Source: Flammula alnicola
Lineage: Eukaryota; Basidiomycota; Agaricomycetes; Agaricales; Strophariaceae
Direction of reading: 5' to 3'
Assembly: GCA_015499995.1 (NCBI GenBank)
Contig: JADNRV010000270.1
Span: forward strand, 1-64,000
Length of the DNA: 64,000 bases
The notes beneath the pieces are model-generated. The model was not told the DNA's origin and made no database searches. It was given only the letters and a program-made list of their open reading frames with translations. This document shows, piece by piece, positions 1-64,000 of the stretch (the first letter of the stretch is position 1; each line of letters begins with the position of its first letter). The position numbers were made by a program, and so were the translations under genes.

Positions 1-3000
1 ACGAGTTTGAGGAACTCGGTGTCAAGTGCTGGGCACACCGATTCAGACGATCATCACCACCGAGGATCGCCAGCTCTTTGCATCAGCGATGGAGGAGATC
101 GGGGAGAAGTGCGCAGAGAGTCATACGGCGACTACGCCAGACGAGGCCGTCGCTGCTGTGGCTATCGGGTACCCTGTTATAGTTCGTGCTGCCTACGCTC
201 TCGGAGGTCTGGGATCGGGCTTCGCGCAGAACGAAGCTCAGCTGCGCGCATTGTGTAGCAAGGCCTTTGCCACTAGTCCTCAGGTCCTCGTCGAAAAGAG
301 TATGAAGGGTTGGAAGGAGATCGAGTACGAGGTCGTGCGTGATTGCAGAGACAACTGTATCACTGTCTGTAATATGGAGGTCAGTCTTTCTCCCTCCCTT
401 TTTTTCTCTGTCTGCGAAATGAAGCCCTGATGTCCTCTATAGAACTTCGATCCTCTCGGCATTCACACTGGAGATTCTATTGTCGTTGCTCCTTCGCAAA
501 CGCTGGACGACTCCGACTATAATATGCTGCGAACGACCGCCATCAACGTCATTCGCCACTTGGCGTCGTTGGCGAGTGCAACATCCAGTATGCACTCAAC
601 CCTGTCTCGCAGGAATATTGTATCATCGAGGCTAGTCTTTTTCTTTCTTTCTGAGCTGTATACGCCTTTACTCACTCCAATTGATTTTTTAGGTAAATGC
701 CCGTCTGTCTCGTTCATCCGCTCTGGCCTCCAAAGCCACGGCTACCCTCTCGCTTTCATCGCGGCAAACTTGGTCTCGGAATTCCGTTGAACGAGATCAA
801 AAACTCCGTCACGAAAGTCACCTCTGCTGCTTCGAGCCAGCTTGGACTACGTCGTTGTGAAGATTCCACGATGGGACCTTAAAAAGTTCAACCGCTTAGC
901 AGGCTGCTGAGCAGCAGCATGAAGAGTGTCGGAGAGGTGATGAGTATTGGGAGGACATTTGAGGAGACGATACAGAAGGCTATTCGGCGATTGATGATCA
1001 GTTCTCTGGGTTCGCCAAGGTGTGTAATTTTTAAATGTGTGTGGGGTTGTTGCTGATGAGATTTTAGAATGACTTTGTCGAGAACATTGATGAAGAGCTC
1101 GTGAACCCAACAGACAAGCGTATCTTCGCCATCTCGACGGCTTTCCACCGCGGATACAGCGTCGACAAGGTCTGCAGATGACGAACATCGACAAGTGGTT
1201 CCTGCACAAACTCTACAACATCTTCAAGTTGGAGAAGGCGCTCTCGTAAGTCCTTTTTATTTATCACCCTGCCCATCTCTAGCTAATTTTTTTCAAGGAC
1301 ATGCAATGTCTCTAATATGCCCATAGATCTGCTCCGTCAAGCCAAGCAATACGGTTTCTCGGATCGACAGCTTGCTATTTGCATCGGCTCTAATGAGCTT
1401 GCTGTTCGCAGGCTTCGCCAGGAAGCCAGTATCTCGCCATTTGTCAAGCAGATCGATACCGTAGCCGCCGAGTTCCCTGCTTACACCAACTACCTCTACA
1501 TGACCTACAACGCCGTCGAGCACGATATCAATTTCACAGACCGTGGTGTCATCGTCCTTGGCTCGGGTGTGTATCGCATCGGTTCCTCTGTCGAGTTCGA
1601 TTGGTGTGCTGTCCGCGCGATCAGGACGCTTCGCGATCAAGGTTTGCCCACCGTTATGGTCAACTACAACCCGGAAACTGTCAGCACCGATTACGACGAG
1701 GCGGATCGACTATACTTCGAGAACATCAGCTTGGAGACCATCCTCGACATCTACGACGTCGAGAGCTCCCGTGGCGTCATCCTTTCCATGGGAGGCCAGA
1801 CACCAAACAATATTTCCTTGCCCCTCTATCGGCAGAACGTCAAGATTTACGGTACCTCGCCCGAGATGATCGACATGGCCGAGAACCGATACAAGTTCTC
1901 GCGCCTTCTCGATGAGATCGGTGTCGATCAGCCTCTGTGGAAAGAGTTGACGAGCTTCGAGGCTGCGACTGAGTTCTGCGACAAAGTCGGGTACCCTGTG
2001 CTCGTCAGGCCTTCGTATGTCCTGTCAGGTGCTGCAATGAATGTCGTCTCGACCAGCGACGATCTCTCCAATTACTTGACGCAGGCTGCGGAGGTGTCGA
2101 GAGACCATCCAGTCGTTATCTCGAAGTATATCGAGCAGGCTAAGGAGATCGAGATGGACGCCATTGCGAAGGACGGAAAGATGGTTATGCACTATATCTC
2201 AGAGCACGTAGAGAATGCTGGGGTGCATTCAGGAGACGCCACGCTTATTCATCCTCCTCAAGACCTGGATCCTCAGACCGTTAAACAGATCGAAGAAGCG
2301 ACGGCGAAGATCGGCAATGCGCTCAATGTCACTGGCCCCTTCAACATCCAGTTCATAGCCAAGAACAATGAGATCAAGGTCATCGAGTGCAATCTGCGTG
2401 CCGCTCGCTCATTCCCATTCGTCTCGAAGGTGACGGGTGTCGACGCTATCGAGATGGCTACCAAGGTCATGCTTGATATCCCAGTCGAGTCTTATCCCGA
2501 CCTCGGTCTTCCCGTCAACTATGTCGGGGTCAAGGTACCACAGTTCAGCTTCAGTCGCTTGTCTGGCGCCGATCCTGTCCTCGGTGTGGAAATGGCCTCG
2601 ACGGGTGAAGTCGCTTGCTTCGGTCATGACAAGTATGAAGCTTACCTCAAAGCGCTCATTTCGACTGGTATCATCCTGCCCAAGAAGAATATTCTTTTCT
2701 CGATTGGAAGCTATCGCGAGAAGTTGGAGCTTCTTCCGTCGGTGCAGAAACTCAGTGCAGCAGGTTACAACATTTTGCTACGTCTGGAACAGCGGATTCT
2801 TGACTGAACACAATGTTCCTTGCAAGGTATGCATATATCTATCAATCTTTCTTTCTCTTGCTCACCGTTTTTTCTTTCCTTTAGTACCTCGAAACCCTCG
2901 GCGAGGACAGCCGCGACAAGCAAAAGTCGGAATATTCGTTGACCCAGCATTTGGCGAACAATCTTATCGACATGTATATCAATCTACCTTCCAAGAATCA

Positions 3001-5420
3001 CTATCGCCGACCTGCTAGCTACACGAGTAAGGGTTATCACACTCGTCGTATGGCTGTCGACTTCGCGATTCCTCTCATCACCAACGTGAAGAACGCGAAG
3101 ATGTTGGCCGAGGCGCTCATTCGCAGGCTTCCTCTCGACGTCTCTACCCTAGACTCGAAGAGTTCGCATCGCACTCATACATTCCCTGGGTTGGTCAACA
3201 TCGGAGCATTCGTTCCTAGTCTCGCTCTCGCTGGCAACAAGGACCTTGCTGCTACAACGGAAGCGTCCATCAGCGCAGGATTTACAACTGCTTTGATACT
3301 TCCATTCGGCGACAAGAACAGCATTGTTGACCGCCAAACGCTTGAACACGCACGATCCAGCGTAACCGGAACGGCCAGCTGCAACTACTCCTTCAGCATC
3401 ACTGCGACGGACGCCAATGCCGGAACTTTTGACGAGGAGCTGCAGGCTGAAGTGAAATCCCTCTTCGTTCCGGCTTCCACTTCCCTTGCTGTTGTCGCCT
3501 CCCACTTCTCCTCGTGGCCTTCGGATAAGGTCATCGTCACCGACGCCAAGGGCTCCGAGCTCGCGTCTATCCTCCTTTTAGCCAGTCTCCACAACCGAAG
3601 TGTCCACATCACTGATGTTCGCACTACCGACGATCTCCTCCTCATTTCTCTGAGCAAGGCCAAGCACCTCAGAGTGACCTGTGACGTCTCGGTCTTTTCT
3701 TTGTTCTTCACAGCAGAAGAATATCCTGGCGTGAATATCCTTCCTTCCGCTGCGGTTCACCAAGCCTTATGGCAGAAACTTGATGTCATTGATGCCTTTT
3801 CCGTTGGATCGGTTCCCTATCGGCTTGCATCTGCTCTGAAGAAAGCCGCCTCGCCTTGGTCTGGTGTTGAAGAGACTCTTCCTCTCTTGTTGACTGCCGT
3901 TATGGATGGCCGACTGACCCTGGACGACATCCGACTCCGCCTGCACGACAACCCCGTCCTGATTTTCGGTATTCCTGATCAATTCCAGACCAGCGTCGAG
4001 GTCGTCATTGGCAGGAAGGCGCGATTCTCAGGCCACGCGTCTGCTTGGTCTCCTGTCCAGCAGACATCTGGCGCCGTCCACCGCGTCGTTGTCCATGGGC
4101 AGACGGTGTTCTTGGATGGTTCGTTGTTCTCTACACACGGAGGACGCGACATCTCGGGTATGCTTGTGGCTCATCCCGCCAGTGCAACGGGTCCGCCGCC
4201 TAAAGAAACAGAAGTGCCGGCACATGTGCCCCCCATGCCATTGGCGAATGCGGTTCTTGCTCAACAGACGGTACAACCACAATACGGCCCTGCATCCCAA
4301 GTACTATCCCACATCCAACTTCATCCTGCCTTCCACCGCCGTCACATTCTCTCGGTCAAGCAGTTCTCTCAACGAGATATGTATGACTTATTCTCGATCG
4401 CCAATGAAATGCGCCTTCAGGTTGAACGAAATGGCAGTCTCGACATCTTGAAGGGCAAAGTGCTCTGCTCCGTATTCTATGAACCATCTACCCGCACTAG
4501 CTCTTCGTTCGACGCAGCGATGAAGCGATGCGGAGGCCAGGTTGTTCAGGTTACCGCCGACACGTCTTCGGTCGTGAAGGGCGAAACCTTGCCCGATACC
4601 ATTCGTACTTTGGCGTGCTATGGAGACGCCATCGTCATCAGGCATCCTCAAGTTGGCAGCGCACAGGAAGCTGCAAAGTACTCGCCTATCCCGGTCATCA
4701 ATGCTGGTGATGGCATTGGCGAGCACCCCACCCAGGTATGTATCAGTGTTTATCTCTCAGATGTCCATTAATCTAACAATCTGTTTCAGGCGCTCCTGGA
4801 TATCTACACAATTCGTTCTGAGTTGGGCACGGTTAACGGACGTACTATCACATTGCTCGGAGATCTCAAGAACGGAAGGACCGTGCACAGCCTGGTGACC
4901 CTTCTCTGCCTGTACTCCGTCCGCCTGAACTTCGTCGCACCAGCAGCCCTTGCCATGCCCGCCAGTGTTGTCTCGGCCGCCCGCAAAGCCGGCATTCCTG
5001 TCACTATTTGCGAGTCACTCGATGAAGTTCTCGCTGACACCGATGTTTTGTATGTCACGAGGGTTCAGAAAGAGAGGTTCTCGAACGAGACGGAGTGGTT
5101 GCAGGTCAAAGATGCCTATCGCGTCGACCACGCTGTCCTTTCCAGGGCGAAAGAAGAGATGATCGTCATGCACCCCTTACCCAGAGTCAATGGTACGTCG
5201 TCTTTCTTTTGTCTTTTTGCGATCGAGCATACTAACCACATCTATACGCAGAAATCGATCCTGAGGTCGACTATGACTCTCGGCGTGCAGTGTACTTCCG
5301 TCAAATGCGTTATGGTCTCTTCGTGAGTAAAGTCTTTGATTGCTCTTTTTTCGCAAGATTCTAATTAGCATCAACTTTTCTTAGATTCGCATGGCCCTCC
5401 TGGCGAGCGTCATGGCATAG
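1..5420 (+). CDS. URA2: URA2: carbamoyl-phosphate synthase / aspartate transcarbamylase, 5' truncated by window edge
   Basis: Multifunctional cytosolic enzyme for the first two steps of UMP synthesis: carbamoyl phosphate from glutamine, bicarbonate and ATP, then carbamoyl aspartate. The window opens inside the CPSase large subunit; the glutaminase domain lies upstream. In order: end of the first ATP-grasp half (1-1250), second ATP-grasp half and allosteric region (about 1317-2900), a dihydroorotase-like domain (about 3060-4200) that lacks a recognisable metal site, as in other fungal Ura2 proteins, and ATCase (about 4300-5420). The ATCase shows the carbamoyl-phosphate loop [10 protein letters not shown] and GEHPTQ split by an intron before ALLDIYTIR. 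Introns interrupt at about 388-442, 632-693, 4736-4789, 5193-5251 and 5324-5384. Reading requires about ten one-base corrections before position 1180 and two near 2775-2800; 2939-5420 is clean. Identity is certain; whether the frame breaks are real is doubtful. Confidence 0.95.
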
Positions 5421-5708
5421 AACATGAATCTTTCAAAAGGGACAGTCGCTCTGAAACCAAGGCCTTTTTTGTCGTTACTTCGCTTTAAAACGCCTATTTG
5501 TTTTCTTCCGCATCATACATACAGTAGTATAGAAGTATCAATCAATATTCATCTACACTCATGGATTTTCGATGTAAATTTGGACAAAGTATAATAAATA
5601 GTTGGGAAGGGTATACGAGCATCCCTTTCACCTTATCTCATTTAGTGTAGCAATAAATCGACGTTTATATAACAGTAATGTACATATATCCTTATTATTA
5701 AATGTATA
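5421..5708. other. Convergent intergenic region, URA2 / lipase
   Basis: About 290 bp between two convergent 3' ends. It is AT-rich with several AATAAA-like hexamers (for example near 5592 and 5650), as expected for overlapping polyadenylation regions. No gene seen. Confidence 0.5.
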
Positions 5709-7421
5709 TCATGGCGTTAGTGCAGCAAGCACTTTGGGTATCACGTCTACGTGCACATTGCCTCCCCACAACACGTCAATGTGTTCATAACTTCGAAGTC
5801 TTTCGCAGGCCACGCCTGCGGGTAGGTGTTCGAGTGCCGGATCTATGTCGAAGAGACTATCTTGATCTCCGTAGATGAGGACGATGGGTGTTTTGATATT
5901 TTCAGTGGGATACCTCGTCGTAGCAGGCATTCCATCATCGTACGTGCCGAAGACCGAGGTTCGCATGATTTGACCCCAGTGCACTACCACTTTAACAGAA
6001 GAGCTGCAGTAGATGTGAGAATATGCGGCGATCTTTTGGGTTTTCGTGATGTTGTGGTTAGAACAGCCCAACAAGGGGATCAGTGCGATGTCGATGCACT
6101 TGTGAAGAAAGAAGGTAGGTAGGATGGATTGCCACATTGCGACTGAGGGAAACATCGACTTTCGACCAAAGAATCGAAAAAATAACGATGGACTGCAAAA
6201 AAAAAGGCCTCAATTAATAATTCAAACACAAAGCAACAAAGCAAGTTATAACTGACTTGCTCTTGACAGCAGAGTCAATCAAAGAAGAAGAAAACCCAGC
6301 GGGATGCATGATAGGCGCTAGGGCGACAAAAATGTCAATTTTGTCGTTAAGCTCTGGATAAATGCTTAGTGCAGCAAATGCCTGTGCCGTCCCCTGGCTG
6401 AATCCGATATAACTCAGTTTTGTGGAGCCTGTAAAATTCAGGACAAAGTCGATGGAACAGGGTATATCATAACGTGCAAAGTCGTCAATGCAGAAATCCT
6501 AATAATCCTGGAAAGTCAGCGAAGGAAGTGACCAGACGATCGTAACACACCCAGAATTCTGGACAATTGACACTCTTATGAGTGTGATTTCGAGAGTATT
6601 TATTTCCCCTGCGAGAATAGGAAGAATTGAGTTATAAGGACAAGTGCAACAGAGAAAATAAGATGTTTTCTTACCTGTTATTCCCTAGCCAGATGTCGTA
6701 CCCACGTTCTATAAGAACCAAAGGCAGGCACTTGGCTGGATCCGCAATACACATGAACAATTCGCTATTGGTCAGAAGCCCATGCTGCAGGTAGACGACT
6801 GGTTTTTGTAGGCCGCTTGTCTGAGCAGATTTTGAGGCATTCTCCTTGGGCAATATTCGATGCAGCAGAAGTAGATAGCCGTCCTCCGTGGTGACGACGT
6901 GTTCCTCGTGCATATATCCATGGAGAGCACAGATTTGGCCAAAGGTTTTCGCCTTTCGAATTTTATGCGCCAAAAGTCGGTGGTCATAATCAGCTGAGGG
7001 GTCAGAATTTGCTGAGAGACCTCGACGAAATAGTTGCATGACGAAGGCTGCGAGGGCGAAATGGCTATTGCAGTTCAAATGAGTCCCAAAGATATTTTGT
7101 GGAGGTCGATTATTGAGTTTTACGGTTTAATCACAGGCGTCTCTCTCATGGAGGTGGCAAGAACTGTAAAGTCATGTTCAAGTCATTGGTACTTACAGTG
7201 AGTAGAACTTGAATATGGTTCGATGTTTAAGTTCACATCATCAGGAGAAAGTAGTCGTGGGAAGAACACGCTGATTTCTTTATCAAATCTCGAATTTTGC
7301 TCAAATTGTATGTCGAGGGAAATTTATGAAGTGAGTATATGGACGTCAAGCGCAGAGATAGATACATACTATAACGACGGCCGGAAAATAATACTACGAA
7401 AGAGGAGAACAACAAATACAT
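5709..7421 (-). CDS. Steryl ester hydrolase / acidic-lipase family alpha/beta hydrolase (TGL1/YEH-like)
   Basis: Hydrolase of sterol esters or triacylglycerols, usually bound to lipid droplets or membranes. The coding exons run from about 7040 to 5709 with short introns. The N-terminal part shows the family region HGYMHEEHVVTTEDGY followed by VYLQHGLL (oxyanion loop) and GYDIWLGNNRG. The nucleophile elbow GFSQG lies near 6400, and the acid and histidine of the triad are in YGDQDSLFDID and YEHIDVLWG near the C-terminus, so the triad is complete. The longest reading of the first lipase exon begins at a TTG (7078), not an ATG, so the start must be upstream. An ATG at 7421 opens a short hydrophobic stretch (MYLLFSSFVVLFSG) followed by a GTATGT donor, a plausible membrane-anchor exon; the exons between 7040 and 7400 are not resolved. 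Neighbours suggest no pathway link. Confidence 0.78.
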
Positions 7422-7691
7422 TGAACATAACTAAGTTGACAAGTTGCTTATGTTGTCTTGATTAATACGATTGCAATGAAAAGGTGGAAAAGCCGACGAA
7501 AACGAATAAGATGTGCAAGCTTCAAATGGGTTTGTAGAAGCATGATTGAGGTTTAAAAAGCAGTACAATATTCTGAGGCATGAAGAGACCTAGGAAAGAG
7601 ACGAAGTAGAAGCAGCGAACAAACGAGAGAGAAAAGGAAGAACAGAGAAGCATAAATATAATAAAGAAACGACCAACGGCAGCTCACAGAT

Positions 7692-9058
7692 TTAGTTCTT
7701 CCGGAAGTCGCCCCTTCCCTTCTGGACAGGCCGTCCAAGGCGTTGTGAACGACGAGTACCCAAAAAGTGGGCTGAAGAGAGCGAGGCCAAAATCGACCCG
7801 CCTGACCTAGAAGGTTGGATTGTGTTAGAAGGTTGACCCCTTCTTCCGAAGCGAAAAGGTAGAGGAGGAGGAGGCATTTGATCAGCGCTGCGTGACCTCC
7901 TTGGAGTACGGCGACCTTCGTATTCTTCATCGTTAACATCCTCGCGAGAACGCTTTCGGGTGTTGTGAGTGATGGCAGGAGTGGTAGCGCTGCTCACTTT
8001 GGGTACGACCAGAGTCGAAGCAAGGTTGGAAGACGCGTCAGGGGAAGAAGTAGGGAGGAGGCCAAGGGCACTGGACAGGACGACGACGCCCCGATCATCG
8101 TTATGTTTCAGCTCCTCGTCTTGATCAATCACCATAGCCAACTCTTCTAGAATGGGCAAGGACATTGATACATCAGCGGACTCAGCCGAACGGGTCTGAC
8201 CTGGCTGGAAATTTGGATCAAAATGGGAGGCGCCGAAGGAGTAGCTATGAGGTCGGTTCCTACGCCCGTAAGGAGACGATGCAGGAGAGCCTACATCTCC
8301 ACCGGACAGTGCGCCGCTTGACGTAGGTAAATCGTTAAATCCATTGGAGGAGTAGGCGGCTGAAGTGCTTGCAACAATCTGGGCATGACGCGAGAAATCT
8401 GAACGGCGGAAGATAACTGCGCCTTCACGTTTCAAGGGGCGGCCTCTGCGAATGGGAAGTTCATCATAGAAAGCATCTTCGCGCCTGAGAGGGCGTCCTC
8501 GCTGAGGAAGAGGGGATTCTGAGCGACGCGGCGGATAGGGTCCGCGGATCGGCGGACGAGATGCTGCTCGAGCTGAAAGGCTCGGAGGAGGGGTGGGCAA
8601 TCCGAAAGGAAGGGATACCGGAGGCCGCGAAGGAGTGCGCGGTTCCTCCGGATGGGTCTCACTTGCAATCGAAGTAAGAGTGACATCAGAGGCAGAACTA
8701 CTCTTCTCGACCACTATAGAATCCTCACTGAAAACCAGAGTTAGCTAACATGATCGAATACACTCAGGAAGAGGACCCACATCTGGAATCTGAGGGCGTT
8801 CTCGAGTGCAGTACAGCTGGAACGAAAATGGAGTTAGCCATTCGGAATTGACGTTTGTCATTACAACGACACTTACCTATTGGAAAGATTCAGGATGACT
8901 TTCTCACACACTTGAGAAAGAAATGCATCCTGCGCGGTCTTCGTCTCGCCCGAGGTCGATTGGATAACCCAAATTTGCGATGCAACAGTTTTGAGCATGT
9001 CCAGAATGCCGAGCACTGCACCACTCTTGTTATTAGGGTTGCAAGTTGGGAGAGCCAT
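7692..9058 (-). CDS. Basic, disordered protein with AT-hook-like motifs
   Basis: Not recognised as a named family. Three exons join cleanly: ATG at 9058 to about 8874, a small exon near 8833-8783, and the long exon ending at 7692, giving roughly 420 residues. The first 75 residues look folded (MALPTCNPNNKSGAVLGILD onward, with DAFLSQVCEKVILNLSN). The rest is Pro/Ser/Arg-rich and probably disordered. Three GRP-core motifs stand out: QRGRPLRRE, RRGRPLKRE and QRLGRPVQK. These resemble AT-hooks that bind the minor groove of AT-rich DNA. Basic clusters such as TRKRSRED may act as nuclear localisation signals. A nuclear, chromatin-linked role is inference only. Exon phases match (AAT AG|C and AT|T), which supports the model. 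Confidence 0.65.
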
Positions 9059-10022
9059 TGGTAAGAGTAATGGGCGTTGAGGTTGAGTGTTGGGTTATTC
9101 ACTAGGAGTGGCACAGGGGATGCTATTATAGTGTTTCGCTCAACCGCGTAGGCTTTTATAACAGAACAGTATGCAGCCGCATATTCTTTGAAGACATAAG
9201 GGGCAGGGCGCTCTTTGAAGAGACGGGGCTTGTAAGAGATGCGGGTAAGAAAGATGATTTGGATTGACCGAGTCCACATGGCGTTGAATATGGCGAATCG
9301 GCGATGCTCGAATATTGGCGTCTAGTTTTGGAAATTTGGGCTCGAAAAAAATGTTCCAATATGGGCTCGATTGAGGGCGATAAGGTTCCAACTTTGGTGA
9401 GACCGGTCATTTCGAGCATAAATTGGGTACAAGTCGGGGAGTCCTTTGTGCCTTCACATTTCGCATTACATAGCCTCCAGCGGCGGCCAGCCTCGTTGGC
9501 GCCTCGTGTCGAGCAGTGGCACACCCAAGCATAACACTGAGGACAATGGGGCGGAAGTCGCTATATATTTTCTGAATCGTCAATGTCATGTCACGGCATG
9601 AGGCCTGGAGATCTCGAGACTTACCTCCATTAAAAATCACTAGAGAACAATCACTCGAGAATGAACCGTCCGAGGCGTCATAGCCGTAAGGGACTCCAAA
9701 CCTATTGGCCGCCTCTCCGCAGAGGGAAGAGAAGATTCTTGAGCCTTGAGCCTTCCCGGATCTCAGTTATAACAAGGACGAATTGTGTTGCTTGAGGTGA
9801 GTTGAAATCATCATCATGAATGCGCGTTCTTGATTACCGCAGTAAAAAAAAACCCCAGCCTTCAAAAATTTCAAACTTTTGATTTGAATGTCCACACAAT
9901 CATGATTATAGCAACTTTGGACAGAGGCGGATTCACAACTACGTGGAGCGAAGGAGTCCAGAGCATGCATATACGAGCGAGGATAGTCGACTCTTTATCC
10001 GAGTCGCGGGCTTAGCGATATC
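9059..10022. other. Intergenic region left of the retrotransposon
   Basis: About 960 bp with several overlapping open frames on the minus strand (about 8890-9640), none showing a family motif, consistent splice joints or a convincing start. It serves at least as the upstream region of the AT-hook-like gene. No RNA gene recognised. Confidence 0.4.
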
Positions 10023-10293
10023 ATCTATGTAGCTCAGATCAAGAGGTAGAGGATGCGAGGTCGGGACTGTGGTCCCTCCACAAGTAAACATAGACTAAAC
10101 TACACGCCATCAACAGTCCCGTGGCATAGATATTTGTGTGATAGCTATACCAGGGTTTTTTGGGGGAAAGAACCGGGCCGAGGGTGCGCGCGCTTGTAAG
10201 AAGCCGCCGCCGCCCGCCCGTCTTTGATCTCGAGATGCACCGCTGGGCTGAGAACAAAACCTATTGGGTGGAAGCAATGAGTAAAAATACCCA
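10023..10293 (-). repeat. Split direct repeat B, outer copy (B2)
   Basis: 271 bp identical to 10610-10880 at an offset of 587 bp. It forms the 3' terminus of the element in its sense orientation. Confidence 0.93.
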
Positions 10294-10439
10294 AGTAACC
10301 AGCCCCAATGCTACTAATTCAGCAGTGCACATCGAGATAGGATGGACTAAATTGACACCAGGGAGAATAAATAAACCAATAAAAAGACCAGAGAAAACTG
10401 AAAACACAAGAAAGGCTTAAACCGGGAGTGGCGGGTGGG

Positions 10440-10611
10440 TGAAAACTTGAGCTTTCTTGGTGTGTGGGTTGTCTGAGCGGGCGACAAAGAGAGCGAGGAA
10501 ATTTGCCGTCGAAGTGAAGAACTTAGAATGGCAAATTTCACTTTCTCTTTTCGTCACATAGACATTATTCCTTTGTCACGCTCGTGACTCACTCTGACTT
10601 GGAATGGCAAT
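10440..10611 (-). repeat. Split direct repeat A, internal copy (A2)
   Basis: 172 bp identical to 15668-15839 at an offset of 5228 bp. It abuts the inner B copy at the TATGTAG core around 10613-10619. Confidence 0.93.
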
Positions 10612-10880
10612 CTATGTAGCTCAGATCAAGAGGTAGAGGATGCGAGGTCGGGACTGTGGTCCCTCCACAAGTAAACATAGACTAAACTACACGCCATCAA
10701 CAGTCCCGTGGCATAGATATTTGTGTGATAGCTATACCAGGGTTTTTTGGGGGAAAGAACCGGGCCGAGGGTGCGCGCGCTTGTAAGAAGCCGCCGCCGC
10801 CCGCCCGTCTTTGATCTCGAGATGCACCGCTGGGCTGAGAACAAAACCTATTGGGTGGAAGCAATGAGTAAAAATACCCA
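10610..10880 (-). repeat. Split direct repeat B, inner copy (B1)
   Basis: Second copy of the 271-bp repeat, directly downstream of the recombinase gene in the sense orientation of the element. Confidence 0.93.
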
Positions 10881-10952
10881 CATAGCAGGAGCCCAACGAC
10901 ACTTTTTACGAGTAAAAAAACCCCACGCAATAGGAGATGGCTACTCACCCTC

Positions 10953-12014
10953 TCAACGAACCGGCGGCATTGTTCTACGCCAGAATGCCTCGAGCACCGG
11001 GGAGTCTTGAATGTAGGGCGCAAGGATGTCAGCATGTCGACGGAGGTATAATAGAAAGGCATCACTGGACCAGCGCCCATGTGTCTTGACCACCTCAAAA
11101 GATACGCCACGCAACAAATATTCCAGGACACTGCCGATGCGAATACTGTGACCCTGGAAAGCAATCCACCCCTCGACGCCCGCCATCGCACTATTCAGGC
11201 GCCGCAGGAAATTCGTTCGCGTCATCGGACGCACCCGTCCATCTGTGTGGCGGTACGAGAATAGATGGACATCCGGCGCTGGCGCATTAACCGCCAAGTG
11301 GTTTTTGAATGCCGCGTCTGGATCACAGACACCCTGGGGAGCCCAGTGCACATCTTCGCCCTCAAACTTTGCGACCTTCGTCCAAGGTATGTGCAAAGTA
11401 GTGACGGGCAACTCACCTGTGCTGACGGAGACATTGGACAACTTGACGTGGATTGTGGGGTCAAAACCTTTGAGCGACGGTACAGTGAATTCACCCAGGC
11501 GCGCGGCTGCCCAGAAAGTCGTGGTTAGGCAAGCAAAAACAGCCGCGTCGAGCGGCTGAGTGATGTCCAAATTATCGCGGATGGCAGAGATGGTGGCGAC
11601 CAGCAAAGGAGGTCGCTTCGGGCGCTTCGACTCAACCGGGGCAACCCTTTCAGCAGCTGCGAGAGCTGCTTTAATGCGAGTATCATCCAACACCCATCCC
11701 AGCCCATGGACTGTATGCCACGCCTTGATTCCATAGGTGTAATTGCGCAGAGTGGTGCCGCGCAGTGTTCCGGCACAGCAGGACATAAACTCCAGGACCA
11801 AAAGATCACTGGCAGGACCGCGGAGGTGCTCTGGGACAGGCGGTCTCTTCGTGTCACAGAAGACATGGAAAACGAGGAGACCAGCACTATACGCGCCCTT
11901 GGTACCAGGTGCCCAGGCACTACTAAGCAAATCCAGGATGCGTTCAGCTGCCTCAGGAGTCGAAGGCACATAACCCACCCCAGAACCTGCTGGGGGAGGC
12001 AAAGGAAGCCACAA
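10953..12014 (-). CDS. Tyrosine recombinase (YR) of the retrotransposon
   Basis: DNA strand-exchange enzyme thought to integrate the circular cDNA of the element. The frame is open for 353 residues. The catalytic tetrad is visible: Arg in AAARLGE, the HxxR box in GHSIRIG, then GRWSSDAFLLYLR carrying the nucleophile Tyr. The N-terminal half (WAPGTKGAYSAGLLVF) matches the core-binding domain of phage-integrase-fold enzymes of fungal DIRS/Ngaro elements. The upstream start is uncertain because the previous gene runs into it in another frame. It is the only element gene here that is unbroken. Confidence 0.9.
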   Translation of the reverse strand: MWLPLPPPAGSGVGYVPSTPEAAERILDLLSSAWAPGTKGAYSAGLLVFHVFCDTKRPPVPEHLRGPASDLLVLEFMSCCAGTLRGTTLRNYTYGIKAWHTVHGLGWVLDDTRIKAALAAAERVAPVESKRPKRPPLLVATISAIRDNLDITQPLDAAVFACLTTTFWAAARLGEFTVPSLKGFDPTIHVKLSNVSVSTGELPVTTLHIPWTKVAKFEGEDVHWAPQGVCDPDAAFKNHLAVNAPAPDVHLFSYRHTDGRVRPMTRTNFLRRLNSAMAGVEGWIAFQGHSIRIGSVLEYLLRGVSFEVVKTHGRWSSDAFLLYLRRHADILAPYIQDSPVLEAFWRRTMPPVR

Positions 12015-12128
12015 ACGCAGCCGGTCGCGCGAAGCACAGTGAGGCCGCCTCGCAGATGGGCAGGGACGAGACCCACCCTGTATGGCTTAGCCCGCGAATT
12101 TGCGAGCGTTACAGATGGGATGGGCGCG

Positions 12129-14110
12129 TTAAAACGTGTCCTCGGCATAGAAGGAAGCTGCTGCCTCGGCGCGGAATGCCCAATCAAAGTCGTCGACATG
12201 ATTGGCGCTGGAATCACCAGCGACGCGGCTTTTGGGTCGCGGTTCAGTCTGGTCTGCGGGTCCATCCTCGCGCTGCGCACAGAGCTCGGCTGGGGTTGCG
12301 GGGTCCATGGCGTCGACCAAGAAACCAGCAGCTCTGGTTGGAATGGGAAGGCGAGGGAGGAGGAGAGACTGACATGGGAAGATGCCCTCGAGGGACCATC
12401 GGCGGGATTGGATTTGCTGCGGACATAAGCTGTATGGATGGTGCGACTGCCCCTCGAGCCTCGAGTTCGTCATGAATGCACTTGAACACTTCGTTGACTT
12501 GCCCATTCCGGCTCCTGCCATTCCACCAGCCCTCGACAACCCATGTTGTCTCCGTAAACTCGTACATGTTGTCCAGCAGGAGCGATGCGGAGAATGGCTC
12601 TGACGAGGAGCTCAAAACCGACGGCTTCAGCCCAAGAGATGTCCCGGATACCTCCAGAGTCTTCCATCCTGGGAGGAGCCTCCACGCACGCCAACGTTTG
12701 CCGATGACGATGGCAATGCCGACTTCGGAGCTTGCATCTGAGTAGGCGTCATAGTCGACAATGTTGACCAAGGAAGGAATGGGCCGCTCGACGGTGGGCT
12801 GTTGGAGACGACTGCCCACCATAAGAGATCGGCGGCAATGGATCGGTCGGCGTGTCGAGCAACCATGGGCTTATCCACATAGAGGCCCAGCATTGCCTCG
12901 AAACCCACCAAACGCGCCCGGCCAGATGGTAGCACCAGCGTCGCATGGAGGAGACGCCCATAGAGCCGCTGCACATCTTCCAGAGTGTGCGTTGCCCGTG
13001 CCTGCCATTCCGAAATCCCTCCCAGATACTTTTCACGCTTAGCCGCACCCAGCCCAACCAAGCGCCGGTCCATGTCCCAGACCAGCCCAACATAAGTGAC
13101 AGTAGAGCCAAAGGGAGTGTCTTTCGAAGCCTGCCAAGGAATGCCCAACTCCGCAGATACACAATCGATGTCGGCAAAGCTGTATGCAAACACCACATCC
13201 TCCGCGCTACGCACTGAACATCCAGACAAATCTTGCAGCGGGTAAGCGAATCCTCCACGGCTTCAAAACCCATGCCATCGCGGCCAGTACCCTCGCCGTA
13301 CCAAGTCCGGCCCCCCGAAGAAGTTGAGCCCTGACGGGCCACAATGGCCCGCCAGGCCTCGCGTGACCTGTTATATGGCACCAGATACTGGGTGGGAATG
13401 CGGAAGAAAATGTTGTCATCCACCCATTTGAGGAGAGGCCCGATCCCGCGGGCACGAAAAATGTCCGCCGCGGCATCACCCAGACACCCATATATGCCAC
13501 CAGAGGGGCGCGCACCGAAAGCCGCGCAGAGATCCACATAGAACCTGTTGAGGCCAACTTGAACCACTGAAGCCGCCCATTGGGAGTAATGAAGAGGAAT
13601 GGTGCGGTAAGCTTCGGATACATCCCGCACTGCGGCCTGCGAGCCAGGAGGCAGAGACGCAATGACGGCGCAGGTGACCTGGAAGGTGCCCCACGTGCAT
13701 GGAAAATCACTCGCCAGCGTCGCAGAATTGATAGATGGACTGGGAAATGCGGAAGAGGGTGCCGGTGGGTAGGAGAAATTCTGGATAATCCGAAACTTGT
13801 CTGGCCTGCCTGCTTTTGGGATAATGGAGAATGGGGATGTCTGGAAGGGGCCAATGGAGTTCTCGAGTTCAGCGCACGTGAATGGGCCAACATAGCGCCC
13901 CTTGGCCACCTCGCTCTGCACAATAGCATCAAAAGGTGCACGGAATTCATCGATGGAAGGTCGGTTGGGAGGAATTTGAGTGCGATGGATCCTGGGGAAA
14001 GAAGCATGAAACCCTTCGCGGAGACCCCGCACGACAGATGGGTACTTGTCAATGAGACCAGCACCCACCAGAGCGTGCTGCCACGCACGCCATAAGTACG
14101 GCGTAACTGG
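12129..14110 (-). pseudogene. Reverse transcriptase-RNase H of the retrotransposon, frame-disrupted
   Basis: The reverse transcriptase begins near 14100 (TPYLWRAWQHALV) with fingers and palm (FSIIPKAGRPDKFRIIQN, VRDVSEAYRTIPL) and the catalytic WVDDN box near 13420. Near 13230 the reading passes to another frame (FAYSFADIDCVSAELGIPW, YVGLVWDMDRRLVGLG, the connection region). The RNase H follows in two further frames: DYDAYSDASSEVGIA, then RDISWAEAVGFELL, VYGDNMG, and VVEGWWNGRSRN. At least three frame changes break the gene between 13.25 and 12.3 kb. All recognisable blocks are present in the right order, so damage is by small indels and not by deletion of domains. Confidence 0.87.
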
Positions 14111-14111
14111 C

Positions 14112-15643
14112 TCAGACTTTCTCTGCTCGAGGACACGAGCTGGCCCCGTGAGAGGCGGAGTCGCAACCCGAGCACCTGTGTCGAGATTCGTGGCGTGCCA
14201 CCCTGCATCCGCGATCCCTCTGCCAGTCGACGCAGAGGGGCTGACCACTGGACTTGCTGACGAGGTCGCCGCGGGAGTTGCGCCGACAAAGTGTGTCGTG
14301 GGCCTTGTCCCATGTCCGCATTTCGTTGCACTCCGTAAAGCGATGTTGCTGGCGCCCCAAGCAGACGGCACAAACTCTGGCACCATTGGAGCCTGCGCCG
14401 CGGAAAAAATCCTGCTGCCGCCCGAGCGACTACGGGGACGCCGATCGCCGACGTGGCACACGATGAGCACGCGGAGAAGGGGAGCGGCGGTCACGCTGTC
14501 TGTCAAAGCACGGCCACGCTGGCCTGCAGACGCCGTTTCGCGCAGGCTCTGCAGGGGGGTACCAAAAACAAACGCGCAACGCAGGGCGAAAATAAAATGC
14601 CATATGCAGGGCAAATGCCACACAGCACGCAGTGGAACGCAACAGATCACGCAACGCAGTGCAACAAGCACAGTAAACGCACGCCAAAGGAAGAAGAGAA
14701 CAACAAAAAAAACCACCATTAGCACGCCTTCTAATACAGCCAAAGTAACTGAGCCACATACCCGTTCACGTCTCTCGTCAAACCATTGGACATCGATCCG
14801 ACGCCACGCGTTCTGCAAAACATCCTCGTTGATGACCTCGAGCGAGTATACAGGATTGCCAAGGGTCGCCGCTGCTGCCGCCGTGTGCCACAACTGACGT
14901 TGCTCATCCTGATAGAGCATGAGAGCACGTTGATCGCGTTTTTCGAGAGAAGTCCAGTAGTCGTGGCGTTGAACATTGGACCAAAACCGTGGAACATGCT
15001 GACCCGCTCCCTCGGCCACCCGGCAGTGATCATCGCCTGCAGCATCCGTGGGGTGGCTGTGGAGAACTCCTCAAAGGTGAGGTCGCTGTCAGGAACGACG
15101 CTGCGCGCCGTCTTCGAGGCGAGGATGGGAGTCCAAACCAAAGACCCCTCCGTGTCAGTCGTGAGATGGCCAGAGCTGCTGTCCTCGGAGGCCGCGCTGC
15201 GATCCACGGCCTTCAAACCTGCCCGCGTGAAGTGGTAAAGTGGGACGTAATCCCCCTTTCTGAGCTTTGCAATCACCGCCACTGATGGGATGATGGGCAG
15301 GGTCCTCGGCACTGGTTTGTCTGAATGAGGCAAATACTTTGCCGCATTCTTGCGCTGGTCTTCCTTCTCTAATGCCTCCTGCTCCTGTGCCTGTGCCGCC
15401 GACGCTGCCGCTGCGGCCTCCTGCCTCTCACGTCAGCATCAGCGGCAGCTGTCTCCTCGACGGCAATCTCCTGATCCCAGCGTGTCTTGTCATTATTGTT
15501 GGTATCGGCCCACGCAGCCTTCAAGAAATCGACTGCAGCCGCTCGGTCATCCCGACCTGTGTGAGAGTAGCCCGCCGGGGGGCATAATCCTCGGAGGTGA
15601 AGTCGGGGCAAACAGCGAGATGGGGATTATTCTGAGCAGGCAT
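14112..15643 (-). pseudogene. Gag-like protein of the retrotransposon, frame-disrupted
   Basis: Structural nucleoprotein of the element. ATG at 15643 (MPAQNNPHLAVCPDF) lies just downstream of repeat A1. The frame then changes near 15560 (DDRAAAVDFLKAAW), near 15430 (Gln/Ala-rich QEQEALEKEDQRKN, then AAKYLPHSDKPVPRT) and near 14975 (VQRHDYWTSLEKRDQRAL). The C-terminus is a Cys/His zinc knuckle (HRCSGCDSASHGASSCPRAEK) in a fourth stretch ending at 14112, preceded by CVDWQRDRGC. The assignment rests on position, the zinc knuckle and resemblance to gag of fungal DIRS-type elements. A 756-residue open frame over 12749-15019 mixes pieces of gag and RT and is not a real protein. Confidence 0.75.
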
Positions 15644-15667
15644 GTTGAAAAATGTGCCGAAAAGACC

Positions 15668-15839
15668 TGAAAACTTGAGCTTTCTTGGTGTGTGGGTTGT
15701 CTGAGCGGGCGACAAAGAGAGCGAGGAAATTTGCCGTCGAAGTGAAGAACTTAGAATGGCAAATTTCACTTTCTCTTTTCGTCACATAGACATTATTCCT
15801 TTGTCACGCTCGTGACTCACTCTGACTTGGAATGGCAAT
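15668..15839 (-). repeat. Split direct repeat A, 5' terminal copy (A1)
   Basis: 172 bp identical to 10440-10611. It forms the 5' end of the element in sense orientation and lies only 25 bp upstream of the gag ATG, so it may also carry the promoter. Confidence 0.92.
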
Positions 15840-15896
15840 ATATGTAGATCTTTTTAATCGGAGCTTGATTCAGAATTCGCACAGCCACCCCTCCTA

Positions 15897-16508
15897 TTAC
15901 GACTGGTCCACTTCAGATTTCGGTGTTATGGCTGCCCTCTCTCTGCCTTCAGTGCCCCTGGGTGGGACGTAGTCCTCCTCCCTGCGGTTCATTACCAACA
16001 CTTCAACACGTTGTCCTGGACGGACGTTCAAGACGGAAGGTGGCGCATGCCTAAAACAATGTCATTTCTGTTGGCAATGAGAGGATTGAGAAGACAGTAA
16101 TCTCCTTACCCAGCGTTTATTTCGGCCAGGATTCGCGCTTGGGCTGGATCGTCATATCGCCTCAATTCGCCATCCCCAAAATGGAATCCATCTCGCCAGA
16201 AGGTTAGGTGCCGTATGGCGATTTCTTCTGTGGAATGATAATAATAATTTCAGTTATTAAATAAGGGGATTTTGAAGATTGCGTACTTTCTTCGTCTTTT
16301 TCCGAATGCCAGCCTGCGGGTTTCTCTACGTCTGGGCCAGCTCTGCGAAGATCAAAATTGCATTAAAAACTAGATCATATAGCGCCTTGTCTCACTGAGT
16401 AGCAGCACGCCTCAAGAGATCTCCGACCATATTGCCCGCAGGAGTTGCACGTTCAGGATTATCAAGAGTGCGATCAACGTCCGTTGGTTTATTTCCACTG
16501 TCAGACAT
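15897..16508 (-). CDS. SEP-domain-only paralogue of the p47/Shp1 gene
   Basis: A shortened copy of the intact UBX/SEP gene at 24203-25731, in the opposite orientation. The ATG at 16508 opens [20 protein letters not shown], close to the parent start. The copy lacks the glycine-rich and acidic linker exons of the parent, keeps [13 protein letters not shown], and contains the full SEP core ([38 protein letters not shown]). It stops at EVDQS, exactly where the parent UBX domain begins. The frame stays open over about 145 residues and all three introns keep GT..AG ends, so it may still be a gene. The SEP domain binds p97/Cdc48 regions or trimerises p47; without UBX it would lack the main Cdc48 contact. 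The retrotransposon end lies 50-60 bp beyond the stop. Expression unknown. Confidence 0.75.
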
Positions 16509-16977
16509 TGAGTGTTTGGTATGCTAGATGTAGCTGAGATGAGAGGAGATGAGTCGCCCAAATATACTTGGCCGGTCTGAGGAAACCTGACCTATCCACA
16601 TTATTTCCCACGTACTGCACCCCGCCAGCCCAAGTACTGCTCTATATCCCATTTTCAAGTGAGAAATAATTTCCCAGAATAACCTTTAACTGACCAATCC
16701 ATCTGTTTCTTTCGGCGGTAACATGTTATAACAATTGACAAGGTCCCGATTCAAAATTTTCAACTTCAAGTTGTTGTATATATTGGCCTGTTTCCTAGGA
16801 AATCGAATCCAACTAATTGTGGAGAGAATCTGTCAAGAAAGGTGAGCACGATATCTGAATCCGATTATATTCTCGTGATTGCGAAAACGATACAGCAAAA
16901 ATGATAACATAATCACATTCTTCCACAACACTCCCCTCCCTCAAACTCCAAGACAACACACGTCAGATCGCACGAAT
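16509..16977. other. Intergenic region between SEP paralogue and hydrophobin remnant
   Basis: About 470 bp. The equivalent gap between the hydrophobin pseudogene and Shp1 on the other side of the mirror is 416 bp. Little similarity remains by eye. No gene seen. Confidence 0.5.
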
Positions 16978-17020
16978 CTAAGCTCCAGCGGCGATCGGAG
17001 TGCAGTTAATGACCGCATGC
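16978..17020 (-). pseudogene. Hydrophobin last-exon remnant A'
   Basis: On the minus strand this reads INCTPIAAGA followed by TAG, the typical end of the class I hydrophobins in this window (INCTPITVGA). The upstream exons are gone. Its position next to the inverted SEP paralogue mirrors the hydrophobin pseudogene next to Shp1 at 23361-23786. Confidence 0.75.
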
Positions 17021-17391
17021 TTAACACTGAGCGATTTGAATATAATTCGTACCAAGCGCGCTACGCTAAATAAAGATATTTCGTCGTTGGCCTCGATCAA
17101 CCTAAAAATAGATTTTTCAGCGTTAAGCAGGGATTCTGGTTTTCTGTGTATCATCCGCATTCCAGGTTCCCAAACATCTCAAGTTTTTGGAAGTAAATCC
17201 ACATACATTATTTTTGCTCTACTATATAGTTTTCTCTTCAATATTTCTACCCCACAGATGAGCCGAACACGATCAGAGATGCATGAAGGGAAGTAGGCGC
17301 TCGTCAGCATCATCTTACTGCGATTATTTACAGCTGGAATTTATACTTTCAAAGGACAACCTAGTACATACCGCCTGTGCGTTAGCCTTAT

Positions 17392-17422
17392 ATGGGTAAA
17401 ACGCGGTGTTGTGACCCTTCAA
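17392..17422 (+). promoter_or_regulatory. 31-bp block shared by two hydrophobin promoters, copy 1
   Basis: The 31 bases starting ATGGGTAAAACGCGGTG are identical to 53784-53814. This copy ends 197 bp before the former start codon of a hydrophobin pseudogene; the other ends 223 bp before an intact hydrophobin. Surrounding sequence is much less alike. Either a conserved promoter element or a leftover of gene duplication. Confidence 0.6.
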
Positions 17423-17618
17423 CTTGACGACATCATGGACATTTGCCGCCACATTAACGGTTAATTCGGTTGGGTGGCGTTCCGATTCGTATTCTCTCCC
17501 CAAAATGTGTCTCCACTATGAATGTCTATATCCTCAGGATTTTCGATCAATTTCAAGTTCCACGACTCCACAGGACCATAAGCGTACAAGCCCTCGTTCA
17601 CTCCTCATCACAGCAAAG

Positions 17619-18075
17619 ACGTTCTCCAAGCTCGCCACTGTCTTCGTCGTCGCCCTCGGCACTCTCTCCGTTTCGGCCGGTGCCATAGATAACAGAACAG
17701 TAGCCTCATCCAATGCTGTGGATCTCTTCGCGACCCCACCACATACGACGCTACCGACATCGCCTCGCTCGTCGGTGCCGCCGTCTCTGCTGTCACTGCC
17801 AGTGGCCAGGTCGGACTCCAGTGCAACCCCGTTACTGGAATTGGTGCTCACGTTGGTTCCAACTGGTGTGTATTTATTTCTCTTCTTTGCTATGCTTAGC
17901 ACAATGCTGATTATTCTGTTTGCACCTCTGCTCCGGTTTGCTGTGAGAACAACTTCTCTAGCAAGAACATTTCGATTGTTTATTTCTTGGCTCTTCTTGA
18001 TCTCTCGCCGACTAGATTTCCGTTGTAGACAAACTTGTCGGTATCAACTGCACCCCAATAACCGTTGGCGCTTAA
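17619..18075 (+). pseudogene. Class I hydrophobin pseudogene B (start codon lost)
   Basis: The body is clearly a hydrophobin: FSKLATVFVVALGTLSVSA (signal peptide), then in another frame QCCGSL, IASLVGAAVSAVT, LQCNPVTGIG, a GTGTGT donor, PVCCENNF, and the last exon DKLVGINCTPITVGA ending in TAA at 18073-18075. The expected ATG is ACG at 17619-17621. The segment that should hold the first cysteine (17680-17710) is altered and shifts the frame. Two independent lesions, one of them a substitution, make loss of function likely. An in-frame ATG at 17424 would bury the signal peptide and is not a credible start. Closest in the window to the intact gene at 54038, with which it shares a 5' leader (CTCCTCATCACA) and the 31-bp upstream block. 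Confidence 0.85.
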
Positions 18076-19228
18076 GTGCTGGGCATACCGCTTGCCTTGA
18101 TTACATAGATTCCTTATATATGTATGTTCAGGAAAACGATACCATAATTGAATCCCCGGAGCTCCTCTGACTCTGTGACATGCCAAATGGCACGGCTCAG
18201 AAGACCGCCCAAACTGTATGACTCTAGAATGATTGACGAAAGAGTTCAGTTTTCTCTTTCAATGATTTACTTCACGTGTAATATTTAAGAAACTTTCTGG
18301 GCGCCTATTATTTGAGCTGGTTACGTACTATGTACTAAGGCCCTTTTTGGGCGGCCCGACCCCATCGATGATCGTACATGTCGCATCTCATGAAGCTTTC
18401 CTGCTAAAATTCTGCACTGGACACAATCTTCACAAATCACATTCATGGCACTCGACATTTCTCAGCTTATGGGCGTGACATTACATCGGCGGCTGGAGTA
18501 TTTTTATTCATATCGCGAGTCTCTCCGAGTCGGTCCAGCGATGTCCTCTGTTCAAGTTGCCGAATATGAGCTCCATCTCCTTTCATTCCGAAGGTAAGGC
18601 CAGGCAGGTCCTCTTGATCGATAATTGCAACATTCTCCACTCTGGGCAGGCCTAGGTCAGCATTGGGTCAGCTTAATTCACGCAATACTCATACAGCAGT
18701 GCAATACTAAAGCCCCAGCTTATCAGGCCAACTCTCAGGGAAATCGCCTGGCCTCGTGTTAGAATAGCTTATAAAGCCGTATGTATTGCTAACTACATGC
18801 TAGTAAGTAGCTAACGGAGTCGCCATCGGACAAGGGAGTTACAGGTGCCGACAAGCAATAACACGTGATCAGACGAAAATCAGGGCAAGAGAATCAGATA
18901 AGGTCGCCATTGCAGTGGCGCAAGACTTCACGACGATGATATACCTTTTATTCTCATAACTGTCCCTTACCGGAACGATTTGATGATGGGAGATGTCCAA
19001 ACCCAAGCTTCTGGCCGCATTTAGAACACACTTACTGTCATCTGGCCATACTCTTACACGCCAAAAATGCCTTTGGCAGCAATCCAGCGGATTGCGTGAT
19101 CGACTCTTTCATTATGTCTCTCAAGCACGCAATTCCCATCTATTCACTCTCAGAGTCATATCATATAAAGTTGAAGAAAATACTCACAGCCCTCCGCAAT
19201 ACACAGGAAACAAACAGCCTCCTCTATC
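18076..19228. other. Intergenic region with one exon-like stretch
   Basis: About 1.15 kb. An ATG at 18445 opens 50 codons (MALDISQLMGVTLHRRLEYF onward) ending in a good donor, AAG|GTAAGG, at 18594. No continuing exon or homologue was recognised, so it is noted but not called as a gene. The rest includes the MET17 upstream region. Confidence 0.3.
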
Positions 19229-21278
<2,050 letters not shown>

Positions 21279-21664
21279 ACTTTTGTTTGGTGACCGTTTA
21301 TGAACTAGGGCAAGAATGGGACGACAATCGCATAGTTAAATAAATTTGTAAATGTAAAGATATACCCACTCATGTCTGTGTGTGCTGTGCGATTTTCAAT
21401 CGTGTAAAGATGTTATTTTTGGGAGTGGCACTGTGGCGCGAGACCTGGACGGACCCTGCCAATCAAATCAAATGACGCGTTGTCTAAACGAGGTCAACAA
21501 GGTCAACTGGGCCTCCCCTTCCACCTTTCCTTTACGCCTCCAACTTCAAGCTTCAGCTTCACCCTTCACGTCCCTAGAACTCGTCGGTGCTTTCCGTTTA
21601 CGACTTAGACCTATCTCCAAGGAACGTACCCAAAGTCCAGACAGAACGCAAACTACCCCGAGCA
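21279..21664. other. Intergenic region MET17 / RAB18
   Basis: 386 bp, the RAB18 promoter side, CT-rich near 21510-21580, which is common just upstream of fungal transcription starts. No gene seen. Confidence 0.5.
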
Positions 21665-22639
21665 ATGGCTCCAACCCCAACTCCTGCAACACAGCCCATC
21701 AACGTGAAGCTCCTGCTAATCGGCAATTCGTCAGTGGGCAAGTCGAGTCTGCTGCTGCGCTTCTCCGACGAACAATGGCTGCCAGAAGATGAGAGCAGTG
21801 CCACGATTGGGGTGGACTTTCGAGTGCGTTGGGCGTTCCCTTTATGTTCTTTCGTCCTTCCACCCTCGGCGGAAGTTCCATGCAATGGAAGGGATTCTTT
21901 GGGTTTACTGTGATGCTCATTGCTTTGTTTCTTCCTGCATTTCAGGTACATAAGATGGATATCAAGGGGAAGAAGGTTAAGTTGAGTATATGGGTGCGTC
22001 TTGCTCGTGTATCGCCAGACGGCGTTCATAACTAACTTGAAGTCAGGACACTGCTGGCCAGGAACGCTTCCGGACCATCACATCTTCATATTACCGAGGC
22101 GCACAAGGCATCATTCTAGGTATAGTTTATCATACTGCCCAACCGTGTAATGATACGTTATTAATTGTCTGAAAATAGTTTACGATGTCGCCAATCGCGA
22201 GTCCTTCGAGGCTCTACCTCGGTGGTACAGCGAGCTCGAAACTTACGTCTCAAGCTCAGTGGTGAAGATTCTCGTCGGAAACAAAGTAGACAAGGTGCCC
22301 TTTCCTCCCTGTGCAATCGTACTCCCAATTACATCACTAACTCTGGTCTTTCAAATTTTGCTTTGACAGGAATTTTCCAGACAAGTTCCGACAGCAGAGG
22401 CCGAGAAATTTGCGAAGAGGATGTCATCTCTCTTCATCGAAACCTCAGCAAAGACCTCTGTAGGAGTGAAGGAGGCTTTCCAAGAGGTCGTAGAGAAGAT
22501 CCTTGATACACCGGAACTTTGGGAACAAGCGGGTGGGAGGGGGCAAGGGACGGGCAGTGGCGGTGGAGGTATGCCCGGCGGTGTTCAGGTCGTTGGGCTC
22601 CACGATGAGCACAAGCAGGGAGATGGCTGTGCATGTTGA
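21665..22639 (+). CDS. RAB18: Rab18-type small GTPase
   Basis: Membrane-traffic GTPase of the Rab18 subfamily, linked in other organisms to ER and lipid-droplet contacts. Five exons: 21665-21823, 21946-21993, 22047-22119, 22179-22294 and 22370-22639. G1 GNSSVGKSS, switch I ATIGVDF, G3 [27 protein letters not shown]4 NKVD and G5 ETSAKT are all present, so nucleotide binding should be intact. The region LLLRF plus ELETY and LWEQ resembles Rab18 more than Rab1 or Rab8. The tail is glycine-rich ([12 protein letters not shown]) and ends in CAC, a digeranylgeranylation signal. All exon phases agree and no frame breaks occur. Confidence 0.93.
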
Positions 22640-23171
22640 TTTTTTTCTTCTAGATCTCCTACTTTCACTCCTCCGCCTTCCTTCTTTATGCCTGCAGCTG
22701 GCTGAAGGGCGAGCTATCCACCTTGTTAATGGGAAAGCTTAGAGCCAGATATGTTGTTTATTCTCCCATTTTATCCGTTGACGACCAACAACTCCTCCCT
22801 GTTTCGCGACCTTTCTTGGCCATCCTGACGACTTTATGATCTCTCTCGCTTTCCATGACTCGGAATCCTTAATATAGCTCCTAGTTAGTATCCAGCCTCC
22901 GTCTTTCTTCACTAGGACGTAGCGTCGTAGCATTGGCTATCATAATACGAACGATCCGGTGAAAGACCCAGCCAGAGTCATGCACATATTGGCGATGCAT
23001 AGTTGTAACTGGATACGAAGTTACAGATAAGCTTTTCTTAGGCTCAACAATCAATTGGTCATACCATAACCTCAATTTGATCTCAAAATTTGGAAGGATT
23101 CATTTATGGTATCACTAGCATCGACACAGTATAAGGAATCTATTAATCAAGATAGGCAATATATCCAACGC
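22640..23171. other. Intergenic region RAB18 / hydrophobin remnant
   Basis: About 530 bp holding the RAB18 3' end. Open frames on the minus strand show no family features. No gene seen. Confidence 0.4.
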
Positions 23172-23220
23172 TTAAGCGCCAACGATGATCGGAGTGCAGT
23201 TGATGCCATCAAGTTGGTCA
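23172..23220 (-). pseudogene. Hydrophobin last-exon remnant B'
   Basis: On the minus strand this reads DQLDGINCTPIIVGA followed by TAA, preceded by an AG acceptor-like dinucleotide. Only the last exon of a class I hydrophobin survives. It ends 140 bp from the start of the plus-strand pseudogene at 23361, so the intervening exons were deleted. It mirrors pseudogene B at 17619-18075. Confidence 0.8.
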
Positions 23221-23259
23221 ATACGCGCCCAGGCTGCCAAAAATGAGAGGACAACTGCA

Positions 23260-23265
23260 TATAAA
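23260..23265 (+). promoter_or_regulatory. TATA box of hydrophobin pseudogene A
   Basis: TATAAA 95 bp upstream of the ATG at 23361, the same spacing as at the intact hydrophobin at 54038 (95 bp). Confidence 0.5.
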
Positions 23266-23360
23266 TTATGGGGACATGTAGCCTCTTGTCTTCAGTTCAA
23301 AAAACGCCTGAGACTATCACCGAGACTTCACTCTCTACCAAAACCGTCCACCCATCTAAG

Positions 23361-23786
23361 ATGTTCTCCAAGCTCGCCGCTGTCTTCGTCGTCGCCTTTG
23401 GCGCTCTCTCTGTTTCCGCCCTGGATTACAGCTGCAACAGAGGCCCAGTACAATGCTGCGGCTCTTTTCGGAGCCCACCCACATGGCATCGCTCGTTGGT
23501 GTCGCAGTCTCTGCTGTCACTGGCCAGGTCGGACTCCAATGCAACCCCATCACTGGCATTGGCGCCGGTACGGGCACTAACTGATACGTTATTGAGTGTG
23601 CACCTTTGTTGAGCACACTTCTAATACAAATCCTGTAGTTTCTCTGCTCTGATTTGCTGCGAACACAACTTTGAGAGTGCAGGCTTTGCTTGAAAAGTTT
23701 TATGGGTGCTTTGGAGTCTGACTGACCTCCATCTTATAGACCAGCTTGTTGGCACCAACTGCAGTCCTATCGCCGTTGGTGCTTAG
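23361..23786 (+). pseudogene. Class I hydrophobin pseudogene A (internal deletion, splice donor lost)
   Basis: Starts normally with MFSKLAAVFVVAFGALSVSA and LDYSCNRGPVQCCGS, giving cysteines 1-3. A short deletion then removes the TYDVT region and shifts the frame; the shifted frame resumes as ASLVGVAVSAVTGQVGLQ with the fourth cysteine. At the end of exon 1 the donor expected as AACTG|GTATG reads AACTG|ATACG, so GT has become AT and the exon runs into a stop. The middle exon (ALICCEHNF) and last exon (DQLVGTNCSPIAVGA, TAG 23784-23786) are still recognisable. Loss of function is likely. The intact Shp1 gene follows 416 bp downstream. Confidence 0.85.
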
Positions 23787-24202
23787 ATTCATCTGACAAA
23801 ATATTTATTATCAATTTTATTTTGGCGTTTGAGAGAATGTAGTATTGATGTAGTACTTATGGTGGACGACTGCGAGTCTGTGGTTTCGATTCTCGTTGAC
23901 GAAGTAATCACCTCTAGACATAGTCCTTTACCTTTTTAGACCGATATTAAACATGATGGGTTGAATTGCTATATGGCACTTATATTTTCAAGCTAATAAA
24001 ACAGATAAGTAGTTGATAAGGAGCAACGAGTTGTTGACGAGTTGAAATCTGTTGAAATCCTCTCCCCTGATTGAGGCGTTATCTAATCTCTGCGTCGTCA
24101 CATGACGTCTTGATCTTTCAGGACAGTGACGCGTCTCTCAAGCATCAACTCACATCAGCTCATATCCTCTCATCTTACCTGCATCTACACTACACACCTT
24201 CG
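23787..24202. other. Intergenic region hydrophobin pseudogene / Shp1
   Basis: 416 bp, AT-rich. The last 70 bases before the ATG (CATCAGCTCATATCCTCTCA and following) resemble the leader of the inverted SEP paralogue near 16560-16510, which supports common descent of the two loci. Confidence 0.6.
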
Positions 24203-25731
24203 ATGTCTGATAGTGGAAATAACCCAACGGGTGTCGGTCGCACTCTTGGTGGTGATCCAGCAGAGCCCTTGCCGTCGAACTGGGCACATCCTTCAACGAC
24301 TCCAAGAGTTGGTCGCATCGGCGATTGGTCAAGTTCATCATCATCAGGGTGCGATATCATCTCCATTTACTACTTCTCTCATCGTTAACTAGGAACAATA
24401 GGGGAGATAGAAGTGGAGGAGGCAGGTTTGGTACCATATCTAGTTTGGGTGGTGGGAGTGGAGGCGGAGGCAGGCCACCCCCCGACGACGATGAGGACGA
24501 CGATGAGGACGAGAATAAAGAAGGAGAAAGTTGGTTTGCTGGCGGTGAAAGAAGGTTCGTGTTTATATTCGTTCCAGCTTGGGTTCTTGCTCATTTAAAT
24601 GCGAATTAGTGGCATTTCGATTGAAAATCCTGATCGACAACGTGCGATTCCTGGAGGCAATATGGTCAGAGATCTCTTGAGGCGTGCTGCACAGTGAGAT
24701 GTGGCGTTATATGATTTGGAACTTAGTCCAATTTTGATCTTCGCAGAGCTGGCCCACCCGTAGAGACACCAGCAAGGCCTTCTGGGGCGTTTACCGGAGG
24801 AGGACACACCCTGGGCAGCGACGAAGTCGAAAGCTCGTATATTCCTGATCCCTCAGCGGAAGAAGGGGAAGAAGGTATGTAGCCTTTTGCATTCTTTTGT
24901 TCTGTAACTAATTATAATTTTAAAGAAGAAACGGCTATACGTCATCTTACCATCTGGCGAGATGGATTCCAAGTTGAGGATGGCGAGTTGAGGCGATATG
25001 ACGACCCAGCTCAAGCGCAAATCCTCGCCGAAATAAATGCAGGGTACGCTAATATCTTCTCAATTTCTCGCATTGCCAACAGTAACACCCTTGTTTTAGA
25101 CATGCGCCACCTGCCATCTTGAATGTCCATGGAGGACAACATGTTGAATTGCGTGTAACGAAACGCACCAATGAGGACTATGTCCCACCTAAGGGCACGA
25201 AAGCCTTTGGAGGACAAGGACATCGGCTTGGAGCCGTTGTACCTGAGTTCTCGTCAGGCGGAATTGGAGCTGCTACAATGCCTGGTTCATTCCCTTCCGG
25301 CTCGGCCTCGACTCCGACTTCGCTGCCTGAAGGTAGAGAGAAGGCAGCTATAACACCGAAATTTGAAGTAGACCAGTCTCAGCCCACAACCAGTATCCAA
25401 ATCCGATTGGCAGATGGAACAAGGTTCGTCCCCGTGCCATATGGGATAGGCAATTTTGCGCTGACAGAACTTCAGGATGGTCTGTCGCATGAACTTGACG
25501 CACACGGTTGGAGATATTAGAAACTTCATCAATGCGTTCGTGTTCCGTGTTTGTCCTCATTGTCGTCTTCTAATTCTCTTACTATCATATCTCCATAGGT
25601 CGCGACCAGAAAACGGTGCTCGCCCATATACTATTGGCACTACTTTCCCAAATCGTATTCTAGACGATGACAGTGCAACAATCCAGGGTGCTGGTTTGGT
25701 CAATAGTGTGGTGGTACAACGATGGTTGTGA
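24203..25731 (+). CDS. SHP1: p47/Shp1-like Cdc48 cofactor (SEP and UBX domains)
   Basis: Adaptor of the AAA ATPase Cdc48/p97, used in membrane fusion and ubiquitin-dependent processes. The start [17 protein letters not shown] is followed by a Ser/Gly-rich linker and an acidic run ([13 protein letters not shown]), then [12 protein letters not shown], the SEP domain ([20 protein letters not shown] through [10 protein letters not shown]) and the UBX domain ([36 protein letters not shown], ending VVVQRWL). The FPR turn usual in UBX reads FPN here, which may weaken the Cdc48 contact. No N-terminal UBA domain was seen, unlike yeast Shp1 and mammalian p47. Introns join in phase, for example ACA AG|G before MVCRM. 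TGA is at 25729-25731. Confidence 0.9.
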
Positions 25732-26042
25732 GACTCTTTCCGGACACAGTAAACGAGATGGTCGACTGCTCTATCAAGTCACTACAATCGGCGGAGTAGT
25801 TTAGAATGCATGTACGTTAGGGTCGCATTTTCTTGCCAATGCTGCTTGGAGAACATAACAATTGGAGATATGTATGAATGGCGGTGTTAGAGATGTCAGC
25901 GAAATGTCATAGGATGTCATATTGACTCTTATCGGACATCCAATTCTACAAATACAAGCTGCTGCGATATGCTTTGCTTGCTTTCTTCCTTCATCTTGTA
26001 GACAACTCCTTGGTCTTTCCCTTACATCTACCGTAGCTTTCT
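25732..26042. other. Intergenic region Shp1 / F-box-like gene
   Basis: 311 bp with the Shp1 3' end and the upstream region of the next gene. Nothing else recognised. Confidence 0.4.
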
Positions 26043-27954
26043 ATGTCGATCACATCTACCATAACAAATCCTCAGGCTGGTGCGGTGGCCGGGCCGGTCT
26101 CGTCCCAGTTATATCTCCTCTCACTCGCGCCCGAGTTGATTCAAACCGTCACTGACAACGTAAGTGCCCACGTTCGATGCCCAATTCCTTCAAAGATATT
26201 GAAATATTTTCCCAATAGCTAGATATTGGGGATGTAAAACAACTGCGCCTAACTTGCAAAGAGCTGGGCGAACTGCTCAGACCGCAAGTCTTTCGCGTGC
26301 TCAGCATCAATGTTACGAGGAACACGCTGGAAGACGACGTTTCTAAACTTCGAACTTTGGCAACAACAAACTACCCTGCGTCCTATGGAACTCGAATACT
26401 TTATATTCGTTCACTTTCTCCATCGTATGACCCATCTTACCGAGGACCTGTCTGGAAGCATGTGGAAGGAGAATGGATCGCTGAGGCCCAAGCGGAAGAT
26501 CCGCCGGAAGTTGCTCGTGCAGAAGAAGAGGTAAAGAGATACCTATTCAACGCAATCTCCTCGTTGAAGGGCGTCCAAACTGTTGGGTGAGATATTCTGG
26601 TAGCTTTGTCCATTTATCGGAGTACTAACACTTTCGTTAGGTGGATAACCCATCGAAAAGATGACGAAAATGCTCAGAAAACAGTTATGGACGCGTTGAA
26701 GACTTTGCCTAATCTTCGTTGCCTTCATGTCACCATCCCGAACTGCAAAATCCCCTTATCACTCGATTCAATATCTGGTCTTCGAGAGATTTCCATCGTT
26801 GGTACCTCTGAACAATACCACGAAGACACCCTTGACAGCCTCGCGAAATTGGTCGCGAAAACCCCTGAACTCATTTCGATCGAAATTTCAAGCAACTGGC
26901 GCTACAGTCAACCGATCAACAAAACTCAAAGCTTACACCAAGTATTCAAGTATTACCCCGTCAATGCTTCACCTCTGCGACTGCGGCATCTTGGGTTGAA
27001 AGTCTGTTTAGTTCGCTTGGACGAGATCACGATGCCACATCTTCGTCACCTCACCTCGTTGAACCTGACCAACATCGAGGACCCAAATATGCGACCACGT
27101 TATGCCATGGGTGAGGAACAAGAGGAAACGCAGATCCTGAAGGAGCAAAAGCGTTACGGATCCTCTCTGCAGGACGTCTGGAAGATGCTGACACAGGCCG
27201 ACGTACGCTTGGAAGAGATCACTGTGGACGTTGTGGTCCCGTCTTTTCTGGACTACCTTTCATCGTACTCCGGCCTCAAGAAATTGAACCTGACACCTGG
27301 CGGGTTCTTTGAAGGAACCCGCTCTGATGCGATGGCTTCAGAGTTCTTTGCCACTCCTTTTGCGAAGCATACACGATCCCTGCAGGAACTCGATATCGGT
27401 GCACTGTATGAGGGATCGTGGTGCTTTGGACCCCACAATATTTTTGCCATCTCGAACTGCCAAAACCTCAGGAAGCTCCGGATGAGCGTCATATCGAACG
27501 AACCAAGGCTTCAGATGTTATAGACAAAGAAGATCCGTCAAAGTCGGATAGCATTGTGAGTTGGCACTCATCACCTCTTCCACCGTAATTCTGAAGTCCT
27601 ATTCCATGGCCTTTCTAGAAACTTTTCCTCGATACCGTCGCCATATCCATGCCACAACTCGAGAGCCTGCAAATTATCGACGCAAATCTAGAACAACTCC
27701 GCGGTGCTTTCTGTGGCAATCCAGCTATGGCACATTTCTCTCATGCTACTCGAATTATGACAGCCAGCGTCAATCGTTACAGGGCGCCGCCGTCTTGTAT
27801 CCGGTTACCTGCTTTGACAATTAGCTCCGGAAGATCCTTCATCCCAACTTCAACGTTTGTCGGCAATGCTGGCGATATGGATGCAGAAAAAGGGGTAATG
27901 CGATATGTTGATGTCAGCCCAGCATCCAAGGAGACTGATTATATTGACTGGTAA
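26043..27954 (+). CDS. F-box-like / leucine-rich-repeat-like protein
   Basis: Member of the large Agaricomycete F-box-like group, probable substrate adaptors of SCF ubiquitin ligases. Exon 1 (26043-26159) holds an F-box-like start, YLLSLAPELIQTVTDN, continued after the intron by LDIGDVKQLRLTCKELGELL. The rest carries irregular leucine-rich stretches (LKTLPNLRCLHVTIPNC, LRHLTSLNLTNIED, YSGLKKLNLTPGG, QLESLQIIDANLEQL). Exon joins at 26159|26219 and 26586|26641 are in phase. Near 27508 the frame ends prematurely; adding one C to the pair in GAACCAAGG gives NEPKASDVIDKEDP, and the next intron (GTGAGT at about 27556) then joins KLFLDTVAISMPQLES. One missing base therefore restores about 130 more residues, ending at 27954. 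Confidence 0.7.
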
Positions 27955-28406
27955 TCGCATTACTGGAAATTTGAATCGATCCCCCTTCAGTATATGTAGG
28001 ATTTATTTGCTTCTTGAACGTGTCTGTGCATTTTCTTTCAATAGGGTACCGGTATATTGTAACTTGTTGTTCATTGTTTCGCATGGCAGAACCAGTTCTT
28101 CTTTTACCACTAACGTTCTTCGTGAGGATCGTGTGGGGGTCGTTACAGGCGTCATGTCAAGCAGGGGATCGAAGGCATGATCAACGCAATGGTATTCCAA
28201 TATTCCAACTTCGAAACTAGCCAGAAGCCAAGATAGGATTCAGACACGCGGAACAGTGAAAAGCAGAACTAGATTGCCGCATTTTACTCTGTCGAAATGA
28301 AAACCCTTCATATATTTGTACTTAAGAAGGAACATATAAACCACTAAACTCCGCCTTGGAACTTGTCGGATCCAAAATATTATTAAGTCCAAGATCATCA
28401 ATCAAT
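27955..28406. other. Convergent intergenic region
   Basis: About 450 bp between the 3' ends of the F-box-like gene and the FunK1 kinase. No gene recognised. Confidence 0.4.
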
Positions 28407-29647
28407 TTATCCACATACCCTATCTGCGACGAGAACTCTTCCATGGCTGTCTTCAACTGCACAACGAAGCCACACTGTTGTCATCCGTATCAGAGGTCTC
28501 GCCCGCCTTTCGAATGCACGGTAGTTAATGTCGACCAACCATCGAGACAACCAGAATAACAGGTATTCGGCCAAGATCCAGTGATCTTTGAAACCAAATT
28601 GACATAGTCGCTCCTTTTCAGGCAGCTTGTCCATCATCAGGAAGTAGTTCTTCGTTGTGGCACAAGCGACATAGTTAGACGTCATCCATCTGTCGACGGG
28701 CGTCCTTCGACGGGCGTCCTTCGACGGGCGTCCTTCGACGGGACTGTCCATTCTGGTACCGCAAGAAGACGAAGGGTAATATCCACGTAAAGGCCTCCAG
28801 CTTATGTCGGTATGGTCGTTCAATCTCGCCACGCCAATACTTGTCAGTCAACAAGTCGATGACCATGAACAGAATTGTTCCCGTCCTGTCTGTTCCAGGC
28901 CTGCACGATTGTCGTCGAGAGACTGAGAGGTCACAACCACTCAGAACTCCGCATTTCAGGTCTTCGTTGTACATCACATCCCAAAGGCTTGGATCGCCGT
29001 GTTCATATTGCGACTCCAAAGGAATGCATGGGCTGCGCAAGGAGAATATTCTCATCGATAAGAAGCCAAGTGAAAAGGATAATATGCGTACACTTCACGA
29101 CTTCCAACCAGGCCTTTGACAAAGTCGGGCCAGAGTTGTCAGTGGAAGCATTTCCCTCGACACCGTTAGCCTTAAAGTGAGACGTCCTTCTGCGGGTATC
29201 ATCAACATTTGTGTGCCATAAAGTGACATGCCACCGTATATATAGCAGTAAGTCAGGCAGATGTTTCGATGAGGAATTCGACTCTTCACCTGCCTTGATT
29301 TCCCAACGAATATATTCAATTGTGTCCCCCTTGTTCTCTCGAGCAACTTCGCCGAATTTGTAGATCTTGTAGGTCAGATTGGCCTTGCATGGAACCCATA
29401 ATCCAAGGACCGCAGTAGCCCGTCCTCCAAGACAGTATGCTAGGTAGGACGGCCATTCCTCGAGATCGATTTGGATTTGCTTTGAACTTTTCGGACTCAG
29501 GCCTCCCAGAGATTCAGGATTAGGATGGTTCTTTCGGCTCAAGAAGCAGCTAGAGATCCTCTTCCCCCGTCCCTCCCCGAGAGTCATTTGCAGCCTGGGT
29601 TTGGCGGCGCGCTCTGCTACTGGTTCCAACTGAAGTTTCGCTTCCAT
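28407..29647 (-). pseudogene. FunK1-type protein kinase fragment, frame-disrupted
   Basis: FunK1 kinases are an expanded, mushroom-specific kinase family of unknown targets. On the minus strand the middle and C-terminal parts are clear: AVLGLWVPCKANLTYKIYKF, GDTIEYIRWEIKAGEE, then in another frame EHGDPSLWDVMYNEDLKCGV (catalytic loop, HGDPSLWN type, with the motif Asp and the metal-site Asn replaced by Asp), GTDRTGTILFM, YWRGEIERPYRHKLEAFTW and FVFLRYQNG. After a 14-bp minisatellite a third frame gives VDRWMTSNYVACATTKNYFL to the end. The usual DFD metal motif reads GCD in SGCDLS, so activity is doubtful even with the frame restored. The N-terminal third is missing or unrecognised; the ATG at 29647 is only the longest open start. 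Confidence 0.72.
28698..28739. repeat. 14-bp minisatellite, three copies, inside the kinase reading frame
   Basis: Three exact copies of GGGCGTCCTTCGAC (28698-28711, 28712-28725, 28726-28739). Because 14 is not a multiple of 3, each copy shifts the frame. With one copy the kinase reads through; with three it does not. Confidence 0.9.
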
Positions 29648-30062
29648 TGAGAGCCATGGATTTCAGCTAAATTCAGTTCAAATACAACGACCTGATCGGC
29701 CAACCCGACGCGTTGGACGATAACGGAGAGCTCGTACGACTCGCTGAAGGCGAAGAGTGGAAGAGGAGGTTAGAGGTAAGAGGAGTCGGTTTGACTTCGG
29801 TTTGAAACCGTCCACGGTTTGTTGTACTGTACATAAACAATCGTACATAAAATAATTCCTGCCGAGAATATATCGCGGACTCGATCCCAACCACAACAAC
29901 TGCTCTTCCAGAAAGACTTATGCTCGAAGGACATGATATTAGAAACGCTTGTGAAATATCTGTCAGCCACGAATCTATGGCGCCTGCCATATATGCAATT
30001 CTTTTCTTCTGAATAAACTCCAAGCTCCAAGATTTGCTCAGGCAACTTTCGATATCCTGCCA
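29648..30062. other. Divergent region between kinase and disordered-protein gene
   Basis: About 415 bp. A plus-strand open stretch at 29689-29775 (FKYNDLIGQPDALDDNGELV onward) ends at a good GTAAGA donor and looks like an exon, but no partner exon was identified. It could be an unassigned upstream exon of the 30063 gene. Confidence 0.3.
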
Positions 30063-31130
30063 ATGTCTGAACTCAAGCCGATAATTTTCGCATCTTTTCA
30101 TTACTTTGTTAGCATCTGCGTTTTTATCAAATGCTTTCTCTCTTTCTCTCAGAAGAAACCATCTCGTCGGGAATCACTGGACGTCAACGCGATTGCTGTG
30201 GAAATCGAACCCACGAATGCTCTGGCGTCGACGGCGGACACGCCTGCAACGAGGGCTTCATCCAGCGATGATGTCGGCTATACCCTGCATTTTGCGCAGT
30301 CTTTCGACAAAGCGGGATTGAAGAGTTGCACTACGCTACCTGATAGGAACTCGTTTGGTGAGTTTTTTTGTCGCAGCCCCAGTGCGTGTACTTAATTCAT
30401 TTGCTCCAAATTCTTGTTTATATAGCCCGTTTCACGTATATGGAGCGAAAATCTCTCTCCCAGCCGAATTTTCAAATTTGTGAAGATGATATATTCTTTG
30501 GAGCGCCTTCAACGACGGGGGACCGCCTCAATGTCAGGGTTTCCAACTTTAGTGAAGGTAGCACACCCGCCTGCACTTGACACCCACATCTACTTAAACG
30601 CCAGTTTTACAGACGATAACAGAGGGAGTGATGAATCATATGGCGGTTCACACGAATCACCTTTGGCTGCTGGCCATAACCTTTCGCCTTCTGGAGACGT
30701 GATTGATTTCGAGCAGGCGACTGTTCTTGACGACAGTGTCATCTTCGACATATTATCCTCTCTCCATTCTGATAGCGACAGTGCGAGCTATGACGCCGAT
30801 ACGAGCGACGAATTCTTACGAGGCAGCCTCTGCGACTCGTCCCTGGACTGCTCGTTGCCGGACTGGATACAGGCCGCTGACTCGAACTGGAAGAACGAGG
30901 TCGCGACTGCGATGGATGCCTTCAGGACATGTAGGGCTGACGACGAAGGCATTCTCTCGCTGCTACCCAAGTCGAATAAAACAAACTCGGAAAGTCGCCG
31001 TATGTCTCACGGGAAGCAACTGCGAGAGATTCAGGAGTGGAGGAACGATTTTGGCCCCGAAAGCGAGATCACATCGGAATCTCCGCCTGATGCCGACTGC
31101 GAAGTCGCTTCTTTCTTTCAGTTTCCTTGA
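30063..31130 (+). CDS. Unrecognised acidic, serine-rich protein
   Basis: No family recognised. Three exons join in phase: 30063-30357, 30426-30557 and 30613-31130, giving about 314 residues. The first 30 residues are hydrophobic (IIFASFHYFVSICVFIKCFL), a possible signal anchor, though a CT-rich tract and AG at 30149-30150 could instead mark an intron acceptor, with the true first exon upstream. The remainder is acidic and Ser/Asp-rich (SSLHSDSDSASYDADTSDEF) with a conserved-looking C-terminal part, LPDWIQAADSNWKNEVATAM. It ends FFQFP. Probably disordered; function unknown. Confidence 0.55.
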
Positions 31131-31415
31131 TATTCTGGCAATCACATAGTACTAGATGCCTGGAACACTTGTCGATTTTTCGAGTCTGCATGTATTTCGA
31201 TTCGATTCGTTTTCACATCGATTGTCATTCATTCTCCAATATGTCCTTCTCGTTGAAAGCGGAGATTTTTCTGTTTTGACGACGGCTGCCATATCAGACC
31301 AACTTCAACAAGTCTGGAAGGGTGTGTTTCACATTATATGATGTCACGCTCACGTCATTCCAAGTGGCAACGCTGGCATCTTGCTGTGTACCCTTCCCCA
31401 TCTTGTTTCGCCACA
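31131..31415. other. Short intergenic region
   Basis: 285 bp between two plus-strand genes. Nothing recognised beyond promoter-like CT-rich sequence. Confidence 0.4.
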
Positions 31416-32569
31416 ATGCAAAGTCCAAGCCAGGAGATCCACGCCGTGATAGAACTCGTCAACTCAGCTGTCTCGCCCGATATCCAAAAGGCGGCTATCA
31501 ACAGATACTTCACGTCTGATGCTGGCTTTCGCAACCCTTGGTACGCGGTTAAACCTGGTCCACTTTCGCGCGAGAGCATTCTTGGTATCTATCAGTGAGT
31601 GATGCGATTTACGTGGCCGAGTTTGAGCAGACGAGAAACTGAACAAAACTTTTTAGATGGTACCGGACAGTGTCGCCCCGCATTGATACAGACATACGCA
31701 ATGTCGGTGCGCGTCGTAGTTCTTCGTTTTTGATACTAGGAAGAATTTTCAATTGACATTGTCTTCCAAAAGTGTATGATAGGTTGCATGATACGGTATA
31801 CGTGGAACTTGTCCAGTTATACCATATTCGATTCTCGCCTTTCAAGCCTGCGCCCTGCCGGTGAGTGGTTTTTTTTTGTGAAGATAATATCTCATTCTGA
31901 AGCCTGATAATTGTTCAGGATATTTTCACGCCTTGTCCTCCGGCATGAAAACGGATTTCACTATATAGCCATGCAAGAAGATTTCCTCCACCCCGATGTG
32001 AGCTTGTCTTGGTCCTTAATCACGGGCGATATTCTGACCTTTCGTAGGATATCGCAACATCCTATCTCTCGTATTTGGGGCCCCTTGTCAGGATGTGGTT
32101 GTCTGGGAGTGCACTGATCTCGAATTTGTGTACAAAGGGCGCACAGGTGCTCGGTATCTGGCGTGCTGCTCCTGGAGTGGACCACGTGAACATCGAGCAT
32201 GTCCCTACAAAGCCATACAAGTCTCGTCCGGGAGAAGGCCGACTGAAACATAAAGTACGCCGCGAGGTCTCAAGGTCTGCCAAACAAGCGGAGCAAGGCC
32301 AAGGTAGCGACGATATTGGGGCGTTCAGCCGGGCTGAAGCCGTGTTTTTTGAGGGAGAGGGATATCACTCTGGCTTCGATTCGGAGACTGGTTCCGTTGG
32401 ATCTGGTGCGACGAGATTTGGCGGAGCTCCATTAACGGCACGCCGGTTTTCAGCGCCCGAAAGCGCAGCCAAGAACAAGGAACAGACTGGCAATATCAGC
32501 GTCCGAGAGAGAAGTGAATACAGCGATTCTGCCATGGGCAGCATGCCAGAAGCTAAAAAACGCGATTAG
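31416..32569 (+). CDS. NTF2-like protein of the fungal SigF-like type
   Basis: Small alpha+beta-barrel protein of the NTF2-like superfamily; fungal members are annotated by resemblance to SigF and have no established function. The start MQSPSQEIHAVIELV is followed by the typical block AAINRYFTSDAGFRNPWY, SRESILGIYQ|WYRTVSPR, VYDRLHDTVYVELVQLYHIR, RLVLRHENGFHYIAMQEDF with HPDD split by an intron, and a segment LVRMWLSGSALISNLCTKGA. The last 110 residues are a charged, Ser-rich tail (HKVRREVSRSAKQAEQGQG, GSVGSGATRFGG). Introns join in phase (CA|A TGG; GTC G|TG). TAG at 32567-32569. The gene model is good; the role is unknown. Confidence 0.72.
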
Positions 32570-33026
32570 CTCTTTCTTTTGCATTTCTTCTTGCTATGTT
32601 AAGCAGACGTCTGCAACTTTGTCTTGTTTCGCATTTCGATTTTTTTTTTTTTGCTAGAACAGCCAAACGTATACGCGCGTATATGTATACGAGTACAATG
32701 TATATTAAATGTAAAGTCGATTCTCCTCGTTGCTGGCAGTTCTTTCCGGAAAAGGCAAGTCCGACGCGTCCTGCCAAATTCCAGCCACAGTTCACAGCCT
32801 TTTTGGAATCAGGCGACGTCCCACATCGTGACAGACGAGTCATTTTGGCAACCGCGACAGCGGCACGGTCGCGCCTCGCCGCCTTGACGAAGAGTCACCT
32901 ATGAAATCCTCGCCCCGCCCACGAGGCTGTGCATCTGCCAGCGGATCCTTCAACATTGACTAGGTTCGGACTATATAAAGGTCCTCTCTATGAGATGGAC
33001 ATTGCAAACCATACTCGAACTCGAAC
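32570..33026. other. Intergenic region with TATA box
   Basis: 457 bp. A TATAAA lies at 32974-32979, 48 bp upstream of the next ATG. Open frames across 32596-32904 show no family features. Confidence 0.5.
32974..32979 (+). promoter_or_regulatory. TATA box of the F-box gene at 33027
   Basis: TATAAA in the context GACTATATAAAGG, 48 bp before the start codon, implying a short 5' leader. Confidence 0.55.
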
Positions 33027-34300
33027 ATGGCACCCAGATCGAACAAGCGCGCGAAACATATCCACCTCAGTGACGTCTCCACGAAAGAAGTCGAATCTGC
33101 AGCTGCACCAGCAAATGCTTGTGTCGCTTTCTCTAACGATACCTGCAAGGTTCTAGAGCTTCCTCTTGAACTTCTCATGGAGATCGTCTCGTACTTCAAA
33201 TGTATTCCTGTCGCTGTGACCCCAAAGGCCTTCGTCAGTGCTGGGTTTAGCTATTATCATCTCGTGTCGGAGGAGTATCTCGAGAGAACGGACGCGCTGC
33301 GGGCCCTTTCGCAGACCTGCAAGTTGTGGCGGCATATTATCTTCCCGCTTCTTTGGGAACGTCTCGAGGTCTGCGCGAGTCACTCGGCGTCCGGAGCGTG
33401 GTATAAAGTACTCGGAGACGCCTTGGTTAGGAAGAGCACCTTGGTTTCACAGAATCCAGAACTCGCCTCTCATGTTCGGTATGCTTGCAGACCTCTTTAC
33501 TCCGTTCTCATATAAATATACAGCTAACGGCTGTAAACAGGAGCATGAGTGTTTCGATAACTCGTTATTCAACAGCGTCCGTCCTTCCAGCGCTCATTCG
33601 TGGCATTGAGGCCGTTCCCAATATGCACACCCTGCAAATTATTAAAGCGCATCATAAGATGTCCTCCACGCTCAAAGATGCTTTTGAAGGCCATATCTTC
33701 CCTCAAGTGCGAACTATCGTTCTCCCAACCCACGCTCATAATATCTTGAGGTGTTGCCCGGAGGTCCGGAGGGTGGTCTGCAACGACTGGGATGATTCCA
33801 GCAAGATCATAAGCGCAATTGCTAAATCATGCCCGAAAGTGGACGAGCTTGAAAACTTCCGAGGGGACGCGAGACTCATGAAAAGTATGCAATTTTTTCC
33901 GTGTCAATTTTTTTTGCCTCGTTTTAATGAGATTGTTAAATAGGGCTTGCGAAGGCAGCCCCACAGTTGCGCTCAATCACATTTTGCAGTGCAATGCCAA
34001 CAGTCAGTATCTACGCCATATGACCATGTTATATCCGTCTTATGCCTTCTTCAGACTTACCTTGAACCACTTACTTCGTTGAGGGGATTGATTCATATCA
34101 CGTTATACAGCAATTGTCCGTCTTTCGACCATGCCCTGCAAGATGGCGTCAATGTTGCCTGCGTCAAATTGGCGAAACAAATCGTGCATAAATCTGCACC
34201 GCGAGCAGCTCGGAAAAGCGTTACTCTCGAATACCAATCCTGGAATTATGAACGTAAAGAATTCGACAAGTGGGCGAAGGCGATCGACGACGGCTTATAG
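33027..34300 (+). CDS. F-box protein
   Basis: Probable SCF ubiquitin-ligase adaptor of the Agaricomycete type. The start MAPRSNKRAKHIHLSD is basic. The F-box core is KVLELPLELLMEIVSYF, continued by the bipartite LSQTCKLWRHIIFPLLWERL; an insert of about 35 residues separates the two halves. The remainder has LRR-like stretches (MHTLQIIKAHHKM, GHIFPQVRTIVLPTHA, LTSLRGLIHITLYSNCPSF). Exons join in phase: CG|G AGC near 33480/33540, AAA A|GG near 33893/33944, ACA|ACT near 33999/34054. The C-terminus is KEFDKWAKAIDDGL. No frame breaks. Substrate unknown. Confidence 0.75.
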
Positions 34301-34712
34301 ACTGAGTAATATATTCCCATTTTGTCTGGCTCGTTTGTCTACATACTACCGCGCAACTACCGCCCCAATACCGCCCTTCCGCCAACCCATGACAACGAAC
34401 ATATAGTAGTATTGTATATCTCGGCGCTTGTGTCCTATTATACCCCTCTCCTTTCTTGTACCTCGAAGCGCTCCCGCAAAGCTGTCTAGTAGCTCGCCTT
34501 GTTTGAATCGATAAAAATATCAATCTCGATTCACGTCCGATAGTAACCGGTGGAGTCGGGTGCTCTTGCGTCCTCGGTGCTGTTTTAAGTTTCTCGTGAC
34601 ATCATTTCTGATTACGTAATATCATGTTCATTGCAGCGATTCAAAAAGTGTCTCTGTTTCTCCCTCCGTCTTTCCTTTACTCTAGAACCCAACGTTAATA
34701 TCTCTCGGGAGC
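34301..34712. other. Intergenic region
   Basis: About 410 bp, CT-rich towards the next start. No gene seen. Confidence 0.4.
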
Positions 34713-37700
34713 ATGGTGCACCGTCCAGCGGACTCTCGTCTGCTCACCAACCTCCTACAACAAGAAAAGGACTATTCGAAGCAGCTCAACCAAGTTCTTC
34801 AGTCGTCTAATGCCTCTTTGGCCTCTTTCGCTGCTTATGCTGCAGCATCTCCTCCTCCAGCGTCTCATGTTATCATGACGGTAGCTGGATCTCTTGCAGC
34901 GGCAGATGACGCCCTCAGAAGGTATGCTCTCGGTGTCGACGAATGGAGAGACACCATGCGCCTTTTGAAAGACGCCGAAGACGAAGTTGGAAATATTATG
35001 AGGGACAGGGAGATCCTGTGCGTATCCTTGCAGTTTGCGAGCGGACATGTCTCTAATGATTATTTAGTGTCACCCGCCTGATAAAAGCCTCCAAGTCACA
35101 AAAAAATGGCTCAGGAAGCATTCGAGAGTCGCTGCTCTTGGGACACCAGCGGTCTCCCTCGTCTTCTTCGATTTCCTTATCTATCGGAGGCCAACAGGAC
35201 ACGCCATCGCCTTCTCCTTCACGCCCCTTGTCGGCATCCATCTCATCTTCTACGAAGCTAGCTGCTGCGCAGTCGGAATTGCAAGCCTGTGAAGCCCATC
35301 TCGCTGCCAAAGAGCGCGAACTTGCGACGAAACGTTGTGTCGCCGTACGGGATGGTCTGGGTACACGTCTCAGGGCCATGGTCGAATGTGGTTGGGCATG
35401 GAATGAACTGGGCAAGGAGGCACTACAGAGCCTCGAAGAATTAGGAACCGACCATCCAGGTTAACCTTTTGCTTGCATTTATATAGGCAGTTTCTAATAT
35501 GAATGTTTTACAGAACAAAGACCTCCACTTGTACATGAACCTCATCTCGGTTCTAATCCGAATAACAAATCCCTTCCTGTTCCAGAGCCCGAGTCCACGC
35601 GTCCGTCTTCGGATTTCTCCTCGATTGGACCTTCTCAGTCCGCATCCCAGGCGCACTTAATGCATGACATCCCACCAGCAGTCGGCATGGACGCCGTAAT
35701 GAGCTCCAGCGTATTCGGCGACCTGACCGCGACCTCGTCAGAGGGTGCTCGTTTACGGCCGTCTTCCGGCATGTCAAGTGCGGGGTCGTCAATTTTCTCC
35801 AACCCTGCCATGCACGCGACGTACAAAGTCCAGACTGTAACGTATGCTCCTGCCATAGCCGTCCATGTCCCTGGAAAGGAAATGCCTGCTGGGTCCAGCA
35901 GGACGTACAAACCCGACTACACGTCTATGCACATACCTGCTCCACATGCCCTGGAGGGATATGCATATGGCATTCCGACCGCTGGTGGACCTGCTGGGTT
36001 GCAGCATCCGCATTCAAGAACCAGTTCAGGGCATTCGACCCCGCAAAAGCCATATTCAGAATCCACTGCTCAACCACTTGTCTCTGCTTTCCAGAATAGG
36101 CACATGTTAGAGAGACGGATTACGGAAGACTCTGATGAGAGCAGCATCCAGGAGGTCAAGGAGCAGGAGAAGCTTGTGCAGGAGGGCAAGTTGGCGGTTG
36201 TGGAAAATCCGCGGTTTATGACCGAGGCGAGGAAGCGAGAGATAGAGAAGGAAAAAGAGAAGGAAAAAGAACGAAAGAGGAGAGAGGAGGAAGAAAGAGC
36301 TAGGAAAGAGGTTAGCGACCAAGAAGCCGTCGCCCCCGAGGATCACGAGCACGAGAAGGACGCAGCTGGCAAAGAGAAGAAGAGGTTCTTGTTTTTCCAT
36401 CATCAACCGAAAGCGGAGCCGAGCCAGCCTCAAACATCTTCCGAGGCACCCAGCGGCAATGGGCATGCCATCTTTGCTCCTGCTACTGATAATTCCGAGC
36501 ATCATGGCTCTCTTTCCAAGACCGGTACGAAATCTGCCAACACGTCGCCTTCGAAGGGGTTTCTAGGAAGCCTGCGGGGCTTTTTTGGGGCGAAACAGCC
36601 ATCGCCTCGTTCGCGCACCTTGCCCACTCGGGTGGAGAGAAATCAGGACAACACGTCCGACTCTGACAGCGACCGCCCGCCCAGGAAGAAGCCGTCTGGC
36701 GGTGGTGCTGGAGTTAAGACCAAGCCAATAGTTAGCGGCCGATGGCACACACGCACGGATAAGAACATCAGAGAACTGTCCAGGAGGGGTAGCTATGACG
36801 GTGGTGATCTAGGGAGGATTGCTGTTAATGGGCTTAGCACTGGCCTCGCTGGAGGTGCGGTTGCCAACGCCGGGGTTGTCAATGCTACTGGTGTTGGGCG
36901 CGGAGCGGCGGGGCAGAAACCGGTTAGGGGCAGGGCGGCTAGCGATGTCGGTACTGGCGCCTCTCGTGCTGAGGTTCCTTCTGTTGGTGCTGATGCTGGT
37001 GCTAGTCCTGCTGGGAGGAGACTGAAGAAAACGCGTAATGGGCCACCTGTGTCTGCGTCTGCCGCCGCGGCGGCTGTTGGTACTACCGACACCGCGACAA
37101 TACAACCGAAAGCACCTACTCAATCTCAGACGCCCGTTCGGGCTGCCAGCGCCACCACCACTCCGAAAGCGGCTGGACAACGCAGTGCGAGTGTAGATGT
37201 ACCCAACGAGAGTCGAAAGAGTTGGGTTGAGCACGATGATGAGAAGGAGGGTGGTGGGACGATCGTCCACCTTGGGCGGAGGAGGACTGCCAGCGAGGTG
37301 GGCAGTGTGAAGAGTGCTACACAACTTACTGCTACATCCTCTGCAACACCGGGGAGGAAAGGGCCGGCCCTTTGGTCCAAGCCTTCGCCTACTGTTCGCC
37401 CCGCACCCGCCTCTGTTGCTGTGCCAAGCCCAAGCGCTGCTGCGAAGGGTTATTCGAGTGATACGGCTGTTCTGACCTCTGCTCCGGCTGTGACGAGGAA
37501 GAGGAGTTTGACGAAGAAGAAACCTCAGGGTGCTACGACTACGACCACCGCTGCCCCTGTTGTTCCACCTCCTGCTCCATCTGCAGATGTCGGCACTCTA
37601 CCGTCGTCGACGCTCAAGAGAAAGAGCTCTGTAAAATCCTCTGCATCTCAAAATACGCCTAGCAAATCGCCGGCGCCTCGTCAGGTTGTAACTACACCAA

Positions 37701-39334
37701 CTGGATCGGCTACGGTTTTAGTAGCTGGTGGCGAACAACCCACCGGCACCCTTGTTCCTCAGCCTGGATGGAACGCACAGGCGAAGGCACCGGGTGGTAG
37801 TTTGTCGAGGCACTCTTCGGACGCCAGCGCTGCCAGTGCACCTACCGGTGGTATCGTCAAAGGCAAGCGGCGAACGAGCCTTGGTCAAGGCATGGGAGGC
37901 AGCGGAGGACTAGGGCGCAGGTCGTCGTTAGGAGGGGCGAGTAGTACGTCATTGCCGGCTAAAGTTGACACGACGCCTGCGCCTGCTTCCACCTCTGCCA
38001 ATGCACCGTCGGCGTCGGTCGTCCAACCTACGGCGCCTGTGCCTAGCCTGATGAGTATTGTGGAAGATGTGGCGAGGGGTAATCGTGAAGGGTGGAGTCA
38101 GGATTGGAAGATGAAAAAGGGTGCTGGAGGGAAGGTTGTTGGGATGATTGAGGTTGTGAAGGCTCCTCCGCCAATGCCTCGAAATATGTTGGCGGCGCTG
38201 GATCAGGCGGAGATCAAGAGCCGTGCGACAACGACGACGGCGACGACGATGACACCGACGAGAGGACGCCCTGGGATGTTTGAAATCAAAGCGCCTGGAT
38301 CAGTGTTTGATCAACGACAGGCGGAGGCTGGAAGCACGTCGCGCCAACCTCAGTTGTCGACTCCAACCCATAAGCAGAAGCAAGAAGTGCCTGGGCATCG
38401 AGTAACTGCTACTGCAGTTACTCCCACCGCTACACCTTCGAGTACTCATCGCGCCGCGAAATCTCCTCTGCGAAGTGCCTTGAGGAATCCCAGTCGGTCG
38501 CCCTCACCTGCCGCTGGTCCTTCTCGTATCCAGCATCAAACCCCAAGCTATTCGTCTCATGACGAATCGTTGCCTCCACCGATCAGCGGCATACTTCCTT
38601 GGGGCTCTGATGGAACACTGCAGCAACCGAAGAAAATTGAGAAGGCCAAGGCTGCTCCTCCTGTTGAAAATCCGGACAAGTCTGGCGACGACTCGTCGGG
38701 GACCGGAAATGAAGTATTTTATTCCGATGTCGAAGAGTCTGAGCCGGAGGTTGTTGCGGCAGCGGCAGCACCTGCTAAAGATGCTGGGGCCCAATCTGCG
38801 ACTACACTGGCAGTCAGTGGCATTGGTACACCTACGCCTGAAGCACCTGTTACCACACAGGCTGTTGGCCGTGGAAGAGCCTTATCCGAGGTTTCGCGAT
38901 CTACGTCATCGACTGTCATTGTCGGGCCTCCTAGCCAATCGCAGTCTGAATCGCAACTGCCGCCTGCCATTGCTCGACCTTCGTCGCAGACCCCACGGAG
39001 GAGGAAAAGTGTCCGCGTGTCGTTGCAGCCTACTTTCTCGCCACCGCCACCTGCCATCGAGTACGATGATGAAGAAGAGCAGAGGAAGCCTGCACCTTGG
39101 GTGCGGCAAGGTTCTGCTAGAATCCCACCTGCGCCTCAAGTTCTCGTTGGACCTCTTCCCGCTCCCATACCACTACGTTCCAGGGCTGTGGAGGGCGATG
39201 GTTCCAAGGTAGCCGACATGTGGGCACCAGATTCGGACGACGAGGATGAACAATATACGAGAGCCAAGCGGCTGTTGAACCGGGCGGCTAAGAAGGACAG
39301 GGACGTGAAGCTCATGGTCGCCAATCGTGCATAA
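34713..39334 (+). CDS. Large, mostly disordered protein with helical N-terminal domain
   Basis: Three exons (34713-35017, 35068-35459, 35514-39334) sum to 4518 bp, an exact 1505-residue frame. The first 240 residues look folded and helical: LLTNLLQQEKDYSKQLNQVL, MTVAGSLAAADDALRRYALG, EVGNIMRDREILVTRLIKAS, then KLAAAQSELQACEAHLAAKE and TRLRAMVECGWAWNELGK. This pattern of long amphipathic helices recalls BAR/IMD-type membrane-curvature domains of eisosome-like proteins, an inference only. A charged coiled-coil-like run (REIEKEKEKEKERKRREEEE) follows near residue 425. The other 1000 residues are Ser/Pro/Thr/Ala-rich with many basic-Ser sites, and the protein ends in a conserved-looking acidic-to-basic tail, MWAPDSDDEDEQYTRAKRLL. 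Probably a cortex or polarity scaffold. Confidence 0.72.
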
Positions 39335-39857
39335 GTCGATTCTGGGTTTACTCGGTCTGATTGGTTCTTCTATATTTCTCATCTCCTTCACATTATGCTC
39401 CGGGTCCGTGTGTTGTAGTTCTTTTCTTTTTCTTTTTTAACCCTCACCTCATTCTTTTGAACGTAAGTTATTGTGCTCATATGTATTTTTAACTTTTTCC
39501 CAACTTTTTCCACTCTTTTTTCTTCCTCTATCGTTTTAGAATAAGTTATCTCATCTACTGTATCATACATATCACTTATTCTGTCGATTTTGGGGTTTGC
39601 TTGCCGTCATATATTCTGAATTCCTAACTTAGAAGGCTTCAACTCGATCTTTCCACCAGTTTACGTAAGCTGCGGTTTAGATTTCAAAGTCAGTGCCATT
39701 TCGTTCTTATACCACAAACCCCTTGGCCATCGCACTCTTCTGCTTTTTGAATCCATATTAACCCGCCTTTCAAAGGGTTAAATAACACTCCATTATCTTT
39801 TCTATCTATTCAGATAGTTCCAAACCACCCTAATACTTGTACACGCGTTTGAAAACA
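39335..39857. other. Intergenic region upstream of SUMO
   Basis: About 520 bp, T-rich (39420-39530), no gene recognised. Confidence 0.4.
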
Positions 39858-40471
39858 ATGTCTGACGAGGAACACCAGCCACAAACCCAGGACCACGAGC
39901 CCAAGGTTGAAGACGCAAACACGACTATTAACATCAAGGTAACCTGGCCGTCTTGCGGCACTTTTGCCCACGTATCTATTTGAAGATGTTGATTGGGCGT
40001 TAGGTTGTGAGCTCGTCCGGCGAGGAAGTTTTCTTCAAGATCAAGAGGAGCACGAAGCTTAGCAAGCTCCAAGGGGCTTATGCTAGCAAGGTGGGCAAGG
40101 ACGTAGGAAGCATTCGGTGAGCCTACTTTTTCTCAATCATATCTCTCGTCCAGCGATTTTCTGCGCTAAATCATGATCAATTCCCTCCGATTATCAACAC
40201 ATCTTGTACCGCGGGAGGATAGCTTGAAACTGACTCCTTCCTTGTCGTTTTGACTAGATTTTTGTATGATGGTGCACGGATACAAGACGACGACACCCCA
40301 GCATCACTCGATATGGATGATAATGGTGCGTATAATATCTGCTTTCAGCAAAACGCATCTGACATAGAGAACCTAGACACGATTGATGTCATGGTAGAGC
40401 GTACGTTCTCTTATTTATTTACTTTGATCGCCTTTCTCATACTTTTCTCAGAGGTTGGAGGATCTCATTAG
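39858..40471 (+). CDS. SMT3: SUMO (Smt3-like ubiquitin-like modifier)
   Basis: Ubiquitin-like modifier conjugated to lysines of nuclear and other proteins. Five exons (39858-39938, 40004-40116, 40258-40325, 40377-40400, 40452-40471) sum to 306 bp, 101 residues, the usual SUMO length. The flexible N-terminus MSDEEHQPQTQDHEPKVED is followed by TTINIKVVSSSGEEVFFKIK, the SIM-binding strand and helix region KLSKLQGAYASKVGKDVGSI, FLYDGARIQDDDTPASLDM and DTIDVMVEQVGG. The diglycine needed for conjugation is followed by SH, which a Ulp protease must remove. All phases agree and the gene is intact. Confidence 0.95.
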
Positions 40472-40879
40472 GGTGGCATACGGCAAGCAAAGTCGCAATC
40501 CATGTACAAATTCACTTCATTCTTGACTTCTGCACAGCGAGTTGCATCTATACTTCACTTTTTTCTCTTTTATTGTAATATCGCACGGGTATCTCAACTA
40601 ACTCTCTTTTAAATCTTGTTGATTCTGCTTGTTTTGGAAGATTCTTCGCCCTGTGGGAGTGATTTAATAGTGCATGAAGTGCGACGAATTTGATCTCTTT
40701 GAATTTTTTGCCGTCTTTGTAATCGTCTTTGGAGTCACTTCAATTCTCATGCCGATGTCCGAAGTCTCAAGTGCAGATAGCGAACACTTTCTCTGTAAAT
40801 AACAAAGGTAATTACTTCATAATTCAAATTGTATCTCACACTGGCAACTGACTTTTCGTCAGGTTAATAACTGTCCCCT
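40472..40879. other. Convergent intergenic region SUMO / M28 peptidase
   Basis: About 410 bp between convergent 3' ends. No gene seen. Confidence 0.45.
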
Positions 40880-42381
40880 TCAATTTGGCGTCGGGAAGGC
40901 GGCCGGGCTCTTAAATCCATTCTTGCCCACTGCACGAACTCCCATCTGCACGTTATCCTTCGAAAGCTTGACAGTGACCTGATTTACCAAGCCAACTGGT
41001 ATCACGCGGTTCCATTGGGGCAGGTCGGTTTCCCTCCATACAACCTCGTATCCAGCAATATCGGGGTTAGAATCGACATTCCACGACAAGGTCGAATTAT
41101 TCGACAGTGCGCTGACGTCGATGGTGAGGCCTTTTGGCGTTCCAGGCGCTTGTGCCAGTGACCATATTGCTGCTCCGTTGACCTTCCCAACTTTGGCAGT
41201 GAAGTCGAAGTCAACAAACTCGGTCAAATCACCGAATTGTTCGCCGTTGGCGGCGACGCGTACATCCTGATGCTGGTGGGCGAAGTTTTCGTGGGGCTCA
41301 GTGAATCGGACAGCTGGGAAACCTTGGTCCAAGAATGACTCATGGTCTCCTCCGCGCAAGAACCGATCCGGGCGATAAATCGCGCGTACTATGAGTTGAT
41401 TTGTCAATTTGGGCTCGCATATACAGGTAATGTACATACCATTCAGCTGGGTGGCAGTGTTTTGAGATACTTCTGCAACAAAGCGACCTAGTTGATGGGC
41501 TGGCGAGTCGTTTTCGCCTCCGATAGAAGCAAGTGCAAGATTCTGATTTGCCGTATTGGAAGGAGGAAGGCCGGACACGAACATCCGGATATCGGTTTTG
41601 TCGATGGTTCCGTCGTCGGCTTGGGAAGCTCCAACAATATCGTTGTCGAGCATGCCTTGGACGTCTACTCCGTTTTGCTTGAGTGTAGTGGCCATGAAAT
41701 TCGACCCGAAGAGCCCTTGCTCCTCCCCAGCGACAACGGCAAACATGATTGTTGCTGCCGGCTGATGAGTTGCCATTATGCGCGCCAATTCCATGGAAAT
41801 TGCAACTCCAGATCCATCATCGTCAGCTCCGGGAGCGTCATCAATGAAGTTCAGGATATTCGTAACGCGCGAATCATAGTGGCCAGAAACGACGTACACG
41901 CGATTAGGCTCCTTGGAACCGGTCAATGTTGCGACAATGTTGCTGATGACAGTGGCATTGGGGATTTCCGGGACTGGCTGCTGCACATAACTTGGCACGG
42001 TTACGGTCATTCGTCCATTGGAAGCAGCGGCGAATGAGCGCATCTGGGAGGCGATCCAGTCTCGAGCAGCGCCAATTCCACGCACTGGATCTGTCTGATT
42101 GGACATCGTGTGGCGGGTGCCAAAGGATACGAGCTTCTCGATTATTGCCTGAATGCGGTTGGGGTCGATTTGGTTGAGAATAGAAACGAGCTCTTGGTCG
42201 GGCTGTTGTGGAACGAGAACCTGTCCAGGGCCTGGAGGCCAAATACTCAGAGGTTCCATAAGCGACTGGGAGTATACTGCAACCCAAGGCCCATTAATAA
42301 TGTACAGAAAGGGAGGTGATTTTACTACATGCCTCCAGTCGCCAAAAGGCACAACGAGAATAAACTTTGAGCAACACGCAT
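40880..42381 (-). CDS. Secreted M28 family metallopeptidase
   Basis: Co-catalytic zinc aminopeptidase of family M28. The zinc ligands and catalytic acids are visible in order: His in SGHYDSR, bridging Asp in GADDDGSG, catalytic and ligand Glu in GEEQGLFG, Asp in MLDNDIVG, and His in TEPHENFAHQHQD. A fibronectin-type-III-like C-terminal domain follows (TLSWNVDSNPDIAGYEVVWR). The longest frame begins at a GTG (42394). A better start is the ATG at 42381, which opens MRVAQSLFSLCLLATGG, a good signal peptide, before a GT donor; a TATAAA lies 60 bp upstream. Joining that exon to the main frame through the acceptor near 42267 is off by one base, so one base may be missing between 42250 and 42270. 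A 51-bp intron near 41389-41439 is in frame with the exons. Confidence 0.88.
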
Positions 42382-42440
42382 TGTCGAACTTCACGGAGAC
42401 GGCGAGAGGTCTGCGGGCTTCCTTTCTTCTGTAGCTTCAT

Positions 42441-42446
42441 TTTATA
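42441..42446 (-). promoter_or_regulatory. TATA box of the M28 peptidase gene
   Basis: TATAAA on the minus strand (GAGTATAAAATG), 60 bp from the ATG at 42381. Its position supports that start and excludes the non-ATG frame start at 42394. Confidence 0.6.
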
Positions 42447-43201
42447 CTCGCCGGTGTCAGCGTGCTACTGGCTGGACACAGGAAAGGTGGTGCGTGCGTC
42501 CATATGGTTCGTTCCATAGATATGTCCATATGATCCAGTCCGAAGGCGATTATTAGTGGAATTGGCCCATAAGTAGTACGCGTTAGTCGTAACATGGGAA
42601 TCTTACCTATATTTATGTTCCCGCCATATAGCGAGGCTGGGAAAGAAAGCCCTACCAAAGTCCAGTCCGATAAAGATGAAAATAGTACGCCTTACACGGC
42701 GTGGACAACTTTTGCATTTATCTATGTCGTATTGCCACTGCGCCGTGCTTCTCTATCAAATTTCCAATTATCCGACGTAACCTGAGGTTCATGAGTGGCA
42801 GCACCATATCGATGTTATTCGAATTCCCTGGCCACAGCTACTAGGCATTATATCTAAGTGATGTCGTTCGTGCGCTGCAAGGATTGTAATTTTGTGATAG
42901 CAATCATGCCTCACCCTATGTGTGGATTACTGAGAACCGGAAGGACTAGACTCTCCAAAAAATGGCGCGTACATGCGAGAACTAGGAGAGCAATGGCAGA
43001 CGTGGGTTGTGCGGCCCTAAGTTAACGGTAGCAGCGGGCCCCCTATCCGTACTTAGTTTAGTAGCACGAGGCGACGATTTCAGCATATTTCGAGCAGAGA
43101 AAGGTTTGTGTCAATTTGTACCATGCAGATCAAGAAGTATTGTTATAGAAAAGAAGTAAAGGCCCATCCCATCGTTCTCATATTGAAAGAGTGTCCAGCA
43201 T
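42447..43201. other. Intergenic region between the two secreted peptidase genes
   Basis: About 750 bp with no convincing gene. It contains the upstream region of the M28 gene and the 3' side of the M35 gene. Confidence 0.45.
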
Positions 43202-44632
43202 TAGATAGCTGGGTCGTTCTCGGCGAAGTACTCGTGCGATGCGGCATTGGTGATTGCTAAGAGCGGCGTGTTGGAGGCTAGGCTGCGACAAGCAGATTTG
43301 TCTTCAAACAGTGGCAGATCTGAAGTTCCAGCGATGCTCGGGAACTGAGAGCCGAGCTTAATGAGCAATCCAGCCTACAATTTATAAAGCTTTTAGCCAA
43401 CCCCACCATACGGAGGATTACTGCGCACCTGTGAATCACTACCAATGAGGTTGGTTTGCCAGAACAAGTCGCAAAGATAGATGTATTTGTCTCTGTGTGA
43501 GAAATGAGTGTTACACTAGTACTATGATAGCTGAGGGAATGAAAACGCGAACTGAGTAAGCAAAACATATGCGACAACCCCAGTCTTCAGAGGCTGGTTC
43601 GCACAGGTCCCACAGTCGTAGGTGAATTCTCCGAAATCTGCGGCGTCGATTGCTTGGAAGTGTTGAAGGACAACATTGTAATTATCCTGGCTGAAAGCAC
43701 CAAACCAGGCATTGTAGCGAGCAGACTCAGATGAGCCCGACTGAGTCAGGAAGCTGCGAATGCGCGGTGTGAGGAATCGTGCTTCTTTAATAATCTTTGC
43801 GCTTACTGATAGGTGTCTCGAGCATAGGTCTCCCCGCTATTGACAACGTTGCCAAGATTGCCCTGGTGTTCGTCACTGCACCCCACAAAGGTTGTCCTTT
43901 TCTGGTGTTTCTTGATGGCATTCAGGTTTACTATGGAAAATGGGTTGATGATGTTGACCGTCTGAGAGGCGGACTGCGCTTGGACGGTGAATACAGAACC
44001 CGATGTTACGTTGAAAGCCTGGAAAGTGATGTGGGGGAATACATTGTAAGTCCCAGCACCGGCTTTTGTGAAGTTGTAAGCTTGCCCCACTTCAAATGAC
44101 GGGTAAGAAAAAAGATTGGGCAACAGATATTCCGATAACGAACTTACAGGAGTGGGTAATATTGATTGATGCTCCGGGTTTCAAGACAGAAAAGACGTCC
44201 GACTCGTTGGATGCCAACGCCTGACGAGGACTATATTGAACCTCAGACAATCGTTAATGACATAAAATAAAGGGCAATGAATCGGTCATACTACATATCC
44301 CATGAAGTCGGGGGTTGCGCCATTGTTGACATTGGTAATATTGAAGCTGTGGGTGGGCATGTTGGTCAAGACAGTGCTAGGATCCCTCAAGAGATGCAGG
44401 GTTTCGTGGCCCTTATTGGTTAGAGTGGTAACCACTGATAGTTCAGCCATGTTATGCGCAGACGCTGGACCTGAGACGATGAAATAGGTTCGAATCAGGG
44501 ACTTTAAAAAAAATACATTTCAACGACATACATACCCTTGAGCCCAATAAAGAGACTAGGAGTGGCAGAGACAGCGGCACAAAACACGAGGGAAGAGAGC
44601 AAGCGGCATGGAAGAGACTTGAAAGTGACCAT
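43202..44632 (-). CDS. M35 deuterolysin / peptidyl-Lys metallopeptidase homologue without HExxH
   Basis: Secreted aspzincin-family protein, similar in layout to the peptidyl-Lys endopeptidases of mushrooms. Signal peptide MVTFKSLPCRLLSSLVFCAA; propeptide exons with SVVTTLTNKGHETLHLLRD, NITNVNNGATPDFMGYV and VLKPGASINITHS; mature region SARYNAWFGAF, DFGEFTYDCGT, KYIYLCDLFWQ, then LASNTPLLAITNAASHEYFA at the end. The catalytic segment, normally GTLIHExSHF then GTxDxxYG, reads AGLLIKLGSQFPSIAGTSDL. Both zinc-ligand histidines and the catalytic Glu are gone; only the Asp of the GTxD motif remains. The cysteines and C-terminal SHEYFAEN block are kept. One exon join near 43490-43560 could not be made in phase. 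TATAAA at 44698-44703 fits the ATG at 44632. Probably a pseudoenzyme. Confidence 0.83.
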
Positions 44633-44697
44633 CTTGAAGCAAAGAATGCCTTGACGTTGGAGGGGGCAACTGAAGCGTTCCAAATCACGAAGGGAAT

Positions 44698-44703
44698 TTT
44701 ATA
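44698..44703 (-). promoter_or_regulatory. TATA box of the M35 homologue
   Basis: TATAAA on the minus strand, 65 bp upstream of the ATG at 44632. Confidence 0.55.
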
Positions 44704-46014
44704 CCTGCCAGTTGGCGTCAGTAAAGCATTTGATCTCTTAGAAATTTCCAAACCCTAGAACTCGCCCTTCAGTATTATGTTACTGCGGCGGAACAATACT
44801 GAATAGAATCGGATCTCGAGTAATTGTGCTTCAGTGGCTCGCCAATTGCTCATCAAAAGGAATTAATTTGCTATGGCTTCTTGCAGCAGCAGATTCGATA
44901 CGGCGGCGGAGGAAATGTGGCCACCAATGGCGCAAAAAGGATGGCCTGCACCCGTTCAAGAACCTCCAGAGTCCATGTCAGTTAACGGCGCAAGGAGGAC
45001 AGAAGTGGCGTTGTTTCAGGACCCAATCGAGTCCACAAGCGGCATCCGATAGCGGAGAAGAGAAGGTACCGTCGCAGCGAGGCCCACTAGTCCGGTAATG
45101 CACCGATGTGCCTCCACAATCCATTATCTTGCTTTACATACTCCTAGTGTTTAATCAGAATGCTGTGCGAAGACTGTGATTGAGCGCCAGATATCGTGAT
45201 CCCATCCAATAGCAGGAGTAAACCCCTGGATTCCCAAGGACAAGAAGAGGAAAAATCGTATTGGTTGACGATTCGGCGAATGTCGACAGCACTCAATCGA
45301 CTGGTCACAAGCAAGGTCATTTAGGCCGAGTTGAAAAATGCTCTTTTTGAACGATTCGCAATGGATTATCATCGCTTCATCGCATCAAGAAAGCCAAGGC
45401 ATGACTCATGGCGTTTGCAGGCTGGGTGTATCAGAAATCCCGAGTCACCTAGAAAACTTCAACTTATCATTAGCGTCAGCAAAAAGTTCGAAGGTGAGAC
45501 TCTTTCTTGAAGTGAGAGTACTATACATGTGAGTTCATTGACGGGAAATCGAGCAGTTCAGGATTCATTGGTAGAGAATATGTTGCTGGCCACCCAATGA
45601 CCACCTTTGCAAGAACTTGTTGAAATTGGAAGGAACAGGAATGCCTGTCTAGACTGGTCGGTGCCCATCCATTACCGGCAGTTGCCGCGGCTTTAAATAA
45701 ATGACAGCCCATCCGAGTCCTCATTCCAGGTCCATACCTAACTTCTACATCGTCATTTTGTCGTCGTCGTAGCTGGAGAAACCGACGAAGTTCCAAGCTC
45801 AAAGCTACAAGTCTCCAAAAGAATTCCATTCATAACTCATCCGACTGACTTGGTAGACCAGGGAGTGAGTAAACGCTTCTAACTTCCAAACATTACACTT
45901 TCATCGAAGCTCATTTGCTCTCATCTGAAGTACTGCCGATCGAGGAACACGGCCATCGCACCACAAGACTGATAGTTGATTCTCTCAGCTTCAAGTTTGA
46001 CCTATCACAGAATC
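44704..46014. other. Intergenic region, 1.3 kb
   Basis: Short open frames on both strands (for example 44826-45098 plus) lack starts in context, splice partners or known motifs. No gene called. Confidence 0.4.
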
Positions 46015-46560
46015 ATGGCTCCTTGGACACCTGAAATAATGGATTGTTTCCAATCCATCAAGCCTGACCTTGAATCGGATTTTACGCCAGCGGCGTACAA
46101 CAAGCTCCTAAACACCCTCTTCCCAGTTAACACCCCATACACCGTCTTTCCTCAGGTTCATCGACACGATGAAATCGTAACACCGTCGGCGCGCACAACT
46201 TTTACGGTGTATTACAAGAACACGCCTGTATTCTTGCTCGATCTCCATCCGTATCCTAATCTTGCCCGAATCTCTGCACGAGAGGCCGCGGACGACCACA
46301 TTCGCATGCATGTGCGGGACCTGCTTCCGTATTGTCCTTTGCCCACCTTATATGCTATAAGTGCATTCGGGACAAGGCTGTCCTTCTACACAGTGACCCC
46401 TGGGTGTGCGATTCTACCTGCCCGTGTAACCGCTTCAGATCAATCTACGCACGACGGAACGCCTGCGGATTGGTGGGACTGTGACATACTGGAGGACGAC
46501 GGAGCGATCAGGCTGAAAGAAGTGGTGAACAAGATACGAAACCAATGCGAGAATTTATAA
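46015..46560 (+). CDS. Intronless unknown protein, possibly PD-(D/E)XK nuclease fold
   Basis: 181 residues from MAPWTPEIMDCFQSIKP; the frame also has an ATG at 45976, but MAPW fits better. Not a named family. The arrangement TVYYKNTPVFLLDLHPYPNL, then RISAREAADDHIRMHVRDLL, then LPTLYAISAFGTRLSFYTVT resembles the core of PD-(D/E)XK-fold proteins: a strand carrying E-x-K, a helix often with a Gln or His, and a Gly-Thr strand. Here the strand has D-L-H in place of E-x-K, so catalysis is uncertain. Similar short single-exon proteins are common in mushroom genomes. The fold call is inference. Confidence 0.5.
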   Translation: MAPWTPEIMDCFQSIKPDLESDFTPAAYNKLLNTLFPVNTPYTVFPQVHRHDEIVTPSARTTFTVYYKNTPVFLLDLHPYPNLARISAREAADDHIRMHVRDLLPYCPLPTLYAISAFGTRLSFYTVTPGCAILPARVTASDQSTHDGTPADWWDCDILEDDGAIRLKEVVNKIRNQCENL

Positions 46561-47193
46561 CAATACCCATGTAAGAAGATATTTCTGCCACCGTTATAAG
46601 AAGTTTCACCAGTACTGACCTATCCAATCTTTTAAACAGATGGATTTAGCGTCTCTTGTGTGGGATACTCGTTCATTCAGTCATCCGTTATGGCAGTGCT
46701 TTGAGCATATGTTGCAGTCACACTTCCAGGTGTTGTGAAATTCGTGATCCCTCATAATCTCCATCATCATAAACCCCGTTCACTGTCTTTAGATCCCAGG
46801 CTTTGTGTGTAAATCAGTCATTGTATATTACGAGCATTTGTAGTACTTCGAGAGATGGATTATCAGGATAAAAGTAGCAACACAATAAAAATATTCAAGA
46901 CAAATTTTCCAACTTGAAATTCCGAAGAGAGGATCCTGCTGGCTAGCCTTGCGAACACTGCCGTGCATTCGCCGTGCACGATGGGCTCGCCTGACGACAA
47001 TAAGATGTTCTTAAGATATTTGATGAACCAGCAGCTGCGAGTCGCGACGACAAAGTCAAGTTACGAGACGACTTGACGAAAGGCTGACAAGGATCACTGA
47101 CGTAGCCTCATCATGGGACGGTCCGTTGCCGCAAGACATTTTTCTGCCACAACCACGACCTGATAGCTACATGCGCAACAGTCCATATTTTTC
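46561..47193. other. Intergenic region upstream of GPI13
   Basis: About 630 bp. No gene recognised. Confidence 0.4.
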
Positions 47194-50100
47194 ATGGTAT
47201 CTTCACGTTTAGGCCTCCTTCTTTGGGTCTTTTTAATCCACTTGGCTGGAATCTATCTCTTCACCAGAGGATTTTTGTTGACGCGACTCTCTCTATCCGA
47301 CTTATCGACCTGCTCGAACGCAGATTGTGGGATACCTCCAACGCACAAACGCGCCATTCTCCTCATAATCGACTCCTTGCGATTCGACTTCATCACCCCA
47401 AACCCTCCAACACCTTTGTCTCCTTTTTATCACGGTGTATTGACGCTACCTCGGGAATTGACGGCGAAACATCCAAAACATTCGTTCATCTTCAATGCCT
47501 ACGCGGACCCTCCAACCACAACATTGCAGCGTATCAAGGGAATCACCACGGGCTCGTTGCCCACATTTGTTGACATGGGAAACAACTTTGGAGGTTCGTC
47601 CATCGCAGAGGATTCCATCTTGAGGCAGCTCAAGATGTCTGGGAAGAAAGTACGGTTCTTTGCTCTTATTTCATCTGGTACTTACCAAAATTTGAGGCAA
47701 GTTGGCGTTTATGGGCGATGATACATGGATGTCTGTCTTCCCTGGTACATTTGAACCCAACATGACTTTTCCGTATGACTCGTTCAACGTCGAAGACCTT
47801 CACACAGTCGACGAAGGTGTCATAAGACACCTCTTCCCTCTGCTGGAGGATCCATCCAAACCCTTTGACTTCCTAATAGGTCATTTCCTTGGTGTTGACC
47901 ATGTTGGTCACCGAGTTGGCCCGGACCATCCAAGCATGAAGGCGAAATTGCAGCAAATGAACGACGTGCTTAACCGCGTGGTGGAGCAAATGGACGAGGA
48001 CACACTTCTCGTCGTTCTGGGCGACCATGGAATGGACCGTTCGGGAGACCACGGAGGAGACGGTACCCTCGAAACGTCTTCTGGGATGTGGATTTATAGC
48101 AAGGGCGCCCCATTGACAGAAAGTTCGAACACGGTTCCCAGTGGTACCCTCCAGTTCAGGAAATTTCCGGGATGTGACATCCGCCATCGATCCATCCAGC
48201 AAATTGACATCCTTCCAACGATGTCTCTCCTTCTCGGGATGCCCATACCCTACAACAATCTCGGAACAGTCATTCCTGAGCTGTTTTGGCGCGACCCCAA
48301 TGGCCAGACGCTCGAGAAAGCACTCCAAATCAACGCTGCCCAGGTTATGGCGTACCTCGACACCTATCGTTCCAGTCCGTCCGGAGGCGAGCTGGACGAA
48401 GCTTGGAACAACATCCAAGCTGCATGGAGTGCCACCCTGGTTGGTTTGACCAGAGATGTCAAACTGGTGACGCTCATGAACTTCAACCGTGTTGCTCTTG
48501 CGGCATGTCGTGCAATGTGGGCGCAATTCAATCCTCTACTCATGGCCTTGGGACTCTCGCTTCTGAGTATGAGTCTCTGTGCAGCATGGTCCTTTATTCG
48601 GGCTTCTCTGCCTCGAAAAACGGCTGGAACGATTGGTTGATCAGTCGTCTGTCAATCGCAGTCCAAGCTGGTATAGGAGGTACCGTTTTGGGTGTTTTCG
48701 CCTATCTCGTCCTCGGGAACTATATGCCAGGTGTCAACGCCCTCGACTGTGCACTATTCGCAGCCTTTTTGGCATCGTCAATCGCTTTAATCGTATCTAC
48801 ACCCCCCGATATCACTTTGGAATCCCTCAAATCAACACCTGTGCTCCTTATAATCCACGCCATTGCATTCTTATCGAATTCTTTCACTTTCTGGGAAGAC
48901 AGGGTTGTTCCCTTTCTTCTTATCTCTTCCATCATCCCATATGTTCTTACTGGATTCACCGCCCCAAATACACGACTCCGGTACCGCATCTTAGGGTTCT
49001 CCCTCCTTTTCGCGATCTGCGTTCGCCTCATTTCGATCAGCTCAATCTGCAGAGAGGAACAACAACCGTATTGCCACGTCACTTTCTTCGCCTCTTCCTC
49101 ATTGCCGTCGCCGCCTTTGCCAGTTGTGTATCTCGCCATTCCTACTGCCTTGTTATTGCCTTACGACATCAAAAGATTCTTACGAATCACGCGTTCGGAT
49201 AATGGTGTCACCACTTATTTCCTTCCCTTCATGCTTGCTCCGCCTCTCGTTGGTGGATCGGTGTATTGGATTATGGAATGGGCCGATTCTGCTTCTGTTT
49301 TTGGCGATGGATGGACGAGTGCGTTGAGGGTAGGAAGGACCTTGGTCGCCAGGATGGCGTTTGGGTGGGTCATTCTTGGAGGTGGCACGTTATGGTGGCT
49401 GGTGCCCTTATGCCTGAACGTCGAGGTCAGCGAGCAGGGCGAAAAGCGGCAGGTCCAGGTCCTGGGATATGCCAATGCGTTTGGCGCCCCGTATCTTCTA
49501 TTCTGGTCGACTTCCCTCTGCCTTGTCTATATCTGCACGCAGCTTACCGGACAGTTGGTGCTCGCCCTCGCCACGGTGGCCTTGATAGCCTTTTTGGAGG
49601 TGTTGGATAGCGTTCGTGACGTCAAAGGCATCGAGGCGGCGTTCACGACCGCCACGCCTTCTGCTGTTCTTGACCCCACCGCATCGTCCAGTTTATCTCC
49701 ACCCATCCAATTTGCCGACATCGTGCCTATCTCTTTGCTTGGCCTCCATACGTTCTATGGGACGGGTCACCAGTCGACTATCTCCTCGCTGCAGTGGAAG
49801 TCGGCGTTCCTGTTGACACCGACTGCCACATATCCGTGGTCGGTGGTAACGGTCGTGCTCAATTCGGTTGGCCCGATCTTTTTGCTGGCGCTCGCGGCGC
49901 CCCTGGCTGCGCTCTGGAACCGTCCGCCCTTGCCTAAGAGCAAGGACCATCCGGAGAGTGATATGCAGGTGAAGGGCGAGAGCACATTGGCGGCGTTGGG
50001 GGTGATGATTTATTATTCGGCCTTGCTCCTCGGCACGTCGGTTAGCGCTGCGATTCTGAGGCGACATCTTATGGTGTGGAAGGTTTTCGCGCCGCGGTTT

Positions 50101-50208
50101 ATGGCTGCTGTGCTGGAGCTTTTGGCAGTGGATGTGGCGGTTCTGATTGGGGTGGGTGTTGGGGTGGAGAGGGTGTCGCGAAGAGTGTCGAGGATGTTTA
50201 AAGGCTAG
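47194..50208 (+). CDS. GPI13: GPI13 / PIG-O: GPI ethanolamine-phosphate transferase 3
   Basis: ER membrane enzyme that adds ethanolamine phosphate to the third mannose of the GPI anchor precursor. One N-terminal membrane anchor (LLLWVFLIHLAGIYLFTRGF), then the alkaline-phosphatase-like lumenal domain: RAILLIIDSLRFDF, DPPTTTLQRIKGITTGSLPT with the nucleophile Thr, LAFMGDDTWMSVFP, SFNVEDLHTVD, HFLGVDHVGHRVGPDHP and VLGDHGMDRSGDHGGD. The metal ligands Asp and His are all visible. Many C-terminal transmembrane segments follow to RVSRMFKG. A 52-bp intron near 47650-47702 joins KK|LAFMGDD. Near 48589-48645 the frame changes; either a 56-bp intron (GTCCTT...GATCAG, a weak donor) or a one-base error. 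Otherwise full length, about 950 residues. Confidence 0.92.
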
Positions 50209-50993
50209 TCCACTTCACACTTTTGGCTTATTACCACAAGCTGACATCGCGGCGTCCAGGTGTATAAATATTATTCATTCATCTCACAAGAATCTAGACC
50301 TTCCTGCATTTATTAAAATTACAACGGACGTAACCTAATCGTCCTCCCTCGTTCACATTACTGGAAGACGTCGAGTAACAGTCAAGTAAAACAGATCCAT
50401 GGTCCAGCCGGATCGAATATTAAGCTTTCAGGCCGACGGGTTACTTTCGCCCGCCTATTTCTGACACCCAACGAATGATGATGCTCAATCGTCCAATGCA
50501 TACCTGTCAGGATCTATGCGTGAGTTTAGTTGGAGTCTAGGTTGGAAGGCTAAATAGATCTTGCTGCAAGTAAACTTGAGCGCAGCCTTGTGCAGCTTAC
50601 AGCTGTTCGGCACTACAATACACGGAAAAGAGCCTGGAAAATGTGATGGGCTGTCGATGCCAGTGGGCGCTTATTTAATGTAATAATACTGAAGTGGCAG
50701 GATGCCGATCACGGAACCCATATGTACACTGCACATGAAAGCCTAGGGGCCTTTTATCAATTCGTAATAGCAGTCTTTTTGGAATTAAAGGTCAAACAAG
50801 GACATCAATAAAAATTCGTTGGCGAGACGCTTGAATACATGTCCTCCTAATTTGAGCGTCGGAAAAACAAAATCCAAAACCCATAAACAACCTGAACCAA
50901 AACCTCCCACACGTTCTATCTTTCACCATTGATCCTTTCTCGGTCCCCCACGAATGTCGAAAGAAAGGCCAACGACACCCACGTCGCGGGCAT
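50209..50993. other. Convergent intergenic region GPI13 / hydrophobin
   Basis: About 785 bp between convergent 3' ends. Short minus-strand open frames show no family features. No gene called. Confidence 0.4.
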
Positions 50994-51429
50994 TTAAGCG
51001 CCGACGGTAATAGGCGAGCAGTTAATTCCAACAAGTTGGTCTAGAAGTTTTAGTCAGATCAAAAAAGATCGAAGAAATCTGCTTAGTTAAACATACTAAA
51101 GAAGTTCTTCTCGCAGCAGACGGGCGTCGAGGCGCTATTAAATCCTAATCAGTATGTAACCAAGAAATGAAAGTCATGAATACGACATACCAGTTAGCGC
51201 CGGTACCAGCGCCAATGGCAGTGATTGGGTTGCACTGGAGACCGACCTGGCCAGAAATTGCGGAAACGGCGACGCCAACGAGCGATGCAATCCCTGTGAC
51301 ATCGTATGTGCCGGGCGCCTGAATTGTTTGGCAGCACTGAACGGGACCGGTGTTGCAGCTGTTATCCAAGGCGGAGACGGAGAGAGCGCCGAGGGCAACG
51401 ACGAAGACAGTGGTAATTTTGGAGAACAT
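50994..51429 (-). CDS. Class I hydrophobin (intact, left member of divergent pair)
   Basis: Small secreted protein that self-assembles into amphipathic films on hyphae and fruiting bodies. Signal peptide MFSKITTVFVVALGALSVSA, then all eight cysteines in the hydrophobin order C-CC-C-C-CC-C: NSCNTGPVQCC, GLQCNPITAIG, NCASTPVCCEKNF, GINCSPITVGA. Three exons with in-phase joins (AACTG|...|CGCC and TTTA|GTATGT...CTTCTAG|ACCAAC), about 107 residues. A TATA box lies at 51506-51511. Divergently arranged with the hydrophobin at 54038, the palindrome lying between. No lesions. Confidence 0.95.
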
Positions 51430-51505
51430 ATTAACGGTTGTCTGGTAGGTGTTTTGGTAGAGAGTATGGTCGAACTGAAGTTTGACGGAGACACCATCTC
51501 CAGCT

Positions 51506-51511
51506 TTTATA
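51506..51511 (-). promoter_or_regulatory. TATA box of the left intact hydrophobin
   Basis: TATAAA on the minus strand (CCAGTATAAAAGCTGG), 76 bp upstream of the ATG at 51429 and 77 bp from the palindrome border. Confidence 0.65.
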
Positions 51512-51588
51512 CTGGGGTAGCCTGCAGGATTTGGTCATGCATTTATTTGGGATATTCCGTCCGTCCGAGTGCAAGAAAATTCTATTCG

Positions 51589-53612
51589 GCTACACAGCCA
51601 ATGGTTCACGTGCAGGTCACCCGTAGGCCGTGCAACTTGCAGGTGACCTGTCAGCTAGCCTGTAAGCAGAGCGTAAATTGACCTACAAGTTTCTCGTGTA
51701 TTTAAACCACTGGTTGCCAGCAAACACCGCCAGCACATCACCTACGTACTGTGCTTGTACATATCTTGTATATCTGCTTGTACTCTGCCTACAGACTGCC
51801 GTTCCCATGCACGGCTAGCTCCGGGCAGCGCGTCGCTTGTGGACTTAGTGAGAAATTTCGGCCTCCACATCACGCTGTGACTGCCAGCAAACTTGTCCTC
51901 TCCCTCCATGTTGAACTTCAACCAACGCGCAAGTCCTTCGGTTCTGACTCCCTCCTCCCCCTCGCTTCCCGCTGCCCATCCTTCCTTCCTCCCTTGTGCT
52001 TGAGTAGCCCTCAGCCTCCTCTTCTGACCTCCAATGGTATCATTTTTGGCCCCAAGGAGTCAGCACAAGCTTGACTCGGAAGACCTTCAATTTTATGGTC
52101 ATCAAAGACATCCCCCCAGTGTAAGTTCTTTCATTACCCCTGTTCATGATAGATAGAGGTCTCATCATCCTTCCGTAGACATGCTTTCAAGCAATGGCGA
52201 GAGGTTATTCTCAAACGGCGCCACGTCACGATGCCGCCTTGACCCGGTTTGATTTATCTTCGATGGAAGTTCCTAGTCTTGCCATATCTATATTACATTA
52301 TGTCCCTGTCGCTATTTCCCTCCTGTTCTCGTGGTACATACGCCCTACAGGTGCAATAAATATTGAATTTAAGCACATTTTCGTGAATAGACCAGGATTA
52401 TGGTCTCGGAGAGTTTACCAAATGCGGTATAGTGCGTACTAATCGACCTTCAAGCTGCCCGCAGGCTGTTAGCCGAGATCGCAGGCAGCCTATGCTCAGT
52501 GACCGTCAGCCGACTGAGATTTAAATACGTGAGTTGCTTCCAGATCAAACTGTTGGTAACCTTTAGGCTGGCCCTCAGTCTGCTTGCACCGTGAATTTCC
52601 CGCAGGCGACGGTGCAAGCAGACTGAGGGCCAGCCTAAAGGTTACCAACAGTTTGATCTGGAAGCAACTCACGTATTTAAATCTCAGTCGGCTGACGGTC
52701 ACTGAGCATAGGCTGCCTGCGATCTCGGCTAACAGCCTGCGGGCAGCTTGAAGGTCGATTAGTACGCACTATACCGCATTTGGTAAACTCTCCGAGACCA
52801 TAATCCTGGTCTATTCACGAAAATGTGCTTAAATTCAATATTTATTGCACCTGTAGGGCGTATGTACCACGAGAACAGGAGGGAAATAGCGACAGGGACA
52901 TAATGTAATATAGATATGGCAAGACTAGGAACTTCCATCGAAGATAAATCAAACCGGGTCAAGGCGGCATCGTGACGTGGCGCCGTTTGAGAATAACCTC
53001 TCGCCATTGCTTGAAAGCATGTCTACGGAAGGATGATGAGACCTCTATCTATCATGAACAGGGGTAATGAAAGAACTTACACTGGGGGGATGTCTTTGAT
53101 GACCATAAAATTGAAGGTCTTCCGAGTCAAGCTTGTGCTGACTCCTTGGGGCCAAAAATGATACCATTGGAGGTCAGAAGAGGAGGCTGAGGGCTACTCA
53201 AGCACAAGGGAGGAAGGAAGGATGGGCAGCGGGAAGCGAGGGGGAGGAGGGAGTCAGAACCGAAGGACTTGCGCGTTGGTTGAAGTTCAACATGGAGGGA
53301 GAGGACAAGTTTGCTGGCAGTCACAGCGTGATGTGGAGGCCGAAATTTCTCACTAAGTCCACAAGCGACGCGCTGCCCGGAGCTAGCCGTGCATGGGAAC
53401 GGCAGTCTGTAGGCAGAGTACAAGCAGATATACAAGATATGTACAAGCACAGTACGTAGGTGATGTGCTGGCGGTGTTTGCTGGCAACCAGTGGTTTAAA
53501 TACACGAGAAACTTGTAGGTCAATTTACGCTCTGCTTACAGGCTAGCTGACAGGTCACCTGCAAGTTGCACGGCCTACGGGTGACCTGCACGTGAACCAT
53601 TGGCTGTGTAGC
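51589..53612. repeat. Large perfect palindrome: two 1004-bp inverted arms, 16-bp spacer
   Basis: Arms 51589-52592 and 52609-53612; positions x and 105201-x are complementary. I checked base by base at the outer borders (mismatch at 51588/53613) and at the centre (mismatch at 52593/52608). Equal-coordinate mirrored open frames (51751-52074 with 53127-53450; 52194-52442 with 52759-53007) show there are no indels between. Each arm has GC-rich short repeats near its ends and a TATTTAAA box near each end (CGTGTATTTAAACC outer, CACGTATTTAAATC inner). Ends of one arm share CACG(G)TGCA. No transposase was recognised in the arms, and no target-site duplication flanks them. Candidates are a fold-back or non-autonomous element inserted as an inverted pair, an inverted duplication, or an assembly artefact. 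Confidence 0.92.
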
Positions 53613-53783
53613 TGCGTCTCTTTTTCAAAAGGTTTGTCGTCAGAGTCGCTCCGAATAAAACACCCGAATATGGTAAGAAGCACGTCGGGAGCGTGGACAC
53701 TGGAGGTGCACGTCCGCATCAGCCAGCATCAGCCTAACGTGTTTTGTGATAGATCGAATCCACCACCTTTGCTTTAGCCAAAA

Positions 53784-53814
53784 ATGGGTAAAACGCGGTG
53801 TTGTGACCCTTCAA
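53784..53814 (+). promoter_or_regulatory. 31-bp block shared by two hydrophobin promoters, copy 2
   Basis: Identical to 17392-17422. It lies 123 bp upstream of the TATA box of the intact hydrophobin at 54038 and outside the palindrome. Confidence 0.6.
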
Positions 53815-53936
53815 TGTTGCAAAAACTTACCGAACTCAGACGGCCAACTGGCTCAACGACTCTGCCGAGAGCCTGTCCCGCGGATTGCCTTACGTTTCCT
53901 TTTTTTCAAGTCGGATTCCTACGGTCTCCTGAAAGG

Positions 53937-53942
53937 TATAAA
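53937..53942 (+). promoter_or_regulatory. TATA box of the right intact hydrophobin
   Basis: TATAAA in GAAAGGTATAAAAGC, 95 bp before the ATG at 54038. Confidence 0.65.
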
Positions 53943-54037
53943 AGCATATCCCACTTGCTCCAGTTCCTCAGTCGAACATCTTTCGTTCACTGTTAAAACC
54001 CTATCTCACGCAAACAGTCTCCTCATCACACTCGAAA

Positions 54038-54501
54038 ATGTCCTCCAAGCTCGCTGCTGTTTTCGCCATTGCCCTTGGCGCGCTCTCTGCTTCCGCTATG
54101 GACTACAGCTGTAACAGCGGTCCCGTTCAATGCTGCGGCTCTCTTCAGGACTCCACCACCTACGATGTTACTTACATCGCCTCTCTCGTGGGTGTCGCAG
54201 TCTCTGCTGTCACCGGCCAAGTCGGTCTCCAGTGTAATCCTATCACTGTCATTGGCTCCGGTACTGGCGCTAACTGGTATGCAGTTCTCTTCCTAGTTTT
54301 TTTTTTTAACCGTATTAAATACTTACTTTAATTCTGATAGTGCCTCTGCTCCGGTTTGCTGCGAGAAGAACTTCTCGAGTAAGCATACTCTCGATTACTT
54401 ATTTCGCCTCCTTTTGTTTTTTAATATTTCATTGACCCTTCCTTGTTTTTTCAGACCAACTTGTCGGCATCAACTGCACTCCCATCACTGTTGGAGCTTA
54501 A
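54038..54501 (+). CDS. Class I hydrophobin (intact, right member of divergent pair)
   Basis: Secreted surface-active coat protein. Exons 54038-54276, 54341-54378 and 54455-54501 sum to 324 bp, 107 residues. Signal peptide MSSKLAAVFAIALGALSASA; eight cysteines in order: YSCNSGPVQCC, GLQCNPITVIG, CASAPVCCEKNFS, GINCTPITVGA. All introns have GT..AG ends (GTATGC, GTAAGC donors) and the phases agree. Very similar to the minus-strand hydrophobin at 50994-51429 and to pseudogene B at 17619. No lesions. Confidence 0.95.
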
Positions 54502-55950
54502 GTTTTAGTGCTTTATTTAGAGGGAGGAGATTAATTATCTAGCTTCCTCATGAGTTGTGGATATTAATTAATGCCATTTTCACACGTACTTTACGATTGT
54601 CTGACATACTATCTTGGATCAGTGAATCGTCAGTCACAGGCTCGTCGCATACGGCAACTTCGCAGCGTCGCTTGGAATGGGGGCTGGCGTGATTTAGCGT
54701 GACAAGAGCCGCGAAAAATTTCTCCTCAAGCAGCATCTTTTCCATATGAAAAACACCTTAGATAAAGTTTAAATTGTTTATAAGTAGATACTCTGTAAAT
54801 TTTGGGAGAAATCCCTGGAGTGGAACTTGAGAAATCCGGTGGTGATGCATTGATGATTCATTGGTCTTGATGAAGTGCTGATCCAAGATAGTATTTGAGA
54901 AAGATTATTCAAAGCCGTGTCGAGCTAAGCATTTTCATAAATTGAGTGTATACGTATTCCAGATCTCCAGAAACTTGGTACTAGCCGACTTTTATACTAC
55001 ATCTGGAAGTTGGATGTCCACGGGCGCTTATTATGTGACGTGGTGTACCGTCCGAGACTATATTCGCATATCTTGTCTTAGTACCGACGTCGTAGCTTGC
55101 ATTCTGAACTCAGGACATATACTGTCGGACGACGTTGAGAACAACTGGAAGAAGTTCTCCATCGGCCTCCCTGCGCAGCAGCAAGGATCAGGCCTCAAGT
55201 TCTAATTGTGGATGACCTTTTTTCGAGGCTGATGGTAAGTTTGTTTGTGGAAGTTTTTAGTAAAGAATTTGGCACAAGTGCTTTGCCAATACTTCGCTAG
55301 CCAGCGCAGGGATCTGGTGAAAGCGGGGTGGACGGGGCTGTAAATTAGGCTGGTCATGTGACGCATGTGCCGACTTACTGCAGAAATTTACCCAAGAAAT
55401 TTACAAACTTTTTCCAACTCTCTCAAGTTCCAACTTGAACGTCGTCGACCTCAATCTTTGTACGCTAAATCTTTACAATCTAAGGGCATATCCAACCTAT
55501 CATACTTTCGGCACTCGCTCTGCGTATTCTCATTGCATAACAAAGCAAATCTGATGACCCGCGCAAAATTTGCTCATAGACAGGCCAGGTCGAATCCAAA
55601 ATGTTGACCAGCTCCTGGCTATTAACGTTCGATCGATCGTATTTCTCTTTCTGCTAGCGTCAGTTCTTGACCACTGTCAGCATCTAGGACTTCAATTGTT
55701 TTCTCTTCGTGCAGCTGGCTTTCAAATGAGAATGGATGTTATCCTTATCATGTCGGTCAGCCTCTCAGCAATGTCACTATATAACTCTTGGGAAGAAATG
55801 GGCGGCCCTTAGTAGAGCGACCTCCGTCGTTCTCATTCCCGTTATCGTGATACCCTTTCTTTGCAGGTGCCCTATCAGGTCATTTATTAACGCTTTGCTT
55901 TATTTTTCCCCTCTCGACTTCGGTACCCATCATTCTCAACCACGACCAGC
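54502..55950. other. Intergenic region, 1.4 kb
   Basis: An open frame at 54942-55205 (plus) ends in WKKFSIGLPAQQQGSGLKF and could be a leftover exon, but no partner was found. Otherwise AT-rich with no gene recognised. Confidence 0.35.
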
Positions 55951-58220
55951 ATGATCAATATACGCACATTCTTTACCTCTATCCCGCAATTCTTTCATCT
56001 GCTATGGGCCTCAATCGTAGCGCTCTTCATTTTCCAAGAGAAGGAGGATCAACTTCCTGGTGATATTGAGGCTGCCATTCCAACTTCGAACGTCGTCGGG
56101 GGACTCGAGAAAGAAACAGGTATGTGTTCGGCCATTCCCTGCAATTCAATTAATGCTCATTTAATCCCATGAAGTGACAGAGCCCACCAAAGACGTCCAG
56201 TCGGATACTCGCTTCTTGGTTCCGCCTACGGCTGGATTCGTTGAAATAGACTTGAAGAATAATCGCAACATCAACTATGACCATCCCAGCCGTCGTCCTA
56301 GTCGACGAATCTCTGCAGTAGACCCTGTCAAATCTCGCATTGTCGACGCGGCATTGAAACAGGTTCAGGACAAAACCATCAGTGAATTCGTTTTCTTCCA
56401 GACGATGTCCCAGGGCTGACCAGTTCAATCCCTATAGATGTAATCAAGACTGTCGTTCTCACTCCTTGCACCGTAATTGCCATTCCTTGCAGTGCTAAGA
56501 TCGAGTACTACGACCCACGTACTGAAAATCGCGGTGTTCAATTTGGACTGATGAAAAACAGACCCAATTTCAAGAAACGGGCGGTTCAATTCGGTGAAAA
56601 TTGATTATTCGTTCTTATTGTCGTCCTTCTTTTTGACATTCATGTGTAGTTCTTCCTTCAATATTCATAGAGGAGATCTTAGATGTTCCTGCGAGGAAGC
56701 TCAAGATAACGAAGAAAGATAGAGAGTCCATTGCCGACCTCTTTGATTTATTTCCCCACCCTCCTACCCATGTCCCTCTCGTTCCACCGCCACCCGTCGC
56801 TATTCGGGACATTGCGGAGAATTCTACTAATTCTTTTCCAAGCCCTATCGGACTATGTCCCTCTCTTGTCGTCACCGACAACTCGACATATGCCTCCTAC
56901 GCTGAGAGTGTCTCGTCGCCTGACTCGTGCGCCTCCAATTCTGACGACACGGCCCAGACCTCACTTCCTAGCACCCCTGAATCCGCTATGAGCTCCTTCG
57001 CGACTTCCAAATCTGAGTTACCTGACGTTGGTCTTCATAATAATGCCCAGCTTTCCCCAGACACAACCATCGGGCTTCTGCCGTCTGGACAGACTATAGC
57101 TGATGATCAGATCCTCCGAAAGGCCGAATCTGCGGAGACCTTGCGAAATCCTCTTCTGATTAAAAATGCTCTTGATGTCGAGGACTACGCTATTCAAGGG
57201 ACCGTCGCGACTGTTAACAGTGCCGAAAGTTCTCTTCTGCCTGCTCAAGTCGTCGAGGGAGTCCGTGATCTCGTCCCTGAAAACTTCGTCGCCTCCTATA
57301 ATTCTGAAGACCTTGTCGAACGCTATCACAACGTTGCTGATGGCTCTAACAAAGCCGATCTTCAAAAAGGTGACATCTTCGATGGGACCGATTTGAAGGA
57401 GAAGGAAATCATCAAGGTTTCCCGGGCTGATGATATACGCGATATTCTGACGATGTCTCCAAGTGAAGACGCGGTTGTGGAATTTCTCCTCGTTCAACTG
57501 GAGACTTCTTTTGAACTTGACGAGAGGCGTTCGGACCCCCTTCCTTGGCTCGCAGACAAGAACGCCGTAGGCGAAGAGGTCTATGTTGCTCCAGATATCA
57601 AGGCTCATCTCGACAAACCGATTGCTCCTCTTCGAATTGTCAAAAAGAACAAGTTTCAACATCGTGGACAGGAGGAAGAGCGCGTGGCCAGCGGTAGTAG
57701 CTGGGAGAAATCTCTGGAGAAGGTCTTGAAAGCATTCAAAGAGGCCGAGGTCGAGGACTCGGATTTCCGTGACCTCTTCTATAGGGACTCTTCGTTCTTT
57801 TCTCAGAGTTCTCTTGTCAACAACTTGCGAGAACTCAAAGAAGAATCAAGCACCTCTTTCGAGGTATCTCGGGACGAGCGTCTGAAACGTTTTGACGAGA
57901 GCTTCGAGAGCGTTGAGAAGTCGGTTGAGGAGATTTTGTCGGCACTGGAGCTACTCCCAGATACCGTTGCCGTCAAGGCGGAGGACTCGGCCAGCATTTC
58001 TCTTTCCGGTAGAATGGTCATCAAGGATATTGACCCAGACGCTGTAAAGCCTGATTCAATGTCCAGTCACGATAGGATAGCTGTCAGAGATGATGACGAG
58101 GATGACGAGGACCCTTACACTTGGACGGCGGTTTCCAATGACGATGCGGACGATGAAGAGAACGAAAGCGAGGACGATCAGTGGAGTAATTTGTTCGAAC
58201 TGGATGCATACCGTTCATGA
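55951..58220 (+). CDS. Unrecognised acidic protein with N-terminal membrane segment
   Basis: No family recognised. The start MINIRTFFTSIPQFFHLLWA has one hydrophobic segment (FFHLLWASIVALFIF), a probable signal anchor. Exon 1 ends at GAAACAG|GTATGT near 56120. The next part (TEPTKDVQSDTRFLVPPTAG, then KSRIVDAALKQVQDKTISEF) is followed by a frame break near 56400; adding one C in TTCCAGACG restores FPDDVPGLTSSIPIDVIKTV and a conserved-looking stretch IEYYDPRTENRGVQF. An intron near 56596-56671 joins EEILDVPARKLKITKK. The last exon is 1550 bp, Ser/Asp/Glu-rich (WEKSLEKVLKAFKEAEVEDS; EKSVEEILSALELLP), with an acidic end (DDDEDDEDPYTWTAVSNDD) and the final DAYRS. About 700 residues. Function unknown. 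Confidence 0.6.
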
Positions 58221-59203
58221 TCGTCATCCAACGAACCCCCTGCTGGCGTCGCGTTCCTCTACTTTCGTGACCTTTTGAAGGGCTCCAGTGCGCGCTTTTC
58301 CAAACTATCCAACTTTCAGGGGATTCGAGCCCCAAAATCGTCCCGCCTTGCCTCCATTGTGATTAACGACTTTACGACTATCGGCACCTGTTACGATGTT
58401 TCTGATTTATTTTAACCCATTAGCCATTTTTCTTTTCATTGATTCCTGCTTCTTCGTTCGTTCATCATGCGCGTCGCTCTTTTATTATTATTATTATTAT
58501 TATTTATAAACCGTTCATTCCTTTCGTCTTCTTCTCTCTCATTCTTAAATTTATTTCCTCGTACAATTTCAGGACAATTCCCCAGCAAGACATTGATCCT
58601 GTGTCCCCAATTCAGCGCAATAACTTGAAGTAGGTTGAACTTTGAAGTATGGACATTGGAGTGACAGGGGCACGTGAGGGCTATTAATAGGCTGGATCGT
58701 GACCATCTGCTTTCAGCGATCAATCGATCACAACGCTTACCTCGGACCTTCCTCTTTCGTTTTTTTCGTGAGTTTACGTGATATTTATTCTGACTTTCAT
58801 GATTGATTCTGATTTAGATAAGTACGAGAGTTTGTTCATTCCACCCACGATATCGCCACGTCATGCCGAGTTCGATTCAAATGTGCAGCCCCCACTTGCA
58901 CGCGAAAAGAGAACAACGGATTGACCTTGAAGGGATGGCCTGCATAGGACAAACTTATTTGTCGTGCGTGATATACCCAATTCCTCATTTAATCGCATTA
59001 AAAGCCAACTATAAGCAGAATTTAAGTTTCTCGTACCCCGAATCTTTATTCACTTCCTGCTTCGGCTGCGGTTATGGCCGCTTTGTTTGAACAATGCCGC
59101 TTTGTCAGTGCGGGCGCTTAAGTTGACAGCTACCACGCGGTGATACATATGACTCGGTTCTAGAGCCATCTCTAACTTGAACCACCATCTAACTTGAACC
59201 ACA
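58221..59203. other. Intergenic region upstream of Argonaute, with ATT microsatellite
   Basis: About 980 bp. A TTA/ATT microsatellite of about seven units lies at 58482-58504. A short repeated leader, TAACTTGAACCACCA/TAACTTGAACCACAA, sits directly before the Argonaute ATG (59172-59202). No gene seen. Confidence 0.5.
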
Positions 59204-62200
59204 ATGAGCTCCAGAGGCAGAGGACAACCCCGAGGACGTGGAGGACCACCAGATACCCCAGCAGGCAGAGGTGGTGGTGGAGGGCGGGGATTCGAAGGCG
59301 GAGGTGGCGGTGGCGGACGTGGGCGTGGATTTGAAGGCAGAGGCGGGCCAGGCGGAGGCCGAGGTGGTCCTCGTGGCGGCAGAGGCTTTGGTGGTCCCGT
59401 CATCTTTGCAGAAAATGTCCCTGCCCAAGTACCCACCAGGCTCTCACCTGCGAATCTTCAGAAGCTGGTCGACGGCTTCAAATCGTTGAAGGTCAAACCA
59501 GAACGACCATTGCGTCCAGGTTATGGCACCGTTGGTGCTCCTATTACTCTTCGAGCGAACTTCTTTGCCATGAAGGTCCCACAAGGTCCTGTATATGACT
59601 ATGTGGTCGAAATCTCCCCAAAGACGGACATCAATAGGATCAAAGGCCGACTCTTCGACCTCCTAGAACTAAGCCCCCTTTGCAAACCACATGTTCCATA
59701 CATCGCACACGATCGCAGCCAGAGGTTGATATCAGCGAGGAAACTACCCCAACCTTTGGATATCCAAGTTCCGTTCTATGACGACCATGAAAAAGGTCCT
59801 GGGCCCAACGCAACGGTTTATACTCTTTCGATCAGGTTTGAAAGAGAACTGGACCCTCGTCAGTTGACACGGTACGTGACATTGATCTGTTTATCCTTTT
59901 CAGTCAGGTTTTGACTTCCTATCTGTCTAGCTATATGGATGGCAATCCAGATTCTCGTGACTATGACACCCTTCCTTTGATATCGGCGCTCAATCTTGTT
60001 CTGCAACAATATGCAAATCGTGCCGGAGTGCGTGTTGGGAAGAGTCGCTATTTCTTTCCGACGTCGCCGGAGAAATACAGTCTTGGTCCTGGTCTTGAAG
60101 CCATACAAGGATTTTACGCTTCTATCCGTCCAGCATACAAACAACTCATGGTCAATGTGTGAGTACAGCTTTTGGATATCGTATATTGCCTCCCAGCTAA
60201 TTTTTAAAACTTAGGAATGTTTGCATGACCGCGTTTATCGTACCTGGAAATCTCGCAGACAGGTTGATGGAATTCAATCGGAACTCGAGCGGTGCTATGG
60301 CAACGTTGCCAAAGAACATGGTCAAAAGCATCAGGGTCAAGACTCTGCACCTTGGGTATAGGAAGAAACTCAACGCTATCGGAACTACCTCTGCGCGCAA
60401 CACGTATTTCAATTGCGAGGAGTACGGCGGCAGAATCTCCGTCGAGACGTACTTCCTCAAGAGTAAGTGTGGGTGCCTTGCAGTCATTTTATCTTTAATA
60501 CCTTCCGCAGAATATAACCGCAAGTTGAAATATGCAGCTGACCTTCCAGTAGTGGACCTGGGTACCGCCAAGAGGCCCAACTGGGTTCCAGCAGAACTTT
60601 GCGAAATCGAGTCCGGAAACGCCTTCCGAGGAAAGCTTAATGACAGAGAAACTGCACAAATGATTAGATATGCATGCAATCCGCCCAAAGCCAACGCAGA
60701 AGCTATAGTCAATCGTGGGTTTCCTTCCTTAGGTTTGGCTCCTGCCAAATCGCCCATAAATGGATTCGGCATCGAGGTCGACACCAACATGTCTGAAATC
60801 CCGGGTCGCGAGCTTGCTCCTCCTCGCTTGACGTACAAAGTCGGCCAGGCCAAGGTCCAAAATGGGAGCTGGAACATTCTCGATGTGCAGTTTCATCGTG
60901 GCGCCCGCATCAGCAGCTGGTGGGTCCTAGTCGTCAAGGATGGGAGGAATATCATACAAGGGCCGCAAGATGGCAATTTCCAAGGTCTTGTGCAAGGTTT
61001 CAGCGCGAAGTTGCGCAAAAGTGGGATCGCCGTACCTCCGGGTCTACCTACTCTTTTGCCCCCAGCAGTGTTACCTCGTCCGAACAGTGACCCAGATAGA
61101 ACTCTCGGGCTCAACAACATTCGGGGAATCTTCAAGACGGCTTTGACCCAGTCCAAAGTTGGCAAACCCAGCTTCGTTCTGGTCCTTCTCGAAAACCGCG
61201 ACAATTATATTTACCCTGGTATCAAGGTATCCATCTATCCTCGTTGCCTCTCATAAGCCCAGTAAGCTGACTTGTGGTCTTCTAGCGCATCGGAGACGTC
61301 GAGCTCGGTATCCACACGATTCACATGCAGCTGGAGAAGGCCTTGGGCGACGAAAGGAAGCAAGACCAGTATTTCTCGAATGTTGCCTTGAAGGTGAATA
61401 CGAAATTGGGTGGAATGAACCATCTCGTACGTCGAACCACTACGACGCCTCTGCACGACTTTGCCATACTCATTCGATGAATTTAAATTTGTAGCTCGAA
61501 AATAGGGCGATGGGCTGGTTGACGAAGAAGAAGACGATGATGGTCGGCATCGATGTTACACATCCGGGCCCTGGGAGTAGAGAAGGGACGCCATCCATTG
61601 CGGCCGTCGTTGCCAGTGTTGATGACGATTTCGTCCAATTCCCTGCGAGTCTTCGTATCCAGGAGACCAAGAAGGAAGTAAGTAGTTTATTCCATCGGTT
61701 CGCCGAGACGAGAAGCTGATGACCGGCCTCCATAGATGCTTGACGAATTGAGAGATATGATGGTCGAGCGTCTGCTCGTTTATGAGAAGAAGAATAAAGT
61801 TCTTCCTACAAGGATAATCGTTTATCGTGATGGTGTCTCGGAGGTATGTAACGTGCCATGGCCGACGTGGCGTAAATGAGTGAACTGCAAATCTAATATT
61901 CTTGTCACCAGGGTCAATTCGACACGGTGTTGCAAGAAGAGCTTCCACAGATTCTCGAAGCGTTCAAGAAGCTAAGCACCAAGGAGCGCAAGAACTACAA
62001 GCCTCAGCTTTCGATCATCATTTGTGGGAAGCGGCATCATGCAAGGTTAGCTTTACTTTTACGTCGCTTTATATATTCGAAAACTTATTTTATCTAGATT
62101 TTACGCTACCAATTCACAATACGCGGATCGTAACGGCAATACACGTCCAGGAACGGTGGTCGATAAAGGTGTCACAGGGGTGTAAGTTCTCTTAAAGACC

Positions 62201-62699
62201 GAAAGATTTTTACATTCACGCTGAACTGTTTTTTTGGCCCATGACAGATTCGACTTCGACTTCTACCTCCAAGCGCACGCGGGGCTTCAAGGCAGTGTCA
62301 AGTCGACGCACTACACAGTCGTGTACGACGAGAATAACTTGCAGGCGGACGAGATCCAGCAGGGCACGCACGACACGAGCTACCTGTACGCGCGCGCGAC
62401 CAAGGCCGTCAGCTTGATCCCGGCGGCGTATTATGCGGATCTGGCATGCGAGAGGGGCCGATGCTACCTGAATGAGTTTCTCGTGGACGACAAGTCGTCG
62501 ACTGCGGGCGGGAGGGGGAGGCTTAGTAGAGAGGAAGAGGCAAAGCGCGTGTTTGAAGCTGCGAAGAAGGCGTGGGGTGAAGGGGTGAGTGTTGCTTTCT
62601 TTGCCTTGTTTTTCCTTGGAACTGGATGTTGACGCGTTGTGTTTCTTTCTTTCTTTCTAGCTGCATCCGGAAATGAGGGACAGCATGTTCTATATCTGA
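59204..62699 (+). CDS. Argonaute (RNAi slicer-type)
   Basis: Small-RNA-guided effector of RNA silencing. About eleven exons give roughly 960 residues. N-terminus: glycine-rich RGG/RGR tract (GGGGGRGFEGGGGGGGRGRG) of about 65 residues. Then ArgoN (RPGYGTVGAPITLRANFF), linker, PAZ (RKKLNAIGTTSARNTYFNCE, YGGRISVETYF), ArgoL2 (LNDRETAQMIRYACNPP), MID (PSFVLVLLENRDNYIYPGIK) and PIWI. The slicer residues are present: Asp in VGIDVTHPGPG, Glu-finger region IAAVVASVDDDFVQFPAS, Asp in IIVYRDGVSEGQFD, and His in FYLQAHAGLQGS. The C-terminus YLNEFLVDD ... LHPEMRDSMFYI matches the conserved hydrophobic end. No frame breaks. Likely catalytically competent. Confidence 0.95.
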
Positions 62700-63484
62700 T
62701 CTTGCATGTGATCCACGAAGTATTTGATGACTGTCGCAGCTTGGGCTCTAACGCATTCCATTGTAACAATATATGTGTATACATGTGTTTTGATATATTT
62801 CTAAATCCTTGATGATGTTATAACAGTCGAGAGCCAGGTTATTAGCTTCAGTTCGGAGAGTAATCGGTCTTCAGCGGCAGAAGTATTACATATAAAGCTT
62901 CGGCTTGGGTTTCTAGTTATTTCCCACAATGACTGTGTATATATACGAAGTCCCATCTAAGTATATAAATAGACCGACTGAATGAATGATATGACAAGAC
63001 AGACAAAATAATACACCCTGGAGGAGTCAGGATAGTGGGAACGATGGGAGTTGGTAGATGGAAGATGGAAGATGGCAGTTTCAGATCGTGGTGGGATAGC
63101 GTAAGGTGTAGCGTAAGGAGCGTCGATATACTGTATAACATGTGGTGTAGTGGAAATAGAGAATGGAAATTGTCCGAGAGATCGCAGGTTACTATTGGGT
63201 CAGAGGATAGGAAGGAGAAATTGGCTTGATGATGGGTAAGAAGGGAAGAAACTCACATAAATAAGTATAAGAAGATGAAGGAGGTATTACATTGGTGAGT
63301 CTTGGAACGTAAGAATGTCGGGTTGGGGATGGTATGAACGGGCCAGTCGGGGTATGTATATTGTTAGTATATTGGCATGGTAGTAAGCACTGCGAAATGT
63401 TCAGATATTGGTTAATATCGAAGGAAGGACAGGAAACGCACCAGAGACACAAAGGTACACGAAAGGATTGGGTATCGTTCATGT
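62700..63484. other. Convergent intergenic region Argonaute / membrane protein
   Basis: About 785 bp with purine-rich short frames on the plus strand (63035-63229) that show no family features. No gene seen. Confidence 0.4.
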
Positions 63485-63967
63485 TCATGATGGTGGTTTT
63501 TGCTGTCGCATCCAAAACGTCCAGCCTACCGTCACCAGCACGGATATCGCCAGGGTTCCGAATGCCACGATGGCACCGCCGACGAAACCAGCTGCTGCAG
63601 CGGCACTCGCGCTCAGCATCCTCTTATTCCCCACGAACATGGCCAGCGTGCCGTTCGATAGACACGTAACCCCGAGTGGGCCTGCGATGCCGCCAATGCA
63701 CAGCAACAGGAAGGCACAAACAGTGTACCCCGCGTACAGCAGCCACTTCTCCTGTCCAACTATGCTTGATGTGTCGTCCTCGAAAAAATCTTCCGGTGCC
63801 GCGGACGGTTTGTTGGGGAATAGGAGCAGGTAGAGGAGAAGCGCGAGGGGTAATGAGAGGATGACGCCCCCTGTCGCACCTGCCTCGACGGATGATAGCA
63901 GCGGTGAAAGATAAATGGAGTTCGGGGATGACTGGCTTCCCCGGAGGATGGCATGCCCAACAACCAT
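63485..63967 (-). CDS. Small four-helix membrane protein, unknown
   Basis: 160 residues with four predicted membrane segments: AGATGGVILSLPLALLLYLL, WLLYAGYTVCAFLLLCIGGI, a weaker one around LSASAAAAAGFVGGAIVAFG and TLAISVLVTVGWTFWM. A hydrophilic loop PSAAPEDFFEDDTSSIVGQE lies between the first two. It starts at MVVGHAILRGSQ only 33 bp from the window edge, so more coding sequence could lie outside. No family recognised; the pattern of small glycine/alanine-rich helices is seen in several fungal organelle membrane proteins. Confidence 0.55.
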   Translation of the reverse strand: MVVGHAILRGSQSSPNSIYLSPLLSSVEAGATGGVILSLPLALLLYLLLFPNKPSAAPEDFFEDDTSSIVGQEKWLLYAGYTVCAFLLLCIGGIAGPLGVTCLSNGTLAMFVGNKRMLSASAAAAAGFVGGAIVAFGTLAISVLVTVGWTFWMRQQKPPS

Positions 63968-64000
63968 ATATATCAGTGATAAAAGAGGCGGTATTGGGAG

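Follow-up and report, generated by a model that had tools for sequence, protein, structure and literature searches.

Dimers and nested multimers of MITEs arise when these short non-autonomous elements land in or beside one another, and elements of the Tc1/mariner type duplicate a TA dinucleotide at their target. In maize, Mu killer is a rearranged DNA transposon in which two partial copies stand inverted beside a host gene; as described in PMC3440606, it contains transposase sequence and dominantly silences MuDR, an effect for which a hairpin is proposed and an antisense model is also offered. Alternative transposition, as presented in PMC3744419, comprises reactions between sister-chromatid or reversed ends (Ac/Ds) and hybrid element insertion (P), with target duplications at the junctions. 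Among fungal transposons, ESTA and PHISTA are reported in PMC12730594 to duplicate TA, and the same source gives CA...TG termini for most of the CMCT group, which contains ESTA. Here we analyze a 2-kb palindrome in a stretch of 64,000 nucleotides from Flammula alnicola (contig JADNRV010000270.1, positions 1 to 64,000; hereafter the window), which is probably an inverted pair of a young TA-targeting transposon, produced by two local insertions in opposite orientation and subsequent loss of the interval between them.

A first-pass annotation, made from the letters of the window, had reported an exact palindrome with 1004-bp arms around a 16-bp spacer, and a mirrored comparison together with an independent inverted-repeat listing bears this out. 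Each arm is 1004 bp long (51589-52592 and 52609-53612), and one is the perfect reverse complement of the other; in the mirrored comparison, mismatches within 51589-53612 are confined to the spacer, and complementarity is lost immediately beyond both arm ends. An exact inverted repeat of 1 kb cannot be chance, and this one is built from a repeated mobile element. At the outer end of each arm, 2 bp (GC and GC) belong to the flanks and mirror each other by coincidence, because C710, a contig without the palindrome, has the same GGC-TA and TA-GCT; the repeated unit proper is therefore 1002 bp long.

The left transposon copy (51591-52592, forward strand) comprises element positions 1-1002 and the right copy (52594-53610, reverse strand) positions 1-1017, both with the 5' terminal repeat facing outward. 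The last 39 bp of the element are missing from the left copy and the last 24 bp from the right, the 3' terminal repeat included in each case. Since the copies end at positions 1002 and 1017, the spacer consists of the 3' tail of the right copy plus one base: alignment with other copies identifies 52594-52608 (reverse strand) as element positions 1003-1017, present in the right copy only, and, set beside the full-length copy C139, whose 3' end is intact, position 52593 is left as a single filler base joining two eroded 3' ends. Inspected by eye, this inner junction has one filler base and no microhomology, as end joining leaves. At the outer edges lie two target dinucleotides, TA 1 on the left (51591-51592) and TA 2 on the right (53609-53610).

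The suggestion that each arm is a mobile element holds: a search with one arm against the genome of the window (74.4 Mb in 861 contigs) returned at least 44 matches, both arms counted and some of them fragments of one interrupted copy. We aligned 22 other copies, leaving out 12 that are interrupted, truncated or fragmentary. The 5' start TACACAGCCAATGG is found in 21 of the 22, its first 14 bp being common, and the 3' end GTGTA likewise in 21 of 22. Other copies continue for about 39 bp past the inner end of the arm, to a 3' terminal repeat that, reversed, reads TACACAGGCAATGG or TACACGGTCAATGG and forms terminal inverted repeats with the 5' end; a full-length element of the arms' subfamily (C139, C412a) measures 1041 bp. 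A 26-bp pattern of the 5' end occurs at 31 places in the genome (backwards control, 0) and a 14-bp terminal pattern at 76 (backwards control, 1). The paired TATTTAAA boxes that the first-pass annotation had pointed out lie one near each end of a single element, in inverted orientation, as copy C139 illustrates. That annotation had also proposed looking for single copies with target duplications, and both are present: copies are dispersed, and at the one empty site examined the region C412:12400-13200 has one TA where C139 has the element and two TAs, evidence to which the TA edges in C710 can be added. The flanks of C139 and C412 are alike for about 470 bp to the left and about 125 bp to the right of this site, and the C412 region may be an allele or a paralogue of the C139 flanks. 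The element is thus a dispersed, TA-duplicating class II transposon of this genome with terminal inverted repeats.

The element is apparently non-autonomous. Of the open reading frames of at least 60 aa, two (107 and 82 aa) lie wholly inside the left arm, and as unspliced frames they gave no Pfam match; among the loci inspected we recognised neither a transposase nor a longer autonomous partner with the same ends, so that Tc1/mariner is one of the possible superfamilies. The family has three end variants, and 17 of the 76 places with the terminal pattern carry different ones. Three inspected regions, covering four of these 17, yielded no recognisable autonomous partner: two of the four places represent a single stretch present on two contigs, with no sign of the element in the 120 bases read, and the other two sit in a direct repeat. 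The inserts within four interrupted copies hold three open frames of at least 130 codons, and C190 carries a lone 3' end of the family.

Copies also meet one another elsewhere. On both C651 and C512 an inverted tail-to-tail pair of family members has one TA in common (L011, C651:2521-6614; L012, C512:147700-152336), and on C212 one copy abuts a second whose sequence breaks off at element position 759 and whose remainder was not found; these encounters may be counted in favour of the proposed origin. The first copy of the C512 pair is interrupted by another insertion of ~530 bp.

Set against the systems described above, the palindrome departs from MITE dimers and multimers in that its arms are identical and its centre is deleted. 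It resembles Mu killer, as far as the published account of that locus describes it, in that both outer ends derive from the same element end and two partial copies form an inverted duplication beside a host gene; unlike Mu killer, it contains no recognised transposase sequence and its neighbour genes run away from it. As in the alternative transposition treated in PMC3744419, ends of nearby or sister copies would cooperate to give deletions and inverted duplications, but the inner junction here looks like a product of end joining between eroded 3' ends rather than a transposon-end junction. The element duplicates TA as ESTA and PHISTA do and, once the TA is set apart, its termini read CACAG...CTGTG like those of most of the CMCT group (PMC12730594), although membership of CMCT or ESTA is only a lead that these termini suggest.

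Contig C710, of which 9000 of 15105 bases were compared, is colinear with positions 48328-58795 of the window at identities of 97.4% and 98.2%, gaps counted, and on these grounds we presume it to be the other haplotype. Gap-free mismatches between it and the window contig (C191) number 27 of 3219 in the left flank and 37 of 2985 in the right, or about 1%. At the site itself C710 lacks the palindrome: ...TTCGGCTA is followed by 596 bp and these in turn by TAGCTGCG.... Both window flanks end in TA in this contig, the two TAs standing 596 bp apart, and each outer edge of the palindrome is an intact 5' transposon end against one of them. We infer that the 596 bp are ancestral and were lost from the haplotype of the window; alternatively, C710 could carry a 596-bp insertion instead. 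A genome search with these 596 bp, which passes over simple repeats, found no second place, and the idea of a repeated element inserted in C710 was rejected on this single occurrence and on ends that, by eye, have no inverted repeat. The stretch (C710, handle L056, 3235-3830) is about 41% GC, and an 8-bp direct repeat, AATTCTAT, unexplained, was noticed by eye near both of its edges.

The arms differ from each other at 0 of 1002 bp, where about 10 differences would be expected had they been as old as the haplotype split, and the palindrome should therefore be recent in origin, unless its arms have been homogenised. From C139 the left arm differs at three positions and the right arm at four, all of them CpG to TpG, and three of these changes are common to both arms and identical. 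None of the 22 aligned copies shares the window's changes at element positions 405, 903 and 1007. BLAST comparison with all copies covering the positions concerned, 29 for each, some of which are alleles of one another and hence non-independent, gives 25 C, two gaps, one A and one T at position 405, the T belonging to L017 and not confirmed by the alignment; 28 C and one T at position 903, the latter in L017, an old decayed copy; and 15 T and 14 C at position 650, which is common variation. In the tree the two arms form one clade (support 0.97), joined by C139 and C412a (1.00). The three shared, identical changes argue that both arms most likely arose from a single, already altered copy, although CpG changes can recur, given that L017 also has T at position 903. 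The four changes from C139 are all C to T on one strand of the element, for which chance would give 1 in 8, and CpG to TpG on one strand would be suggestive of methylation of the parent copy.

The reading we prefer, of two insertions and an interval loss, can be set out as a series of steps. One copy would have been present at one of the two TAs; a sister copy, mobilised by a transposase, would then have inserted nearby at the other TA in the opposite orientation; breaks, most simply made by transposase, would have occurred at the facing 3' ends; and end joining would have removed the 596 bp together with 24-39 bp of each 3' end, giving rise to a perfect palindrome. In a variant, everything after the first step could have been one aberrant event, a one-ended insertion with joining of the two free 3' ends. 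Transposase action, the order of events and end joining are all reconstructed from the product. Two random inner breaks would both fall less than 40 bp from the 3' ends in roughly 0.15% of cases, (40/1041) squared, a figure that overstates the case since the palindrome was picked for its long arms; with inner breaks so near both 3' ends, breaks made by transposase would be the simple reason. The expected intermediate, in which 596 bp would separate two complete copies, was not observed, and the clustering of the four changes on one strand is not something that the two-insertion account predicts. Two other routes were considered. Had one copy simply landed in the terminal TA of another, the arrangement found at C651 and C512, the right flank should continue with the DNA beside TA 1, and since it does not, this route was rejected; fold-back priming at the small GC-rich near-palindrome of the 3' end was set aside, there being by eye no priming stem at the junction.

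The same one-strand clustering lends something to an improbable alternative, in which a palindromic dimer bounded by two 5' ends had formed elsewhere and then moved in as a unit; its source would be sister-chromatid fusion or the fold-back of an excised copy. Both outer ends are indeed the same 5' end, two such ends could serve as a transposon, and the four of four changes from C139 on one strand look as if both arms had been copied from a single strand, albeit with the 1 in 8 chance already given. If such a dimer had inserted at one TA, however, the 596 bp would be missing from the original site, and a further change, confined to one haplotype and with its edge exactly on that TA, would be needed; no other dimer with this centre occurs among the matches listed (at least 44), and the junction, by eye, has no complementarity for fold-back priming. 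The assembly must also be considered, since inverted repeats assemble poorly and the identity of the arms may owe something to polishing, so that a single real arm, or two misjoined copies, could underlie the structure. We hold such an artefact to be slightly less probable again: both outer edges fall exactly at a transposon end and TA, C710 contains matching flanks for either side in the correct order, the spacer contains 15 bp that are unique to the 3' tail of the right copy itself, and a hairpin error would duplicate the flank, which is not duplicated. The earlier argument that a simple assembly hairpin is unlikely, based on the differing outer flanks, is thereby reinforced.

That exact identity implies either a very recent origin or active gene conversion had also been put forward, and of this the arms being very recent or homogenised stands, while conversion is not needed, because the tree contains identical copies of the family from differently flanked loci (C526 and C155; C6 and C152). 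Close inverted repeats convert easily, and nothing observed contradicts conversion between the arms. Two older, differing insertions made alike in this way nevertheless constitute the least probable of the explanations weighed here, conversion being superfluous in view of those identical copies and the palindrome being absent from C710.

The palindrome separates two divergent hydrophobin genes whose intactness had been noted at the outset and is evident from their structure. Each has three exons and encodes 107 aa, the left one at 50994-51429 (reverse strand) and the right one at 54038-54501 (forward strand), and both point away from the palindrome; with two introns removed, the products have eight cysteines at matching positions and match PF01185 (8.4e-22 and 1.9e-20). 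The left hydrophobin is identical in the window and C710 alleles, and the right one matches a Flammula alnicola hydrophobin at all of its 107 aa. TATAAAA boxes located by eye lie outside the palindrome, at 51505-51511 (reverse strand) for the left gene and 53937-53943 (forward strand) for the right, and because both remain, the consequence for the genes is probably no more than replacement of the distal part of their shared upstream region (~600 bp) in one copy of the genome. A 53-bp stretch at 53762-53814 is 89% identical to 17370-17422, each lying upstream of one of two hydrophobin or hydrophobin-like genes, and is possibly a shared promoter element.

Domain matches for an Argonaute gene (ArgoN, PAZ, ArgoL2 and Piwi) begin in open frames from 59198 on, placing it 5.6 kb from the palindrome as the first-pass annotation had said. 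Its further proposal, that a transcript across the palindrome would be a substrate for the Argonaute pathway, is not supported: both hydrophobins are oriented away, so that read-through from them would miss the palindrome, and the Argonaute gene is simply nearby, distance being its sole link. We regard as very improbable a mushroom counterpart of Mu killer, in which promoters internal to the element would produce a hairpin, RNAi would silence the family in trans, and methylation would shift the expression of both hydrophobins in one nucleus of the dikaryon.

The locus offers a fresh palindrome whose parts are still legible: the element, two target sites, the probably deleted DNA and a palindrome-free haplotype. 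It constitutes a compact case of how cut-and-paste transposons build long palindromes in fungi, and provides a natural allele pair for asking whether such a hairpin changes how the hydrophobins are expressed or gives rise to small RNAs.

Other repeats occur in the window. Diverged inverted repeats (81-90%) at 16107-16453 and 24639-25046 flank two hydrophobin-like stretches, at about 17.6 and 23.4 kb, which resemble each other chiefly as direct repeats and hence do not represent a simple inverted duplication. The region 10023-10880 contains an exact 271-bp direct repeat whose copies are spaced 587 bp apart; a segment of 183 bp (10440-10622) recurs 5.2 kb on at 15668-15850 with 99% identity, these repeats being either another recent duplication or an element.
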